DNA of 64,000 bases, from the NCBI GenBank assembly GCA_023384105.1, contig JAHDXR010000011.1, positions 62,001 to 126,000 of the forward strand. Direction: 5' to 3'. Positions within the stretch are counted from its first letter, which is position 1, and every line of letters starts with the position of its first letter. Positions 1 to 64,000 of the stretch are shown one piece after another. This DNA is from Hyphomonadaceae bacterium (GTDB lineage Bacteria > Pseudomonadota > Alphaproteobacteria > Caulobacterales > Aquidulcibacteraceae). The notes below the pieces were generated by a model, which saw only the letters and a program-made list of their open reading frames with translations, was not told the origin of the DNA and did no database searches. The translations under genes were made by a program, and so were the position numbers.

Positions 1-240
1 GAACATGCGCTTCACCTCGCCGACGCCGTTCGCGTGGCGGCGCAGCGCGCCCATGCCCAGCGGCGCGCCCTGTTCGTCGCGCGCGACGAACAAAGTCGTA
101 TCCGGCTCCGCCATCTGCTCGACGGTCATGTGGTGGCGATGCTCGGCCGGCGTGAGTCCGTAGGTGAACTCGTTCAGCGCCTGCACCAGCGCGCGCACGT
201 CGTCCGACAACGGCGACTCGGCGGCGACGGTGAAGCTCAT
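1..240 (-). CDS. GNAT-family N-acetyltransferase, N-terminal part (runs off left edge)
   Basis: Eighty codons are visible from the ATG complementary to 238-240; the rest lies beyond the left edge. The translation has the strand pattern LFVARDEQGAPLGMGALRR followed by GEVKRMF at the edge. This matches the region just before the acetyl-CoA loop of GCN5-related acetyltransferases (usually written ELKRMYV). The acetyl-CoA loop itself is not in the window, so substrate and activity cannot be judged. The gene follows gatC on the same strand after 50 bp and may be cotranscribed with it. Confidence 0.7.
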   Translation of the reverse strand, partial: MSFTVAAESPLSDDVRALVQALNEFTYGLTPAEHRHHMTVEQMAEPDTTLFVARDEQGAPLGMGALRRHANGVGEVKRMF

Positions 241-290
241 GCATTCTCCACAGATTCCGGATCGCTGCGCGTCCAGCTGTCTCGCTGCGC

Positions 291-581
291 TCACTCGACC
301 ACCTTCGGCACGACGAAGAAGCCGTCTTCGGCCTTGGGCGCGTTCTTCAAAACCCGCTCCGGATCGCCGCCGTCGGTGACGACATCCTCGCGCATCGGCA
401 GCGAAAGCCCTTCCACGGCGCTCGTCATCGGCTCGACGCCGTCGACGTCGACCTCGTTGAGCTGCTCGATCCAGGCCATGATGCCGTTGAGCTCCCTGGC
501 CATGGGCGCGACGCGCTCTTCCGGCAGCGCCAGACGCGCAAGCTTGGCGACCTTGCGGACGGTTTTTTCATCGATGGACAT
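291..581 (-). CDS. gatC: Asp-tRNA(Asn)/Glu-tRNA(Gln) amidotransferase subunit C
   Basis: This 96-residue protein has the normal GatC length and pattern: an N-terminal MSIDEKTVRKVAKLARLAL helix, then NGIMAWIEQLNEVDVDGVEP, and a C-terminal FFVVPKVVE tail. GatC is the small structural subunit of the GatCAB transamidase, which converts misacylated Glu-tRNA(Gln) or Asp-tRNA(Asn) to the amide form in the cytoplasm. It is transcribed leftward. gatA and gatB are not in the window; an acetyltransferase gene lies directly downstream. It diverges from ruvX across a gap that holds a palindromic repeat. Confidence 0.93.
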   Translation of the reverse strand: MSIDEKTVRKVAKLARLALPEERVAPMARELNGIMAWIEQLNEVDVDGVEPMTSAVEGLSLPMREDVVTDGGDPERVLKNAPKAEDGFFVVPKVVE

Positions 582-620
582 GGGGGCGGGCTAGCAGCGC
601 CCGGGCGGCGGTTCAAGGCG

Positions 621-663
621 TATGGACGGCCTTGCGTTGCCGGCGAGGCGCCGGCGGTCCATA
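621..663. repeat. Dispersed palindromic repeat, family 1, compact copy
   Basis: The arm GCCGGCGAGGCGCCGGCGG followed by TCCATA (639-663) faces a short inverted arm TATGGAC at 621-627. The same arm sequence recurs near 12.8, 30.5 and 60.6 kb. The copy fills the divergent gatC-ruvX gap and ends 10 bp before the ruvX start. Confidence 0.75.
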
Positions 664-673
664 TACGCCCACC

Positions 674-1144
674 TTGCCGCTGCTCGACCTCCACCAATTC
701 GCCGCCGCCTTGCCGGCGCGCGCCGCCGTCATGGGGTTGGACCCCGGCGAAAAGCGCATCGGCGTGGCCGTGAGCGATCTGACCCGGCTGATCGCTTCGC
801 CGCTGGAAACTGTCGTCCGCACCAGGTTCGCCGCCGACGCCGAGGCGATTTTCAAGCTCTACGACGCGCGCCGGTGCGCCGGCTTGGTGATCGGCCTGCC
901 GCTGAACATGGACGGCTCGTCCGGCCCGGCGGCGCAGAGCGCGCGCGCGTTCGCACGCAACCTCCTGGCCAAGCGCGACGCGCCGCTGCTGCTGTGGGAC
1001 GAGCGGCTCTCCACCGCGGCGGCGACCCGCACGCTGATCGAAAGCGACGCGTCGCGCCGCCGCCGCGGCGAAGTCGTCGACAAAGTGGCCGCCGCCTACA
1101 TGCTGCAGGGCGCGCTCGACGCGATGCAGGAGCGCCGCGCGTGA
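674..1144 (+). CDS. ruvX: Putative Holliday junction resolvase / pre-16S rRNA nuclease RuvX (YqgF)
   Basis: The RNase H-like fold of the YqgF family is clear: MGLDPGEKRIGVAVSDL carries the first catalytic Asp, LVIGLPLNMDGSSGP is the middle motif, and LLLWDERLSTAAATRTL plus VVDKVAAAYMLQ follow. I chose the TTG at 674 (156 residues) because it begins a PLLDLHQFAAALP segment typical of alphaproteobacterial members. The upstream ATG at 632 would put translated repeat DNA at the N terminus. In E. coli the protein matures 16S rRNA 5' ends. The AEC permease gene follows after 45 bp on the same strand. Confidence 0.88.
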   Translation: MPLLDLHQFAAALPARAAVMGLDPGEKRIGVAVSDLTRLIASPLETVVRTRFAADAEAIFKLYDARRCAGLVIGLPLNMDGSSGPAAQSARAFARNLLAKRDAPLLLWDERLSTAAATRTLIESDASRRRRGEVVDKVAAAYMLQGALDAMQERRA

Positions 1145-1189
1145 GCGGCGCCGGGCGGCGGCCGACCATCGGACGCGAGGTGATGCGTC

Positions 1190-2107
1190 TTGGCTGACGT
1201 CTTCGGCGCGCTGGTCCCGACCTTCATCCTGATCGCGCTCGGCTATGTCGTGCGCGCGGCGCGGATCGCGACCGCCGAGCAGTTCGGCATGGTCAACCGG
1301 TTCGGCTATTTCGTGCTCTATCCGGCGTTCCTGTTCACGTTGATCTCGCAGGCGGACTTCGCCGGCGCCGAGGCGCTGCCGTTCATCGGCGGCGTAATTG
1401 CGGGCTTTCTCGCCCTTGTCGCCGGCGCGCTTGCGCTGCGCCTGATCTTCCGCGGCGACGGCCCCGCTTATTCCAGCGTTTTTCAAGGCAGCGTGCGCTG
1501 GAACGGCTTTGCGCTGCTCGCCGCCGCGCCGGCGCTGTTCGGACCGGAAGGGCCGGCGCTGATCGGCCTCGCCTTCGGCCCGCTGGTGCTGATGCTCAAC
1601 GTCATCTGCGTCATCGTCTTGGCGCGCTGGGGCTCGGCGCGGGCGACCTCGATGCGCGCCGTGCTGGACCAGATCGTCGCCAACCCGCTGATCCTCTCCT
1701 GCGCCGTCGGCCTCGCCGCGAACTTCGGCGGCGTCCGCGACCTCGGCTACGCCAGCGACGCGCTCGAACTCCTGGGCGGCGCCGCGATGCCGACTGCGCT
1801 CATGTGCGTCGGCGCCGGACTGGATTTCAGCGCGCTGCGGGCCTCGTTCGCGAAGGTCGCCGCGGCCTCGGCCATGCGCCTGATCGCGGCGCCCGCTCTG
1901 GTCTGGAGCGTATGCGCCTTGGCCGGCGCGAGCCCGCTGGCGACGGCGGTGGCGGTCGGCATCGGCTCGACGCCGACCGCAGCCGCCGGCTACACGCTGG
2001 CGCGCGAGATGGGCGGGGATGCGCGGCTGATGGCGGCGATCATCACGGCGACGACGGCGCTGTCGTTCATCACCATGCCGATCGCCATCACCCTGGCGCT
2101 GGGCTGA
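1190..2107 (+). CDS. AEC-family (auxin efflux carrier-like) transporter
   Basis: A 305-residue, strongly hydrophobic inner-membrane protein with about ten predicted membrane segments. It shows the two-half AEC layout: an N-terminal ALVPTFILIALGYVVRA helix and a C-terminal VAVGIGSTPTAAAGYTLARE segment that is characteristic of bacterial malonate/malate-type permeases of the family. The start is a TTG at 1190 preceded by GAGGTGATG. The substrate cannot be told from sequence; bacterial relatives move small organic acids. Its stop codon abuts the end of a convergent small gene. Confidence 0.85.
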   Translation: MADVFGALVPTFILIALGYVVRAARIATAEQFGMVNRFGYFVLYPAFLFTLISQADFAGAEALPFIGGVIAGFLALVAGALALRLIFRGDGPAYSSVFQGSVRWNGFALLAAAPALFGPEGPALIGLAFGPLVLMLNVICVIVLARWGSARATSMRAVLDQIVANPLILSCAVGLAANFGGVRDLGYASDALELLGGAAMPTALMCVGAGLDFSALRASFAKVAAASAMRLIAAPALVWSVCALAGASPLATAVAVGIGSTPTAAAGYTLAREMGGDARLMAAIITATTALSFITMPIAITLALG

Positions 2108-2359
2108 TCAGCGCTTGCCGAACGGCGCCACCGGTTCGCTGCGGCCCACCACCAGCGCTGGGTCCTCCTCGAACGCGGGATGATTGGTGGGATCGGCCAC
2201 GTAGGTCTTTTCCTGGGAGGCCGGCTCCAGCGGGGCGGGCGCGCGAGCCTCGGCCGCAACCGCCTTGCCGGCGCCGAGACCGGCCACCACGGCCGCCAGC
2301 GCCAAGCCGACCGGCCGCAGCGGGGTAGGATCTTCTCGCTTCGGGTGCGACTTCGTCAT
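2108..2359 (-). CDS. Small hypothetical protein with an N-terminal membrane/signal segment
   Basis: I chose the ATG complementary to 2357-2359 because AAGGAGG lies just upstream on the minus strand, an unusually good ribosome binding site. The 83-residue product begins with basic residues, then a hydrophobic PVGLALAAVVAGLGAG stretch, an AEARA possible signal-peptidase site, and a polar proline-rich tail ending VAPFGKR. I recognise no family. The ribosome binding site and the zero-gap convergent packing against the AEC gene argue that it is real. Confidence 0.6.
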   Translation of the reverse strand: MTKSHPKREDPTPLRPVGLALAAVVAGLGAGKAVAAEARAPAPLEPASQEKTYVADPTNHPAFEEDPALVVGRSEPVAPFGKR

Positions 2360-2484
2360 CACGCCCTCCTTGGGCTCAAGTGCAGTTCCCAACCCGCCTT
2401 GCCCCATCTGGAACAAAGCAAGTACAGCACCGAGTCCGCGACGACAAGATGACTGAAACGATTATCCCCGCCTTGTTTGCGCCA

Positions 2485-2520
2485 CGCTTGCGGCGAAGCC
2501 GACACACGGCTTAACAAGCG
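2485..2520 (+). promoter_or_regulatory. Nested stem-loop immediately before the pyrB start
   Basis: Outer arms CGCTTG (2485-2490) and CAAGCG (2515-2520) enclose a perfect inner hairpin AAGCCG-ACACA-CGGCTT (2496-2512). It ends three bases before the pyrB ATG, in the place of the ribosome binding site, and no Shine-Dalgarno sequence is visible. It may be a translational control structure; this is inference. Confidence 0.4.
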
Positions 2521-2523
2521 CGC

Positions 2524-3516
2524 ATGGCTCAGCGACCGACTGGCGTGAAAAAATCCGAGGCGCGCACGAGCCCGGTCCGTTTCCGGCACAAGCACCTGCT
2601 CTCCATCGCCGACCTCGACCGCAGCGAGGCCGAGAGCCTGCTCGACCGCGCCGAGGCGTTCGCGCCGCTGGCGGAGCAGAAGATCAAGAAGCTCGACACG
2701 CTCCGCGGCCGCACCCAGATCAATCTCTTCTTCGAGAACTCCACCCGCACGCAATCGAGCTTCGAACTCGCCGGCAAGCGCATGGGCGCCGACGTCGTCA
2801 ACATGTCGGTGAAGAGCTCGAGCGTGGCGAAGGGCGAGACCCTGATCGACACGGCGACGACGCTGAACGCGATGCGGCCCGATCTGCTGGTGGTGCGCCA
2901 CGGCTCCTCCGGCGCCGTCGAACTGCTTTCGCAGAAGGTGGATTGCTCGGTGATCAACGCCGGCGACGGCAAGCACGAGCACCCGACGCAGGCGCTGCTC
3001 GACGCTTTCACCATCCGCGACAAGCTCGGCCGGATCGAAGGACTCGCCATCGCCATTTGCGGCGACGTGCTGCATTCGCGCGTCGCGCGCTCGAACGTGG
3101 CGCTGCTCACGCTGCTGGGCGCGCAGGTGCGCCTGATCGGCCCGCCCACCTTGATGCCGGCCGCCGCCGAGCGCTGGGGCGCGAAGGTCTTCCATTCGAT
3201 GCGCGAGGGATTGAAGGGCGCCGACGTCGTGATGATGCTGCGCGTGCAGCGCGAGCGCATGCAGGGCGGCTTCTTCCCGTCGGCGCGCGAGTTCTTCTGG
3301 TTCTACGGCTTGGACGAGGACAAGCTGAAATTCGCCAAGCCCGGCGCGATCGTGATGCACCCCGGGCCGATGAATCGCGGCGTCGAGATCGATTCCAACA
3401 TCGCCGACAATCCGCAAGTCTCGGTGATCGAAACCCAGGTGCGCATGGGCGTCGCCGTGCGCATGGCGGTGTTGGAGGCGCTGGCGGAAAGCGGCGCCAA
3501 CGCGGAGGCTGGCTGA
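2524..3516 (+). CDS. pyrB: Aspartate carbamoyltransferase catalytic subunit
   Basis: Catalyses carbamoyl phosphate plus aspartate to N-carbamoyl-aspartate, the committed step of pyrimidine synthesis. The 330-residue protein has the carbamoyl-phosphate motif [15 protein letters not shown], the [11 protein letters not shown] loop, [12 protein letters not shown], and [11 protein letters not shown] near the C terminus. All expected active-site residues are present. It overlaps the next small membrane gene by one base (TGATG) and is followed by a dihydroorotase-like gene, the usual alphaproteobacterial pyrB-pyrC order. No regulatory pyrI is present. Confidence 0.95.
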
Positions 3517-3665
3517 TGTGGCTCTTTCTGCTCTGGTGGTGCGTGGACGATCACCTGGCCGCGGCGCTTGAGACGCCCGGCCTCGGCGAATTGCCGATCT
3601 GGGTGCCCTTCATCGTCGCCATCGCCTTCTCAACGACACTCAACGTTGCGGTGAAGAAGAGATGA
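3516..3665 (+). CDS. 49-residue membrane protein coupled to pyrB
   Basis: The ATG overlaps the pyrB stop codon (TGATG), which suggests translational coupling. The product starts [13 protein letters not shown] and has a second hydrophobic segment LPIWVPFIVAIAFSTTLNVAV before a basic NVAVKKR end, so it should be a small inner-membrane protein. I do not recognise a family. The position between pyrB and pyrC and the coupled start are the reasons for calling it. Confidence 0.5.
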   Translation: MWLFLLWWCVDDHLAAALETPGLGELPIWVPFIVAIAFSTTLNVAVKKR

Positions 3666-3682
3666 GCGGTCCAACTCCAACG

Positions 3683-3825
3683 CACCCCCTCCCCGCGAGG
3701 GGAGGAGGCAGGGGGCGGGGTGAAGCGCCGCACCTGCGGGTTCGCGCTCCAATCTTCGTGTGCACGCATTCAAACGTCGCGTTTCACCCTGCCTCCCAAC
3801 CCCCTCCCCGCGCGGGGAGGGGGAG
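3683..3825. repeat. GC-rich palindromic repeat pair, family 2 (pyrB-pyrC gap)
   Basis: Two inverted arms, 3683-3723 and 3782-3825, each contain a self-complementary CCCCTCCCCGCGAGGGGAGG-type core, flanked by GGGGGCGGGGTGAA in the first arm and its approximate complement in the second. The same pair, with a shared AACGTCGCG before the second arm, occurs between topA and rnr. The second arm ends GGGGAGGGGGAG directly before the pyrC ATG. Confidence 0.85.
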
Positions 3826-5109
3826 ATGAGCCTACGCCCTACCCTCATCAAGAACACCAGGCTGATCGATCCCGCCAAGACCGAGGTCGAAGACGGCGCG
3901 ATCCTGTTCGACGAGAACATTCTCGATGTCGGCGCGGTGAGCGGCGCGCCTGATGGCGCGGAGATCATCGACGCCGAAGGACTTTACGTCGCCCCGGGCC
4001 TGATCGACATGCGCGTGACCATCGGCGAACCCGGCGCCGAGCATAAAGAGACGTTCAAGTCCGCCGGCCGCGCCGCGGCGGCGGGCGGCGTCACCACCAT
4101 GGTGATGATGCCGCACACCGACCCGATCATCGACGACCAGAGCCTTGTCGATTACGTGCTCCGTCGCGGGCCGGACCGCTCCGGCGGCGTGCGCGTGCTG
4201 CCGGCGGCGGCGCTGACCAAGCATCTCGACGGCGAACTGATGACCGAGATCGGTCTGATGGCCGAAGCGGGCGCGGTGCTCTTCACCAATGGCGACAAGC
4301 CGATCACGTCCTCGCGCGTGCTGCGGCGCGCGCTCTCCTACGCCACCAGCTTCGGCGCGCTGATCGCGCATCGCCCGGAAGATCCGTTCCTGGCCGAAGG
4401 CGGCGTCATGCACGAAGGCGAACTGGCCGCACGACTCGGCCTGCCCGGCATCCCCGCCGCCGCCGAAGCGATCATGGCCGAGCGCGATCTGGCGCTCGCC
4501 GAACTCACCGGCGGCAAGCTGCTGCTCGACATGCTCTCGGCGGCGCAGGCGCTGCCCGCGCTGAAGCGGGCGAAGGAGCGCGGCGTCAGCGCCTTTGCAA
4601 GCGTCAACGTGCATCATCTGGTGCTGAACGAACAGGACGTCGACGGCTATCGCACCTTCGCCAAGCTCTCGCCGCCGCTGCGCGGCGAGGACGACCGCAC
4701 GGCGCTCGTGCGCGCCGTCAGCGACGGCCTGATCGACGTCATCGTCTCCGGCCACGATCCGCAACAGGCCGAGGACAAGCGCCTGCCGTTCGAGGAAGCG
4801 GCGTTCGGCGCGGTGGGCCTCGAGACGCTGCTGGCCGGCGCACTGACGCTCCATCACAAAGGCGATGTCCCGCTCAACACGCTGATCCGGGCGATGACGC
4901 TGAAGCCGGCGGAATTGCTGCGCCAGCCCACCGGCCGCCTAAGCAAAGGCGCGCCGGCGGACGTGATCCTCATCGACATCGGCGCGCCGTTCAAACTCGA
5001 CAGCGATAAGCTCAAGTCCAAGTCCAACAACTCGCCCTTCGACAAAAAGCTGTTGCAGGGCGCCGTGAAACGGACATTCATCGCCGGTAAGACCGTATTC
5101 GGCGGCTGA
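3826..5109 (+). CDS. pyrC: Dihydroorotase-like protein, probably non-catalytic (PyrC'/PyrX type)
   Basis: The start at 3826 gives 427 residues beginning MSLRPTLIKNTRLIDPAKTEV; its ribosome binding site is the end of the preceding repeat. The amidohydrolase fold is clear (APGLIDMRVTIGEPG, GGVTTMVMMPHTDP, GVMHEGELAARLGLPG, VNVHHLVLNE). However, the HxH metal ligands that normally follow GLID are Arg63 and Thr65, and the usual TDHAPH is SGHDPQ. Proteins of this kind can pair with aspartate carbamoyltransferase without dihydroorotase activity. I therefore expect a structural partner for PyrB, with an active dihydroorotase elsewhere in the genome. Confidence 0.85.
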   Translation: MSLRPTLIKNTRLIDPAKTEVEDGAILFDENILDVGAVSGAPDGAEIIDAEGLYVAPGLIDMRVTIGEPGAEHKETFKSAGRAAAAGGVTTMVMMPHTDPIIDDQSLVDYVLRRGPDRSGGVRVLPAAALTKHLDGELMTEIGLMAEAGAVLFTNGDKPITSSRVLRRALSYATSFGALIAHRPEDPFLAEGGVMHEGELAARLGLPGIPAAAEAIMAERDLALAELTGGKLLLDMLSAAQALPALKRAKERGVSAFASVNVHHLVLNEQDVDGYRTFAKLSPPLRGEDDRTALVRAVSDGLIDVIVSGHDPQQAEDKRLPFEEAAFGAVGLETLLAGALTLHHKGDVPLNTLIRAMTLKPAELLRQPTGRLSKGAPADVILIDIGAPFKLDSDKLKSKSNNSPFDKKLLQGAVKRTFIAGKTVFGG

Positions 5110-5125
5110 GCAAGGAGACGTGGCC

Positions 5126-5458
5126 ATGCGCATCAAACTGGCTCTTGCTGCAGCGCTGGCGCTCGCCGCGTGCGCGACGCCGCCGCCGCCCGGTCCGGGC
5201 GAGCCGGGCCCCGGCGGCGGGCCGCCGCCGATCCCGCTCGACGGCCCCATAGCCTACACTTGCGCCAACGGCGCGCAGCTGATGGTGGAGACCAACGGCA
5301 ACCAGGCGCGCGTCGCCATCATCGGCGGCCCCTCCATGGTGCTGCCGCACGCCGGTGATGGCTATTATTCCAACGGCCGCTACGGCTTTCGCGGCGGCGG
5401 CGCGAGCGCCCAATGGGAAGTTGGCCGCGCCGCGCCGGTGAATTGCACCGGCAGCTGA
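5126..5458 (+). CDS. MliC-like lipoprotein (C-type lysozyme inhibitor fold)
   Basis: The ATG at 5126 lies 8 bases after AAGGAG, so I prefer it to the GTG at 5120. The 110-residue product has a short signal peptide ending in the lipobox LALAAC, a proline/glycine linker, and a domain with [38 protein letters not shown] and a final VNCTG. The two spaced cysteines and the strand pattern match membrane-bound lysozyme inhibitors of the MliC family. It is probably anchored in the outer membrane. It follows pyrC by 16 bp. Confidence 0.75.
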
Positions 5459-5510
5459 GCGGGCGCGCGCCTCTCCACAGACGCAACATTGCCTGTTAGA
5501 GAGGCGGACG

Positions 5511-6179
5511 GTGCTGGCGTTGTTCTTTCTCCTCGCCGCGGTGGGCGGCTATCTGCTGGGCTCTATCCCGTTCGGCCTCGTGCTTACGCGCGCGGCCGGG
5601 CTGGGCGACATCCGCTCGATCGGGTCGGGCAATATCGGCGCAACCAACGTCCTGCGCACCGGGCGGAAAGACATTGCCCTGGCGACGCTGCTGCTCGACG
5701 CGGGCAAAGCCGGCGCAGCGCTGCTGCTTGCGCGCATGTTCGCGGAATTGGGCGGCGTCGACGAGGAAACCACCCGTCAGATCGGCCTGACCGCGGGGGC
5801 TGCGGCGTTCATCGGCCATTGCTTCCCGGTTTGGCTGAAGTTCAAGGGCGGCAAAGGCGTGGCGACGTTCTTCGGGGTGCTGTTCGCCGGCGTGTGGCCG
5901 CTCGGCGTAATTTCCGGCGTCACCTGGCTCGCGGTGGCGACGATCTTCCGCTATTCCTCGCTCGCCGCTCTCTGCGCGGCGGCGATCGCCCCGCTGGCGG
6001 CGCTGATCGCGGGTTTCAGCTGGTCGGAAATCCTGTTCTCGGCCGCATTGGCGGTTCTCATTTTCTGGCGCCACAGCACCAACATCGCGCGCCTGCGCGC
6101 CGGCACGGAACCGCGCATCGGCGAGAAGAAAGACGACGCGCCGCCGCCCGCGCCCGCGCAGGCGACTCCCGAAGCATGA
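5511..6179 (+). CDS. plsY: Glycerol-3-phosphate acyltransferase PlsY
   Basis: An integral membrane enzyme that transfers an acyl group from acyl-phosphate to glycerol 3-phosphate, the first step of phospholipid synthesis. The three PlsY motifs are present: [30 protein letters not shown] and [14 protein letters not shown], among about five membrane segments. The GTG start at 5511 follows GAGGCGGA. The 222-residue length exceeds the common 200 because of a proline/alanine-rich tail. The stop overlaps dprA by four bases. Confidence 0.94.
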
Positions 6180-7270
6180 CGCGCACGCTGTCGCGCCCGG
6201 AGCGGATCGCCTGGGTGCGGCTGGCGCGCACGCCGCGGATCGGCCCGCTCACGTTTCATCGGCTGATCGCGCGCTTCCGCACGCCTGCCGCTGCGCTCGA
6301 AGCGCTGCCGCGCGTCTCCAATCTGAGCGCGCCGCCCGCCGACAGGGCGGAAGCCGAGATCGACGCCGCTGAAGCGCTCGGCGCGCGCCTCGTCGCCTCG
6401 TGCGAACCCGACTACCCGCCACTGCTCTCACAGCTCGACGCGCCAGCGCCGGTGATCGCAATCCGTGGCGACCCAGCCTGGCTGAAGCAGCCGACGATCG
6501 CCATCGTCGGATCGCGCGAGGGCTCCGGCGCGGCGCTGCTGTTCGCGGAGCGGCTGGCGGCGGACCTGGGCGAAGCGGGGTTCACCGTCGTTTCGGGGCT
6601 CGCGCGCGGCGTCGACGCGGCCGCGCACAAGGGCGCGCTCGCGACGGGCACGGCGGCCGTGCTCGCGGGCGGGCTCGACCATCCCTATCCGCCGCAGAAC
6701 CTGAAGCTGCACGAAGCGATCTGCGAACGCGGCGCCGTGCTCAGCGAGGCGCCGATGGGCGCGGTGGCGCGGGCGCGGGACTTTCCGCGCCGCAACTCGA
6801 TCATCTCCGGCGTTTCGCGCGGCGTCGTCATCATCGAAGCGGCGCTGCGCTCGGGCTCGCTGATCACCGCGCGCGCCGCCGCGGATCAGGGCCGGGACGT
6901 GATGGCCGCGCCGGGTTCGCCGCTCGATCCGCGCGCGCGCGGCTCCAACGCGCTCATCAAACAAGGCGCCACGCTGATCGAAAACGCCGACGACGTGATC
7001 GCCGCGCTCGGTGAATCATCGCCGCCGCTGCGGCCGCACTCGGTCGGGCCACTGTTCGCCGAGCGCGACGGCCCGCCGCTGCCGCCAGGCCTCGCGAACA
7101 AGATCGCCCAGCTGCTTTCGCCGACGCCGATCCACGTCAACGACATCGCCCGCCTGCTCGACGCGCCCGCGGGCGCGGTGGCCGCCGCGCTGACGGAACT
7201 CGAAATGAACGGCCAGGCCGCTTCGCTGCCCGGAGGCTATGCCGCGTCGTCCGGCGCCGCATTCTCCTGA
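6176..7270 (+). CDS. dprA: DNA-processing protein DprA
   Basis: DprA loads RecA on incoming single-stranded DNA during transformation. The 364-residue protein has an N-terminal helix-hairpin region ([13 protein letters not shown]), then a Rossmann-like core with [65 protein letters not shown] and [10 protein letters not shown]. The C-terminal winged-helix segment contains [18 protein letters not shown]. The ATGA overlap with plsY sets the start. The last 34 bases overlap a convergent small gene. Confidence 0.94.
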
Positions 7271-7434
7271 AGCACGGCGGACGCCGCCAGATGCGCCTGC
7301 TCCAGCGGCTGCGCCACTGCGTCCAGCCCCATCTGCCGGGCCATGTTGGCGAGTTGTTCGGCGACGTCGCGCACATAGGCCGCGACATCCGCCGCGGTAA
7401 TCTCGTCCCACCCGCCTGAAGTTTGTTGAGTCAT
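7237..7434 (-). CDS. Small hypothetical protein, convergent with dprA
   Basis: From the ATG complementary to 7432-7434 the product is 65 residues, starting MTQQTSGGWDEITAADVAAY and continuing as an amphipathic, alanine-rich helix (VRDVAEQLANMARQMGLDAV). In-frame ATGs further upstream would lengthen it to 74 or 86 residues; none has a convincing ribosome binding site. No recognised family. The 34-base overlap with the end of dprA weakens the call, but the helical composition looks protein-like. Confidence 0.45.
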   Translation of the reverse strand: MTQQTSGGWDEITAADVAAYVRDVAEQLANMARQMGLDAVAQPLEQAHLAASAVLQENAAPDDAA

Positions 7435-7663
7435 GCTGGTGAACCGCCCCGTTACCATCATGAGTTGTCCGTAACACCCTTGAGTTGTTTTCGCCACAAA
7501 CTTTACGCCTGAGCCAAGGACCGGATTTTCAAGGGATAATTAGGGCTGAGCGGGCATAAGCCTGGACTGTCCTCGCATCCGGCGCGTTGACAGGCCCGAG
7601 GCCGCCCCCCAGTTTCCGCCCCTCTTTGAATCCGGCCCTCATACCGAGAGCACCCTGCCTCCC

Positions 7664-10312
7664 ATGAACGTCGTCGTCGTCGAATCTCCGGCTAAGGCCA
7701 AGACAATCAACAAATATTTGGGCTCGGACTACAAGGTCCTGGCCTCGTACGGCCATATCCGCGACCTGCCGCCGAAGGACGGATCGGTGAAGCCCGACCA
7801 GGACTTCGCCATGGATTGGGAGATCGATCCGAAGTCGCGCCAGCGGGTCAAGGAAATCGCCGACGCGCTCAAGAACGCCGACAGCCTGATCCTCGCCACC
7901 GACCCCGACCGCGAGGGCGAAGCCATCTCCTGGCACGTGCTGGAAGCGCTCAACCAAAAGAAGGCGCTCAAGGGCAAGCAGGTGAAGCGCGTGACCTTCA
8001 ACGCCATCACCAAGCCGGCGGTGCAGGCGGCGATGGCAGCGCCGCGCGACATCGATATGGAGCTGGTCGACGCCTATCTGGCGCGCCGCGCGCTCGACTA
8101 TCTCGTCGGCTTCGGGCTTTCGCCGGTGCTGTGGCGCAAGCTGCCGGGATCGCGCTCGGCGGGGCGCGTGCAGTCGGTGGCGCTGCGGATCATCGTCGAC
8201 CGCGAGGTCGAGATCGAGCGGTTCAAGCCGCAGGAATATTGGTCGGTCGACGCCCAGCTCTCGACCAAGGCCGGCGACATCTTCCCCGCGCGGCTTTCCG
8301 CCTTCGAAGGCAGGAAGCTGAAACGGCTCGACATCGCCAGCCAGGCGATGGCGCACGCCGCGCGCGATGCGGTCAAGCGCGGCGCCTTCACCGTGAGCGC
8401 GGTGGAGGCCAAGCCGACCAAGCGCAACCCGCCGCCGCCGTTCACCACGTCAACGATGCAGCAGGAAGCCGCGCGCAAGCTCGGCTTCAACGCTTCGCGC
8501 ACGATGCAGACGGCGCAGCGCCTCTACGAAGCGGGCCACATCACCTATATGCGGACCGACGGCGTCAGCATGGACGAAGGCGCGCTGCGCGATCTGCGCC
8601 GCGCCATCGAAGGCCAGTTCGGCTCGAACTACACGCCGGCCGAACCGCGCCGCTACGCCTCCAAGATCAAGAACGCGCAGGAAGCGCACGAAGCCATCCG
8701 CCCGACCGATCCGTCGCGGCATCCGCGCGATCTGCATCTCGATGGCGACCAGGCCAGGCTTTACGACCTGATCTGGAAGCGCGCCGTCGCGAGCCAGATG
8801 GAAGCGGCTTCGATCGAACGCACCACGGTCGACTTCATCGAGCCGACCGGCAAGGCGGAGCTGCGCGCGACCGGCCAAGTCATTCTCTTCGACGGATTCC
8901 TGAAGCTCTATCAGGAAGGCCGCGACGACGAAGAAGAGAATGACGAGAACCGGCGCCTGCCGCAGCTGCGTCAGGGCGAGGCGGTCAACGTGCATGACGT
9001 CAAAGCCGATCAGCACTTCACCGAGCCGCCGCCGCGCTATTCGGAAGCGAGTCTGGTCAAGAAGCTGGAAGAGCTGGGCATCGGCCGCCCTTCGACCTAT
9101 GCGGCGATCCTCGAAAAGCTGCGCGAGCGCAATTACGTGCGCATGGACAAGAACCGCTTCATCCCCGACGACCGCGGCCGGCTCGTCACTGCCTTCCTCG
9201 AGAACTTCTTCCGCAAGTACGTCGAGTACGATTTCACCGCGGACCTGGAAGAGAAGCTCGATGAAGTCTCCGCCGGCGACCTCGATTGGAAGGCGCTGAT
9301 GCGCGAGTTCTGGAAGGATTTCAACGGCGCGCTGGGCGACATCAGCGAACTGCGCATCACCGAAGTGCTGGACACGCTGAACGAAGTGCTGGGCCCGCAC
9401 ATCTTCCCGCCGCGCGAGGACGGGGCCGATCCGCGCACCTGTCCGCTGTGCGGCGTGGGCCAGCTTTCGCTGCGCCTCGGCAAGTACGGCGCCTTCATCG
9501 GCTGCTCGAACTACAACGGCGATCCGCCGTGCAAATATACCCGGCCCCTGGCGCCGAGCGACGAGCCGGAAAACGCCATTCCTTCGGAGGGCCTGGAGCT
9601 GGGCGACGGACCCAACGGCCCGGTCGTGCTGAAAACCGGCCGTTTCGGCCCCTATTTCGAAACGCCGAACCCCGACGATCCGGCCAAGCCGAAGCGCGCA
9701 AGCCTGCCGCGCGGCTGGACGCCGGAAGCGACCCCGCTCGATAAAGCCATCGCGCTCCTTTCGCTGCCGCGCGAAGTCGGCGTGCATCCGAGCGAGAACG
9801 AGATGATCCTCGCCGGCATCGGCCGCTACGGGCCGTACCTGCAAATGGGCAAGATGTACGCGAACCTGCCGTCGGTTGAGGACGTGTTCGAGATCCAGAT
9901 GAACCGCGCCGTCGCCGTCATCGACGAAAAGAAGGCCGGCGGCGGCAAGGGCCGCTTCGGCCGCGCCGCGCCCACGGCGCTGAAGGAACTGGGCGAAAGC
10001 CCCGTCACAGGCAAGCCGGTGCGCGTCCTGAACGGCCGCTACGGGCCATACATCAATGACGGCGAAACCAACGCCAATGTGCCGAAGGACAAGAAGCCGG
10101 AAGACGTGACGCTGGACGAAGCCCTCGCGCTACTCGCGGCGCGCGCCGAGGCCGGCGGCGGCAAGAAGAAAGCCAGGAAAGCCGCGCCCAAGAAAGCCGC
10201 GACAAAAGCCGGAAACGGCGAAGTCAAGGCGGGAAAGACTGCCAAGAAACCCGCCGCGAAAAAAGCGACAGCCAAGAAGACGCCCGCGAAGAAAATTGCA
10301 AAGAAGGCGTGA
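7664..10312 (+). CDS. topA: DNA topoisomerase I (type IA)
   Basis: Relaxes negatively supercoiled DNA. The 882-residue protein has an N-terminal Toprim domain (MNVVVVESPAKAKTINKYLG, and ATDPDREGEAISWHVLEAL with the acidic cluster). The catalytic tyrosine is in ITYMRTDGVSM (Tyr295). A C-terminal zinc-ribbon region starts near residue 593 (CPLCG ... GCSN), with further degenerate KxGRFGPYF / GRYGPYI repeats. It ends in a long lysine/alanine tail (about residues 827-882), typical of alphaproteobacterial TopA. A family 2 repeat pair separates it from rnr on the same strand. Confidence 0.96.
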   Translation: MNVVVVESPAKAKTINKYLGSDYKVLASYGHIRDLPPKDGSVKPDQDFAMDWEIDPKSRQRVKEIADALKNADSLILATDPDREGEAISWHVLEALNQKKALKGKQVKRVTFNAITKPAVQAAMAAPRDIDMELVDAYLARRALDYLVGFGLSPVLWRKLPGSRSAGRVQSVALRIIVDREVEIERFKPQEYWSVDAQLSTKAGDIFPARLSAFEGRKLKRLDIASQAMAHAARDAVKRGAFTVSAVEAKPTKRNPPPPFTTSTMQQEAARKLGFNASRTMQTAQRLYEAGHITYMRTDGVSMDEGALRDLRRAIEGQFGSNYTPAEPRRYASKIKNAQEAHEAIRPTDPSRHPRDLHLDGDQARLYDLIWKRAVASQMEAASIERTTVDFIEPTGKAELRATGQVILFDGFLKLYQEGRDDEEENDENRRLPQLRQGEAVNVHDVKADQHFTEPPPRYSEASLVKKLEELGIGRPSTYAAILEKLRERNYVRMDKNRFIPDDRGRLVTAFLENFFRKYVEYDFTADLEEKLDEVSAGDLDWKALMREFWKDFNGALGDISELRITEVLDTLNEVLGPHIFPPREDGADPRTCPLCGVGQLSLRLGKYGAFIGCSNYNGDPPCKYTRPLAPSDEPENAIPSEGLELGDGPNGPVVLKTGRFGPYFETPNPDDPAKPKRASLPRGWTPEATPLDKAIALLSLPREVGVHPSENEMILAGIGRYGPYLQMGKMYANLPSVEDVFEIQMNRAVAVIDEKKAGGGKGRFGRAAPTALKELGESPVTGKPVRVLNGRYGPYINDGETNANVPKDKKPEDVTLDEALALLAARAEAGGGKKKARKAAPKKAATKAGNGEVKAGKTAKKPAAKKATAKKTPAKKIAKKA

Positions 10313-10321
10313 ACGGAAAAA

Positions 10322-10480
10322 GCCCCCTCCCCGCGAGGGGAGGGGGTTGGGGGCGGGGTGAACCTCGACATTTCCGAGGTCGCGCATGGCGCAATCACCG
10401 TTCCGCATCTAAGTCTCATTTCAATGATCCAACGTCGCGCATCACCCCGCCCCCTGCCCCCTCCCCTCAAGGGGAGGGGG
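10322..10480. repeat. GC-rich palindromic repeat pair, family 2 (topA-rnr gap)
   Basis: The first arm (10322-10362) has the CCCCTCCCCGCGAGGGGAGG core followed by GGGGGCGGGGTGAA. The inverted second arm (10442-10480) ends CTCAAGGGGAGGGGG, two bases before the rnr ATG. Layout and sequence match the pyrB-pyrC copy, including AACGTCGCG before the second arm. It fills nearly the whole gap and may also end topA transcription. Confidence 0.85.
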
Positions 10481-10482
10481 TG

Positions 10483-12759
10483 ATGGCGAAGCGCCCGACG
10501 CCTCCACTTGAGCCCCTCACCCGCGAGCGCGTGCTCGACGCGATCCGCAAAGCTGGCGGCAGGGCGCAGAAGCGCGATATCGCGCGCGAGCTGGGCGTCG
10601 GTTCGGATCGGAAGAAGGAGCTGCGCCACATCCTGCGCGAGTTGGAAGAGTCCGGCGCGCTCGGGCGTCTGGGCCGCAAAGCCTACGCCGATGCGAACGC
10701 GCTGCCCGAATCCGGCGTGATGGACATTGTCGACCGCGATCCGGACGGCGAGCTCTTGGCGCGCATGCGCGGGCCGGAGGGGCATTTCGGCCCCACCGTG
10801 CGCGTGGCGCCCGGCGAAGCGCGGCGCATGCGCGGCGAAGCGGCGATCGGCGTCGGCGACCGCGTGCTGGCGCGCATCGGCCGCGACGACGACGGCGAAC
10901 TCGTCGCCCGTATCGTCAAGCGCCTGGGGCAAAGCGCGCACCGAATCCTGGGCGTCTATCGCGCCAACAAGGATCCGCGCGCCCGCTTCGGCGGCGGCCG
11001 CGTGGAACCCGCCGACCGCAAGGCGCGCTATCCGCTGATCGTCGAAGCGGCGCATGTGGGCGAGGCTGAAGACGGCGATCTCGTCTTCGCCGAAGTGCGC
11101 GTCTCCACGCGCGATCGGGCCGGCGGGCCGAAATTCGGCGTGATCCGCGACGTGGTGGGGCGAGAAACCGATCCGCGCGCGGCGTCCATCCTGGCCATGC
11201 ACACGCACGGCATCCATCCTGGCCACAGCGAAGACGAGGAAGCGCAAGCGCGCGCGGCGCAAAAGCCGACGCTGAAGGGCCGCACCGATCTGCGCCATCT
11301 GCCGCTCGTCACCATCGATCCGGAAGATGCGCGTGATCACGACGACGCGGTCTTCGCGCAGCCGGACGACGACGAGAAGAACAAGGGCGGCTGGCGCGTA
11401 TGGGTGGCGATTGCGGACGTCGCCGCCTACGTCTCCTCCGGCTCGCCGCTCGATCGCGGCGCGTTCCGGCGCGGCAACTCCACCTATTTCCCCGACCGCG
11501 TCGCGCCCATGCTGCCGGAATCGCTCTCGGCCGATCTCTGCTCGCTGCGCGAAAGCGAAGACCGCGCCTGTCTCGCCGTCGAGATGGTGTTCAATGCCCA
11601 AGGCCATAAACTCCGCCACAAGTTCGTGCGCGGGCTAATGCGCTCGGCGGCCAAGCTCTCCTACGAGCAGGCGCAAGCGGCGATCGACGGCGAACCGAAC
11701 GAAAAGACGAGGCCCCTGCTCGATCCGGTGCTGAAGCCGCTCTGGGCGGCGTACGCCTGCGTCTGGGCCGCGCGCGAGAAGCGCCAGCCGCTCGATATCG
11801 ACGCGCCCGAACACCGCATCCTGTTCCAGAACGGCAAGGTCGTCGGCGTGAAGCGGCGCGAACGCTTCGACGCGCACAAGCTGATCGAAGAATTCATGAT
11901 CCAGGCCAATGTCTGCGCCGCCGAGACGCTGGAGCAGAAAGGCCGGCCGCTGATCTATCGCGTGCACGACCGGCCGAGCGACGAGAAGATCGCGGCGCTT
12001 TCGGATTTCCTGCCGACGGTGAACATGAGCTGGGCCAAGGGCCAGAACGTCACCGCCGGCCGCTTCAACCGCATCCTCCACCTCGCCGAGCAATCGCCGA
12101 ACAAGGAGATCATCAACGAGGTGGTGCTGCGCACGCAGTCGCAGGCGGTGTACGCGCCCGACAATATCGGCCATTTCGGGCTGAACCTGCGGCGCTACGC
12201 GCATTTCACCTCGCCGATCCGCCGCTACGCGGACCTCACCGTGCACCGCGCGCTGATCCGCGCGCTGAAGCTCGGCGACGATGGCGCATCGGAAAAGGAT
12301 GAGGCGCGCTACGAGGAAATCGCGCTTCACATCACCGAAACCGAGCGCACTTCGATGGCCGCCGAGCGCGACGCCACCGCGCGCTACATCGCCGCGTTCC
12401 TGGCCGATCGCGTCGGCGCCGTATTCGAAGGCCGCGTCACCGGCGTGACGCGCTTCGGCCTCTTCATCCGTCTGCACGAGACGCAGGCCGACGGCCTCGC
12501 CCCGATCTCCACGCTCGGCGCCGAGCGCTGGATCCACGATGAGACTGCGCACGCGCTGGTCGGCGAACACAGCGGCGCGCGCTATCCGCTTGGGATGAAG
12601 GTCGAGGTGCGGCTCGAAGAAGCCACGCCGATCAGCGGCGGGCTGGTGTTCTCGGTTCTGAGCGACCCCGAGCCGGCGCTGCCCGGCTGGCGCAAAGCGC
12701 GCATCAGCCGCCAGACGCGCAACGGACGCGACGCCAAGCGCGGCAAACGGCGACGCTGA
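10483..12759 (+). CDS. rnr: Ribonuclease R
   Basis: A 3'-5' exoribonuclease that degrades structured RNA. From the ATG at 10483 (MAKRPTPPLEPLTRERVLDAI) the protein is 758 residues. An upstream extension would only translate the repeat. Visible parts are an N-terminal winged helix (KRDIARELGVGSDRKKELRHIL), cold-shock-like domains, the RNB catalytic domain (TIDPEDARDHDDAVFA, YFPDRVAPMLPESLSADLCSL, HFTSPIRRYADLTVHRAL) and a C-terminal S1 domain (FEGRVTGVTRFGLFIRL) with a basic tail. The catalytic aspartates of the RNB domain are all present. Confidence 0.95.
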   Translation: MAKRPTPPLEPLTRERVLDAIRKAGGRAQKRDIARELGVGSDRKKELRHILRELEESGALGRLGRKAYADANALPESGVMDIVDRDPDGELLARMRGPEGHFGPTVRVAPGEARRMRGEAAIGVGDRVLARIGRDDDGELVARIVKRLGQSAHRILGVYRANKDPRARFGGGRVEPADRKARYPLIVEAAHVGEAEDGDLVFAEVRVSTRDRAGGPKFGVIRDVVGRETDPRAASILAMHTHGIHPGHSEDEEAQARAAQKPTLKGRTDLRHLPLVTIDPEDARDHDDAVFAQPDDDEKNKGGWRVWVAIADVAAYVSSGSPLDRGAFRRGNSTYFPDRVAPMLPESLSADLCSLRESEDRACLAVEMVFNAQGHKLRHKFVRGLMRSAAKLSYEQAQAAIDGEPNEKTRPLLDPVLKPLWAAYACVWAAREKRQPLDIDAPEHRILFQNGKVVGVKRRERFDAHKLIEEFMIQANVCAAETLEQKGRPLIYRVHDRPSDEKIAALSDFLPTVNMSWAKGQNVTAGRFNRILHLAEQSPNKEIINEVVLRTQSQAVYAPDNIGHFGLNLRRYAHFTSPIRRYADLTVHRALIRALKLGDDGASEKDEARYEEIALHITETERTSMAAERDATARYIAAFLADRVGAVFEGRVTGVTRFGLFIRLHETQADGLAPISTLGAERWIHDETAHALVGEHSGARYPLGMKVEVRLEEATPISGGLVFSVLSDPEPALPGWRKARISRQTRNGRDAKRGKRRR

Positions 12760-12778
12760 AAGTCGGACTCGCCGCCGC

Positions 12779-12894
12779 TATGGACCGCCGGCGTCCCGCC
12801 GGCATGTGCTAACCTATCCAAATTGGAGCATGCGGGTCTGCCGCGCTTTTCTGTTCAAAAGTCCGCACTTGCCGGCGGGACGCCGGCGGTCCAT
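12779..12894. repeat. Dispersed palindromic repeat, family 1, paired inverted arms
   Basis: Left arm TATGGACCGCCGGCGTCCCG... (12779-12805) and right arm ...GACGCCGGCGGTCCAT (12871-12894) are inverted copies separated by 65 bp. Each arm contains its own GCCGGC palindromes. It lies between the convergent ends of rnr and the COG3146 gene and could act as a bidirectional terminator. Confidence 0.85.
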
Positions 12895-12905
12895 GGGGCG
12901 TCGTG

Positions 12906-14060
12906 TTAGTCCGCCTTCTTGAACGGCGTGTGATCCATCAGCGATTCCGCTTCGTCGACCATCGCCGGCGTTTCCGCCTCCAGGTAGCGTCTCACCGCGT
13001 TGCGCAGGCCGGGATGCGCGATCCAGTGCGCGCTGTAGGTCGGCGCCGGCACGTAACCGCGCGCCAATTTGTGTTCGCCCTGGGCGCCGGCCTCCACGCG
13101 CGGCAGGCCGAGTTCGATGGCGAGATCGATCGCCTGATAATAGCAGAGCTCGAAATGCAGGAACGGCGCCTCGGCAGTGCGGCCCCAATAGCGGCCGTAG
13201 AGCGCGTTGCCGCCGATGAGATTGAGCGCCGAGGCGATCGGGGTCCCATCGGCTTCGGCGACGAACAGCACGCACCGATTCGCCATGCGCTCGCCCAGCA
13301 GCGCGAAGAACTTGCGGTTCAGGTAAGGCGAGCCCCATTTGCGCGAACCGGTGTCCATGTAGCAGTGGAAGAAGAAATCCCAGTGCTCGGGCTTGATGTC
13401 GTCGCCGCGCAGACGGCGGATGGCGAGGCCTTCCTTCGCCCGCTCGCGCTCGCGACGGATGGTTTTGCGCTTCTGCGAGGAAAGATCGGCCAGGAAGTCG
13501 GCGAAGCTCGCATAGCCGCGGTTGAACCAGTGATATTGCAGGCCGACGCGGGTGAGGTAGCCGAGCGGCGCCAGCCGTTCGCACAGCGCTCCGTCGGCGA
13601 AGGTGGCGTGGACCGACGAAGCCCCCGCGCGCTGCGCGAGGCCGATGGCCGCTTGCGCCAGCGCCTGCTCCACCGCAGCGTCGCGCGCCAAGATGCGCCG
13701 GCCCGGCACAGGTGTGAACGGCACGGCGCATTGCAGCTTCGGATAATAGCGCCCGCCGGCGCGGTGCATCGCGTCGGCCCAGCCGTGGTCGAACACGTAC
13801 TCGCCGTAGGAATGATCCTTGGCGTAGAGCGGCATCGCGCCGACGGCTGCGCCGGCGCCGTCGCGCGCTACGAGATGCGCGGGCCGCCAGCCGCGCATGC
13901 CGATGGCGCAACCGCTCTCCTCCAGCGCCTGCAGGAAATCCCAGGACAGAAACGGATCGTAGGGCCGATCCGCCGGGTTCGCGAGCGCGTCCCACGCCGC
14001 GCGCTCGATCATATCGAGGCCGCCGATGACCGCGACCGTCAGCGCGTCGGTTCCGTCCAT
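12906..14060 (-). CDS. FemAB-like GNAT protein (COG3146, DUF482)
   Basis: This 384-residue protein has the signature of the COG3146 family: NPFLS-like DPFLSWDFLQALEESGC near the N terminus, PLYAKDHSYGEYVFDHGWADA, FLADLSSQKRKTIRRERE in the middle, and FELCYYQAIDLAIELGL plus GAQGEHKLARGYVP near the end. The fold is that of the FemAB/GNAT acyltransferases, and the family has been described as peptidoglycan-related, but no substrate is established. Transcribed leftward, with ridA and dinB upstream on the same strand. Confidence 0.88.
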   Translation of the reverse strand: MDGTDALTVAVIGGLDMIERAAWDALANPADRPYDPFLSWDFLQALEESGCAIGMRGWRPAHLVARDGAGAAVGAMPLYAKDHSYGEYVFDHGWADAMHRAGGRYYPKLQCAVPFTPVPGRRILARDAAVEQALAQAAIGLAQRAGASSVHATFADGALCERLAPLGYLTRVGLQYHWFNRGYASFADFLADLSSQKRKTIRRERERAKEGLAIRRLRGDDIKPEHWDFFFHCYMDTGSRKWGSPYLNRKFFALLGERMANRCVLFVAEADGTPIASALNLIGGNALYGRYWGRTAEAPFLHFELCYYQAIDLAIELGLPRVEAGAQGEHKLARGYVPAPTYSAHWIAHPGLRNAVRRYLEAETPAMVDEAESLMDHTPFKKAD

Positions 14061-14104
14061 AGACTCAATCTAGGCGCGGGCGCGCGCCAAGACAAAGCCG
14101 TGCA

Positions 14105-14566
14105 TCAGCCGATCTCGAACAGCCCGTCAACCTCCACGGCGAAGTCCATCGGCAGGTTGGCCATGCCGACGGCGGAGCGCGCATGCTTGCCGGCGTCGCC
14201 GAGCACCTGAACCATCAGGTCCGAACAACCGTTCATGACCTGCGGAATCGGCGAGAATTCCGGCGTCACGTTGACGAAGCCGTTGAGCTTCACCGCCCGC
14301 TTCACCCGGTCGAGATCGCCGCCGCACGCGGCCTTCACTTGAGCCAACAGGTTGAGCCCGCACAGGCGCGCCCCCGCCTGGCCCTCCTCGACCTCGATGT
14401 CGGCGCCGAGCTTGCCCTTGATGCCGCCCGAGGCGTCGACGGAAACTTGGCCGGAAACGTGCACGAGATCGCCGACGATTACGAACGGCACATAGGACGC
14501 CACCGGCGCCGGCGGCGTCGGCAACGTGATCCCCAGTTCCTGCAAGCGTGCTTCAACCCGGCCCAT
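14105..14566 (-). CDS. RidA family protein (YjgF/YER057c/UK114)
   Basis: The 153-residue sequence is a RidA-like protein of the longer, YoaB-type group: VIVGDLVHVSGQVSVDASG, LLAQVKAACGGDLDRVKRAVKLNGFVN, and HARSAVGMANLPMDFAVEVDGLFE with the conserved Arg of the active-site pocket. RidA proteins hydrolyse reactive enamine/imine intermediates released by PLP enzymes, but this subgroup is less well characterised. It is a soluble, probably trimeric protein. It lies 42 bp downstream of dinB on the same strand. Confidence 0.9.
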   Translation of the reverse strand: MGRVEARLQELGITLPTPPAPVASYVPFVIVGDLVHVSGQVSVDASGGIKGKLGADIEVEEGQAGARLCGLNLLAQVKAACGGDLDRVKRAVKLNGFVNVTPEFSPIPQVMNGCSDLMVQVLGDAGKHARSAVGMANLPMDFAVEVDGLFEIG

Positions 14567-14608
14567 GGCGTGCTCCCTCGATGTGCGGCCTTCCTAGCGC
14601 AGGCTTGC

Positions 14609-15874
14609 CTATTCGTCATCCTCGGCCTGAGCCTTGAGCGCCCGACCGGTCTGCACGGCGTCCCGACCGAACTTGCCGCGCGCCTTGGCGATGGCGGCCT
14701 CGGCGGCGGCGCGCTTGGGTGTCTGCGTGTCGAGCATGTCGCCCTTGTCGGCGGCCGCAGCCGCGCTGAAATCGGAGAGGCCGACGCCGATCAGGCGGTA
14801 CTTCGTCCGCCCGTCCGCAGCTTCGCCAAGCAATTCGCGGGCGTGGGCGAAGATGCGCGCGGCGAGCAGCGTCGGCTCCGGCAGCTGGCGACGGCGGGTG
14901 ACGATCTTGAACTTCACGTCCTTGAGCTTAAGCGTGAGCGTCAGCCCCGCGGAGTCGCTGGCGCGGCAGCGCGCGGCCACTTTCTCGCACAGCGGCCAGA
15001 GGATGTCCTCCAGCTGCTCGATGTCGGAGACATCCTCGAAGAACGTGGTCTCCGACGAAATGCTCTTGCGCTCGCCGTGCGGATCGACCTTGCGCGGATC
15101 GTCCGCCATCGACAGCGCGAACAGGTGCGCGCCCCAATCGCCATAGAGCGCGCGCATGCGCTGGGGGCCGACGGCCCGAATGTCGCCGATCTTCCTGAGG
15201 CCGTTGCGCTCGAGCGCCGCGGCCGCCGCGGCGCCGACGCCCGGCAGCGTGCCGACCGAGCGCGTCTCAAGAAATGTCAGCGCCTCGGCGCGGCCGATCA
15301 CGGAGAAACCGCGCGGCTTGTCGAGATCGCTCGCCGTTTTGGCCAGGAACTTGTTGAAGCTGAGACCGATCGAGACGGTGAGCTGACGCTCCGCCCAGAT
15401 GCGGTTCTGCAGCCTGATCAGCGATTGGGCGGGCAGGCCGCCATGCAGCGCCTCGGTGCCGGTCAGGTCCATGAACGCCTCGTCGATGGAGAGCGGCTGC
15501 ACCTGCGGCGTCAGATCCTCCATCATCCGGCGGATAATGCGGCCCTCCTCGACATATTTGCGCATGTCGCCGCGCACCACCTTGGCTTGCGGGCACAGCT
15601 TCAGCGCCTTGAACATCGGCATCGCCGAACGCACGCCATAGGCGCGCGCGACGTAGCAGCAGGTGGACACTACGCCGCGCTTGCCGCCGCCGACGATGAC
15701 CGGATGCGGCATCAGGCTCGGATCGTCGCGCTTTTCGATCGAGGCGTAAAAGGCGTCGCAATCGAGGTGGGCGATGGCGAGGCTCGGCAGCTCCGCGTGT
15801 TCGAGCGGCCGCTCTTCGCCGCAACCGCAGCGAGCGCCGCCGATCTCGCGCGCGCAGGCGCGGCAGAGGATCAT
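14609..15874 (-). CDS. dinB: DNA polymerase IV (Y family)
   Basis: A 421-residue translesion polymerase. The ATG overlaps the upstream kinase stop codon (ATGA), which fixes the start. After an N-terminal cysteine cluster (CRAC...CGC, residues 4-18), possibly zinc-binding and seen in alphaproteobacterial DinB proteins, come the catalytic motifs HLDCDAFYASIEKRDDP and SIDEAFMDLTGT. Then follow the fingers YVARAYGVRSAMPMFKA, a helix-hairpin-helix GTLPGVGAAAAAAL and a little-finger domain. There is no clear C-terminal clamp-binding motif. Confidence 0.95.
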   Translation of the reverse strand: MILCRACAREIGGARCGCGEERPLEHAELPSLAIAHLDCDAFYASIEKRDDPSLMPHPVIVGGGKRGVVSTCCYVARAYGVRSAMPMFKALKLCPQAKVVRGDMRKYVEEGRIIRRMMEDLTPQVQPLSIDEAFMDLTGTEALHGGLPAQSLIRLQNRIWAERQLTVSIGLSFNKFLAKTASDLDKPRGFSVIGRAEALTFLETRSVGTLPGVGAAAAAALERNGLRKIGDIRAVGPQRMRALYGDWGAHLFALSMADDPRKVDPHGERKSISSETTFFEDVSDIEQLEDILWPLCEKVAARCRASDSAGLTLTLKLKDVKFKIVTRRRQLPEPTLLAARIFAHARELLGEAADGRTKYRLIGVGLSDFSAAAAADKGDMLDTQTPKRAAAEAAIAKARGKFGRDAVQTGRALKAQAEDDE

Positions 15875-16773
15875 GACAAATGGGCGGACGCCTGCCCGCC
15901 CGGCTCGAACAGCCAAGCCGCGCCGCGGACGCCGGACGAATCGCCGTGCTTGTTCTTCACCAGCTGCGTCCGCACCACGTCCGAGAACACATGCGCGAGC
16001 AGCTTGCCGCGGATGCTGGGATAGAGCCTGTCGATGTTGGAGAGGCCGCCGCCGAACACGATCACGTCCGGGTCGAGGATGTCGATCACGACGGCGAGGC
16101 CGCGCGCGATGCGGTCCGCCAGCATGTCGAGCGCGACCAGCGCTTTCGGATCGCCGGCGCGCGCCGCTTCGTCGGCCTCGGGCGCGCTCATGCCGGCCCA
16201 CCGCCGGAAGCCCGAACCGGACACCCATTGTTCGAGGCAGCCATAGCGGCCGCACCAGTGGCGTTCGCAGGTTTCGTCCGCGCGCGCCCAGGGCAGCGGC
16301 GTGTGGCCCCATTCGCCGCCGACGCCGTTCACGCCCTCGATCACCTTGCGCTCGACGACAACGCCGCCGCCGCAGCCGGTGCCGAGAATGACGCCGAACA
16401 CGACGCGCCCGTGCGCCGCCGCGCCGTCCACCGCTTCCGACAGCACAAAGCAGTTGGCGTCGTTCTCCACACGCACCGGGCGCGCGAGCGCGGCCTTCAA
16501 GTCCTCCACAAACGGCTTGCCGTTGAGCCAGGTCGAGTTGGAATTGCGCACCAGCCCTGTCGCCGGCGACGGCGAGCCCGGCATCCCCACGCCGACGACC
16601 TGAGCGCGCCGGCCCGCCTCCTGCTCGATTCGCGCCGCCAGATCGGCCACGGCGCGGACGGCGCCATGATAATCCCCGGGGTTTGGCACGCGCCGCCGCA
16701 CCAGGATTTCTCCCTTTGAATCAAGCAGCGCGCCCTCGATCTTGGTGCCGCCGAAATCCACGCCGAGGCGCAT
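15871..16773 (-). CDS. ROK-family sugar kinase, probably fructokinase
   Basis: The 300-residue protein starts with the phosphate loop MRLGVDFGGTKIEGALLD. It has VGVGMPGSPSP, ENDANCFVLSEA (catalytic Asp), GVILGTGCGGGVV, and the ROK zinc motif CERHWCGRYGCLEQWVSG. The HWCGRYGC form and the GHTPLP lead-in resemble E. coli Mak manno(fructo)kinase, so I infer ATP-dependent phosphorylation of fructose or a related hexose. Substrate assignment remains tentative. A CtrA-type box lies 10 bp upstream of its start. Confidence 0.87.
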   Translation of the reverse strand: MRLGVDFGGTKIEGALLDSKGEILVRRRVPNPGDYHGAVRAVADLAARIEQEAGRRAQVVGVGMPGSPSPATGLVRNSNSTWLNGKPFVEDLKAALARPVRVENDANCFVLSEAVDGAAAHGRVVFGVILGTGCGGGVVVERKVIEGVNGVGGEWGHTPLPWARADETCERHWCGRYGCLEQWVSGSGFRRWAGMSAPEADEAARAGDPKALVALDMLADRIARGLAVVIDILDPDVIVFGGGLSNIDRLYPSIRGKLLAHVFSDVVRTQLVKNKHGDSSGVRGAAWLFEPGGQASAHLS

Positions 16774-16783
16774 GTGCCATTCC

Positions 16784-16799
16784 TTAAGACGTTCTTAAC
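16784..16799 (+). promoter_or_regulatory. Full CtrA-type box between the ROK kinase and divK
   Basis: TTAA (16784-16787), seven bases, TTAAC (16795-16799) matches the CtrA consensus TTAA-N7-TTAAC exactly. It is 110 bp upstream of the divK ATG, and a half site GTTAAGG follows in the same gap. In Caulobacter divK transcription depends on CtrA, so control of divK-pleD is the likely role. It could also repress the divergent kinase gene. Confidence 0.7.
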
Positions 16800-16909
16800 G
16801 CAGGTGACGAGATTGCTGCTCTTGCGGTGGGTTGTTAAGGCCTCAACGCTATAAGCGCGACGAACGAAGCGCGCGAGGCGCTTGGGGGCCGCGTAGGCGA
16901 AGCGGGTTC

Positions 16910-17275
16910 ATGGCCAAGACCGTTCTCATCGTCGAAGACAGCGAACTCAATATGAGGCTGTTCAACGACCTGTTGGAAGCCTTCGGCTACCGCACGGTGA
17001 AAACCCGCGACGGCCGCCAGGCGCTGCCGCTCGCGCGCGAACACAAGCCGGACCTCATCATCATGGATATCCAGCTGCCGGAAATCTCCGGCCTGGAGAT
17101 CACCGATCGTCTGAAGAAGGACGAGGCGCTGAAGAAGATTCCGGTCGTGGCCGTCACCGCTTTCGCCATGCGCGGCGACGAACAAAAGATCATGGCCGCC
17201 GGCTGCGACGCGTATCTCTCGAAGCCGATCTCGGTAACGACCTTCCTGGAAACAATCCGCAAGTTCATTGGATGA
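16910..17275 (+). CDS. divK: Single-domain response regulator DivK
   Basis: A stand-alone 121-residue receiver domain nearly identical in layout to Caulobacter DivK. It has [24 protein letters not shown] with the acidic pair, phospho-acceptor Asp53 in [28 protein letters not shown] and [15 protein letters not shown]. DivK signals through DivL-CckA to lower CtrA activity and sets cell polarity. I chose the ATG at 16910 because longer starts add an unrelated basic leader. pleD follows 10 bp downstream, as in Caulobacter. Confidence 0.94.
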
Positions 17276-17285
17276 GGAGCACCGC

Positions 17286-18668
17286 TTGAGCGCGCGCATC
17301 CTCGTCGTCGATGATCTCGAAGCCAATCGCCGCCTCCTGGAGGCGAAGCTGACGGCTGAGTATTACGATGTGCTGATGGCGCAGCGCGGCGAGGAAGCGG
17401 TCCAGCTCGCCAAGCGCGAAAAGCCCGACCTGATCCTGCTCGACGTGATGATGCCGGGCGGCATCGACGGCTACGAGGCGTGCCGGCGCCTGAAAGCGCA
17501 GCCTGAAACGCGGCACATCCCCGTCATCATCCTGACCACGCTGGATGACCGCACCGAAAAGCTGCGCGGCCTGCAGGCAGGCGCCGAGGAGTTCCTGACC
17601 AAGCCGATCGACGACGTGCAGCTGATGGCGCGGGTGAAGAGCCTGCTGGCGCTGAAGGTCGTGATCGACGAACTGCGCGCGCGCGAAGCGAACGGACGCC
17701 GGCTTGGCGTCATCGGCGAGGAACTGCGGCCCGATCCGCTCGATCAGCACCGGGTCGTCACCGGCAATGTGCTGGTGGTCGACGACAGCCCGAACCAGAT
17801 CAGGCGCATCCAGACGGCGCTCGGGCTGGAGCATCGCGTGTTCGTGCTCGGCGACAGCGACGCCGCGCCCGGCCCGCCCGATCTGGCGGTCGTCGCCGTG
17901 ACCGCCAAGAGCTTCGACGGCTTCCGCGTGATCGCCCGCATGCGCTCGGGCGGGCCGACGCGGCACTTGCCGATCCTCGCCGTCGTCGAACCGGACGACC
18001 ACAAGCGCGCCCTGCGCGCGCTGGAACTCGGCGCCCACGACATCATCGTGCGCCCGATCGACGAGGACGAGATCGTCGCCCGCGCCCGCACGCTGATGCG
18101 GCGCAAGCGCTACATCGATACGCTGCGCGCACGGCTCGACCAGGGCATCGAACTCGCCATCACCGATCAGCTGACCAATCTCTACAACCGCCGCTTCCTG
18201 GACGCCCAACTCGGCCCGCTGGTGCAGCGGGCCCAGTGCGGCGGCGAACCGGTGTCGCTGATGACGATCGACATCGATCACTTCAAGCGCTGCAACGACA
18301 CCTACGGCCACGACGTCGGCGATGCGGTGCTGCGCGAATTCGCCGTCCGTCTCGCCACCAACGTGCGGCCGTCCGATTTCGCCTGCCGCCTGGGCGGGGA
18401 AGAGTTCGTCGTTCTGCTGCCGCGCACGACGGGGGACATCGCCTGTCTCGCCGCGGAGCGGCTGCGCCGCCACATCTCGAGCGCGCCGTTTACGGTGCGG
18501 GGCGCGCCGCATCCGATCGAGGTCACGATTTCCATCGGCGTCTCCTGTACGGAAGGCCCCGACGACACGCCCGAAGCGCTGATGAAACGCGCCGACGAAG
18601 CGCTCTACGAAGCCAAGCGCTCGGGCCGCAATCGCGTCGTCGGCAGGACCCGTGGCCGCGCGCCGTAG
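17286..18668 (+). CDS. pleD: PleD-type response regulator / diguanylate cyclase
   Basis: The TTG start at 17286 follows GAGGAG by six bases and gives MSARILVVDDLEANRRLLEAK, as in Caulobacter PleD. The 460 residues hold a receiver with phospho-Asp53, a second receiver-like domain without an obvious phospho-acceptor, and a GGDEF domain with GGEEF at about 370-374. The c-di-GMP inhibitory site RPSD is five residues before it. The enzyme makes c-di-GMP at the pole during the swarmer-to-stalked transition. Full catalytic and feedback motifs suggest it is active and product-inhibited. Confidence 0.95.
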   Translation: MSARILVVDDLEANRRLLEAKLTAEYYDVLMAQRGEEAVQLAKREKPDLILLDVMMPGGIDGYEACRRLKAQPETRHIPVIILTTLDDRTEKLRGLQAGAEEFLTKPIDDVQLMARVKSLLALKVVIDELRAREANGRRLGVIGEELRPDPLDQHRVVTGNVLVVDDSPNQIRRIQTALGLEHRVFVLGDSDAAPGPPDLAVVAVTAKSFDGFRVIARMRSGGPTRHLPILAVVEPDDHKRALRALELGAHDIIVRPIDEDEIVARARTLMRRKRYIDTLRARLDQGIELAITDQLTNLYNRRFLDAQLGPLVQRAQCGGEPVSLMTIDIDHFKRCNDTYGHDVGDAVLREFAVRLATNVRPSDFACRLGGEEFVVLLPRTTGDIACLAAERLRRHISSAPFTVRGAPHPIEVTISIGVSCTEGPDDTPEALMKRADEALYEAKRSGRNRVVGRTRGRAP

Positions 18669-18762
18669 CCAGCGTCCCCGCAACCCCTGGTTTCAGGACG
18701 CCCGCCTCTATTGGTGCGCCGGGCGGGCGCCTATGTTATGAGAACCGCGAGCGGAGCTAAGA

Positions 18763-19593
18763 ATGAACTACGTCCAGGCCGTAGCAGCGCCGGAGCGCAA
18801 TATCGGCCGAATCAAGCTGCATGATCGGCAGGACGCGTTCGCCGGCATGCGCGCGGCCGGCAGGATCGCCGCCGGCTGCCTCGACATGCTGGCGGGCGAG
18901 GTGCGCGAGGGCGTCGCCACCGGCCGCCTCGACGATCTGGCCCGGCAATACCTGTTCGATCACGGCGCCGTGCCGGCGTGCGTGTTCTATCGCGGCTACC
19001 GCCACACCGTCTGCACCTCGCTCAATCATGTCGTCTGCCACGGCATCCCGGGCGAGCGTGTGCTGCGCAGCGGCGACATCCTGAACATCGACGTGACCTG
19101 CGTGTTCGACGGCTGGCACGGCGACACCAGCCGCATGTACGGCGTCGGCGACGTGCCGCGCAAAGCCCAGCGGCTCATGGACGTCACCTATGAAGCGCTG
19201 ATGCGGGGGATCGCCGCGGTGAAGCCGGGCGCGACGCTGGGCGATCTCGGCCACGCCATCCAGAGCTACGCCGAATCCGAGCGCACCTCCGTCGTGCGCG
19301 AGTTCTGCGGTCACGGCCTCGGCCGCGTATTCCACGACGCGCCGAACATCCTCCATTTCGGCAAGCCCGGCCAAGGCGAGGAATTGAAGCCCGGCATGCT
19401 CTTCACGATCGAACCGATGCTCAATCTCGGTTCGCCGGCGGTGAAGGTGCTGAATGACGGTTGGACGGCGGTGACGAAGGACAAGTCGCTGTCGGCGCAA
19501 TACGAACACTCGGTCGGCGTCACGGAAGACGGCGTCGAGATCTTCACCCAATCACCGGCTGGGCTCGATCGCCCGCACGCCCTGGCCGATTGA
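18763..19593 (+). CDS. map: Type I methionine aminopeptidase
   Basis: Removes the initiator methionine from new proteins. The 276-residue protein carries the metal ligands in order: [19 protein letters not shown] (two Asp), [14 protein letters not shown] (His), [10 protein letters not shown] (Glu) and [12 protein letters not shown] (Glu). The substrate-pocket segment [12 protein letters not shown] is also present. An N-terminal extension of about 20 residues precedes the catalytic fold. radC follows after 10 bp and may be cotranscribed. Confidence 0.95.
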
Positions 19594-19603
19594 GGCTCGG
19601 GCG

Positions 19604-20419
19604 GTGGCGGGGCGCTCCGGCAAGCAGAACGAACGCCAGCCGCCGCGCGTCGAGGATTCCGAACTTTTCCCATTCAAGCTCGACGGCATCGACATTCCGC
19701 CGGCCGCCGCGCCGAAGCGGCGCAAGGCTGCGTCCGCGGCGAAGGAGAAGCCGCACTATCACGATCATCGCCAGCGCCTGCGGCAGCGCTTCGAAGACGC
19801 CGGCCCCGCCGCGCTCGCCGATTACGAATTGCTGGAACTGTTCCTGTTCCGCGCCATCCCGCGCCAAGACACCAAGCCGCTGGCGAAAGCGCTGCTGCAG
19901 AAATTCGGTTCGCTCGACGCCGTGCTCGCGGCCCCGGTCCAGCGTATCGCCGAGGTCGACGGCGCCGGCCCCGCCGTAGCGCAAGAGCTGAAGATCGTGC
20001 AGGCGCTGCTGGAGCGCGCCTCGCGCGCGGAACTGAAGCAGCGCACCGTGATCTCGTCCTGGTCGCAGCTGATGAATTATTGCCGGATGAGCATGGCGCA
20101 CGAGCCGCGCGAGCAGTTCCGGGTGCTGTTCCTCGACACCAAGAACCAGCTGATCGCCGACGAAGTGCTGAACCACGGCACCGTCGATCACGCGCCGGTC
20201 TATCCGCGCGAAGTGGCGCGCCGGGCGCTGGAGCTGTCTGCGGCGGCCGTGATCCTGGTGCACAACCATCCCAGCGGCGATCCCAAGCCGAGTGCGGCGG
20301 ACGTCGCCATCACGCGCGAGATCGTGGCGGCGGCCAGCGCGGTGTCGGTGCGGGTGCACGATCACCTGGTGATCGGCCGCAACGGCGCGGAGAGCTTCAA
20401 GAGCCTGGGTCTGCTTTAA
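19604..20419 (+). CDS. radC: RadC family JAB-domain protein
   Basis: The 271-residue protein has the RadC helix-hairpin-helix region ([40 protein letters not shown]) and a C-terminal MPN/JAB domain. That domain carries the full zinc motif [14 protein letters not shown], preceded by [20 protein letters not shown]. The family is named for DNA repair, but that role is disputed in E. coli. A GTG start at 19604 is used, with an extra 40-residue polar N terminus. The last 23 bases overlap the convergent ABC-F gene. Confidence 0.92.
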
Positions 20420-21989
20420 GCTCCAGCCGCCGCGAGACGCCGATGTTCTGCAAAAACGCCTCGTCGTGGCTCGCCACGAGCAGCGCGCCGTCATAGGCGC
20501 GCAAGCCGGCTTCCACCGCCTCGATCGAGTCGATGTCGAGGTGATTGGTGGGTTCGTCCAGGATCAGGAGCTGCGGCGGCCTGACGCCGAGCACGCAAGC
20601 GAGCCCCGCCCGCAACACCTGGCCGCCGCTCAGCGTCCCGACGTTCTGCAACGCGGCGTCGGCGCGGAACATGAAACGGGCGAGCGCTGCACGGCAGGCG
20701 TTCTCGTCCGCCTCGGGATTGAGGCGCAGGAAGTTGTCGCGGATGGTCAGCGCCGGATCGAGCAGACTCACCCGTTGATCGAGCACGGCGTGCTCGACCG
20801 CGAGGCGGACGCTTCCGCTCCACGGCGCCAGCGCGCCGGTGACGAGCGCGAGCAAGGTCGTCTTGCCCGAACCGTTCGGGCCGGTGACGGCGACGCGCTC
20901 CGGCCCCGTCATGGCGAAGCTCAGACGAGAGATGATCGGACGCCCCGGCTCGTAGCCCGCCGTCACATCGTCGAGACGCACTACGCTCTTGCCGGCGACG
21001 AGAGTCGACGACGGGATCGTTACGGAAAACGGCTGCAGCACCTCGATTCGCGCGCGCGCCGCGGCGACGTCCTCGGCGGCCTGTTCGCGCCGACGCTCGG
21101 CCAAGCGCATGCTCTCGCCGCCGGTGTTCTCAGCATTGTCCTTCATCATGCCGAGCAGGATTTTCGGCGCGTCGCCGCGCATGGCTTTGCGCTTGCCGGC
21201 GCGGTCGCGCCTAGCTTGACGCTCGGCCCGCTCCTGCGCCGCGCCTGCGGCCTCGGCTATGCGTTTTTCGGCGTCGGCGAGATCATGCCTAGCCGCCGCC
21301 AGCTCCAGCGCCTTCTGCGCCCGATACTGGCTCCAGCCGCCGCCATAGCGTGACGCGCCGAGGCTCGTCAGTTCGACGATGGCGTCCATCGTCTCGAGCA
21401 GTTCGCGGTCGTGACTGACGACGACGGCGCCGGCGCGCCAATTGGCCAACAGCCGCACCACTTCGGCGCAGCCCTCACGGTCGAGATTGTTGGTCGGCTC
21501 ATCGAGCAGCAGGAAATCTGGTTCGGCGAACACCAGCGCCGCCAGGCTCGCCCGCGTGCGCTGACCGCCGGAAAGCGCTGTCAGCGGCGTGTCCGGGGAA
21601 ACGTCGAGGCCGACCCGCGCGAGCGCCGTCTCCAGCCGCGCCTCAAGCGTCCAGTCGGCCTCGGCGAGTTCGCGCGCATCCGCCGCGCCCGCCTCGGCGC
21701 GGCGCAGCACGGTCAGCGCCTCGCGCACGCCGAACAGCTCAGCCACAGTCTCGTCGGCGCCGACCTGCACGCTCTGGCGCAGTACGCCGAGCTTGCCGCT
21801 GACGCTGACGCGTCCGCCCTGCGGCGCCAGTTCGCCGGCGATCAGCTTCAGCAGCGTCGACTTGCCGACGCCGTTGCGACCGACCAGTCCGGCGCGCTCA
21901 GGTCCAACGCTGAGATCGAGACCGGAGAAGATCGGGCGCCCGTCGGGCGTGGCCCAGGATAGATTGGCGACGGTGATCGAAGCAGGCAT
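20397..21989 (-). CDS. ABC-F family ATPase
   Basis: Two ABC ATPase domains in one 530-residue chain with no membrane segments. Each has a Walker A ([30 protein letters not shown]), a signature ([30 protein letters not shown]) and a Walker B ([24 protein letters not shown]). A charged linker with [18 protein letters not shown] joins them. ABC-F proteins act on the ribosome during translation or confer antibiotic protection; the subgroup here is not certain. Start at 21989 ([12 protein letters not shown]); the ATG at 22010 would add seven residues. Confidence 0.9.
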
Positions 21990-22186
21990 GGATGCGCAGT
22001 CCCGGAACAAAGCAGAAAAACTCGCGTCGGCCGGGAAAGATCACATCGCTGCACACGCCCTGGTCTGAGGAGGACCCCGTACCTAGTGCTGCACTGCGCC
22101 GGGATCAACCGTGCGCCGCCAGCTCAGCGTTTGACCGCGCTGCAAAGCCCCGTCACAAATGACGTCAACGACAAGCGGGAGGATGC

Positions 22187-23524
22187 ATGACCGACGCAGC
22201 CGCGCCGGCCTTTCAAGGCTACGGCACAAAGAATTATCGCGCCTACGTGCTCGGCGCCCTTCTCGTCGTCTACACCTTCAACTTTATCGATCGCGTCGTC
22301 GTCGGCATCATCCAGGAGCCGATCAAGCAGGAATTCGGCTTGAGCGACTTCCAGCTCGGCCTGCTGGGCGGCCCCGCTTTCGCGGTGCTCTACACGCTGC
22401 TGGGCATTCCGGTCGCGCGCTTCGCCGAGCGCCACAACCGCATGACCATTCTCGCGGTGTGTCTCGGCATCTGGAGCGCGATGACGGCGGCTTGCGGTTT
22501 CGCCGTGAACTACGCGACGCTGTTTGCGGCGCGCGTCGGCGTTTCGATCGGGGAGGCCGGCTGCACCCCGCCTGCGAACTCGGTGATCTCGGATTACTTT
22601 CCCTCCGACCGCCGCGCCTCGGCGCTCTCGATCTATGCGCTGGGGATTCCGATCGGCTCGATGATCGCCGCCGTGGGCGGCGGCTGGATCGCGACGGAGG
22701 TCGGCTGGCGCGAAGCGTTCATCTGGCTTGGCGTGCCGGGCCTGCTGCTCGCCATTATCGTCAAGCTCACGGTGAAGGAGCCGCCGCGCAGCGCGCCGAA
22801 GGGCGACACGCCGAGCTTTTTCGCCGCGCTCGGCGCGCTGACCAAGAAAGCGACGTTCTGGCATGTCGCCTTCGGCTCGGCGCTCGCGAGCTTCGTCGGC
22901 TACGGCGTCGGCCAGTACCTGACCAGCTTCATGATCCGCACGCACGGCTTCTCGCTGTTCGAGGGGGCGACGCTCGTCGGCGTCGTGCTGGGCCTGTGCG
23001 CGGCGATCGGCACGTTCACGTCCGGCTTCCTGGCCGACCGCATCGCCAAGCGGCACCCGAACGCACTGGCCTGGCTGCCGGCGCTGGGCTTCGCCGTCGC
23101 CACGCCGTTCTACATTCTGGCCTTCGTCCTGCCGAACATCTGGCTGGCGATGCCCGCACTGATGATCGGCGCCGTCACCCACTATTTCTATCTCGGCCCG
23201 ATGTACGCGGTGACGCAGGGCGTGGTCGCGGCGCGAATGCGCGCGACCGCCGTGGCGGTGCTGCTCTTCATCGTCAACCTGATCGGCTACGGCATGGGTC
23301 CGCCCGTGATCGGCGCGCTCTCGGATTTCCTCGCCAACGGCCAGCTCGCCGCCGCCGGGCTCTCGACCGAGCTTTGCGCGGCGCGCAGCGGCGACGCCCA
23401 ATGCGCCGCCGGCGTGGAAGCGGGCCTGCGCTACGCCATGATGATCGGGGTGCTCGGCTATCTCTGGGCCGGCCTGCACTTCCTCATTTCGGCCCGGACG
23501 CTGCGGCGCGACTGGGTGGCGTGA
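22187..23524 (+). CDS. MFS transporter, spinster-like group
   Basis: A 445-residue inner-membrane protein with 12 predicted membrane segments. The first helix pattern YTFNFIDRVVVGIIQEPIKQEF, the loop GIPVARFAERHNRM and EAGCTPPANSVISDYFPSDRR are typical of the spinster-like MFS group common in alphaproteobacteria. GGGAGG lies just before the ATG. The substrate is unknown; the family includes sphingolipid, hexuronate and aromatic-acid carriers. It is followed by purB 31 bp downstream, with no functional link evident. Confidence 0.88.
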   Translation: MTDAAAPAFQGYGTKNYRAYVLGALLVVYTFNFIDRVVVGIIQEPIKQEFGLSDFQLGLLGGPAFAVLYTLLGIPVARFAERHNRMTILAVCLGIWSAMTAACGFAVNYATLFAARVGVSIGEAGCTPPANSVISDYFPSDRRASALSIYALGIPIGSMIAAVGGGWIATEVGWREAFIWLGVPGLLLAIIVKLTVKEPPRSAPKGDTPSFFAALGALTKKATFWHVAFGSALASFVGYGVGQYLTSFMIRTHGFSLFEGATLVGVVLGLCAAIGTFTSGFLADRIAKRHPNALAWLPALGFAVATPFYILAFVLPNIWLAMPALMIGAVTHYFYLGPMYAVTQGVVAARMRATAVAVLLFIVNLIGYGMGPPVIGALSDFLANGQLAAAGLSTELCAARSGDAQCAAGVEAGLRYAMMIGVLGYLWAGLHFLISARTLRRDWVA

Positions 23525-23555
23525 CGCGGGCGCGAACGGGCGCTAGAAGGCGCCC

Positions 23556-24863
<1,308 letters not shown>

Positions 24864-25481
24864 TTATTCGGCCTCGCGCATGCGCGTCTCGACACGCACG
24901 CCGGCGATGCGCATCTCCTCGCGCGCGGCGGCGACCCGCTCATACTGGCGGCGGAGGCTCTCAGCCTGACGCCGACCCGGAGTGGCGCGCGCAGAGTCGC
25001 TGGCTACGCGCATGGCTTCCATCTCGACCATGTAGCGGCCTGCGGCGCGCTGCAGCGCCGCCACCTCGGCGCAGGCCGTGCGCACCGCCCCGCGCAGGCG
25101 CACCATATCCTCCAGGTGAGTGAGCGCCGCGAGGCGCAACGCACGGCGCGGTTCCCTCTGAAAGTCCTGCCCTTCGACAAAGCCGCCCGCATAGGCGATC
25201 AGCATGGAGATATCGAGCGCGGAAAGCTCGGCGCGAGAACTCTCCTCGCTGGGTACGTCGGGCCAGACTTCCCCGGCGGCCTCGCGCGCGCGGCTGTAGG
25301 CGCGCACCGCTCCGCGCAATTGCGCCCGGCCCTCCGCGGTGCAGACATTGAAAGGAGCCGCCCCGTTCGAATACTGACGCAGCAGCGTGAGGGCCTCGCG
25401 CTCCTCATAACGCGGCAGCTCCGCGCTGCAGCCGGCCAAAGCCGCCGCCAGGATGGCCGCCATCCATCGCATCGGCGCCAT
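24864..25481 (-). CDS. Hypothetical lipoprotein
   Basis: From the ATG complementary to 25479-25481 the product is 205 residues: MAPMRWMAAILAAALAGCSA, a lipoprotein signal with lipobox LAGC. A mostly helical, arginine/alanine-rich body follows, with a central GGFVEGQDFQREPRRALRLAALTHLED and a likely coiled coil (about residues 150-205). I recognise no family. It follows DUF983 after 59 bp on the same strand, so it is probably the last gene of the zeta-subunit operon. A second ATG at 25472 is an alternative start. Confidence 0.6.
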   Translation of the reverse strand: MAPMRWMAAILAAALAGCSAELPRYEEREALTLLRQYSNGAAPFNVCTAEGRAQLRGAVRAYSRAREAAGEVWPDVPSEESSRAELSALDISMLIAYAGGFVEGQDFQREPRRALRLAALTHLEDMVRLRGAVRTACAEVAALQRAAGRYMVEMEAMRVASDSARATPGRRQAESLRRQYERVAAAREEMRIAGVRVETRMREAE

Positions 25482-25540
25482 GCTTAAGCCGCGCAGCCTG
25501 AAAGAAACGTTCGCCGGCGTGGTTATCCGAGCCCTAAGGC

Positions 25541-25906
25541 TCACATCTCCCGCCGCGCCCGCCACAAAAGCGCTGCCAACACGCCCTTCACCCGCGGCAG
25601 CAGAAAGAGCGCGGCCAGGACGGCGAACAGCAGCGACGGGACGAGCATCAGCTCGGCGTCGACGCCGGTATTGAGCACCAGCACCAGCGTCGACGGCATG
25701 ACGACGAGCCCCATCAGCATCACCGTCACGTAGGGTGCGACGTCGGCGGTTTCCGAGTGCGAAAAATCCGCGCCGCACGAGGGGCAGCGCGGATTCAGCT
25801 TCAGATAAGCGCGAAACAGCGTCCGCCGGCCGCAGCTGGGGCAACGCAGCCGCGCGCCCCGCCACATCGTTCGCGCCAGGGGTGCCCGCTCGCGGGCCTG
25901 GCTCAC
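25541..25906 (-). CDS. DUF983 family membrane protein
   Basis: A 121-residue protein with a zinc-ribbon-like N terminus (LRCPSCGRRTLFRAYLKL, then CPSCGADFS) followed by two membrane segments (YVTVMLMGLVVMPSTLVLVL and LMLVPSLLFAVLAALFLLP). This is the complete DUF983 layout; the function is unknown. Its start overlaps the stop of the zeta-subunit gene (ATGA), so the two are translated together. Confidence 0.88.
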   Translation of the reverse strand: MSQARERAPLARTMWRGARLRCPSCGRRTLFRAYLKLNPRCPSCGADFSHSETADVAPYVTVMLMGLVVMPSTLVLVLNTGVDAELMLVPSLLFAVLAALFLLPRVKGVLAALLWRARREM

Positions 25907-26223
25907 GAGCCGGCTTTGACCGAGATGCGCGCCTCGGCCAGCGCCTCTTCCATCTTGGCCCGGATCTGGTGGTCCGAGAGCTGGACGGCGTGCATATCGA
26001 GATCGGCGCGGATCTTACGGAACAGGTCCTCCGTACCGGCCTCCTCAAGGTCGGCGACGACGACCGAACGGGCGTAATCCTCGGCTTCCTGATCGCTCAG
26101 GCCGATGAGTCCGGCCGCCCAGAGGCCCACCAGCTTGGCCCGGCGCGCCTGCGCCTTGAATTCAAGCTCTTGATCCAACTGGAATTTTTTCTCTTCGCCG
26201 CGTTCCCGGTCGTCGAAACTCAT
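25903..26223 (-). CDS. F1-ATPase inhibitor zeta-type subunit (DUF1476)
   Basis: The 106-residue helical protein starts MSFDDRERGEEKKFQLDQELEF and continues KAQARRAKLVGLWAAGLIGL, the DUF1476 signature. In Paracoccus the DUF1476 protein is the zeta subunit, whose N-terminal segment inserts in F1-ATPase and blocks ATP hydrolysis; the conserved FDDRE(K/R)G start is present here. The family is restricted largely to alphaproteobacteria, which supports the taxonomic reading. It is divergent from purC, a common arrangement in this class. Confidence 0.88.
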   Translation of the reverse strand: MSFDDRERGEEKKFQLDQELEFKAQARRAKLVGLWAAGLIGLSDQEAEDYARSVVVADLEEAGTEDLFRKIRADLDMHAVQLSDHQIRAKMEEALAEARISVKAGS

Positions 26224-26419
26224 CGCCGTTCAGGCCTCCGTCAGTGTCCCGCTTGAATAAGAGCCCGCCCGCGCCGGATCAACCGTCGACGGGCGCCAGT
26301 CCCATGGCTGCGGCAATTGTGGCCGGGCCTCAAGTCTCCTAAGTTCTTGGCTTGTTGTGCAGCGCCGATTCCGCTCACGCCACGGCCGTAGAAGCCGCCG
26401 CCCCCTGAGGAGGGCTCCA

Positions 26420-27175
26420 ATGTCGCGTCGCAAGAAAATCTACGAAGGCAAGGCCAAGATCCTGTTCGAGGGTCCCGAGCCCGGCACCATCATCCAGTAC
26501 TTCAAGGACGACGCCACCGCCTTCAACGCCCAGAAGAAGGCGATCCTCGAAGGCAAGGGCGTGATCAACAACCAGATCAGCGGGTTCATCATGCAGAACC
26601 TGAACGCGATCGGGGTGCCCACCCACTACATCAAGACGCTCAACATGCGCGAACAGCTGGTGCGCGACGTCGAGATCATCCCGCTCGAAGTGGTCTGCCG
26701 CAACGTGGCCGCCGGCTCGCTCAGCCAGCGCCTCGGCATCGAAGAAGGCACGCCGCTGCCGCGCTCGATCATTGAATTCTACTACAAGAAGGACGAACTG
26801 GGCGATCCGATGGTCGCCGAAGAGCACATCACCGCGTTCAACTGGGCCTCGACCCAGGAGATCGACGACATCATGGCGCTGACGCTCAGGATCAACGACT
26901 ACCTGTTCGGCATGTTCGGCGCCGTCGGCATCAAGCTGATCGACTTCAAGATCGAGTTCGGCCGCCTCTATGAAGGCGACATGGTGCGCACTGTCGTCGC
27001 CGACGAGATCAGCCCCGACAGCTGCCGCCTGTGGGACGTGCAGACCAACGAAAAGCTCGACAAGGACCGCTTCCGCCGCGATCTCGGCAACGTCACCGAG
27101 GCGTACGTGGAGGTCGCGCGCCGTCTGGGCATCGTGAAAGCAGCCGCGGGCGGCGGCGGCGAAAGCGTGCATTGA
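26420..27175 (+). CDS. purC: Phosphoribosylaminoimidazole-succinocarboxamide synthase
   Basis: Ligates aspartate to CAIR, giving SAICAR. The 251-residue protein begins [18 protein letters not shown], preceded by GAGGAGGG. It has [53 protein letters not shown], and [12 protein letters not shown] with the acidic metal site. This is a single-domain PurC of ordinary length. purS follows 96 bp downstream. Confidence 0.96.
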
Positions 27176-27224
27176 TGGGGGGAGCGAGCAGTCGGATGGT
27201 CGGTAGAAGCGCCGCGGTCCTAAT

Positions 27225-27249
27225 CTACTGACTATTTGACTACTGACTA
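27225..27249. repeat. Short AT-richer direct repeat before purS
   Basis: CTACTGACTA occurs at 27225-27234 and again at 27240-27249, within a run of GACTA units. It stands out from the GC-rich surroundings. It is 23 bp upstream of the purS start and could be a protein site or a decayed microsatellite. Confidence 0.4.
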
Positions 27250-27271
27250 CTCACTGCTCCGAGGGGACACC

Positions 27272-27517
27272 ATGAAAGCGATCGTCACTGTTGGCCTCAA
27301 GCCCGGCGTGCTCGACGTGCAGGGCAAAGCCGTCGCCGGCGCGCTGAAGGAACTGGGCTTCGGCGGCGTGCAGGACGCGCGCGTCGGCAAGCGCATCGAG
27401 ATCGAACTCGACAACGGCCTCGATCGCGCCCAGGCCGAGGCGCAGGTCAGGGACATGTGCGAGAAGCTGCTCGCCAACACCGTGATCGAAAGCTACCGCG
27501 TCGAGATCGCGGGCTGA
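27272..27517 (+). CDS. purS: FGAM synthase subunit PurS
   Basis: An 81-residue protein that joins PurL and PurQ in the three-part formylglycinamidine ribonucleotide synthase. The sequence MKAIVTVGLKPGVLDVQG, GALKELGFGGVQDARVGKRI and CEKLLANTVIESYRVEI is typical PurS. The ATG at 27272 follows GAGGGG by five bases; a longer frame would translate the direct repeat. In many alphaproteobacteria purQ is next, but here it is 1.8 kb away. Confidence 0.95.
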   Translation: MKAIVTVGLKPGVLDVQGKAVAGALKELGFGGVQDARVGKRIEIELDNGLDRAQAEAQVRDMCEKLLANTVIESYRVEIAG

Positions 27518-27523
27518 CCGCGC

Positions 27524-27778
27524 ATGGCGCAAGGGTGGTTCAGACCCAAACGCTACGGCTTCGGCGCCGCGCCGGCGAGCTGGCAAGGCTGGGCGCTGAC
27601 CGCCGCTTATCTCGTCCTCATTCTCGCGCTGAGTTCCTGGCTCGCCGAAGGCGCCGCCGCGGGGAATAGCCGCTTCGTTCCGTTCACGGCCGTCGCTGTT
27701 TTGGCCACGCTCGTCTATGTCATTGTCGCCTGGCGCACGACGAAAGGCGGCTGGCGTTGGCGGTGGGGCAGAGACTAA
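27524..27778 (+). CDS. Small conserved-looking membrane protein
   Basis: Starts 6 bp after purS and is 84 residues long. It has a basic aromatic N terminus (MAQGWFRPKRYGFGAAP), two membrane segments (ALTAAYLVLILALSSWLAEG and FTAVAVLATLVYVIVAW) and a tryptophan/arginine-rich end (GGWRWRWGRD). Proteins with this WRWG ending are frequent in alphaproteobacteria, but no function is known to me. The end overlaps a convergent small gene by four bases. Confidence 0.65.
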   Translation: MAQGWFRPKRYGFGAAPASWQGWALTAAYLVLILALSSWLAEGAAAGNSRFVPFTAVAVLATLVYVIVAWRTTKGGWRWRWGRD

Positions 27779-27948
27779 CCGTCTGCGCCGCCATCATCGC
27801 CGTCATCGTCCGCGTGGCCCACGGGAATGATCGGGCCGCCGCCAGGCGTCAAACGATTGCGCCGGCGGCGTTCGCTGCGCAGCGACACCACCGCAAGCGC
27901 GACCAGGCACAGGACGCCAACCGCGAAAGCGAGAGCGGCAACAGACAT
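27775..27948 (-). CDS. 57-residue single-span membrane protein
   Basis: The ATG complementary to 27946-27948 opens a frame MSVAALAFAVGVLCLVALAV, a clear membrane segment. It is followed by a basic stretch (LRSERRRRNRLTPGGG) and an acidic tail (HADDDGDDGGADG). The hydrophobic-basic-acidic order is protein-like and unlikely by chance. No family recognised. It lies between a convergent gene and pstS on the same strand as pstS. Confidence 0.5.
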   Translation of the reverse strand: MSVAALAFAVGVLCLVALAVVSLRSERRRRNRLTPGGGPIIPVGHADDDGDDGGADG

Positions 27949-27996
27949 GCCTGATATATGGTGACCGACGCCGCGCGTTAAAGCGCCGGCGCGCCC

Positions 27997-29025
27997 TCAT
28001 GGAGCGGGCGCGGCGCCGGTTCCGTCATCGAGCGGGCGCGACAGCACCTCTTCGATATCGACGCCGATTTCCTGGCGCCCGCCGAACGCGGTGCCGGCAT
28101 GGCGTTCGCGCACGCGCGTCAGCAGCATCTCGGTCGCCGCATCGCCCAGGCCGACATAGCCCACCTGCTGCGCCAAGCGGCCGGCGTTCTGCACATAGAA
28201 CTGGGCGAAGCGCTGCACTTGCGGCCGGCGCAGCGTGTCGGCGTTGACGTAGATGAAGATCGGCCGCGCCAGCGGGTACGAGCCGTCGGCGATGCTCTCT
28301 TCGCTTGGCGCGACGCCGTCGATGCTGAGCGCCTTCAGCCGCGCGCGGTTCTGATCGAAATAGGCGTAACCGAAATAGCCGATCCCCCCGGCGTTGGTGA
28401 CGACGCCCTGCACGATCACATTGTCGTCCTCGGTCGGCGTATAGTCGGTGCGCGAGGCGCCCTCGCGGCCGTTCACCGCCTGCGTGAAATAGTCGAACGT
28501 GCCGGACGCCGTGCCGGGGCCGAACAGCAGAAGCGGCGTGTCCGGCCAGCTGGGATTGACCTGGCGCCATGTCGTCAGCGTGCGCTCCGCCGCCGGCTCC
28601 CACATGCGGCGCAACTCGGCCATGGCGACGGCGTCCACCGGATTGGCGGTATTGACGACGACGCTGATGCCGTCGAACGCGATCGGCAGTTCGACATAAG
28701 CGACGCCGGCCGCGGCGCAGGCCTGGATCTCTTCAGCCGAGATCGGGCGCGACGCGCCCTGCACTTGCGTCTCGCCGCGGCAGAACTTGCGGAAGCCGCC
28801 GCCCGTGCCGCTTTCTCCCACCGTCACGCGCGCGCCGCCACGCTGGGTAGCGCTGAACGCTTCCGCCGCCGCCTCCGAGAGCGGGAACACCGTCGACGAG
28901 CCGTCGATCTGGATCGCCTCTGCGCCCCGGCCTTGCTGCGCGCTGTTCCCGCAGGCGGCCAACGCGACGGCCGCCGCGGCCGCAAGCGCCGCACGACGCA
29001 AGGTTTGAAGCATCATGTCCGTCAT
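27997..29025 (-). CDS. PstS-like phosphate-binding lipoprotein
   Basis: A 342-residue periplasmic binding protein with a lipobox (ALAAAAAVALAAC) and the PstS family start IQIDGSSTVFPLSEAAAEAF. It also has VGESGTGGGFRKFCRGE, LFGPGTASGTFDYFTQAV and YFGYAYFDQN. These match the phosphate ABC transporter substrate-binding family (COG0226). No pstCAB genes are nearby, so it may serve a distant transporter or a sensing role. The first of three closely spaced ATGs overlaps the upstream small gene's stop (ATGA), which supports the start at 29025. Confidence 0.87.
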   Translation of the reverse strand: MTDMMLQTLRRAALAAAAAVALAACGNSAQQGRGAEAIQIDGSSTVFPLSEAAAEAFSATQRGGARVTVGESGTGGGFRKFCRGETQVQGASRPISAEEIQACAAAGVAYVELPIAFDGISVVVNTANPVDAVAMAELRRMWEPAAERTLTTWRQVNPSWPDTPLLLFGPGTASGTFDYFTQAVNGREGASRTDYTPTEDDNVIVQGVVTNAGGIGYFGYAYFDQNRARLKALSIDGVAPSEESIADGSYPLARPIFIYVNADTLRRPQVQRFAQFYVQNAGRLAQQVGYVGLGDAATEMLLTRVRERHAGTAFGGRQEIGVDIEEVLSRPLDDGTGAAPAP

Positions 29026-29204
29026 CCTCGTCCTGAAACGCCGGGCGACCCGTCTTCATCGGCGGCGTCCCCATCGGGGTTTTCGCCAGCGGGCGGGACG
29101 ACGCCGTCCCGAACCGCGCCGGCGTTGATCCGGAACAGCACCCACGCCAGCAAGGCGGTTGCTACAATCGAGGCCACGGCCGCGCCAACCACCCAAGTCG
29201 CCAT
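29022..29204 (-). CDS. 60-residue membrane protein upstream of the PstS-like gene
   Basis: From the ATG complementary to 29202-29204: MATWVVGAAVASIVATALLA, then WVLFRINAGAVRDGVV and an acidic glycine/proline tail. One membrane segment is predicted. Its stop overlaps the start of the PstS-like gene (ATGA), so it is likely the first gene of that unit. No recognised family. Confidence 0.5.
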   Translation of the reverse strand: MATWVVGAAVASIVATALLAWVLFRINAGAVRDGVVPPAGENPDGDAADEDGSPGVSGRG

Positions 29205-29316
29205 GCCCCGCCTATACCCCCGGCGCCCGCCCCGCGCACGAAAAACCGCTGTGGCGACGCGCCGCGAGCGCCATCGCACCCTTTGAATCCGTCCCGACGC
29301 ACCTTATTGAAGGCCC

Positions 29317-29979
29317 ATGAAATCCGCCGTCGTCGTGTTCCCCGGCTCCAACTGCGACCGTGACGCCGCGCGCGCCCTGGAGCGCATCACCGGCAAGCCC
29401 GCCGCCATGATCTGGCACAAGGAGGCCGCGCTGCCCGACGGCGTCGACCTGGTGGTGCTGCCCGGCGGCTTTTCCTATGGCGATTATCTCCGCTCCGGCG
29501 CGATGGCGGCCAAGAGCCCGATCGTCCGGGCCGTGATCGCCCACGCCGAGCGCGGCGGCCTGGTGCTCGGCATCTGCAACGGTTTCCAGGTGCTGACCGA
29601 AACGCGCCTCCTGCCCGGCGCGCTGCTGCGCAACGCCGGGCTGAAGTTCGCCTGCAAGGACGCGCCGCTGGCGATCGCCAACGGCAACACCGCCTTCACC
29701 CGCGCCTATCGCGAGACCCGCGAAACCGAAATCCCGATCGCCCACGGCGACGGCCGGTTCGTCGCCGACGAGGACACGCTCGACCGCATCGAAGGCGAAG
29801 GCCAGATCGTGTTCCGCTATCTCGCCAACCCGAACGGCTCGGCGCGCGACATCGCCGGCGTCATGAACGCGCACGGCAATGTCATGGGCATGATGCCTCA
29901 TCCCGAACGCGCCTCCGATCCGGTGCTCGGCCGCACCGGCGGCGCGGCGGTGTTCGAGAGCCTGATGGCGGCCGCATGA
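29317..29979 (+). CDS. purQ: FGAM synthase glutaminase subunit PurQ
   Basis: A class I glutamine amidotransferase of 220 residues that supplies ammonia to PurL. It begins [17 protein letters not shown]. The nucleophile Cys is in [15 protein letters not shown] and the His-Glu pair in [12 protein letters not shown]; the [16 protein letters not shown] loop is typical. Normally next to purS, it is here separated from it by three leftward genes and a small rightward one. purL is not in the window. Confidence 0.96.
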
Positions 29980-30383
29980 GCGTGAAAAGGCCGCAATCCG
30001 CGCCGGCGTCCGATTTCGACGCCGAGGTCGACAACGCGCGCAAGCGCCTCGAAGCCGCGATGAGCGAAGACACGGGCTTCGACGATCTCGCCGCGCTGCA
30101 AGCGCTGGCGCCGATCCTGGAGGACAAGATCCGCTCGCGCCGGCTCGCCTTCGCGCTGGCGGACGAGGATGACGAGGAAGAGACCCAGATCGCCGTCATC
30201 CACGTCGATACCGACGAAGAACTCGGCTTCATCTTCGCCGAGGACGGCGAGTACGTGTTCGAGTCCAACCTGGAAGCCTATTTCGACGATTTCGTCGACG
30301 ACGACCCGGAACGGTTCGTGGAACGCCTCTACGAAACGCTGCGCGCCGATCTGCCGAAATACGAAGTCGAGAACAAAGGCTAA
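29976..30383 (+). CDS. Acidic hypothetical protein coupled to purQ
   Basis: The ATG overlaps the purQ stop (ATGA). The 135-residue product is very acidic, with [40 protein letters not shown] and [20 protein letters not shown]. No membrane segment or catalytic motif is visible and I recognise no family. Coupling to purQ suggests it is expressed, but a role in purine synthesis is not shown. Confidence 0.6.
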
Positions 30384-30415
30384 GCCAGGGCAAACGAACC
30401 GCCGGTCGCCCTGGG

Positions 30416-30453
30416 TTCCGGGTCTGCGGCGCGTGCCGCGCCTTCGCCCGGAA
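30416..30453. repeat. Palindromic element with TTCCGGG/CCCGGAA arms
   Basis: Arms TTCCGGG (30416-30422) and CCCGGAA (30447-30453) enclose an inner pair GCGGCGCG/CGCGCC. The element sits 33 bp after an acidic protein gene and is different from the other two repeat families in the window. It may act as a terminator or be a dispersed repeat; only one copy is in the window. Confidence 0.45.
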
Positions 30454-30481
30454 TGACTCGCTGGGCTTGCAAGAAAAACGT

Positions 30482-30505
30482 GCCGGCGGGGCGCCGGCGG
30501 TCCAT
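30482..30505. repeat. Dispersed palindromic repeat, family 1, single arm
   Basis: The arm GCCGGCGGGGCGCCGGCGG followed by TCCAT matches the right arm of the paired copies at 12.8 and 60.6 kb with one change. No inverted partner is present. It lies between the convergent ends of the acidic protein gene and the Spx/ArsC-like gene. Confidence 0.7.
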
Positions 30506-30517
30506 GGGCGCGGGGGT

Positions 30518-30877
30518 TTAGCCGAACGCCTTCTCGTAAACTTCCGGCTTGAAGCCGACGATCAGCTTGCCGCCGACATCCAGCACCGGCCGCTTGATCA
30601 TCGACGGCTGCGCCAGCATCAGGGCGACGGCTTTCTTTTCGGTCAGGTTCTCGCGATCCTGCTCCGGCAGCTTGCGGAAGGTCGCGCCGGCGCGGTTGAG
30701 CAGGACTTCCCAGCCGACCTCGCGGATCCAGTGCTCCAGCGTCGCCTTGTCGAGACCCTGGGTCTTGTAGTCGTGGAAGGCGTAAGCGACGCCGTGGGCG
30801 TCGAGCCACGTCCACGCCTTCTTCATCGTGTCGCAGTTCCTGATCCCGTGCAGGGTGACGGATTTCGCTTTGGCCAT
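30518..30877 (-). CDS. Spx/ArsC-like protein (YffB type)
   Basis: The 119-residue product matches E. coli YffB along its whole length: VTLHGIRNCDTMKKAWTWLD, AYAFHDYKTQGLDKATLEHW, VGWEVLLNRAGATFRKL and MIKRPVLDVGGKLIVGF. The fold is that of arsenate reductases with a single N-terminal cysteine (NCDTMKK), and the IKRP motif is kept. Its activity is unknown; a glutathione-linked thiol function has been suggested for the group. I start at 30877, where the conserved region begins; upstream codons look unconserved. Confidence 0.88.
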   Translation of the reverse strand: MAKAKSVTLHGIRNCDTMKKAWTWLDAHGVAYAFHDYKTQGLDKATLEHWIREVGWEVLLNRAGATFRKLPEQDRENLTEKKAVALMLAQPSMIKRPVLDVGGKLIVGFKPEVYEKAFG

Positions 30878-30965
30878 GCGCCGAGCATGCCCTGCGGCGC
30901 CGGCTTTGTCGCGGCTTGACATGGCCGTGCGGCGGGCCTTGGCTTGCGCCGGATTGGAGGCGCCC

Positions 30966-31586
30966 ATGTCATTGACCTTCTACACAAACCCCATGTCGCG
31001 CGGCCGGATCGTGCGGTGGATGCTGGAAGAAGTGGGAGAGCCCTACGAGACCGTCGTGCTCGACTACGGCACGACGATGAAGGGCGCGGACTATCTCGCA
31101 ATCAACCCGATGGGAAAGGTGCCGGCCATCCGCCATGGCGACGTCATCGTCACCGAAGCCGCCGCGATCTGCGCCTATCTGGCGGACGCCTTTCCGGCGG
31201 CGAAACTCGCCCCGCCCTCCGGCGGCAAGTTGCGCGGACCTTATTATCGCTGGCTGTTCTACGGCGCAGGGCCGGTTGAAGCGATGGTGTCGAATCAGGC
31301 GCTCGGCGTGGTGGTGCCGGAGGACAAGCGCGGCATGATCGGCTACGGCTCGCGCGAGCAGGTGCTCGACACGCTCGAATACGCCGTTTCGCACGGCGAC
31401 TATCTGGTCGGCGACAGTTTTACCGCCGCCGATCTCTATCTCGGCGCGCAGCTCGGCTGGGGCCTGCAGTTCGGCACAATCGAGAAGCGGCCGGCGTTCG
31501 AGACTTATGTCGGCCGCATCTTCAGCCGACCGGCGGCGGCGCGGGCGCGCCAGATCGATGACGAACTGGCCGCCGCCAAGGCGTGA
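30966..31586 (+). CDS. Glutathione S-transferase family protein
   Basis: The 206-residue protein has an N-terminal thioredoxin-like domain (LTFYTNPMSRGRIVRWMLEE, INPMGKVPAIRHGDVIVTEAAAI with the cis-Pro and the glutathione-binding EAA) and a helical C-terminal domain with GDSFTAADLYLGAQLGW. GGAGG at 30956 supports the ATG at 30966. The substrate is unknown. Its stop is three bases from the convergent fpr stop. Confidence 0.9.
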   Translation: MSLTFYTNPMSRGRIVRWMLEEVGEPYETVVLDYGTTMKGADYLAINPMGKVPAIRHGDVIVTEAAAICAYLADAFPAAKLAPPSGGKLRGPYYRWLFYGAGPVEAMVSNQALGVVVPEDKRGMIGYGSREQVLDTLEYAVSHGDYLVGDSFTAADLYLGAQLGWGLQFGTIEKRPAFETYVGRIFSRPAAARARQIDDELAAAKA

Positions 31587-31589
31587 GGC

Positions 31590-32399
31590 TCAGCCCGCGA
31601 ACGCGCGCTCGATGACAAAGCCGCCCGGCTCGCTGTTGGCGCCCTCGGCGAGGCCGGCGCCGAGCGCAATCGCTTTCAGATCCTGCAGCATCGCCGTCGA
31701 GCCGCAGATCATGATGCGGTCCTGGGCGGGATCGAGCGGGCCTGCGCCCAGCGCTTCGAACAAGGCGCCGCTCTCGATCAGCGCGGTGATGCGGCCCTGC
31801 AGCGGATGCGGTTCGCGCGTGAGGCTGGTGAGGTGGCGCAGCTTCGCCTGCGCCTGCTCGCCCACGATCGGATCGGCCAGCGCGGCGGCGACGATCTCGC
31901 GGCCATAATCGAGTTCGCGATCGGTGCGGCAGGTATGGGTGAGGATCACCTCATCGAAGCGCTCGTAGGTGTCGGGATCGCGGATCAGGCTCGCGAACGG
32001 CGCGATGCCGGTGCCCGTCGACAGCAGGAAGAGCCGCTTGCCGGGCAGCAGCGCGTCGAGCACCAGCGTGCCGGTCGGCTTCTTGCCGAGCAGAATCTCA
32101 TCGCCCGGCTGAATATTCTGCAGTTTCGACGTCAGCGGGCCGTCCGGGACCTTGATCGAATAGAACGCAAGCACTTCGTCCCAGGCCGGGCTGGCGATCG
32201 AGTAGGCGCGCAGCAGCGGCTTCTCGCCGTTCATCAGCCCGATCATCACGAACTCGCCCGAGCGGAAACGGAACGACGCCGGCCGCTCGCACGCGAACGC
32301 GAACAGGCGATCGGTGTAGTGCTTCACCGAAAGCACCCGCACCGCGTGGACGTTGGCCGGCACAGCGCTGCGCGGCGCGAGAACGGTTTGATCTGCCAT
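31590..32399 (-). CDS. fpr: Ferredoxin--NADP+ reductase
   Basis: A 269-residue FAD flavoprotein of the bacterial Fpr type. FAD binding is shown by LLRAYSIASPAWDEVLAFYS, NADP binding by LFLLSTGTGIAPFASLI and DRIMICGSTAMLQDLKAI, and the C-terminal end GGFVIERAFAG is the usual form. The start at 32399 follows TAGGA. It could pass electrons between NADPH and the ferredoxin that feeds the ferredoxin-type sulfite reductase 5 kb upstream, and may be the last gene of that operon (72 bp gap). This link is inference. Confidence 0.93.
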   Translation of the reverse strand: MADQTVLAPRSAVPANVHAVRVLSVKHYTDRLFAFACERPASFRFRSGEFVMIGLMNGEKPLLRAYSIASPAWDEVLAFYSIKVPDGPLTSKLQNIQPGDEILLGKKPTGTLVLDALLPGKRLFLLSTGTGIAPFASLIRDPDTYERFDEVILTHTCRTDRELDYGREIVAAALADPIVGEQAQAKLRHLTSLTREPHPLQGRITALIESGALFEALGAGPLDPAQDRIMICGSTAMLQDLKAIALGAGLAEGANSEPGGFVIERAFAG

Positions 32400-32471
32400 G
32401 GAGGTTCCTAACTGCAGCGAGGCCGGCGGCTCGCCAACTTGCATGTACGGATGGGCGGCATGCGCAAACGG

Positions 32472-33026
32472 TTAGGCTAGGCCGTGCTCGGCCAGACGTT
32501 GGCGCGCATCCGACACCAGAGCGTCAAAACCGGCATTGCGCCGGCGCAATTCGGCGCGCGCGCGCGCGATGTCTTCCAGCGCCGGCGCCCACGCCGCGGG
32601 AAACGCCTGCTCCAGCCGCTCGCGCGCGGCGCGTGCGACAGCCGGGCTTGCGCCGCCGGTGCCTGCCGCAAGCGTCAACCGGCCGCGGCGCACCACTGCC
32701 GGCGTGTGGAAATCGCAGAACTCCGCCACGTCCTCGACATTCACCAGCACGCCCGCGCTGCGCGCGGCGTTGGCGATCAGTTCGGCGCGCTCATACGGGA
32801 GATCGGCGATCCAGACGGCTTGGTAGTCGCGCAGTTCGGCGTCGGTCGGCAAACGGCGCACAAGCGTGTTGTCGCTGGCGCTGAGCAGCGCCTCGGACGG
32901 CTCGTCGGACCAAATCTCGGGCGTGGCGCCGCCCTGCTGCAGCCACGCCAACCGCCGCGCCGCGAGCGCGCCGCGGCCGATCAGCGCGATGCGCACCGAA
33001 CCTGGATCGAGATAGATCGGGATCAT
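32472..33026 (-). CDS. Precorrin-2 dehydrogenase / sirohydrochlorin ferrochelatase (CysG N-terminal type)
   Basis: The 184-residue protein has the Rossmann-like start MIPIYLDPGSVRIALIGRGA, YQAVWIADLPYERAELIANAAR, GVLVNVEDVAEFCDFHTPAV and a C-terminal helical part. It corresponds to the first half of E. coli CysG, which oxidises precorrin-2 and inserts iron to make siroheme. The methyltransferase half is the separate upstream gene cobA, overlapping by four bases. Siroheme is the cofactor of the sulfite reductase in the same operon. Confidence 0.87.
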   Translation of the reverse strand: MIPIYLDPGSVRIALIGRGALAARRLAWLQQGGATPEIWSDEPSEALLSASDNTLVRRLPTDAELRDYQAVWIADLPYERAELIANAARSAGVLVNVEDVAEFCDFHTPAVVRRGRLTLAAGTGGASPAVARAARERLEQAFPAAWAPALEDIARARAELRRRNAGFDALVSDARQRLAEHGLA

Positions 33027-33763
33027 GCCGCGTCCGCCTTCAGCATCTGGCGTGCTTCGGCGATCGCTTCGCCGACGATGATAAGCGCGGGGCCGCCGCC
33101 GAGCCGCAGAGCCAGCGCCGGCAAGCCGTGCAGCACACCTCGAACGATGCGCTCGCCCGGCGTCGATGCGGCTTCGATCAGCGCGACCGGGCGCGACGCC
33201 GGCACGCCCCTGCGCGCCAGTTCGCCGACAATCGCCTCGGCGCGCAACGCGCCCATATAGATGACGGCGGTCTCCGCGGCGGCGGCGGCGTCCGCCCAAT
33301 GCGCGCTCTCGGCTTCACCTTTCGCCACGGTCGGCGTCACGAACGTCACCGAGCGCGAGACGCCGCGCTTGGTGAGCGAGGCGCCGAGCGCGGACGCGGC
33401 GGCGAAGCCGGCGCTGACCCCCGGCACGATCTCGACCGGAATCCCGACGGCGGCGCAGGCGTCGATCTCTTCGCCGGCGCGCCCGAACAGGCTCGGATCG
33501 CCGCCCTTCAGGCGCACCACGATCCTGTGACGCTGGCCCATGCGCACGAGCAGACGGCAGATCAGCCGCTGATCGACCGACGGGCGATTGGCCCGCTTGC
33601 CGACATTGTAGAGCTTCGCTTTCTCGGCAAGCGCCAGCACGTCCGCGCCGACCAATGCATCATGCAGAACGACATCCGCCTCCGCGATCAGGCGCGCGGC
33701 GCGAAGCGTGAGCAGATCAGCAGCGCCAGGACCGGCGCCGACAAGATAGACCGCACCCGTCAT
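33023..33763 (-). CDS. cobA: Uroporphyrinogen-III C-methyltransferase
   Basis: A 246-residue SAM-dependent methyltransferase that makes precorrin-2 for siroheme. Motifs: VYLVGAGPGAADLLTLRAAR, VVLHDALVG, RLKGGDPSLFGRAGEEIDA, VEIVPGVSAGFAAASALGA, and the late RPVALIEAASTPGE. It overlaps cysN and the CysG-like gene by four bases each, so siroheme synthesis is cotranscribed with sulfate reduction. Confidence 0.95.
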   Translation of the reverse strand: MTGAVYLVGAGPGAADLLTLRAARLIAEADVVLHDALVGADVLALAEKAKLYNVGKRANRPSVDQRLICRLLVRMGQRHRIVVRLKGGDPSLFGRAGEEIDACAAVGIPVEIVPGVSAGFAAASALGASLTKRGVSRSVTFVTPTVAKGEAESAHWADAAAAAETAVIYMGALRAEAIVGELARRGVPASRPVALIEAASTPGERIVRGVLHGLPALALRLGGGPALIIVGEAIAEARQMLKADAA

Positions 33764-35022
33764 TTCAGCACCTCGCGGATCATGCCTGCGGCGCAGGTCT
33801 GATGCGTGTCGGGATCGAACAGGACGAACGCGCCCGTGCCCGGCAGCTCGGCGTAGAGATCGCCCAGGATGGGATCGCGCGTCGTCACGCCGACGCGGGC
33901 GATGTCGTTGAGCTTGAGGCCCGGCGCCTCCGGGCGGCGCGCAAAATCGGCGATGTCGTGCAGGAAGCGCACGCCGTCGATGACGGCCTGGGTTTGCAGC
34001 GCGCCCTGACGGAGGACGTAGCGGCGGCCCTTGGCCCAGGGCGCTTCGTCGAGCCAGCAGACGTCCGCGGCGACGCTGCGCGCATAGCGCACGCCGGGCG
34101 CTGCGATGACGTCGCCGCGCGAAACGTCGCGCTCGTCGCCGAACCGGACCGCAACGGACGCGCCGGCGCCGGCGCTCGGCGCGGCGCGGCCGCCGACACG
34201 GATTTCGGCGACCGTCGCACGTGTCGCAAACGGGCCGACATGCGCCTCGTCGCCGACCTTGATCTCGCCCGCCTCAATGCGGCCGGCGTAGAAGCGGCGC
34301 TCGCCGTCGCGCAGCATGGTCTGCACCGGCAGCCGCAGCGGCGCGTTGCGCTGCGCGATGTGAGGCCGGCTCTGGCTGATCAGGTCGAGCAGCGTCGGCC
34401 CGTTCCACCACTCCGGATCGCCGCGGCGCACGACATTGTCGCCCCGGCGCGCGCTGATCGGCACGCACGTGACGCTCGACAGCCCCAGTTCGCCGGCGAT
34501 GTCGGCGAATGCCGCGCGCACGTCCTCGAACCGCTCGCGCGACCAGCCGACCGCGTCCATCTTGTTGACGGCGACGATCACGTCGAGCCCCATCAGCGCG
34601 GCGATGGCGGCGTGGCGGCGGGTCTGCGGCTTCAGCACGCCCCGCTCCACGCGCGCGGCGTCGATCACCAGCACGGCGACGTCCGAGACGCTGGCCGCCG
34701 TCACCATGTTGCGCGTGTACTGCTCATGGCCCGGCGCGTCGGCGATGATGAAGCTGGCCTGCGGCGTGGCGAAATAGCGGTAGGCGACATCGATGGTGAT
34801 GCCTTGCGCGCGCTCGGCTTCCAGGCCGTCGGTGAGCGCGGCCAGATCGTGGACGTCATCGCCGTCATAGGGGGCCGCCTGGTCGCGCATCAGCGCGCCG
34901 GAATCGAGCAGCAGACGGCCGATCAGCGTCGACTTGCCGTCATCGACGCTGCCGGCGGTCATGAAACGAATCTGGCGGTCGAGCGCGGGCGGCGCGCGCA
35001 GCAGGGTCGTCGCGCCGTCCAT
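33760..35022 (-). CDS. cysN: Sulfate adenylyltransferase subunit 1 (GTPase)
   Basis: The EF-Tu-like GTPase subunit of ATP sulfurylase. G motifs are visible: GSVDDGKSTLIGRLLLDSG (P-loop), ERAQGITIDVAYRYF, DAPGHEQYTRNMVTAAS and NKMDAVGWS. The length of 420 residues is a plain CysN; the C-terminal CysC (APS kinase) domain found in many alphaproteobacterial fusions is absent. That fits the APS-reductase type CysH in this operon. It overlaps cysD by one base (TGATG). Confidence 0.95.
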   Translation of the reverse strand: MDGATTLLRAPPALDRQIRFMTAGSVDDGKSTLIGRLLLDSGALMRDQAAPYDGDDVHDLAALTDGLEAERAQGITIDVAYRYFATPQASFIIADAPGHEQYTRNMVTAASVSDVAVLVIDAARVERGVLKPQTRRHAAIAALMGLDVIVAVNKMDAVGWSRERFEDVRAAFADIAGELGLSSVTCVPISARRGDNVVRRGDPEWWNGPTLLDLISQSRPHIAQRNAPLRLPVQTMLRDGERRFYAGRIEAGEIKVGDEAHVGPFATRATVAEIRVGGRAAPSAGAGASVAVRFGDERDVSRGDVIAAPGVRYARSVAADVCWLDEAPWAKGRRYVLRQGALQTQAVIDGVRFLHDIADFARRPEAPGLKLNDIARVGVTTRDPILGDLYAELPGTGAFVLFDPDTHQTCAAGMIREVLK

Positions 35023-35984
35023 CAGAAATACCCTTCGATCTTGCGCCGCTCCATCGCGGCGGCGTTGGCGCGATCGTCCATGCGCGTGGCGCCGCGTTCG
35101 GAGACGGACGCCGTCAGCGTTTCCAGCAGCACGTCCTCGGCATGAGCCGCGCTGCTCTCCACCGGGCAGGTGCAGGTCACGTCGCCGACGGTGCGGAAAC
35201 GGACATTGAGCCGTTCGACGGCTTCGCCCTCGTCGGCCGGCGTCAGCGGCGTGATCGGAAACAGCAGGCCGTCGCGGCGCGCGACATCGCGCTTATGCGC
35301 ATAGTAAAGGCTCGGCAGCTCGATGGCTTCGCGCGCGATATAGGCCCACACGTCCGCCTCGGTCCAATTCGAGAGTGGAAAAACGCGCATATGTTCGCCC
35401 GCCGCGACATGGCGATTGTAGAGCCCCCACAGCTCCGGCCGCTGCGCGCGCGGGCGCCAGGCGCCGAACGCATCGCGATGGGAGAACACCCGCTCCTTGG
35501 CGCGCGCCTTCTCCTCATCGCGCCGGGCGCCGCCGATCAGCGCGTCGAAGCCGAACTCCTGCTGCGCTTCGAGCAGCGTCACCGCTTGCGCCGCGTTGCG
35601 GCTCGCGGCCGGCCCCGCCACGCGGACGCTGCCGCGACGGATGGAGTCCTCCACCGTGCGCACGATCAGCTTGAGGCCGGTCTCCTCGGCCCGCCGGTCG
35701 CGGAAGTCGAGCACTTCTTCGAAATTGTGGCCGGTGTCGATGTGCAGCAGCGCAAACGGCGGCTTCTGCGGCGCGAAGGCCAGCATGGCCAGGTGCAGCA
35801 GCACGGCGGAATCCTTGCCGCCCGAGAACAGCAGCGCCCGCCGCTCGAACACGGCCAGTTCGCGCAAAATGTAAACGGCCTCCGCCTCGAGCCGTTCAAG
35901 GCGCGCGGACGAGACGCGCAGCGCGTGCGGCGGCGGCGTCTCCACGCTCAGCGGCTCGTCAATGAGGTCGTATGCAGCCCGCAT
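35022..35984 (-). CDS. cysD: Sulfate adenylyltransferase subunit 2
   Basis: The PP-loop subunit that forms adenosine phosphosulfate from ATP and sulfate. From the ATG complementary to 35982-35984 it has 320 residues, with LFSGGKDSAVLLHLAMLAF, FALLHIDTGHNFEEVLDFRD, GGARRDEEKARAKERVFSHR, NWTEADVWAYIARE and RFRTVGDVTCTCPV. This start overlaps the end of cysH by 37 bases. The N terminus is somewhat extended before the conserved LERLEAEAVYILREL segment. Confidence 0.95.
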   Translation of the reverse strand: MRAAYDLIDEPLSVETPPPHALRVSSARLERLEAEAVYILRELAVFERRALLFSGGKDSAVLLHLAMLAFAPQKPPFALLHIDTGHNFEEVLDFRDRRAEETGLKLIVRTVEDSIRRGSVRVAGPAASRNAAQAVTLLEAQQEFGFDALIGGARRDEEKARAKERVFSHRDAFGAWRPRAQRPELWGLYNRHVAAGEHMRVFPLSNWTEADVWAYIAREAIELPSLYYAHKRDVARRDGLLFPITPLTPADEGEAVERLNVRFRTVGDVTCTCPVESSAAHAEDVLLETLTASVSERGATRMDDRANAAAMERRKIEGYF

Positions 35985-37195
35985 TCCTTGCTGTCCTGGT
36001 TTTCCCACCACCACCGCCCGGCGCGCGGATCCTCGCCCGGCCGGATCGCCTTGGTGCAAGGCTCGCAGCCGATCGAGACGTAGCCGCGCGCGTAGAGCGC
36101 GTTCATGGGGATGTCGAAACGTTCGGCGTAGGCGAGCACGTCGGCCCACGCCCAATCCGCCAGCGGATTGTATTTCCGCATGTTGCGCTCGGCGTCGTGC
36201 TCGGCCTCGGCGAGCGCGCCGCGGGTGACGGCCTGCTCGCGGCGCTGGCCGGAGATCCACGCATCGCGCCCGGCGAGCGCTCGCGCCAGCGGCTCGACCT
36301 TGCGGACAGCGCAGCAGCGCTTCCGCTGCGCCACGCCATCGTAGAAACCGTCGCGCCCATGCGCGGCGACATAGGCCGCCACGGCGCTTTCGTTCGGCCG
36401 GAACACGGCGATGTCGAGCCCATAGCGCTGCTCGATCTGCGGGATCAGCGCCAGCGTTTCTTCGTGCAGGCGCCCGGTGTCCAGCGTGAACACGTCGATC
36501 GGCAGGCCGAGACGCGCGATGACGTCGGTGATGACGAGGTCCTCGGCCGACAGGCTGGACGCCAGCGCCGCCCGCTCGTGGCGCGCCGCAATCGCGCCCA
36601 AGGCGCGCTCAAGCAGCCGCACGCGCGCGGCAGAATTGGCGGCGGCGCGCGCCGCCGCCGCGCCGGCGACGGGCGCGCTCTGATAGGGAACGCTGAACGT
36701 GCCGAGCGCGGCGAGCGCGGCGTTCGCGTCCTGATCGGCGCGTAGCGCGAAGGAATCGAACCCGACCCGCGCCATGGCGAACACCTGGTCCGCCGTGACT
36801 GCGCCCAGCGCCCGCAAGCGGCCGCGATAGTTGAGCCGGTTGCGCAACAGGAACGCATGCGTGTAGCCGCGGCCGTCGCCGATGCGGTGAAAGTCGACGG
36901 AGATCAAAGCGGCGTTGCCGATACGGCCGTCGAGCGCGCGCACATCGTCGGCCGGCTGCAGCAGGATGGCGCCTTCATCGCCCTCGCCGTCGAGCCATTC
37001 CTGCAGCGAGACGTACTTTCCGCCTTCCCACTCGCTCGCCGACGGCCCGGCCGGCGGCTTGATCACCGGCACGGTCTTCTTGCGCACGTCGCCATGGCCG
37101 TCATTGGCCGGAACCGCCGGCTTCGGCGGCGGCCGCTCCGGCGCGCCGCCGCGCACCACCGGGCCGTCGGCGTCGAGTTCGACGATCAGGCTCAT
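35948..37195 (-). CDS. cysH: DUF934-CysH fusion: assimilatory APS reductase with N-terminal DUF934 domain
   Basis: A 415-residue two-domain protein. Residues about 60-178 are DUF934 (KYVSLQEWLDG, DFHRIGDGRGYTHAFLLRNR, VFAMARVGFDSFAL), normally a separate gene between cysI and cysH. The CysH part has SSLSAEDLVITDVIA, FTLDTGRLHEET, the iron-sulfur cysteines C294-C295 and C377/C380 (RKRCCAVRK, GCEPC) and the catalytic Cys405 in KECGLH. The paired CC and CxxC motifs mark the APS-using, 4Fe-4S type, so sulfite is made without APS kinase. It overlaps cysI by four bases. Confidence 0.94.
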   Translation of the reverse strand: MSLIVELDADGPVVRGGAPERPPPKPAVPANDGHGDVRKKTVPVIKPPAGPSASEWEGGKYVSLQEWLDGEGDEGAILLQPADDVRALDGRIGNAALISVDFHRIGDGRGYTHAFLLRNRLNYRGRLRALGAVTADQVFAMARVGFDSFALRADQDANAALAALGTFSVPYQSAPVAGAAAARAAANSAARVRLLERALGAIAARHERAALASSLSAEDLVITDVIARLGLPIDVFTLDTGRLHEETLALIPQIEQRYGLDIAVFRPNESAVAAYVAAHGRDGFYDGVAQRKRCCAVRKVEPLARALAGRDAWISGQRREQAVTRGALAEAEHDAERNMRKYNPLADWAWADVLAYAERFDIPMNALYARGYVSIGCEPCTKAIRPGEDPRAGRWWWENQDSKECGLHTTSLTSR

Positions 37196-38844
37196 GCGGC
37201 GATCTCCGCCCGCGCATCCAACGCCGCCTTGAACGCTTCGACCCCGGCGCGCTCGACCGTCGCGATGAAGCTTTCGCCGTCTTCGCGGATGGCGAGGTAA
37301 TGCCGAGCCAGCCGATCGATGATCGACGGCACCTCGTCCTGGCGCACCGCCTTGCCGGTCAGGACGCCGAGGCGTCCGGCGCCGTCAGCGCGGCCGCCGA
37401 GCAGCACCTGGTACCAATCCTCACCGCCCTTATCGATCCCGAGCACGCCGATGTGGCCGACATGATGGTGGGCGCAGGCGTTGATGCAGCCCGATACATT
37501 GATCTGGATCGCGCCGATCTTTTCTTCGATCGGCGCAAGCTTGGCCGCAATGGCGGCGGAGAGCGGGATCGACTTGGCGTTGGCCAGCGAGCAGAAATCG
37601 CCGCCTGGGCAGCAGATGATGTCCGAGGCGAGATCGATGTTGGCGCGCGCGAGATTGCGCGTCTCGAGTTCGGCATGCAGTTCGTGCAGCCTGGCGCGCG
37701 GCACGTGCGGCAGCAGCAGATTCTGGTGATAGGAGACGCGGATTTCGCTGAAGCTGTAGCGGTCGGCCAGATCGGCGATGAACTCCATCTCTTCGGACGT
37801 CGCGTTGCCGGGGGCGACGCCCTCGCGCTTCAGGCTGATCGTCACGGCGGCGTAGTCGGGATGGCGATGCGCCACGACATTGCGCTTCTTCCAGGCGCGA
37901 AAATTGGCGTCGAGCGGCAGCGTGCGCGCCGGCGGCTCCGACCAGGCCTCCAGCGGCGGATCGACGAAATGCTTGGCGACGCGGTCGAGCGCATCCTCAG
38001 TCAGCGTGTTGGGGCCGTTGCGCAGATGCTCCCATTCCTCGTCGACGAGACGGCCGAACTCGGCGGCGCCCAGGGCCTCCACCTGGATCTTGATCCGCGA
38101 CTTGAAGATGTGGTCGCGCCGGCCGAGCTTGTTGTAGGTGCGCAGCACGGCTTCGCTGTAGGTGAGCAGTTCGCTCCAGTGGAGGTCGCGCTTGATGATG
38201 GAGGCGAGGCGCGGCGTGCGTCCCTGGCCGCCGCCGACCTTCACCACCAGCCGCACGTCGCCCGCTTCGTCCTTGTAGAGATCGAAGGCGAGATCGTGCA
38301 CGGAGGTTGCGGCGCGGTCTTCCTTGGCGCCGTTGAAGGCGACCTTGAACTTGCGCGGCAGGTGCGCGAACTCGGGATGCAGCGTCGACCATTGCCGCAT
38401 CAGCTCGCAATACGGGCGCGGATCGACGATCTCGTCCTGCGCCAGCCCGGCGAAGGCGTCCGTCGTCACGTTGCGCACGCACGAACCGCTGGTCTGGATC
38501 GAGTGCATCGAGACCGTGGCCAGCTCGGCGAGGATATCCGGCACCTCCTCGACCTTCACCCAATTGTACTGGATATTCTGGCGCGTGGTGAAATGGCCGT
38601 AGCCGCGGTCGTAGCGGCGGGCGATGCCGGCCAGCTTGCGCAGCTGCGTGGACGAGAGCACGCCGTACGGAATGGCGATGCGCAGCATCGGCGCGTAACG
38701 CTGGATGTAGAGCCCGTTCTGCAGCCTGAGCGGCCTGAACGCGTCCTCGTCGATCAGGCCCGCGAGATAGCGCCGCGTCTGATCGCGGTACTGCGCCACG
38801 CGCTCCTCAACGATGAGGCGGTCGACGGCGTCGTAACGGTACAT
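37192..38844 (-). CDS. cysI: Sulfite reductase, ferredoxin/nitrite-reductase-like type
   Basis: A 550-residue siroheme and 4Fe-4S enzyme that reduces sulfite to sulfide. The two halves of the fold are visible: YGHFTTRQNIQYNWVKVEEV and SIQTSGSCVRNVTTDAFAG, then the cluster cysteines ICCPGGDFCSLA and SGCINACAHHHVGHIGVLG. No flavoprotein cysJ is present, so electrons probably come from ferredoxin; fpr at the operon end could supply them. It is the first gene of the leftward cysI-H-D-N-cobA unit. Confidence 0.93.
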   Translation of the reverse strand: MYRYDAVDRLIVEERVAQYRDQTRRYLAGLIDEDAFRPLRLQNGLYIQRYAPMLRIAIPYGVLSSTQLRKLAGIARRYDRGYGHFTTRQNIQYNWVKVEEVPDILAELATVSMHSIQTSGSCVRNVTTDAFAGLAQDEIVDPRPYCELMRQWSTLHPEFAHLPRKFKVAFNGAKEDRAATSVHDLAFDLYKDEAGDVRLVVKVGGGQGRTPRLASIIKRDLHWSELLTYSEAVLRTYNKLGRRDHIFKSRIKIQVEALGAAEFGRLVDEEWEHLRNGPNTLTEDALDRVAKHFVDPPLEAWSEPPARTLPLDANFRAWKKRNVVAHRHPDYAAVTISLKREGVAPGNATSEEMEFIADLADRYSFSEIRVSYHQNLLLPHVPRARLHELHAELETRNLARANIDLASDIICCPGGDFCSLANAKSIPLSAAIAAKLAPIEEKIGAIQINVSGCINACAHHHVGHIGVLGIDKGGEDWYQVLLGGRADGAGRLGVLTGKAVRQDEVPSIIDRLARHYLAIREDGESFIATVERAGVEAFKAALDARAEIAA

Positions 38845-38931
38845 GGCATGACGGCCCGGGGAGCAACGGGCCGATCGGCCCCAGCGAGCCCAGACAGTGG
38901 GCGCCGCCGCGCAAGCGAGGAAGACCGCAGG

Positions 38932-38950
38932 CCTAAAGTGTATGTTTAGG
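38932..38950. promoter_or_regulatory. Palindrome CCTAAA-N7-TTTAGG between the LysR gene and cysI
   Basis: Perfect 6-bp arms at 38932-38937 and 38945-38950, AT-rich against the surrounding GC. It begins 8 bp after the LysR-type gene and lies about 88 bp upstream of the cysI start. It could be the operator of the cys operon or a weak terminator; no U-run follows on the minus strand, so I favour an operator. Confidence 0.4.
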
Positions 38951-38958
38951 GGCGCAAA

Positions 38959-39876
38959 TCAGGCGGTCTGGTCGGCGACCGGATCGCCCTCGATCGCCTG
39001 CTCGCGCAGCCATTCCAGGAACGCGATCTGCGCCGGTTCGAACCGGCGCCCGCGCGGCCAGACCAGCCAGTAGGCGAAACTCACCGGCGCGGATTCCTCC
39101 AGCGGCGTGACCAGCAGCCCGGCGGCGATGTCGCGAAGCGCGAGCTGGCGCTTGGCCAGCACCAGACCCTTGCCCGCGACCGCCGCCTCCAGCGCGAGGC
39201 TGGATTGGTTAAAACGCATGCCGCGCTCGGCGTCGATGTTGCGCGCGCCGCGGGCGGCGAACCACATGGTCCAGGTCGGGCACGCGGGATCGCGCTCGGA
39301 TGAATCGTCGTGGATCAGCGGCAGGCCGGCGAGATCGGCGGGAGAGTTCACCGGCGGGCGTCCCTCCAGCAGGCGCGGGCTCGCCACCACCACGACCGAT
39401 TCCGACATCAGCCGCTCGCAGTGCAGGCCCTCATAGCCGCCCGGCCCGTAGCGAATGGCGAAATCCATGTCGCTGCCGGCGAAGTCGACCAGCCCCATGT
39501 CGGCCGACATGCGCACTTCCACGTCCGGATAGCGGTCCTGGAACTTGCTGAGACGCGGAATCAGCCATTTCGAGGCGAAGGACGGCGCCGTGGAGATCGA
39601 AATGCGCCGCCCGCGCAGACTCGCACGCATGGCGCGCCCCGCCTGCAGCATCTCGGCCATCGCCGCGGAGGCGTGGCCGAAGGCGGCCTTGCCCGCCTCG
39701 GTCAGTTCGACGCCGCGGCCGAGGCGGCGGAACAGCGGCTGGCCGGCGAACTCTTCGAGGATGCGGATATGCTGGCTCACCGCGCCGGCCGTAATGCCCA
39801 GTTCCTCGGCGGCGCGGGCGAAGCTCGCCAAGCGCGCTGCCGCCTCGAAGACGCGCACGCTCAGGAAGGGCGGCAT
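38959..39876 (-). CDS. LysR-family transcriptional regulator (GcvA-like)
   Basis: The start at 39876 lies just after AAGGAGG. The 305-residue protein has a LysR helix-turn-helix (FLSVRVFEAAARLASFARAA, ELGITAGAVSQHIRILEE, LFRRLGRGVELTEAG) and a C-terminal effector domain (FASKWLIPRLSKFQDRYPDV, DMDFAIRYGPGGYEG) of the GcvA-like group. It lies directly upstream of cysI and downstream of hisC on the same strand. Control of the cys operon is plausible but rests on position only. Confidence 0.9.
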   Translation of the reverse strand: MPPFLSVRVFEAAARLASFARAAEELGITAGAVSQHIRILEEFAGQPLFRRLGRGVELTEAGKAAFGHASAAMAEMLQAGRAMRASLRGRRISISTAPSFASKWLIPRLSKFQDRYPDVEVRMSADMGLVDFAGSDMDFAIRYGPGGYEGLHCERLMSESVVVVASPRLLEGRPPVNSPADLAGLPLIHDDSSERDPACPTWTMWFAARGARNIDAERGMRFNQSSLALEAAVAGKGLVLAKRQLALRDIAAGLLVTPLEESAPVSFAYWLVWPRGRRFEPAQIAFLEWLREQAIEGDPVADQTA

Positions 39877-39968
39877 GACCTCCTTCGGCTCCACTCGTCC
39901 TGCTCCTCCCGTTCGCGGCCCCGTCGCACTTGGGGGCGCCCGCCGCGGATGTCCAGCGCGCGCGTCCA

Positions 39969-41051
39969 TCAGCCGACGATCTCATGCAACGCATCGCGCA
40001 ATTGGCGCAACTCATCAAAGCTGCCGGCGCTGACCCTCAGGCAGTCGGGCATCCGGTATGGTGAAAGCCCACGCACGAGAATGCCGCGAGCCGTCAGCGC
40101 CGCATCGATCTCGGCCACGCTGAGCCGCGCGCCCTCGGGGATGCGGACGGTGACGAAGTTGGCTGCAGACGGCAGCGGCCGCCAGCCGAAGCCCTCGAAC
40201 AGCGCGCTGAGTTCGGCCCTGGCCTCCTTGGCGTGGTTGACCGAGCGCTGCACGAAAGCGTCGTCGTCGAGCGCGGCGAGCGCCGCCGCCTGCGCCGGGA
40301 CGGAAAGATTGAACGGCAGCCGGATGCGGTTCAGCACGCCGGCTACGCCGGCGCAGGCATAGCCCCAGCCCACGCGCAGCGCGGCCAGGCCGTAAAGCTT
40401 GGAGAAGGTGCGGGTGATCAGCACGTTGGGCGCTTCCGACAGCGCCCAGAGTTCGCGCGCTTCGCCCTCGGCGAACTCCGCATAGGCGTGATCGAGGATC
40501 AGCAGCACGTTCTCCGGCAGGCCGGCGTGCAGGCGGACGATCTCGCTCTGGGGCAGGCATGTGCCAGTGGGGTTGGCGGGGTTGGCGACGAAGAGGATGC
40601 GCGTCTGCGCGTCCACCGCCGCCAGCATGGCGTCGACATCGACCGTATAGTCGCGTTCGGGCGCGGACTTTACGGCGCCGCCCACCGCCCGCGCCGCGAT
40701 CGCCCAGGCGGCGAACGCGTATTGCGGCTGAACGATGTTCTCGCCCGGCGCCAAATAGGCCTGGCACGCCATCGAGAAGAGTTCGTCCGAGCCCGTGCCG
40801 AACACGATGCGCGCCGGATCGAGGCCGTGCCTGGCGGCGAGCGCTTCGCGCAGCAGGTTCGCGCGCGGATCGGAATAGAGATGGAGCGTGTCGGCCGCTT
40901 CGATGTAAGCGGCGCGCGCGGCCGGGCTGCAGCCCAGCGCGTTCTCGTTGGCGGACAGCTTGATCGGCCGCGCGACGCCCGGCGCGGCCGCGCGGCCGGC
41001 GCGGTAGGGCTCGATCTCGAGGATGGAGCGCTTCGGAACCGGGCCGCTCAT
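39969..41051 (-). CDS. hisC: Histidinol-phosphate aminotransferase (functional copy)
   Basis: A complete 360-residue PLP enzyme with IKLSANENALGCSP, VFGTGSDELFSM, FVANPANPTGTCLP, LILDHAYAEFAE and the PLP lysine in TRTFSKLYGLAALRVGWGYA. It resembles alphaproteobacterial HisC. It is last in the his operon, overlapping hisIE by four bases. Having the whole catalytic set, it presumably does the transamination step that the degenerate HisC-like domain of HisB cannot do. Confidence 0.93.
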   Translation of the reverse strand: MSGPVPKRSILEIEPYRAGRAAAPGVARPIKLSANENALGCSPAARAAYIEAADTLHLYSDPRANLLREALAARHGLDPARIVFGTGSDELFSMACQAYLAPGENIVQPQYAFAAWAIAARAVGGAVKSAPERDYTVDVDAMLAAVDAQTRILFVANPANPTGTCLPQSEIVRLHAGLPENVLLILDHAYAEFAEGEARELWALSEAPNVLITRTFSKLYGLAALRVGWGYACAGVAGVLNRIRLPFNLSVPAQAAALAALDDDAFVQRSVNHAKEARAELSALFEGFGWRPLPSAANFVTVRIPEGARLSVAEIDAALTARGILVRGLSPYRMPDCLRVSAGSFDELRQLRDALHEIVG

Positions 41052-41668
41052 GCGCGCGTCTCCGCCCGGCGCGCGAGCACGGCCATCACGTCGTCAAACC
41101 GCGCGCCGCGCGCGTGCAGCAGCACGGCGCAATGATAGAAGAGGTCGGCCATCTCCTCGCAGAGCTCGGCCTTATCGCCCGCCGCGCCGGCGAGCGCGGT
41201 CTCCACGCCCTCTTCGCCGACTTTTTGCGCGATCCGCTTGGGGCCCGCCTGCACCAGCTTTGCGGTCCAGCTCTGCTCGGGCGCGGCTGCGGCGCGTTCC
41301 GCGACGGTGCGTTCCAGCGCGCCGAGCTGGCCCAGCCCGTTGGACAATTCGCCATCGAAGCAGGTTGTCGTTCCACGGTGGCAGGCGGGGCCGTTGGGAC
41401 TGACGCGCAAGAGTATGGTGTCGCCGTCGCAATCGAGCGCCACGGCGCCGACGCGCATCGTGTGCCCCGAGGTTTCGCCTTTGCGCCAACGCCCGCCGCG
41501 CGAGCGCGAGAAGAAGGTGGCTTCGCCGCTGTCCAGCGTCTCCTCCAGCGCGGCGCGATCCATGTAGGCCAGCATCAGCACTTGCAGCGTCGCCTCGTCC
41601 TGCACGATCGCCGGCACGAGGCCGCCGCTCTTGGCGAAGTCCACGCGATTCACATCGAACGCCGTCAT
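41048..41668 (-). CDS. hisIE: Bifunctional phosphoribosyl-AMP cyclohydrolase / phosphoribosyl-ATP pyrophosphatase
   Basis: The 206-residue protein joins HisI (residues about 1-110: VPAIVQDEATLQVLMLAYMD, FFSRSRGGRWRKGETSGH, ALDCDGDTILLRV, GPACHRG with the metal Cys and His) to HisE (about 115-206: KLVQAGPKRIAQKVGEEGVE, LCEEMADLFYHCAVLL). It performs steps 2 and 3 of histidine synthesis. In most alphaproteobacteria hisI and hisE are separate; the fused form is the gammaproteobacterial arrangement. Confidence 0.95.
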   Translation of the reverse strand: MTAFDVNRVDFAKSGGLVPAIVQDEATLQVLMLAYMDRAALEETLDSGEATFFSRSRGGRWRKGETSGHTMRVGAVALDCDGDTILLRVSPNGPACHRGTTTCFDGELSNGLGQLGALERTVAERAAAAPEQSWTAKLVQAGPKRIAQKVGEEGVETALAGAAGDKAELCEEMADLFYHCAVLLHARGARFDDVMAVLARRAETRA

Positions 41669-42432
41669 GGGCGCACCTCAAATCCCGCGGCGCGCACGGC
41701 GGCCTTGACATCCGCAATGCCGACCCGGCGAAAGTGGAAAATGCTGGCGGCCAGCGCGCCGGATACATCCGCGCCCCTGAACACGTCGGCGAAGTGGCTG
41801 GCGGCCCCTGCGCCGCCGGAGGCGATCAACGGAATGCTCAGCCGCGCGCGCGCTTCGGCGAGCTGTTCGACGTCGAAGCCGTCGCGCGTGCCGTCGCGGT
41901 CCATACAGTTGAGCACGATCTCGCCGGCCCCGCGCTCCTGCGCCTCCACGATCCAGTCCAGCATCCGGCGCGGCGTGCGTTTCGTCGTGCTGACGTCGCC
42001 GGTGTACTGGTACACGCGCCACTCGCCGTCGATGCGGCGGCTGTCGACGCCGACGACGACGCATTGCGAGCCGGCCGTATCGGCGATTTCGGTAATCAGT
42101 TCGGGCCGCTCCAGCGCCGGCGAGTTGATCGACACCTTGTCGGCCCCGTGCTCCAGGCAGGCGACGGCGCGATCGAGCGAACGCACGCCGCCCGCGACGG
42201 CAAGCGGCACGTCCAGCGACCGCGCGACCTGCGCCAGCCAGCCATAGTCGAGCGTGCGCCCCGCCGCCGACGCGGCGATGTCGTAAATCACGATCTCGTC
42301 GGCGCCCTCGTCGCGGTAGCGCTGGGCGAGTTCGACGGGATCGCCCGCGTCGGCGTGGCCCTCGAAGCGCACGCCTTTGACGACGCGGCCGTCCTTCACA
42401 TCGAGGCAGGCAATGATGCGTTTAGCCGGCAA
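41665..42432 (-). CDS. hisF: Imidazole glycerol phosphate synthase subunit HisF
   Basis: The 255-residue (beta/alpha)8 synthase subunit, starting MPAKRIIACLDVKDGRVVKG. It has IVIYDIAASAAGRTL, PLAVAGGVRSLDRAVACLE, DKVSINSPAL, CVVVGVDSRR, VLNCMDRDGTRDGFD and PLIASGGAGAASHF. Catalytic Asp residues in CLDVK and MDRDG are present. It takes ammonia from HisH. Overlaps hisA by 11 bases and hisIE by four. Confidence 0.96.
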   Translation of the reverse strand: MPAKRIIACLDVKDGRVVKGVRFEGHADAGDPVELAQRYRDEGADEIVIYDIAASAAGRTLDYGWLAQVARSLDVPLAVAGGVRSLDRAVACLEHGADKVSINSPALERPELITEIADTAGSQCVVVGVDSRRIDGEWRVYQYTGDVSTTKRTPRRMLDWIVEAQERGAGEIVLNCMDRDGTRDGFDVEQLAEARARLSIPLIASGGAGAASHFADVFRGADVSGALAASIFHFRRVGIADVKAAVRAAGFEVRP

Positions 42433-43144
42433 GCGCTTCCTCCAGGGTGAAGCAGCGCTCGTACAGCGCGCGGCCGACGATCGCGGCGCTGGCGCCGGTG
42501 TCCCTGAGCTGCGCGAGGTCCGCCAAGGAGGACACGCCGCCCGACGCCTGGAGACGCAGGTCGGGCCGGCTCGCGGAGATTTGCCGCATGAGTTCGGCGT
42601 TCGGGCCGCGCAGCACGCCGTCGCGCGAAACGTCGGTGACCAGGATGTGCCTCAGCGCGCCTTCGGGATAGAAGGCCAGCGCATCCGCAAGCGCCGTGCC
42701 ACTGCCCGCCGCCCAGCCGTCGGCGACCACCTCGTAACCGCCGCCGGCGCTTTTGACGTCGAAGGCGCAGCACACGCGCTCCACGCCGAACGAGGAGAGC
42801 CAGTGGCGCACTTCATCGGGCCGGCGCACGGCGGCCGAGCCGACGACGGCGCGGCTCACGCCCGCATCGAGCAAAGCCTGCACGTGGCCCCATTCGCGCA
42901 CGCCGCCGCCGCACTGGATCTTCAGCCGCGTCGACGCCGCAAGCTGGCGCAGCAGGTCCGTCTGCACAGGCTTGCCGGCGCGCGCGCCGTCGAGGTCGAC
43001 GATATGCGCCCACTCGGCGCCGGCCGCCTCGAACGCCGCCAGCTGCTCGAACGGATCGCCATACGTGGTGACCTCGTCGAACCGGCCCTGCTTCAGCCGC
43101 ACGCACGCGCCGTTGATGAGATCGATGGCCGGCAGGATCAGCAT
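42422..43144 (-). CDS. hisA: Phosphoribosylformimino-5-aminoimidazole carboxamide ribotide isomerase
   Basis: A 240-residue (beta/alpha)8 isomerase, starting MLILPAIDLINGACVRLKQG. It has AHIVDLDGARAGKP, IQCGGGVREWGHVQALLDAG, VVGSAAVRRPDEV, CAFDVKSAGGGYEV, HILVTDVSRDGVLRGP and LQASGGVSSLADL, with the catalytic Asp pair in AIDL and TDVSRDG. The start at 43144 overlaps the end of hisH by seven bases. Confidence 0.96.
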   Translation of the reverse strand: MLILPAIDLINGACVRLKQGRFDEVTTYGDPFEQLAAFEAAGAEWAHIVDLDGARAGKPVQTDLLRQLAASTRLKIQCGGGVREWGHVQALLDAGVSRAVVGSAAVRRPDEVRHWLSSFGVERVCCAFDVKSAGGGYEVVADGWAAGSGTALADALAFYPEGALRHILVTDVSRDGVLRGPNAELMRQISASRPDLRLQASGGVSSLADLAQLRDTGASAAIVGRALYERCFTLEEALAG

Positions 43145-43734
43145 GGCAGCCTCAGGAAGTTCCGCAGGACGCGCGCGCCGGTCGCGCCCGACCGTTCGGG
43201 GTGAAACTGGCAGCCGAAAAAATTGCCTTGCGCCACCGCGGCGCCGAAGCGCGCGCCGTACTCCGCGCTCGCGATGGTTTCCGACCCGAGCGGGCAGACG
43301 TAGGAGTGGACGAAATAGGCGTAGGCGCCGTCGGCCACGCCCTCGAACAGGGGATGCTCGCATTCGCGCCTGAGCCTGGTCCAACCCATGTGCGGCGAGG
43401 GCGTCGCGCGCGAGGCCGGAAGCCGCGTCACGCGCCCCGGCAGCACGCCCAGCGTTTCCGCACCGCTTTCTTCGCTGCTCTCGTAGAGCAATTGCTGGCC
43501 CAGGCAGATGCCGAGCAGCGGGCGCGGAAAGGCTTTGAGCGTCGCCGTCAGTTTCCTTTCCCGCATCAGCTCCATCGCGCGCCCGGCCGCGCCGACGCCC
43601 GGCAGGATGACGCGCTCGGCCGCGCCGATCTGCGCCGCGTCGTCGGTCAACACCGCGTCGGCGCCCGCGCGCTCGAGCGCGAACATCACCGACGCCGTGT
43701 TGCCGACGCCGAGCTTGACCACGGCGACGTTCAT
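43138..43734 (-). CDS. hisH: Imidazole glycerol phosphate synthase glutaminase subunit HisH
   Basis: A 198-residue class I glutaminase that starts MNVAVVKLGVGNTASVMFAL. The nucleophile Cys is in PLLGICLGQQLLYE and the His-Glu pair in GCQFHPERSGATG; ILPGVGAAGRAME is the N-terminal loop. The TGATG overlap with hisB fixes the start. It feeds ammonia to HisF in the same operon. Confidence 0.95.
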   Translation of the reverse strand: MNVAVVKLGVGNTASVMFALERAGADAVLTDDAAQIGAAERVILPGVGAAGRAMELMRERKLTATLKAFPRPLLGICLGQQLLYESSEESGAETLGVLPGRVTRLPASRATPSPHMGWTRLRRECEHPLFEGVADGAYAYFVHSYVCPLGSETIASAEYGARFGAAVAQGNFFGCQFHPERSGATGARVLRNFLRLPC

Positions 43735-45161
43735 CAGATCACGCCCTTGGACGAGGGCACCGCATCGCCCTCGACGCGGATTGCCTGGCGCAACGCGCGG
43801 CCGAACGCCTTGTAGCAGGCCTCGGTCTTGTGGTGATCGTTCTCGCCGCTGACGGAGAGATGAATGGCCGCACCCATCGTCTGCGCCAGCGAGCGGAAGA
43901 CGTGCTCGGTCATCTCTGTCGGATAGGCGCCGAGCAAGGGCGCCTTGAACGCGCCGTCGAACACCAGATACGGGCGCCCGCCGAGATCGACGGACACTTT
44001 CCCTTCCGCCTCGTCCATCGGCAGCACGAAGCCGAAGCGGGCGATGCCCCGGCGCGCGGCCAGCGCCTGCGACAGCGCTCCGCCCAGCGCCAGCGCGCAG
44101 TCCTCGATGGTGTGGTGCGCATCCACGCCGAGATCGCCGGCGCATTTCAGCGTGAGCGAAAAGCCGCCATGCACCGCGATCTGCGACAGCATGTGATCGT
44201 AAAACTCGACGCCGGTGTCGATCTCAACCGGCTGCGGCCTATCGAGATCGAGTTGCACGACGACGCGCGTCTCCGCCGTCTCGCGGATCGCCTCCGCGCG
44301 CCGCGAGGGCCGCTGCGTCTCGACGCCGAACGCCGCAAGAACGCGATCGTTGCCGGCGCCGTCGCGCACGGGAATCCGCAAGGCGTCGTCTCCCGCCTTT
44401 TCCGCAGTGACGCCGAAGGCGCGCAGGCGCTGCTGGGTCTCGCCGCCGGCGGCGATCAAGACGAATGGGGCCTCCGCCTCCGCCGCCCGATGCCCGGACT
44501 CGCTCAGCGCCCGCGCGAGCCGCCTGCGCTCGGCCTTGATCTCAGCGATGCGGCGCGCCTGGGCCGGCGCGCGCACCGGGTCCAGCGCCGCCTCCGCCAG
44601 GCGCACAATCGGCGTCGGCAGCGCGTTGGGCTCGATACCCTCCGCGAGACGATTGAGCGTCGTCGGCGCGGCGATGAGTGCGCCGCAGGGCGCGCCGGCC
44701 AGCCCGTACGCTGCTTCGAGGCTGCGCAGCACGACGATGTTCTCGCTCGCCGAAGCCAGGCTCGCGAGCGAAGGCGCATCGGAAAACTCGATGAACCGCT
44801 CGTCGACGACCAGCAGCCCCGTCTCTTGCGCCAGCTCACGCGCTTGCGCAGCGGAGATGGCGGCGCCGTCCGCGGGCGGCGAAGCGACGAAGCGCGCAGC
44901 GGAAGCGCCGTCGGCGACAGGGATGCGCAGCAGCCGCGCCAGGGCCGCCACCTCCGGCACGCCGTTACTGGCGACGGCCTCGGCGGCGACGCTCCGCAGC
45001 ACGATTTCGACGCCGTGCGCCACGCCGCGCACGGGCAGCACCGCGTCCGGCGCCACGCCGTACACCTCGGCCATGCGCTTGCGCAGCGCCTCCGGCGCGC
45101 CCGGCGGCTGCTCCAGCCCGGCGCCGCCATTGACCAGCGGCGGATAAGGCGCGGCGTACAT
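43734..45161 (-). CDS. hisB: Degenerate HisC-like domain fused to imidazoleglycerol-phosphate dehydratase (HisB)
   Basis: A 475-residue fusion. Residues 287-475 are a complete dehydratase: VEFYDHMLSQIAVHGGF, VDAHHTIEDCALALG, MTEHVFRSLAQT, NDHHKTEACYKAF and SSKGVI, with all metal-binding His and Glu residues. Residues 1 to about 286 resemble an E. coli-type HisC (RKRMAEVYGVAPDAVLPVRG, LLVVDERFIEFSDAPSLASL, VVLRSLEAAYGLAGAPCGAL). However, the PLP lysine is Ala150, the NPNNPTG loop is SPPADGA and the Tyr after the Asp is Phe. So the N-terminal half should not transaminate. The TGATG overlap with hisD confirms that translation begins at the HisC-like part. Confidence 0.93.
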   Translation of the reverse strand: MYAAPYPPLVNGGAGLEQPPGAPEALRKRMAEVYGVAPDAVLPVRGVAHGVEIVLRSVAAEAVASNGVPEVAALARLLRIPVADGASAARFVASPPADGAAISAAQARELAQETGLLVVDERFIEFSDAPSLASLASASENIVVLRSLEAAYGLAGAPCGALIAAPTTLNRLAEGIEPNALPTPIVRLAEAALDPVRAPAQARRIAEIKAERRRLARALSESGHRAAEAEAPFVLIAAGGETQQRLRAFGVTAEKAGDDALRIPVRDGAGNDRVLAAFGVETQRPSRRAEAIRETAETRVVVQLDLDRPQPVEIDTGVEFYDHMLSQIAVHGGFSLTLKCAGDLGVDAHHTIEDCALALGGALSQALAARRGIARFGFVLPMDEAEGKVSVDLGGRPYLVFDGAFKAPLLGAYPTEMTEHVFRSLAQTMGAAIHLSVSGENDHHKTEACYKAFGRALRQAIRVEGDAVPSSKGVI

Positions 45162-46450
45162 CAGCGCGCCCGCACGTCGGCGGCGCGGGCGTGCGCCTCA
45201 AGCCCTTCGAGCCGCGCCAGGCGCGCCGCCGGCCCGGCAAGCGCGCGCGCGCCAGCCTCGCTCAGCTGCTGCACCACGAAGCTCTTCATGAAGGACGCCA
45301 CGGTGACGCCGCTCCAGCACCGTGCGGCGCCGTCGGTCGGCAGCACGTGGCTGGGGCCGCAGATATAGTCGCCGAACGTCTCGGCGCTGTAGGCGCCGGC
45401 GAACACCGCGCCGACATTGGAGAGCCGAGTGACCAGCGCGTCGGTATCGCCCACCTGCAGCGACAAGTGCTCCGGGCCGAACGCATTGGCCACATCCGCC
45501 GCTTCGCCGAGATCGCGCACCTCGATGGTGCGGGACTGGTTCAAAGCGGCGCGGGCGATGTTCGCGCGCGGCAGCGTCGCCGCCTGCCGCTCCAGTTCGC
45601 GCTGCACCTCGCCGATCAGCGCGCGGAAAGGCGTGACGAACACGACCTGCGCGTCCGCATCGTGCTCGGCCTGGCTCAACAAATCGGCCGCCACAATGAC
45701 CGGATCAGCGCCTGCGTCGGCAATGACCATGAGTTCGCTCGGCCCCGCTGGCACGTCGATGGCCGGGCCTCCGGGCAGAGCGGCCGCGTAGCGCTTGGCT
45801 TCCGTCACATAGGCGTTGCCGGGGCCGAACAGCTTGTCGGCTTTAGCGACATCGCCGGCGCCGAAGGTCAGTGCGGCGATCGCCTGCGCGCCGCCCAGCA
45901 GCCAGATGCTCTCAAGCCCCGCCGCCGCGCCCGCCGCGATCATCATCGGGTGGACGCCGCCCGCCGCGTTCGGCGGCGTCACCGCGATCCGCTGCGGCAC
46001 GCCCGCGACGCGCGCCGGCACAGCGAGCATGATCAGCGTCGAAAACAGCGGCGCGGTGCCGCCGGGAACGTAGAGGCCACAGCATTGGATCGCGCGCCAA
46101 AGCCGGCGGCACCGCGCGCCCGGCGCCGGCTCGACCTCCACCGGCTGCGGCTTGATGGCTTCGTGATACGCGGCGACATTGGCGACCGCGAGGTCGAGCG
46201 CGGCTAGATCGTCGCGGCCAAGCTCGGCCCGCGCCGCGTCCACTGCGTTTGCATCCAGCGGCAGCAGTTTCGGCGCGCGCTTGTCCAATGCGAGCGACCA
46301 GCGCTCGACGGCCGCCAACCCCTCCGCTTCGACCTCCTCGAAGATACGGCGCACCACATCCACGACCTCGGCGTCGCGGCGGCGTTTCGGCCTCGCCAGC
46401 GCATCGGCCCGTTCGGCCGCCGAGAGCGTGCTCCAGACGAACGTGCGCAT
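45161..46450 (-). CDS. hisD: Histidinol dehydrogenase
   Basis: The NAD-dependent zinc enzyme for the last two steps of histidine synthesis. From the ATG overlapping the hisG stop (TGATG) it has 429 residues, with LYVPGGTAPLFSTLIMLAVP, LFGPGNAYVTEAKRYA, DVPAGPSELMVIADAGADP, SQAEHDADAQVVFVT, FGPEHLSL and YICGPSHVLPTDG. Zinc ligands (Gln/His in SQAEHD, Asp and a C-terminal His) are in place. Confidence 0.95.
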   Translation of the reverse strand: MRTFVWSTLSAAERADALARPKRRRDAEVVDVVRRIFEEVEAEGLAAVERWSLALDKRAPKLLPLDANAVDAARAELGRDDLAALDLAVANVAAYHEAIKPQPVEVEPAPGARCRRLWRAIQCCGLYVPGGTAPLFSTLIMLAVPARVAGVPQRIAVTPPNAAGGVHPMMIAAGAAAGLESIWLLGGAQAIAALTFGAGDVAKADKLFGPGNAYVTEAKRYAAALPGGPAIDVPAGPSELMVIADAGADPVIVAADLLSQAEHDADAQVVFVTPFRALIGEVQRELERQAATLPRANIARAALNQSRTIEVRDLGEAADVANAFGPEHLSLQVGDTDALVTRLSNVGAVFAGAYSAETFGDYICGPSHVLPTDGAARCWSGVTVASFMKSFVVQQLSEAGARALAGPAARLARLEGLEAHARAADVRAR

Positions 46451-47322
46451 CACATCATCTTCTCGATCGGCAGCACCAGGATCGCCGAGGCGCCGGCGGC
46501 CTTGAGCCGCTCCAGCGTCTCCCAGAACACGGATTCCTGGCACACCGCGTGCACGGCGACGTAATCCTCCCGCCCGGCCAGCGGCGTCACGGTCGGCGCG
46601 TCCGAGCCCGGCAGGATCTCGCTGATCCGCGGCAGCGCCGCGCGCGGCGCGTTCATCATCACGTACTTGGCGTCGCGGCTCGCCGTCACGCCGCGGAAGC
46701 GCTGGGTCACGCTTTCGACGATGGGCGCGAACTGCGGGTCGAGCGGCTGAGGCGACTGGATCAGCACCGCTTCGCTGCGCGCGATGGTCTCGAACGCGGC
46801 CAGGCCGTTGGCTTCGAGCGTGGCGCCGGTCGACACCAGGTCGCAGATGACGTGGGCGAGCTTGAGCCGCGGCGCGACCTCCACGGCGCCGCGCATGGTG
46901 ACGATCTCCGCCTCGACGTCGTTCTCGCGCAAAAAACGGCTGAGCTGGCGCGGATAAGTGGTGGCGACGCGCAAGCCCTGCAACGATCTCGGCCCGTCAT
47001 AGGCGAAGCCCAGCGGCCCGGCGATCTTCAGGTCGCAGCGGCCGAAGCCGAGCGCCATGATCTCGCACGGCCCGTCTTCGGGCTTGGCGCGCTCCAGCAG
47101 CACGTTGCGCCCGACGATACCGAGATTGGCGACGCCGTCGGCGACGAATGTCGGGATGTCGTCGTCGCGCACGCGCAGCAGGTCGATCGGCGCATTCTCG
47201 ACGCGGAACAGCAGATCGTTCGCACCCTTCACCACATGCAGGCCCGCCGCCTCCAAAAGGTCGAGGCTCTTGTCGGCGAGGCGCCCGCTTTTCTGGACGG
47301 CGATGCGGAGACGCGCGCTCAT
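46450..47322 (-). CDS. hisG: ATP phosphoribosyltransferase, long form (HisG_L)
   Basis: The first enzyme of histidine synthesis. The 290-residue protein is the long, self-sufficient form with a C-terminal regulatory domain. MSARLRIAVQKSGRLADKSL, IDLLRVRDDDIPTFVADGV, VATTYPRQLSRFL, ICDLVSTGATLEANGL, then the regulatory part with GASAILVLPIEKMM closely resemble E. coli HisG. Many alphaproteobacteria instead use a short HisG with HisZ. Feedback inhibition by histidine is expected from the C-terminal domain. It overlaps yerC by four bases. Confidence 0.95.
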   Translation of the reverse strand: MSARLRIAVQKSGRLADKSLDLLEAAGLHVVKGANDLLFRVENAPIDLLRVRDDDIPTFVADGVANLGIVGRNVLLERAKPEDGPCEIMALGFGRCDLKIAGPLGFAYDGPRSLQGLRVATTYPRQLSRFLRENDVEAEIVTMRGAVEVAPRLKLAHVICDLVSTGATLEANGLAAFETIARSEAVLIQSPQPLDPQFAPIVESVTQRFRGVTASRDAKYVMMNAPRAALPRISEILPGSDAPTVTPLAGREDYVAVHAVCQESVFWETLERLKAAGASAILVLPIEKMM

Positions 47323-47615
47323 CGGCTCGCTCCCGCCTTCAGGCGGTCGAGCACGCGGCGATAGCCTTTGTAGGGCATGTCCTTGAGGAACCGCGCCACC
47401 CGCACCACCGTCGCCGTGCTCGATTCCGCCGCCTGGGCGATCTCGCGATAGGACATCTCGCCGGCGTCCAAGAGGCGCGCCACCAGCCAGCGCTCCGACA
47501 GCGCCCGTATCTCGGCGGGCGTGCAGAGGTCCTCCAGGAAGGCCTTGGCCTCGGCCCTGGTCTCCAGGGCCAGAAGCGCATCCAGCAGGTCGGGGCGGGC
47601 GGCGGCTTTGGTCAT
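47319..47615 (-). CDS. TrpR-related YerC/YecD family repressor of the his operon (candidate HisR)
   Basis: A 98-residue helical protein of the TrpR-like YerC/YecD family: LLDALLALETRAEAKAFLED, CTPAEIRALSERWLVARLLD, then a helix-turn-helix (MSYREIAQAAESSTATVVRV) and FLKDMPYKGYRRVLDRL. It is the first gene of the his operon, overlapping hisG by four bases, and a TrpR-operator-like palindrome lies 8 bp upstream of its start. I infer an autoregulated repressor of histidine synthesis. The effector is unknown; histidine is the obvious guess. Confidence 0.88.
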   Translation of the reverse strand: MTKAAARPDLLDALLALETRAEAKAFLEDLCTPAEIRALSERWLVARLLDAGEMSYREIAQAAESSTATVVRVARFLKDMPYKGYRRVLDRLKAGASR

Positions 47616-47623
47616 CGTGGCAA

Positions 47624-47643
47624 TGTGCTAGCATGCTAGCACA
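47624..47643. promoter_or_regulatory. TrpR-operator-like palindrome upstream of yerC-his
   Basis: A perfect 20-bp palindrome, TGTGCTAGCATGCTAGCACA. It contains two CTAG half-sites four bases apart, the same spacing as in the E. coli trp operator (CTAG-TTAA-CTAG). It ends 8 bp before the yerC ATG, and a -35-like TTGCGT precedes it on the minus strand so that it would cover the -10 region. Confidence 0.75.
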
Positions 47644-47653
47644 AAAGAACGCA

Positions 47654-47686
47654 AGCGGCGCCCTGCCGCAGGCGCGGGGCGCCGCT
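47654..47686 (-). terminator. Rho-independent terminator of the metX-metB operon
   Basis: A perfect 10-bp stem AGCGGCGCCC/GGGCGCCGCT (47654-47663 and 47677-47686) with a 13-base loop. On the minus strand it is followed by TGCGTTCTTTT. It lies 10 bp after the metB stop and directly before the his operator. Confidence 0.7.
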
Positions 47687-47696
47687 GCGATCGGGT

Positions 47697-48857
47697 TCAG
47701 GCCGCCCCGCGCCCGGCGGCCTTCAGCGCCTGTTCGACGTCGCCGATCAGGTCGTCGGGATGCTCCAGCCCCACCGACACCCGGACGAGGTTGTCGCCGA
47801 TGCCCGCCTGCTGGCGCGCCTCCGGGGTCATGGCCGCGTGGGTCATGGTGGCGGGATGGGCGACCAGGCTCTCGATGCCGCCCAGCGACTCCGCCAGCGT
47901 GAAGCGATGGAGCGCGCGGGTGAACGCGGCGACGTCCACGCCCGGCGCCAGCTCGAAGCTGAGCATCGCGCCGAAGCCGCGCTGCTGCGCCCGCGCCAGC
48001 GCGTGCTCGGGATGGCTCTCCAGGCCGGGATAATGCACCGCCGCCACTTCCGGCAGCGCTGCGAGGCGGGCGGCGAGCGCGGCGGCGGTCGCCTGTTGGC
48101 GCTCGATGCGCACGTGCAGCGTCCGCAGGCCGCGCAAAGTGAGCCAGGAATCGAACGGCGCGCCGGTAACGCCGCAGCAATTGGCCCACCAGGCGAGTTC
48201 GGTCACGTCCGCCGCATCCGCGGCCGCCACCGCGCCGCCGACGACATCGGAATGGCCGTTGAGATACTTGGTGGTCGAGTGGACGACGAAATCCGCGCCC
48301 AGCGCGATCGGCTTCTGCAGCGCGGGCGAAAGGAAGGTGTTGTCGACGGCGACGCGCGCGCCGGCGGCTTTCGCCCGCGACGCCACCGCGGCGATGTCGG
48401 TGATGCGCATCAGCGGGTTGCTGGGGGTTTCGATCCACACCAGCGCCGGCGCCGCCCGCAGCGCGGCGCCGAGCGCGTCGCTGTCGCGCAGGTTCACGTA
48501 AGCGGTGCGAATCTGCTGCTTTTTTGCGCGCGCCTCGAGCAGGCGCCAGGTGCCGCCGTAGCAATCGTGCGTCACCACCACCAGCGCGTTCGGCGGCAGC
48601 AGCGAGAGCACCAGATCAACCGCCGCCATGCCGGAACTGGTGATGACCGCGCCTGCGCCTCGCTCAAGCTTGGCGATCGCCTCCGCCAGCTGCGCGCGGG
48701 TGGGGTTGCCGGAGCGGCTGTAATCGAACGGCCGCTTCTCGTTGAAGCCGGCGAAGCTGTAATTGGCCGAGAGATAGAGCGGCGGCATCACCGCGCCATG
48801 GCCGAGATCGTCGTCCACGCCGACGCTGCAGGCGATGGTTTCGTCGTGCTCAGACAT
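47697..48857 (-). CDS. metB: Cystathionine gamma-synthase
   Basis: A 386-residue PLP enzyme of the Cys/Met metabolism family. The PLP lysine is in VVHSTTKYLNGHSDVVGGAV. NYSFAGFNEKRPFDYSRSGNPT, GAGAVITSSGMAAVDLVL, VWIETPSNPLMRI and ESLGGIESLVAHPATMTH complete the fold. It joins activated homoserine with cysteine to give cystathionine. It overlaps metX by eight bases. Cystathionine gamma-lyase or O-acylhomoserine sulfhydrylase cannot be excluded by sequence alone, though the context favours methionine synthesis. Confidence 0.9.
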   Translation of the reverse strand: MSEHDETIACSVGVDDDLGHGAVMPPLYLSANYSFAGFNEKRPFDYSRSGNPTRAQLAEAIAKLERGAGAVITSSGMAAVDLVLSLLPPNALVVVTHDCYGGTWRLLEARAKKQQIRTAYVNLRDSDALGAALRAAPALVWIETPSNPLMRITDIAAVASRAKAAGARVAVDNTFLSPALQKPIALGADFVVHSTTKYLNGHSDVVGGAVAAADAADVTELAWWANCCGVTGAPFDSWLTLRGLRTLHVRIERQQATAAALAARLAALPEVAAVHYPGLESHPEHALARAQQRGFGAMLSFELAPGVDVAAFTRALHRFTLAESLGGIESLVAHPATMTHAAMTPEARQQAGIGDNLVRVSVGLEHPDDLIGDVEQALKAAGRGAA

Positions 48858-49821
48858 GGACTTCGCTCTCCAGGAAATTTCTCAGCAGCGGCGCGAGCCG
48901 CGCCGGCTCTTTCAGAAATGCGTCGTGGCCGTAGAGCGAGGGCAGTTCCTCGAAGCGCACGAGATTCGGCAGCAGCTCCGCGCAGCGGCGGATGTCGGCG
49001 ATCGGCACCAGCTGATCTTCCGGGCAGGCCACCAAGGCAGTCGGAACGCGCACGCCGGCCGGATCGATGGCGAAGCGGTCGATCGCCTCGCTGAGCGACA
49101 GCCAGCGGCGCGGCGCCATGCTTCTGGCGTAGGCCTCGCCGCGCGCTTCGAGATAGCGGTCGACCTCGCCGCGGCCTTCGGCGTCGACGCCGGCGCCGAA
49201 CCGCGCCGTGAACTCCTCGCCGGTGCGGTAGGTGATCATGGCGAGCTGGCGCGCGAGCGAGAGACCGGCTTCGGCGTCGCCTGCGCGGATGCCGAACTCC
49301 ACCGCCCGGCGCTGCACGCCGCGCCACGCCAGCGCCAGCGCCGAGGGCTGGTGCGCCGCCGAGATCACGCAGAGCCGCCCGACCCGCTCCGGCGCGCGCG
49401 CCGCCAGCGCCAGGCCCACCATGCCGCCATACGAGGCGCCGACGACGGCGTGCACGCGGGCAACGCCGAGGTCGGACAGCGCAATCTCGATCAGCCGCGC
49501 CTGATCTTGCGGCGTGATGCGCACGCGCTGATCGCACGTCGGCGTAAAATCGAACCCGATCAAGCCGAACCGGCGAAGATCGACCGCGTCATGATCGATC
49601 AGCGTCTCGCGCCACCAGCCGCGCACGCCGCACACATCGCGGCCGGCGGAGATGCCGCCCAGCGCAATGACCTGCGGCCCATCGCGGCGGCCGATGCAGC
49701 GCACACTGATCGCTGCGTCCGCGAGCGTGTCGCCCGAGGCCAGACGAAATCCGGCCGGGATCGGAATCTCGATGTCGTCAAACTCGATGGAAGCTGGGTG
49801 CTCGAGCGCGAGGGCGGTCAT
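48850..49821 (-). CDS. metX: MetX-type homoserine O-acyltransferase
   Basis: An alpha/beta-hydrolase fold enzyme of 323 residues, starting MTALALEHPASIEFDDIEIP. The nucleophile Ser is in VVGASYGGMVGLALAARAPE and the catalytic His in YGHDAFLKEPA near the C terminus; LGGISAGRDVCG is the oxyanion region. It is shorter than classical MetX and could use acetyl- or succinyl-CoA. It activates homoserine for MetB. The start overlaps the stop of the ACT-like gene (ATGA), and the whole unit lies under a SAM-II riboswitch. Confidence 0.87.
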   Translation of the reverse strand: MTALALEHPASIEFDDIEIPIPAGFRLASGDTLADAAISVRCIGRRDGPQVIALGGISAGRDVCGVRGWWRETLIDHDAVDLRRFGLIGFDFTPTCDQRVRITPQDQARLIEIALSDLGVARVHAVVGASYGGMVGLALAARAPERVGRLCVISAAHQPSALALAWRGVQRRAVEFGIRAGDAEAGLSLARQLAMITYRTGEEFTARFGAGVDAEGRGEVDRYLEARGEAYARSMAPRRWLSLSEAIDRFAIDPAGVRVPTALVACPEDQLVPIADIRRCAELLPNLVRFEELPSLYGHDAFLKEPARLAPLLRNFLESEVHV

Positions 49822-50150
49822 GGCGTCAGGCCCGCGGCGTGCTTCGAGAGCATCAGGTGTTCGACGCTGGCGCGCTCGGCGACGCCGCTGTCGATCAAGG
49901 CGCCGGGCAGCGAGCGCGCGGCGTCCACGGAAATGCGGCGCAGCCGACATCGCGCGCTGAAACCGCGTTCCATGCGCGCGATCTGCACGCTCTGCACTTC
50001 AGCGCCCAGCCTCTGCAGCACATCGGTGACCGGCGTCCAATGCGTCCAGTCGGAGAGAACCAGGTGCAGATCGTGCTGCAGGTCGAGCCCGGCGAGCGCG
50101 CCGCCGGCATTCTCTTCAGGCTTGCGACAAAGAGGATCGCGAACTTCCAT
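49818..50150 (-). CDS. Small ACT-like protein, first gene of the SAM-II controlled met operon
   Basis: I start at the ATG complementary to 50148-50150, eight bases after GGAGA. The 110-residue product has a pattern like an ACT domain: HDLHLVLSDWTHWTPVTDVL, RLGAEVQSVQIARMERGFSA, CRLRRISVDAARSLPGALID and RASVEHLML. No enzyme motif is visible. It is coupled to metX by a four-base overlap. A regulatory subunit or methionine sensor is possible; that is inference from fold resemblance and position. Confidence 0.65.
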   Translation of the reverse strand: MEVRDPLCRKPEENAGGALAGLDLQHDLHLVLSDWTHWTPVTDVLQRLGAEVQSVQIARMERGFSARCRLRRISVDAARSLPGALIDSGVAERASVEHLMLSKHAAGLTP

Positions 50151-50232
50151 GGCCAGTCTCCGGCGTACCAACGCGGCGACTTGGAGGCTTGGAGCTTGCG
50201 GGCAAATGGCGGCGCGTCCGGCGCGCCTGCCT

Positions 50233-50286
50233 TCGCTTTAGCTGTATTTTTAACGCGCCCGCAAGCTGAGCATCAAATCGGCGCAG
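50233..50286 (-). promoter_or_regulatory. SAM-II riboswitch
   Basis: Read on the minus strand, the element contains GCGCCGATTTGATG, then GCTTGCGGGCGCG, TTAAAAATA and CAGCTAAAG. This follows the SAM-II (metA motif) consensus: GCGC stem, UGAUUU-like loop, closing GCGCG strand, A-rich linker, and the AGCUAAA pseudoknot arm. SAM-II binds S-adenosylmethionine and lowers expression of downstream methionine genes in alphaproteobacteria. It precedes the ACT-like-metX-metB unit by about 80 bases. Confidence 0.85.
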
Positions 50287-50354
50287 GCGTGCCTCTTAGC
50301 GCAGAAGCCTCGGCCTGTCACCCTTGTCCTGCCTGCGGCATGCTAGCAGACGCA

Positions 50355-50376
50355 CCCCCTAAACAGTTTAGCGGGG
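50355..50376. promoter_or_regulatory. Inverted repeat CCCCCTAAAC / GTTTAGCGGGG
   Basis: Arms of 10 bp with one bulged G and a one-base centre, located midway between the two divergent operons. It has no U-run, so it is more likely a protein binding site than a terminator. No regulator can be named. Confidence 0.4.
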
Positions 50377-50487
50377 CTGAACCAATCGCCCAAATCCTGG
50401 CGCCCGGAAGAATTTTCCAGTTCGGCGTAGATTTGCCATTGCATGCGGCAGATTTTTTCGCTCTATATGCTGCGGGAGCTAACACAA

Positions 50488-50634
50488 GTGACTGCCGACC
50501 AACACCTCGCCGCCCGCTCGATCGCGACTGCCGTCGCGGCGGACCCGCGCGCGCTGGTATTGGTCGTAGGCCTGCTCCTTAGCCTTACGGTGCTTATTCT
50601 TGAGCCCGGAGCGGCGTGGCTGCGTGTAACCTGA
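50488..50634 (+). CDS. ilv-leu operon leader peptide
   Basis: A 48-residue frame with GTG start at 50488, nine bases after GGGAG. Its second half reads ALVLVVGLLLSLTVLILE: 13 of 18 residues are Leu, Val or Ile, the amino acids made by the downstream operon. It ends shortly after the antiterminator sequence and 28 bp before a terminator hairpin. This is the layout of a ribosome-mediated attenuator. In-frame ATGs at 50443 and 50467 are alternative starts without a clear ribosome binding site. Confidence 0.8.
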   Translation: MTADQHLAARSIATAVAADPRALVLVVGLLLSLTVLILEPGAAWLRVT

Positions 50635-50690
50635 CCTAACCAACCAGGATCGCCCGCAACACCCCGCTCCCAAAAGGAAGCGGGTTTTTT
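50608..50690 (+). terminator. Attenuator: terminator and competing antiterminator upstream of ilvD
   Basis: The terminator is CCCGCT (50663-50668) pairing with AGCGGG (50679-50684), followed by TTTTTTG. The sequence GGAGCGG at 50608-50614, just after the branched-chain codons of the leader, is fully complementary to CCGCTCC at 50664-50670 in the 5' arm of the terminator. The two pairings exclude each other. Ribosome stalling at Leu/Val/Ile codons would decide which one forms. Confidence 0.82.
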
Positions 50691-50720
50691 GTTGCGCGCG
50701 GTCCGCCGAACCGGATCGAC

Positions 50721-52442
50721 ATGACGCAAGATTCCTCCTCCAAAGACCCGAAAGCGCTTCGGAGCGCCGTGGTCACCGCTGGCGCCAACCGCGCCGCGGC
50801 GCGCTCCTATCTGCGCGCGGCGGGGCTGGGCGACGAGGACTTCGCGCGTCCTCTGATCGCTGTGGTGAACACCTGGTCCTCGGTGACGCCATGCAACATG
50901 CATCTGGGCGACCTGGCCGAGCACGTGCGCCGCGGCGTGCGCGAAGCCGGCGGCGTGCCGATCGACTTCAACACCATCGTCGTCACCGACGGCATCTCGA
51001 TGGGCACGCCGGGCATGAAGGCGTCGCTGATCTCGCGCGAGATCATCGCCGACTCGATCGAACTCGCCGTGCAGGGCCACCAGCTCGACGGCGTGGTCTG
51101 CATCGTCGGCTGCGACAAGACCATCCCCGCCGCCGCCATGGCGCTGGCGCGCATGGACCTGCCGGGCTGCGTGCTCTACGGCGGCACGATCATGCCGGGC
51201 CGCTACGCCGGCAAGGAAATTTCGATTCAAGAAGTGTTCGAAGCGATCGGCGCGCACGGCGCCGGCGCGCTCGACGATGAAGGCCTGAAGCAGGTCGAGA
51301 AAGCGGCTTGTCCGGGCGCCGGCGCATGCGGCGGCCAGTTCACCGCCAACACCATGGCGATGGCGCTCTCCGCCATGGGCGTCTCGCCCATGGGCGCCAA
51401 TGACGTGCCGGCAACGCATCGCAACAAGCCCGCCGAAGCCGAACGCTGCGGCCGCGTCGCCGTCGAACTGACGCGCCAGGGCAAGAACGCGCGCCAGTTC
51501 ATCACCGCGGAATCGCTGCGCAACGCCGCCGTCGCCGTCTCCGCCAGCGGCGGCTCGACCAACGCGGTGCTGCACCTGACCGCCATCGCCGCCGAAGCCG
51601 GCGTCGCCTTCGGCGTCGAGGACTGCAACGCCGCCTGCGAGAGCGCGCCGGTGATCTGCGATCTGAAGCCGGGCGGCCAGTTCCTGGCGCATCACCTGTT
51701 CGAGGCCGGCGGCACGCGCGTGGTGATGAACCGGCTGATGTCGGCGGGCAAAATCACCGATGCGCCGACGGTCTCCGGCCGCTCGCTGTTCGAGGAGGCG
51801 CGCGAGGCCATCGAAACCGGCGGCCAGACCGTGATCCGCACCTTCGCCAAGCCGGTGATGGCGCGCGGCTCATACGCCGTGATCTACGGCAACGTCGCCC
51901 CGGACGGCGCGGTGATCAAGCTGGTCGGCCACGACACCGCCCGCTTCGAAGGCCCCGCGCGCGTGTTCGACGGCGAGGAAGCGGCGTTCGACGCGGTCCA
52001 GGCCGGCGCCATCAACGAAGGCGACGTCATCGTCATCCGCTACGAAGGCCCCAAGGGCGGCCCCGGCATGCGCGAAATGCTGCAGGTCACCGCGGCGCTG
52101 AAGGGGCGCGGCATGCAGAACGTGGCGCTGATCACCGACGGGCGCTTCTCCGGCGCCTCGTACGGCTTCGTCGCCGGTCATGTTGCGCCGGAAGCCGCCG
52201 CGGGCGGGCCGATCGCGCTGCTGCAGGACGGCGACGTCATCGCCATCGACGTGCGCGCCCGCACCATCGACACCCGCGCCGATCTCAGCAAGCGCCGCGC
52301 CGATCCGCCCGCGAAGGAAGCGCCGGCGGGCGTGTTCGCGAAATACGCCGCCCTGGTCGCTTCGGCGGCGCAGGGCGCCGTCACCATTCCCAATCCCCCG
52401 CCCGCGCAAACGCGCGCGCCGGTTCAACGCGAGGCTTCGTGA
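50721..52442 (+). CDS. ilvD: Dihydroxy-acid dehydratase
   Basis: An iron-sulfur dehydratase of 573 residues in valine, leucine and isoleucine synthesis. Motifs: [89 protein letters not shown] and [22 protein letters not shown]. The three cluster cysteines are visible. It is the first structural gene after the attenuator, 30 bp past the terminator. It overlaps ilvC by one base (TGATG). Confidence 0.96.
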
Positions 52443-53443
52443 TGAAAGTGTATTCCGACGACGAGGTGAGCGGCGAAGCGCTGCAAAATCAGCGCATCGC
52501 CATCATCGGCTACGGCAGCCAGGGCCGCGCGCATGCGCAGAACCTGCGCGACAGCGGCTACGATGTCGTCGCCGGCGTGCGCAAGGGCGGCAAGGGCTGG
52601 ATCCACGCCCGCGCCGACAAGATCGACACCGCCGAACCCGAACAGGCCGTCGAAGGCGCCGATCTGATCGCGGTGCTGACGCCGGATATGGCGCAAGAGC
52701 AGGTCTGGAAAGAGATCATCGCGCCGAAAGCCAAGAAGGGCGCGGCGCTCATGTTCGCGCACGGCTTCACCATCCATTACGGCCGCGTGCAGCCGCGCGA
52801 GGACATGGATGTCATCCTCGTCGCGCCGAAAGGCCCGGGCGACCTGGTCCGCCGCGAATTCGTGCGCGGCCGCGGCGTGCCGGCGCTGTTCGCCGTCAAG
52901 CAGGATGCGACCGGCACGGCCCGCGCCCGCGCAATGGCTTATGCGAAGGGCATCGGCGGCGCCGCCGGCGGCCTGATCGAAACCACGTTTGCGGAAGAGA
53001 CCGAGACCGATTTGTTTGGCGAACAGGCCGTGCTGTGCGGCGGCGCCAAAGAGCTGGTGATGGCCGGCTATCAGACCTTGGTCGACGCCGGCTATCAGCC
53101 CGAGGTCGCGTACTTCGAGTGCATGCACGAGCTGAAGCTGATCGTCGACCTCTTCTATGAAGGCGGCGTTTCGAAGATGCACGACTTCATCTCCGAAACG
53201 GCGAAGTACGGCGCGGTCGTCTCCGGCCCGCGCGTGATCACCGAAGAAACGCGCGCGCGCATGCGCGAGGTGCTGAAGGACATCCAGTCCGGCAATTTCG
53301 CCCGCGACTGGATCCTGGAAAACCAGGCCGGCAAGCCGCGCTACACGGCGATGCTGAACGCGGACCGCCAACACCCGATCGAGAAAACGGGCGCGGCGCT
53401 GCGTGAGCGCATGGCCTGGCTGAAAACCCCGACCAACGCTTGA
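52442..53443 (+). CDS. ilvC: Ketol-acid reductoisomerase (class I)
   Basis: A 333-residue NADPH-dependent, Mg-requiring enzyme. [21 protein letters not shown] is the nucleotide loop, [10 protein letters not shown] and [14 protein letters not shown] carry the catalytic His and Lys, and [39 protein letters not shown] carry the metal Asp/Glu residues. This is the short class I form. The ATG at 52442 overlaps the ilvD stop. Confidence 0.96.
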
Positions 53444-53451
53444 GCCGACCC

Positions 53452-55146
53452 ATGAGCGCCGCCCCCATGCAGAAGCCCGCCGCCCAGACAGCGCCCGTGA
53501 CCGGCGCCCGCCTTGTGGTGGAGGCGCTCGACCACTTCGGCGTCGAGATCGTGTTCGGCTATCCGGGCGGCGCGATCATGCCGGTGTACGACGCGATCAC
53601 CGGCGCGCGCTTCAAGCACATCCTGGTGCGCCATGAGCAAGGCGCCGCCTTCGCGGCGGACGCTTACGCGCGCGTCACCGGCAAGCCCGGCGTGTGCATG
53701 GCGACGTCGGGCCCGGGCGCCACCAACCTGATCACCGGCATCGCCAACGCGATGCTGGATTCGGTTCCGCTGATCGCCATCACCGGCAATGTCGCCTCGC
53801 CGCTGATGGGCACCGACGCATTCCAGGAGATCGACATCCTGGGCTGCACGCTGCCGATCGTGAAGCACTCGTGGATCGTGCGCGATCCCGCCGACATTCC
53901 GGCGGTGTTCGCCGAAGCTTTTCATGTTGCGACATCAGGCCGTCCCGGCCCGGTGTTGATCGACCTGCCGAAGGACGTGCAGGTCGGCGCCGTCGCCGCC
54001 CCTGGCTCTCCCTACCCCCTTAATGAGCCAGCCAGGCGGGTCGATCCGGCGCAACTGCGCCGCGCCGAATCCGCCATCGGCGCGGCGCAACGTCCCTTGC
54101 TCTATATCGGCGGCGGCGTGCGCATCGGCGCCGCCACCGAGCAGGTGCGGGCCTTCGCGCGCGCGACCGGCATCCCCGCCGTCGCCACGCTGCAGGGCCT
54201 GGGCGTGCTGCCGAATGATTGGCCGGGCTTCCTCGGCATGCTCGGCATGCACGGCATGCGCGCGGCCAACGAAGCGGTGCAGCAGTGCGACCTGCTGATC
54301 GTGGCGGGCGCCCGTTTCGACGACCGCGCCACCGGCAAGCTGGCCGAGTTCGCGCCGCATGCGCGCGTGATCCATATCGACGTCGACGCCGCCGAGATCG
54401 GCAAGCTGCGCGATGCGCATATCCCGATCGCGGGCGATCTGAAGACGGTGCTGACGCAGCTCAACCCGCGCCGGCCCGCGATCGACGACTGGCGCGCCCA
54501 GTGCATCGAAGCGAGCGCGCGCCACGCATTCCGCTACGACGCGCCGGGCGAAGGCGTCTATGCGCCGGCGCTGCTGAAAGAACTGTCGGAGAAGGCGGGC
54601 GATGCGTTCGTCGCCGCGTGCGACGTCGGCCAGCACCAGATGTGGGCGGCGCAGCACTGCCGCTTCGCCGCGCCGGAAGCGCACCTGACCTCGGGCGGCC
54701 TGGGCGCGATGGGCTACGGCCTGCCCGCGGGCCTCGGCGCGAAGCTGGCGCGCCCGGATGCGCACGTCGTCACCATTACCGGCGACGGCTCGTTCGCCAT
54801 GAACATCCAGGAACTGGCGACGCTGCGGCGCTACGGCGTCGCGCTGAAGATCGTGCTTCTGGACAATTCGACGCTGGGGCTGGTGCGCCAGTGGCAGGAG
54901 CTCTTCTTCGACCGCAATTTCAGCGAGATCGATCTCTCCGACAATCCGGACTTCGCCGCCGTCGCGCAGGCGTTCGGCATCGAGGCGTTTCGAATTAGCA
55001 GGCGCGAGGACGTGAGCGCCGGCATCGAGCGTCTGCTCGCCGCGCCCGGCCCCTGCCTCGCGCATGTGATCATCGACCCAATGGAGAACGTCTGGCCGCT
55101 GGTGCCGCCAGGCAAGAGCAATTCCGAAATGATGCACGGGGACTGA
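53452..55146 (+). CDS. ilvG: Acetolactate synthase catalytic subunit, AHAS II-like
   Basis: A 564-residue ThDP/FAD enzyme. VFGYPGGAIMPVYDAITGA, RHEQGAAFAADAYARVTGK (catalytic Glu), ATSGPGATNLITGIANA, GTDAFQEIDILGCTL, KDVQVG, and the ThDP motif ITGDGSFAMNIQELATLRRY are all present. The wording of these motifs (GTDAFQE followed by the KHSWIV segment) and the very short partner subunit resemble E. coli IlvG-IlvM more than IlvB/IlvI. It makes acetolactate and acetohydroxybutyrate. Confidence 0.94.
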   Translation: MSAAPMQKPAAQTAPVTGARLVVEALDHFGVEIVFGYPGGAIMPVYDAITGARFKHILVRHEQGAAFAADAYARVTGKPGVCMATSGPGATNLITGIANAMLDSVPLIAITGNVASPLMGTDAFQEIDILGCTLPIVKHSWIVRDPADIPAVFAEAFHVATSGRPGPVLIDLPKDVQVGAVAAPGSPYPLNEPARRVDPAQLRRAESAIGAAQRPLLYIGGGVRIGAATEQVRAFARATGIPAVATLQGLGVLPNDWPGFLGMLGMHGMRAANEAVQQCDLLIVAGARFDDRATGKLAEFAPHARVIHIDVDAAEIGKLRDAHIPIAGDLKTVLTQLNPRRPAIDDWRAQCIEASARHAFRYDAPGEGVYAPALLKELSEKAGDAFVAACDVGQHQMWAAQHCRFAAPEAHLTSGGLGAMGYGLPAGLGAKLARPDAHVVTITGDGSFAMNIQELATLRRYGVALKIVLLDNSTLGLVRQWQELFFDRNFSEIDLSDNPDFAAVAQAFGIEAFRISRREDVSAGIERLLAAPGPCLAHVIIDPMENVWPLVPPGKSNSEMMHGD

Positions 55147-55149
55147 GCC

Positions 55150-55415
55150 ATGACCAACACCATTCTCATCCATATCGACCATGCCGAAGGCTCGCTCCAA
55201 CGTCTGATCGGCCTGATCGAGCGCCGCGGCTTCCACATCGAGCGCATGACGATCAACGACGCCGGCGCCGGGCGCGAAGTGCGCGTGTCGGTGCGCCCGC
55301 GCGACGCCAGCCGCTGCGCGGACCTGCTGGGCCGCCAGATCGACCGCCTGATCGGCGCGCGCCGCATCGCGCCCGCAGCCGCCGCTTCCTCCGTTCACGT
55401 AGAGGAGGCCGTACC

Positions 55416-55428
<13 letters not shown>
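55150..55428 (+). CDS. ilvM: Acetolactate synthase small subunit, IlvM-like ACT protein
   Basis: A 92-residue single ACT domain: ILIHIDHAEGSLQRLIGLIE, RRGFHIERMTINDAGAG and EVRVSVRPRDASRCADLLGR. IlvH/IlvN subunits have an additional C-terminal domain or different length, so this is closer to the 87-residue E. coli IlvM. It should stabilise and regulate the catalytic subunit encoded three bases upstream. Its last 13 bases overlap leuA. Confidence 0.85.
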
Positions 55429-56604
<1,176 letters not shown>

Positions 56605-56615
<11 letters not shown>

Positions 56616-58029
56616 CCAGCCGCGCACCTTGTTCGACAAGGTCTGGGATGCGCACGTCGTGCAGCCCGAAACGGCCGAGACGCCGGCGGTCCTCTATGTC
56701 GATCTGCACCTAGTGCATGAAGTGACCAGCCCGCAGGCGTTCTCGGAGCTGGACGCGCGCGGCCTGCGCGTGCGCCGGCCCGACCGCACCTACGCCACGC
56801 TGGACCACTCGACGCCGACGCTGCCGCCGGACGCCGCGGGCCATCGTCCCTACGCATCGGCGGAAGCCGCCGCTCAGGTCGAGACGCTGCAGCGCAATTG
56901 CGCCAGGCACGGCGTCACGCTGGCGGGGTGGGACAGCGCCGACCGCGGCGTCGTGCACGTGATGGCGCCGGAACTGGGGCTGACCCAGCCCGGCATGGTC
57001 GTCGTCTGCGGCGACAGCCACACCGCGACGCACGGCGCTTTCGGCGCGCTGGCGTTCGGCATCGGCACGTCCGAGGTCGGCCACGTGCTGGCGACGCAGT
57101 GCCTGTTGCAGCGCAAGCCGAAGCGGATGCGCGTCAACGTCGACGGCCGTCTTCGGCCGGGCGTCGCGGCCAAGGATCTGACGCTCGCGGTGATCGCCGC
57201 GATCGGCTTCGGCGGCGGCTCCGGCTTCGTGATCGAATACGCCGGCGAAGCCATCCGCGCGCTCGAAATGGAAGAGCGCATGACGCTCTGCAACATGTCG
57301 ATCGAAGCGGGCGCCCGCGCCGGCATGGTGGCGCCGGACGAAAAGACGGTCGCGTTCCTGCGCGGGCGCCAGCACGCGCCCAAGGGCGAAGCGTTCGAAC
57401 GCGCCGCCGCGCGCTGGCTGACGCTGGCGACCGACGAAGGCGCGACGTTCGACAAGGAAATCCGCATCGACGCCAACGCCATCGAACCGATGGCGACGTT
57501 CGGCACTACCCCGGACGCAGCGCTGCCGATCGGTGCAACCGTGCCGCGTCCGCATAACGACTCCGAGCAGAAAGCGCTCGCCTATATGGGCTTCACGCCC
57601 GGCGAGGCGACGACGCAGCATCCGGTCGACGTCGTCTTCGTCGGTTCCTGCACCAATGGCCGCCTCTCCGATCTGCGCGCCGCCGCGGACGTGCTGCGCG
57701 GCCGCAAAGTGAAGCGCGGCGTACGCATGCTGGTGGTGCCCGGCTCCGAAGCAGTGAAGCGCCAGGCCGAAGCCGAAGGGCTCGACCGTATCTTCATCGA
57801 AGCCGGCGCCGAGTGGCGCCTGCCCGGCTGTTCGATGTGCATCGCCATGAACGGCGATTTCGTGCAGCCCGGCCAGCTCGCGGTCTCGACCTCGAACCGC
57901 AACTTCGAGGGCCGGCAAGGCAAAGGCGCGCGCACCATCCTAGCCAGCCCCGCCACCGCCGCAGCCAGCGCCGTCGCCGGCATGCTGACCGACCCGCGCG
58001 TGTTCACCCGGGAGGCGGTCGATGCCTGA
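56605..58029 (+). CDS. leuC: 3-isopropylmalate dehydratase large subunit
   Basis: A 474-residue aconitase-family protein. [12 protein letters not shown] starts the conserved region. [43 protein letters not shown] (first cluster Cys is nearby), [15 protein letters not shown] and [11 protein letters not shown] hold the 4Fe-4S cysteines. [14 protein letters not shown] is the substrate-binding loop. It overlaps leuA by 11 bases and leuD by 8. Confidence 0.96.
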
Positions 58030-58612
58030 GCGCTTCACCCAGCTCACGTCGCGCACCTTCGTCATGCCGCAGGAGAGCATCGACACCGATCAGATCATCC
58101 CGGCGCGCTTCCTCACCACCACTTCGCGCAAGGGCCTGGGCGGCAAGGCGTTCTACGATCGCCGATTCGGCGCCGACGGCGCCCCGATCGCAACCGAACC
58201 GCTCAACACCATCGATGCGAGCGAACACCGCATCCTGGTCGCCGGCGACAATTTCGGCTGCGGCTCCTCGCGCGAGCACGCGCCGTGGGCGCTGCTGGAT
58301 TACGGCTTCCGCGCCGTGATCTCCACCACCATCGCCGACATCTTCACCTCCAACGCGCTGAAGAACGGCCTGCTGCCGATCCAGGTCGACGCCGAAACTC
58401 TGGCGCGGCTGATGGCCGATCCGGGCGGACGCGTCAGTATCGACCTGGAAAAGCAGGAACTCACGTTCGGCAACGAAGCGCCGGTGAAGTTCAAGACCGA
58501 GGCGTTCGCCCGCCGTTGCCTGATCGAGGGCGTCGACCCGATGGGCTGGCTGATCGAACGCCTGCCCGCGGTCGAAGCCTACGAACGAAAGATGCAGGAG
58601 CAATACGCATGA
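58022..58612 (+). CDS. leuD: 3-isopropylmalate dehydratase small subunit
   Basis: A 196-residue swivel-domain protein. [60 protein letters not shown] and GLLPIQVD are the standard LeuD motifs. It completes the LeuCD enzyme that interconverts 2- and 3-isopropylmalate. Its stop overlaps leuB (ATGA). Confidence 0.96.
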
Positions 58613-59700
58613 AACCCTACGCCATCGCACTGTTGCCCGGCGACGGCGTCGGACCGGAAGTCGCCGCCGTCGCGCGCGACGTGCTCGTCGCCGTCGGCGA
58701 GCGCTACAGCCGCAGCTTCACCTTTACGAGCGAACTGATCGGCGGCGTAGCGATCGACGCAACCGGGGAATCCCTGCCGGAAGCCACGCTCGCGGCCTGC
58801 CGCGCGTCGGACGCGATCTTCCTCGGCGCCGTCGGCGGGCCGAAATGGGATGGCGGCTCGGTGCGGCCGGAGCAGGGCCTGCTCGGCCTGCGCAAAGCGC
58901 TTGAGCTGTTCGCCAACGTGCGGCCGACACGGGTGTACAGCGACCTCGTCGATCGTTCGCCGCTGAAACGCGAGTTCGTCGAGGACGTCGACTTCGTGAT
59001 GTTCCGCGAACTTACCGGCGGCTCCTATTTCGGCGAACGCAAGCGCGGCCCCACCTTCGCCAGCGACGAATGCCTCTACACCACGGGCGAAGTAGAGCGC
59101 ATCGCCCACGCCGCCTTCGCCGCCGCCCGCGCCCGGCGCGGCAAGGTCACCTCCGTCGACAAGGCCAACGTGCTGGAGACCAGCCGGCTCTGGCGCGAGG
59201 TCGTCACCCGCGTACACGCCAGCCACTATTCCGACGTACAGCTGGAGCACGCGCTGGTGGATTCCCTGTCCATGCAGCTGATCCGCCAGCCCCGCGCCTA
59301 TGACGTGATCCTCACCGAGAACATGTTCGGCGACATCCTCTCGGACGAGGCCTCGGTGCTCGGCGGCTCGATCGGCCTCTCGCCGTCCGCTTCGCTCGGC
59401 GCGCATGGGCCTGCGCTGTTCGAGCCGGTGCACGGCTCGGCGCCGGACATCGCCGGAAGAGATTTGTGCAACCCGATCGGCGCCATCCTCTCGGTTGGGC
59501 TGCTGCTGCGCTACGGCTTGCGGCTGCAGCGCGAAGCGGCGGGCGTAGAGGCGGCGGTGGAGGCCGCCATCGCAGCCGGCGCGCGCACGCGCGACCTGGG
59601 CGGCGACCTCGGCTGCCGCGCCATGGGCGAAGCGGTGATCGACGCGCTGCACGGCGTCTCCGCGCAAACCTCTCACCACGTTCAGATGCATTGGGGCTGA
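58609..59700 (+). CDS. leuB: 3-isopropylmalate dehydrogenase
   Basis: A 363-residue NAD-dependent enzyme. ALLPGDGVGPEVAAVARDVL, FLGAVGGPKWDG, RPEQGLLGLRKALELFANVRP, FRELTGGSYFGERKRG, VDKANVLETSRLWREVV, ILTENMFGDILSDEASVLGG and EPVHGSAPDIAGRDLCNPIG are all present. It oxidatively decarboxylates 3-isopropylmalate for leucine. The start is fixed by the ATGA overlap with leuD. Confidence 0.96.
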   Translation: MKPYAIALLPGDGVGPEVAAVARDVLVAVGERYSRSFTFTSELIGGVAIDATGESLPEATLAACRASDAIFLGAVGGPKWDGGSVRPEQGLLGLRKALELFANVRPTRVYSDLVDRSPLKREFVEDVDFVMFRELTGGSYFGERKRGPTFASDECLYTTGEVERIAHAAFAAARARRGKVTSVDKANVLETSRLWREVVTRVHASHYSDVQLEHALVDSLSMQLIRQPRAYDVILTENMFGDILSDEASVLGGSIGLSPSASLGAHGPALFEPVHGSAPDIAGRDLCNPIGAILSVGLLLRYGLRLQREAAGVEAAVEAAIAAGARTRDLGGDLGCRAMGEAVIDALHGVSAQTSHHVQMHWG

Positions 59701-59705
59701 AACAC

Positions 59706-60602
59706 ATGCTTCCCTTCGACGACCGCGACGGCTGGATCTGGCTCGACGGCCGCTTCGTCCCCTGGCGCGAGGCCAAGCTGCACGTGCTGACGCATGCGCT
59801 GCACTACGGCTCGGCGGTGTTCGAAGGCGAGCGCATGTACGACGGCCGCATTTTCGCGCTCGAAGAGCACACCGGCCGCCTGTTCAACTCGGCGCAGATT
59901 CTCGACTTCGAGATTCCGTTCTCGCAGCAGGAGATCAACGCCGCCTCGATCGAGACCTGCCGCCGCAACGGCCACGCGGACTGCTACGTCCGCCCGATCG
60001 CCTGGCGCGGCAGCGAACAGCTCAGCGTCTCGGCCACCGCGACGCGCATCCATGTCGCCATCGCCACCTGGGCGTGGCCGAAATATTTCGACGCCTCCAA
60101 GCTCGAACGCGGCATCCGCCTCACCTGGGCCAAGTACCGGCGCCCGCCTGCGGAAGCCGCGCCCACCGCGGCGAAGGCGGTCGGCCTCTACATGATCTGC
60201 ACGATCGCGAAGAACGCGGCCGAACGCGCCGGCTACGACGACGCGCTGATGCTGGATTGCGCCGGCAATGTCGCCGAATCGACCGGCGCCAACATCTTCT
60301 TCGTGCGCGACGGCGTGCTCCATACGCCGACGCCGGACTGCTTCCTCGACGGCATCACCCGGCGCACCGTCATCCGCCTCGCCCGCGAGCTTGGCCTGCA
60401 AGTGGTCGAAACCCGCATCCGCCCCGAAGAGCTGCCGACATTCTCGGAATGCTTCCTGGTCGGCACCGCCGCGGAGGTCACGCCGGTCGGCGAAATCGGC
60501 GAATACCGTTTCAAGCCGGGCGACGTCACCTTCCCCCTGATCGAGCGCTACGCCGCCCTGACGCGCGCGCACCAAACGGCGGCGGAACTGGCGACGGCGT
60601 AA
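59706..60602 (+). CDS. ilvE: Branched-chain amino acid aminotransferase
   Basis: A fold-type IV PLP enzyme of 298 residues. WLDGRFVPWREAKLHVLTHA, HYGSAVFEGERMYDGRIF, the PLP lysine in PTAAKAVGLYMICTIAKNAA, GYDDALMLDCAGNVAESTGA, NIFFVRDGVLHTP and FLDGITRRTVIRLARELG follow the IlvE pattern. It performs the last step for Val, Leu and Ile, and is the last gene of the operon. It is followed by a family 1 repeat pair. Confidence 0.94.
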   Translation: MLPFDDRDGWIWLDGRFVPWREAKLHVLTHALHYGSAVFEGERMYDGRIFALEEHTGRLFNSAQILDFEIPFSQQEINAASIETCRRNGHADCYVRPIAWRGSEQLSVSATATRIHVAIATWAWPKYFDASKLERGIRLTWAKYRRPPAEAAPTAAKAVGLYMICTIAKNAAERAGYDDALMLDCAGNVAESTGANIFFVRDGVLHTPTPDCFLDGITRRTVIRLARELGLQVVETRIRPEELPTFSECFLVGTAAEVTPVGEIGEYRFKPGDVTFPLIERYAALTRAHQTAAELATA

Positions 60603-60608
60603 GCCCTA

Positions 60609-60686
60609 TGGACCGTCGGCGTCCCGCCGGCATGAGCCAAATCTTCGGAATGTAGCGCATGCCGGCGGGACGCCGGCGGTCCATAC
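60609..60686. repeat. Dispersed palindromic repeat, family 1, paired inverted arms
   Basis: Left arm TATGGACCGTCGGCGTCCCG... (60609-60635) and right arm ...GACGCCGGCGGTCCATA (60662-60686) are inverted copies with a 26-bp spacer. The pair lies between the convergent ends of ilvE and the FGE-like gene and is a good candidate terminator for both. Confidence 0.85.
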
Positions 60687-60695
60687 TGCGCTACG

Positions 60696-61661
60696 TTAAG
60701 ACGGCCCCGGCGCGTTGAGCGCGGTGCGGAAGCCGATGTGCGAGGCGCCGAGGTCCGGCTCCTGCGGCTGCCGCGCGGACGGCGTGTAGCGTGCGCAGAA
60801 ATTGTCGGCGCAAAGATACGAACCGCCCTTGATCACGCGCGCGCCCGTCGATGCATCAGTTGGATTGAGCCCGTCGGGAAAGCGCGCGACGAGGTCCGCC
60901 GGCGGCTGGTGGCGCGGATAGTACGGCGTCGACGTCCATTCCCAGACATTGCCGAGAATGTCGTGCAGGCCCAGCTCGTCGGCCTCGAAGCACGCCGCCG
61001 GCGCCGTGCCCAGAAAGCCGTCTTCGCCGCTGTTGCGGAACGGGAAAACGCCTTGCCATGTGTTGGCGCGATAGCGGGCGCGCCCCTGTGCGCCGGCTGC
61101 GAACGCGCTGTCGCGCCCAAGCCGCGCGGCGTACTCATACTGCTCTTCGGTCGGCAACACGCGCCCAGCCCATTGCGCGTAAGCCGATGCGTCCGCGTAC
61201 GTCACGTGCACGACCGGATGATCTTCCAATCCTTCGATGCCGCTGCCGGGCCCGTAGGGACGGCGCCAGCTGGCGCCGCCGACATACGCCCAGCCGCTGT
61301 TCGTGAACACGGCGGAGCCCGGCCCGCCCTTCTCCGGCGGCTGCCGCTCGGCCTCCGTGACGTAGCCCGTCGCTTGCACAAACGCGGCGAACTGCGCGTT
61401 CGTCACCTCATGCCGGTCCAGCCAGAAGCCCGCGACCTGCGCCTGATAGTTCGGCCGCTCCTCGGGATGGCCGGGGCTTTCGCCCATCGTCACCGCGCCG
61501 CCGGGAATCCACACCATCCCGTCGCGCTCGCCCGCGACCGGCGCCATGCCGACGCACTGCGCCGCTTCCGGCAGCGCAGGCGCGCACGCGCTCGCCTGCA
61601 TCAATGCGCCGGCGGCCAGCGCGGCGCTCACAATCCGAAATCCCAACGGCCGTCCGCTCAT
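60696..61661 (-). CDS. Exported formylglycine-generating-enzyme-like (SUMF1) lipoprotein
   Basis: From the ATG complementary to 61659-61661 (after GGGGGAG) it has 321 residues. A signal peptide ends in a likely lipobox (MQASAC). The FGE/SUMF1 fold is clear: MVWIPGGAVTMGESPGHPEE, WLDRHEVTNAQFAAFVQATG, HPVVHVTYADASAYAQWAG, LPTEEQYEYAARLG, NVWEWTSTPYYP and VIKGGSYLCADNFCARYTPS, with both cysteines of the catalytic copper pair. It could convert Cys to formylglycine in sulfatases. No sulfatase is nearby, so the target is unknown. Confidence 0.87.
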   Translation of the reverse strand: MSGRPLGFRIVSAALAAGALMQASACAPALPEAAQCVGMAPVAGERDGMVWIPGGAVTMGESPGHPEERPNYQAQVAGFWLDRHEVTNAQFAAFVQATGYVTEAERQPPEKGGPGSAVFTNSGWAYVGGASWRRPYGPGSGIEGLEDHPVVHVTYADASAYAQWAGRVLPTEEQYEYAARLGRDSAFAAGAQGRARYRANTWQGVFPFRNSGEDGFLGTAPAACFEADELGLHDILGNVWEWTSTPYYPRHQPPADLVARFPDGLNPTDASTGARVIKGGSYLCADNFCARYTPSARQPQEPDLGASHIGFRTALNAPGPS

Positions 61662-61713
61662 CCAGCTCCCCCGCGCCTCTCTTACCACGACGGCGGCGCG
61701 TGCGAAGCCCGGG

Positions 61714-62187
61714 TCAGCGCGCCGGCCCGGCGCGCGGAGCGGACATCCTGGCGGTCAACGCCCGCAACTCAGCCACCACCGCAGTGCGCAATTGCCTGTT
61801 CTCCGCCACCGCCGGCGACCGCAGCGCCCGCAATGCATCGACATGAACCGCAATGGCCTCGCGCGGAATCCGGTCGAGTTCGGATTCCGCCAGCAGCGTG
61901 CACAGGCTGTGGGCCACGCCGCTCAATTCGACCAGTCCGAACACGCCGGCCTCCGCGTAGATCTCGTTCGACAGCCGATAACAGCGATCCATCGCCGACG
62001 GCGCGTCCGACTTCGAGGCGGCGAGGATTTCCTCGACCTTCTGATCGATGCCGGAAAGGCACCGGCCGCGAATCTCCAGTACGGCGCGGTCGGCGCGGCG
62101 CAGCGCATCGGAGGCGCGCATGCCGCCGGGCTCGGCCAGCAACGCCTTGAGGCGCGGCGCTGGCTGAAAGAAACGGCCGCCGCTCAC
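61714..62187 (-). CDS. cheE: Chemotaxis-cluster protein, CheE-like
   Basis: The GTG complementary to 62185-62187 overlaps the upstream stop (GTGA). The 157-residue product begins VSGGRFFQPAPRLKALLAEP, GGMRASDALRRADRAVLEIR, and then is helical (KVEEILAAS, RLSNEIYAEAGVFGLVELSG). It has no catalytic motif. Its position after cheD-cheU-cheY matches CheE of the Caulobacter major che cluster. Function unknown; the assignment rests mainly on order. Confidence 0.7.
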   Translation of the reverse strand: MSGGRFFQPAPRLKALLAEPGGMRASDALRRADRAVLEIRGRCLSGIDQKVEEILAASKSDAPSAMDRCYRLSNEIYAEAGVFGLVELSGVAHSLCTLLAESELDRIPREAIAVHVDALRALRSPAVAENRQLRTAVVAELRALTARMSAPRAGPAR

Positions 62188-62780
62188 AGGCTCACCCGCT
62201 GCGGCTTGAAGAACGCTTCGAGCTCCGCTTCGGACATATTGGGCTCCTCCGCCGCGCCGATCGGCGCCTTGAGATCGGTCGATCTGCGTCCTTCGCATCC
62301 CGGCGGCGGCCCCTCGAACTTGAAGCGCCGGTCGGGGCCGACATAGGTCGGCGTCTGCACGAACTGGCGCCTGTCGCGTCCGACGTACAAAATCCGCTGC
62401 AGCAGAACCGCGGGCGAGATCGGTTTGGTGACGACATAGTTCGCGCCGGTGTCGCGCGCGCGCGCAACATCGGCGCTGCGCACATGGCCGCTGACGATGA
62501 TCACAGGCGTATATGCGTTGGGGCCGGCGCTGCGGCGCAGCGCCGTCAGAAAGTGGTAGCCGCGTCCATCCTCGATCGACGGGTCGATGACGATCAGTTC
62601 GAACGGCCGCGATTCGACCCGCTTCTCCACCTCCGCGAGCGCTTCGCCCCGCACGATCTCTCCGGCGCCGAACCCCTTCAGCATCTGGCTCGTGACGTCG
62701 AGCGAATGCTGGCTCTGCTCCACCACCAGCACGCTCGCCTTGGTGAGATTGAACACTGCGTTCGGGTCGGGCGTGCTCAT
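62184..62780 (-). CDS. Receiver-domain protein of the che cluster (CheYIII-like)
   Basis: A 198-residue protein with an N-terminal receiver domain (about residues 16-135): VLVVEQSQHSLDVTSQML, phospho-acceptor Asp in LIVIDPSIEDGRGYHF, VIIVSGHVR and NYVVTKPISPAVLLQRI. The usual acidic pair at the start is Glu-Gln, so one metal ligand is missing. A 60-residue basic/proline tail follows (YVGRDRRQFVQ, YVGPDRRFKFEGPPP). It fits CheYIII by position, between cheU and cheE. Confidence 0.82.
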   Translation of the reverse strand: MSTPDPNAVFNLTKASVLVVEQSQHSLDVTSQMLKGFGAGEIVRGEALAEVEKRVESRPFELIVIDPSIEDGRGYHFLTALRRSAGPNAYTPVIIVSGHVRSADVARARDTGANYVVTKPISPAVLLQRILYVGRDRRQFVQTPTYVGPDRRFKFEGPPPGCEGRRSTDLKAPIGAAEEPNMSEAELEAFFKPQRVSL

Positions 62781-62792
62781 GGCGGCCTCATT

Positions 62793-63179
62793 TCACAACA
62801 TTTCCCAGGCTTCGTCGGGATCATCGTCGACCGCGCCGCCGGCGAGCCGGGCGCGCACCTCGCCAAGCGTCACGCGCGCGAGCGCCGACGCCGTCGGCAC
62901 CCGCTGCTCCTCGCCGCACTGGCGCGACACCTCCGCCGCGAAGTCGCGCAGCGCCGCGATGCGCTGCAGCACGGCGTCGAGCTGCTGCAGCTCGCTCACG
63001 ATGCCGCTGTCGATCGACGTGCGCACGGCGATGGCGCAGATCGCGGTCTCGACCCGAAGGCCTAGAATGCGCGCATGCTCCAGCTCCTCCGCCAGCGAGA
63101 GAAAGACCTGGCGCGCGGGCGTGCGCGCATCTTGCGCCTTCTCCGCCGCGGCGGCGCGCAGAGGCCCGGCCGCGCTCAA
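62793..63179 (-). CDS. cheU: Chemotaxis-cluster protein, CheU-like
   Basis: I start at the TTG complementary to 63177-63179, which overlaps the cheD stop (TTGA) and gives 128 residues. The product is helical: RQVFLSLAEELEHARILGLR, VETAICAIAVRTSIDSGIVS, LQQLDAVLQRIAALRDFAAE and an acidic end DDDPDEAWEML. It corresponds by position to Caulobacter CheU, between cheD and the receiver gene. No catalytic motif is seen and the role is unknown. Confidence 0.65.
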   Translation of the reverse strand: MSAAGPLRAAAAEKAQDARTPARQVFLSLAEELEHARILGLRVETAICAIAVRTSIDSGIVSELQQLDAVLQRIAALRDFAAEVSRQCGEEQRVPTASALARVTLGEVRARLAGGAVDDDPDEAWEML

Positions 63180-63751
63180 AACAGCTCCACCGATCCGCCC
63201 GCAGGCGGTGACTCCGGCGCGCGCTGACGCTGGCGTTCGGCGTCGACGACGTCGGCGTGGGTAGACTCCAGCAGCAGCTGGCCGGCGCGGCCCGTGGTCG
63301 GCCAGAACCGCACGCGCCGGGCGCGGTCGCCGCCGAGGCTCTGCGCCACGCACGCAATGCCCTCCGTGCGCAGGAACCGCTCCGCGAACGCCGCGTTCTG
63401 CGCGCCGATGTCGGACAATGGCTGAATCACGCGCGCGCCGCCGAACAGCTTGGCCTGCAGTCGGCCGCGCACGGCCCCGCGCTGCAGCAGGCCGTTGATC
63501 AGCAATTCCATCGCGTTGACGCCGTACTTGACGTGCTCGCTCCCGGACTCCTCGTCGCCCGGCAGAAGGAAATGGTTCATGCCGCCGACCCCGGCCGCGG
63601 AATCCCACATGCAGGTCGCCACGCAGGAGCCGAGAATGGTGGTGAGCACGATATTCGGATCGGCGACCACCATATACTCGCCCTGCACGACGTGAACCAT
63701 CTGCTCGCGCGGCGGAAACGCAGGCGACGACGCAGTTTGCGCTGGCATCAT
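63176..63751 (-). CDS. cheD: Chemoreceptor glutamine deamidase CheD
   Basis: The 191-residue protein has the CheD signature: VVQGEYMVVADPNIVLTTIL, GSCVATCMWDSAAGVGGMNH with catalytic Cys43 and His60, FLLPGDE, and KYGVNAMELLINGLLQRGA. CheD deamidates glutamines in chemoreceptors during adaptation. The ATG overlaps the stop of the upstream receiver gene (ATGA). Confidence 0.94.
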   Translation of the reverse strand: MMPAQTASSPAFPPREQMVHVVQGEYMVVADPNIVLTTILGSCVATCMWDSAAGVGGMNHFLLPGDEESGSEHVKYGVNAMELLINGLLQRGAVRGRLQAKLFGGARVIQPLSDIGAQNAAFAERFLRTEGIACVAQSLGGDRARRVRFWPTTGRAGQLLLESTHADVVDAERQRQRAPESPPAGGSVELF

Positions 63752-64000
63752 GTAAGCGGTCCGAAAACGTCCTGGATCTTTTCACGCAGCTGCGCCGGCG
63801 AGAACGGCTTGGTGATGTAGTTGTTGACGCCGAACTGCATCGCCGCCTGCACCAGCTCCTTGTCGGCGCGTCCCGTCAGCATGATGAAGGCCGACTTGCG
63901 CGTGCTCTCGTTGGCGCGCACCGCCCGCAGCAGGCCGAGCCCGTCGAGCTTCGGCATGTTGAAGTCCGAGATCACGAGATGCGCCGGCCGCTGCAGCAGC
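63748..64000 (-). CDS. CheY-like response regulator, C-terminal part (runs off right edge)
   Basis: Eighty-three codons plus the stop are visible. LVISDFNMPKLDGLGLLRAV has the phospho-acceptor Asp, followed by SAFIMLTGRADKELVQAAMQ, NNYITKPFSPAQLREKI with the conserved Lys. The acidic pair lies beyond the edge. It is in the position of CheYII of the Caulobacter che cluster, directly before cheD. Confidence 0.9.
   Translation of the reverse strand, partial: LLQRPAHLVISDFNMPKLDGLGLLRAVRANESTRKSAFIMLTGRADKELVQAAMQFGVNNYITKPFSPAQLREKIQDVFGPLT

Follow-up and report, generated by a model that had tools for sequence, protein, structure and literature searches.

A HisB dehydratase predicted to carry a folded, catalytically dead HisC-type domain that is under purifying selection

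In the stretch of DNA analyzed here (the window, 64,000 nucleotides), the reading frame of the histidine-biosynthesis dehydratase HisB (IGPD) begins with a domain that resembles the aminotransferase HisC. The product of IGPD is imidazole-acetol phosphate, which HisC transaminates. A gene fusion is commonly taken to indicate a functional link, and pseudoenzymes as a rule stem from gene duplication. What, then, is this domain, and why has it been kept? A preliminary description of the locus had interpreted it as a dead HisC fused to HisB, and our analysis supports this interpretation. The his genes lie on one strand in the order trpR-like, hisG, hisD, fusion, hisH, hisA, hisF, hisIE and separate hisC (Table 1), with the hisH, hisA and hisF frames assigned by eye.

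Table 1. Positions of the fusion protein, its parts and neighboring his genes in the window
Feature	Positions	Strand	Basis
Dead HisC-type domain, fusion residues 1-283	44313..45161	-	
Dehydratase (IGPD) domain of HisB, residues 287-475 plus stop	43734..44303	-	PF00475, 188.2 bits
Codon of Ala150, aligned with the PLP lysine (E. coli HisC K214)	44712..44714	-	alignment
Codon of Pro158, aligned with E. coli HisC R222	44688..44690	-	alignment
SPPADGA, occupying the site of the SPNNPTG loop	44862..44882	-	alignment
Residues 142-164, former lysine block	44670..44738	-	dN/dS 0.10 in genus g16
TGATG, overlap of the fusion start with the hisD stop	45159..45163	-	
hisD	45161..46543	-	PF00815, 446.5 bits
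hisIE	41048..41668	-	PF01502 and PF01503
hisG (frame matched; own start not fixed)	46450..47355	-	PF01634 and PF08029 (Pfam)
Separate intact hisC, end of the gene run	39969..41051	-	TIGR01141, 286.0 bits (cut-off 276.55)

The C-terminal part of the fusion belongs to the IGPD family (PF00475, 188.2 bits; gathering cut-off 27). Residues 98-242 match Aminotran_1_2 (PF00155) with 44.7 bits, above the gathering cut-off of 19.7, and in a computational test the N-terminal domain had the fold-type I aminotransferase fold. The fused domain reached 88.1 bits with the HisC equivalog model TIGR01141, under the curated cut-off of 276.55. Compared with E. coli HisC (1gex/1fg3), it is fused to HisB, falls below this cut-off and has lost the PLP lysine, the NPNNPTG loop (general form NPxxPTG), the N-terminal arm and other contacts. 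The substitutions reported previously, namely Ala150 at the PLP lysine, SPPADGA for the loop and Pro158 at R222, were reproduced in our alignment, and the reported TGATG overlap with hisD is present. A live enzyme with a displaced lysine was ruled out by alignment and fold. The HAD phosphatase known from E. coli HisNB, already thought not to apply here, was likewise ruled out, with the bifunctional HisNB model (NF003937) matching residues 284-475 only (270.7 bits; cut-off 443). Thus, judged from sequence and predicted fold, the HisB of the window is a dehydratase fused to a folded, catalytically dead HisC-type domain, an enzyme fold without its catalytic residue as in pseudoenzymes. An aminotransferase domain annotation in such fusions does not imply activity.

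Residues distinguishing live from dead fusions were read from alignments. In the final alignment all 23 intact fusions had the PLP lysine, and none of the 56 dead ones did (35 from genus g16, 12 from f1, the family of the window, 5 from g51, and G138, L043, L045 and L051). Tyrosine at the position of E. coli Y55 occupied 19 of 19 intact rows of a 39-row alignment, and this column was without tyrosine in the dead rows; five g16 rows had RYP one column off, which lined up with the Y55 column in a later alignment. Several other pocket positions were retained. The aspartate at the D184 position, the partner of the PLP ring nitrogen, was conserved in 55 of the 56 dead domains, and R262 in 34 of 35 g16 and 11 of 12 f1 sequences. 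The phosphate arginine R222 was kept throughout g16 (35/35) and g51 (5/5) but lost in 12 of 12 f1 domains. Dead domains also share residues that intact fusions do not have. H49, which aligns to E. coli E86, a residue adjoining the PLP phosphate loop, was found in 35/35 g16, 9/12 f1, 5/5 g51 and 0/23 intact sequences; the counts for E177 were 35/35, 11/12, 5/5 and 0/23. P232 was present in 35/35 g16, 12/12 f1 and 5/5 g51 domains, the intact fusions having N in 23/23, and R273 in 35/35, 9/12 and 5/5, respectively, and in none of 22 itemized intact rows. Among G138, L043, L045 and L051, two had H49, one E177, two P232 and three R273. G138 is transitional, being almost full length, with DPTG retained, K replaced by S and R by P; its HisC half still reached 178.9 bits across positions 6-346 of the model.

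The same fusion, which the preliminary description had proposed to seek in related genomes, proved widespread, with live, dead, shrunken and excised forms. IGPD was present in 95 of 101 related genomes. Of 30 genomes in the window's genus, ten carried the dead fusion and twelve a HisD-HisB protein without the HisC part, G014 ended at a contig edge, G009 had separate genes, and IGPD was not found in six. Dead fusions also occurred in G049 and G052 of the same family. Intact fusions were found in family f4 (G062, G070, G074, G078 and G082) and in named records including Sphingomonas, Sphingosinicella, Blastomonas and Euryhalocaulis. At 1e-25, an order-wide search with the dead-domain alignment found matches, live and dead alike, in 109 of 398 genomes and in 18 of 59 genera. 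The residue reading in g16 covered 36 of its 42 matches, 35 of them dead and one, G148, intact. Left out were loci doubling G genomes (L039-L042, L044, L046, L062-L064, L066, L067, L069, L070), fragments or broken frames (L061, L065, L068, L079 and, for most counts, L054), distant HisB-only loci (L071-L073, L076-L078), and G009 (separate hisB), G126 (internal stop) and G014 (cut at the contig end).

Domain architecture varied further. In f4, four fusions (G066, G086, G090, G094) had a shrunken N-domain of 186-215 residues with a mutual identity of 23-36%, their dehydratases being 71-78% identical. In a profile comparison (score 39.7), the C-terminal half of these domains aligned to the C-terminal region of intact HisC; as controls, 40 column shuffles reached at most 19.8 and a reversed target 21.3. 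The profile of separate HisC proteins gave only 24.6, over a different stretch. The PLP-binding middle part was not recognizable in the four by profile comparison. Direct HisD-HisB fusions were found at L149:76-2190 (G098, f4) and at L112, L114, L115, L117, L118, L120, L127, L128, L131 and L132, with a linker of ~15 residues in f1. Separately, a HisD-HisC-HisB triple fusion with intact HisC occupied one stop-free frame in Sphingomonas parva (L048:5901-9539) and in an alphaproteobacterial MAG (L055:5670-9539). In L065, HisD and HisC likewise share a frame, but this locus includes unknown bases.

How often did the HisC half die? In a 58-row tree of HisD and IGPD, family f4 fell into two clades on starred branches, one of intact fusions and the other of the four shrunken fusions together with one HisD-HisB. 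Because these clades are sisters, a single lysine loss for all dead fusions is incompatible with the tree and was rejected. The other half of the tree held intact clades and a group (89/39) of 20 dead fusions, 12 HisD-HisB proteins and G014, the latter 13 forming one clade (99/90) inside the dead group. Thus, if regain is excluded, the lysine would have been lost at least twice independently and the domain removed twice. In the enlarged tree the main dead group lay on one side of a branch with a support of 79.8, not starred; fifteen rows were omitted from the second tree. A single clade of the main dead group is favored, but weakly, and therefore the deaths in f1 and f3 might be separate. G138 grouped with intact G063/G087 (SH-aLRT 92) and may represent a third lysine loss, although an AU test did not reject its placement with the main dead group (p 0.107).

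The window encodes a separate HisC with both TFSKLYG and NPANPTG. Of 71 genomes whose HisC half is dead or missing (58 with dead fusion, 21 + 37, and 13 with HisD-HisB; the window is included), 69 had a separate hisC above the TIGR01141 cut-off, the exceptions being G016 (65% complete) and G134 (275.6 bits, barely below the cut-off). Among 32 genomes whose fused HisC half was over the cut-off (lysine read in 11; the remaining 21 intact by score), nine had a second hisC and 23 had none. Note that related genomes do not contribute independently to these counts. The SK motif was present in 41 of 43 separate HisC sequences and missing in the far outgroups L074 and L075.

Selection on the dead domain was estimated as pairwise dN/dS by NG86. 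The ratio was below 1 in every pair used (0.068-0.704). Among the pairs first tried, the closest gave 0.149 (G019/G023; 95% 0.098-0.212) and 0.186 (G061/G085; 0.123-0.264); other dead pairs gave 0.144-0.467, with an upper bootstrap limit ≤0.631. Medians over pairs with dS 0.1-1.0, descriptive rather than a test since pairs share branches, were 0.319 in g16 (range 0.068-0.704; 535/595 pairs; HisD 0.302, IGPD 0.156), 0.231 in g51 (2/10 pairs) and 0.529 in f1 (range 0.149-0.682; 7/66 pairs; HisD 0.257). The f1 constraint is thus weaker than that in g16, with G000/G052 at 0.682. Within g16 the former lysine block was the most conserved (0.10; other blocks 0.23-0.40). The dead domain is therefore under purifying selection and not freely drifting, as in a maintained pseudoenzyme. 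Free neutral decay is ruled out by g16, g51 and the close f1 pairs, with a weaker case for distant f1 pairs. Such a signal is expected from a role but equally from folding constraint alone, which could explain much of it.

Taken together, we consider it probable that the fused HisC died in place and was retained for a structural, non-catalytic role in the dehydratase. The ancestor was likely a bifunctional HisC-HisB protein joining two consecutive pathway steps. With a second, separate hisC present, the fused HisC half would have lost its lysine, loop, arm and contacts, the dehydratase half remaining active. The dead half would still fold as HisC, without covalent PLP, and have to be translated for the dehydratase to be made. 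Since it is predicted to fold in this way and is under purifying selection, it would have been kept as a structural part, most likely by providing a HisC-type dimer surface or by keeping the chain soluble in the IGPD particle. The dead half is dispensable: sister lineages have excised it in frame, with HisD taking its place as the N-terminal partner of HisB. We infer both the order of events and the structural role, the latter being plausible because of the purifying selection; the preliminary description had offered a scaffold, an oligomerization part or a sensor as possible roles. The fold, the lysine pattern, the separate hisC, G138, the trees, dN/dS and the new residues speak for the structural account. 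The weaker constraint in f1, the shrinkage in f4 and the twelve genus members without the domain, in which it is thus dispensable, count against it.

Alternatively, the domain could be a tolerated passenger: the dehydratase would have lost its own start, so that the dead half must be translated first, conserved only since a misfolded N-terminus would ruin HisB and lost upon any in-frame deletion. The shrinkage in f4 would fit, as would the fact that both independent removals fused HisB to HisD rather than freeing it. Likewise, the junction in the window is without a nearby ATG or GTG with a Shine-Dalgarno-like stretch, such a start being found in 7 of 81 fusions scanned. However, the g16 dead domain is constrained like HisD, most strongly in the former lysine block, and polar residues missing from intact fusions are near-invariant across families. 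Moreover, an in-frame TTG at codon 261 (44379-44381) with GGGAG upstream offers a possible internal start for a short dehydratase in the window. We regard the passenger explanation as rather unlikely.

A regulatory or docking pseudoenzyme, binding histidinol phosphate, PLP, histidine or live HisC and tuning or channeling the HisB and HisC steps, seems to us quite improbable. The retained D184, R222 and R262 positions and the new H49 at E. coli E86 would suit such a function; on the other hand, the family of the window has lost R222 in 12 of 12 domains along with the Y55 equivalent, and twelve genus members manage without the domain. In its most specific form, which we hold to be equally doubtful, the repurposed domain would dock live HisC as a HisC-type heterodimer on the 24-subunit dehydratase, or sense an intermediate, a reading built on the remodeled former pocket (H49, E177, P232, R273) and the kept lysine block. 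If true, the HisB-to-HisC step would stay channeled after the death of the fused enzyme, and a pseudoenzyme would have arisen when a bifunctional enzyme lost the activity of one half. Finally, an assembly artefact or frameshift joining two genes, named at the outset as what could refute the fusion, is extremely improbable and was rejected, as dozens of genomes share the open frame, including single-contig G023, and its codons are constrained.

How does the fusion with a dead HisC domain compare with known systems? As in E. coli HisNB (HAD histidinol-phosphatase and IGPD), a second histidine-pathway domain lies N-terminal to IGPD, but here with the HisC fold. Live fusions (L048 of Sphingomonas parva, L052 of Blastomonas marina, G063, G074) share its architecture and origin by tree and alignment; in contrast to the window, all their examined catalytic residues are present. 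HisZ, which regulates short HisG, is related to histidyl-tRNA synthetase but catalytically dead; it, too, is a dead enzyme relative kept in histidine synthesis, yet it forms a separate subunit whose regulatory role is known. Fungal HIS4 and eukaryotic HIS7 are fused histidine-pathway genes with different partners (PMC1963479, available part). The fused his genes named there are hisD, B, N, I, E, F and H, in text that does not contain 'hisC'; the available part of PMC10138114 names the same seven, and in that of PMC6432763 'hisC-hisB' is an operon name. The preliminary description knew of no account of such a fusion, and our search of open-licence papers likewise found none of a HisC-HisB or HisD-HisB fusion, though one may be in print elsewhere. 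As far as these searches show, HisC-HisB, HisD-HisB and HisD-HisC-HisB are additions to the known his-gene fusions. One protein family within one bacterial order offers the live fusion, the live fusion with a second hisC, and newly dead, conserved dead, shrunken and cut-out forms. In it the domain died independently at least twice and was excised twice. The keeping of a dead domain thereby becomes directly testable, with catalysis of the partner, assembly, folding and a new role as candidate causes.

Two further observations concern the his genes themselves. Four genomes of the window's genus (G007, G022, G024, G025) are 92-99% complete yet without hisD, hisC (1e-40) and IGPD, and are possibly histidine auxotrophs. 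Directly upstream of hisG in the window lies a Trp-repressor-like gene (47319-47615, minus strand; PF01371, 74.9 bits), a possible regulator of the his genes.
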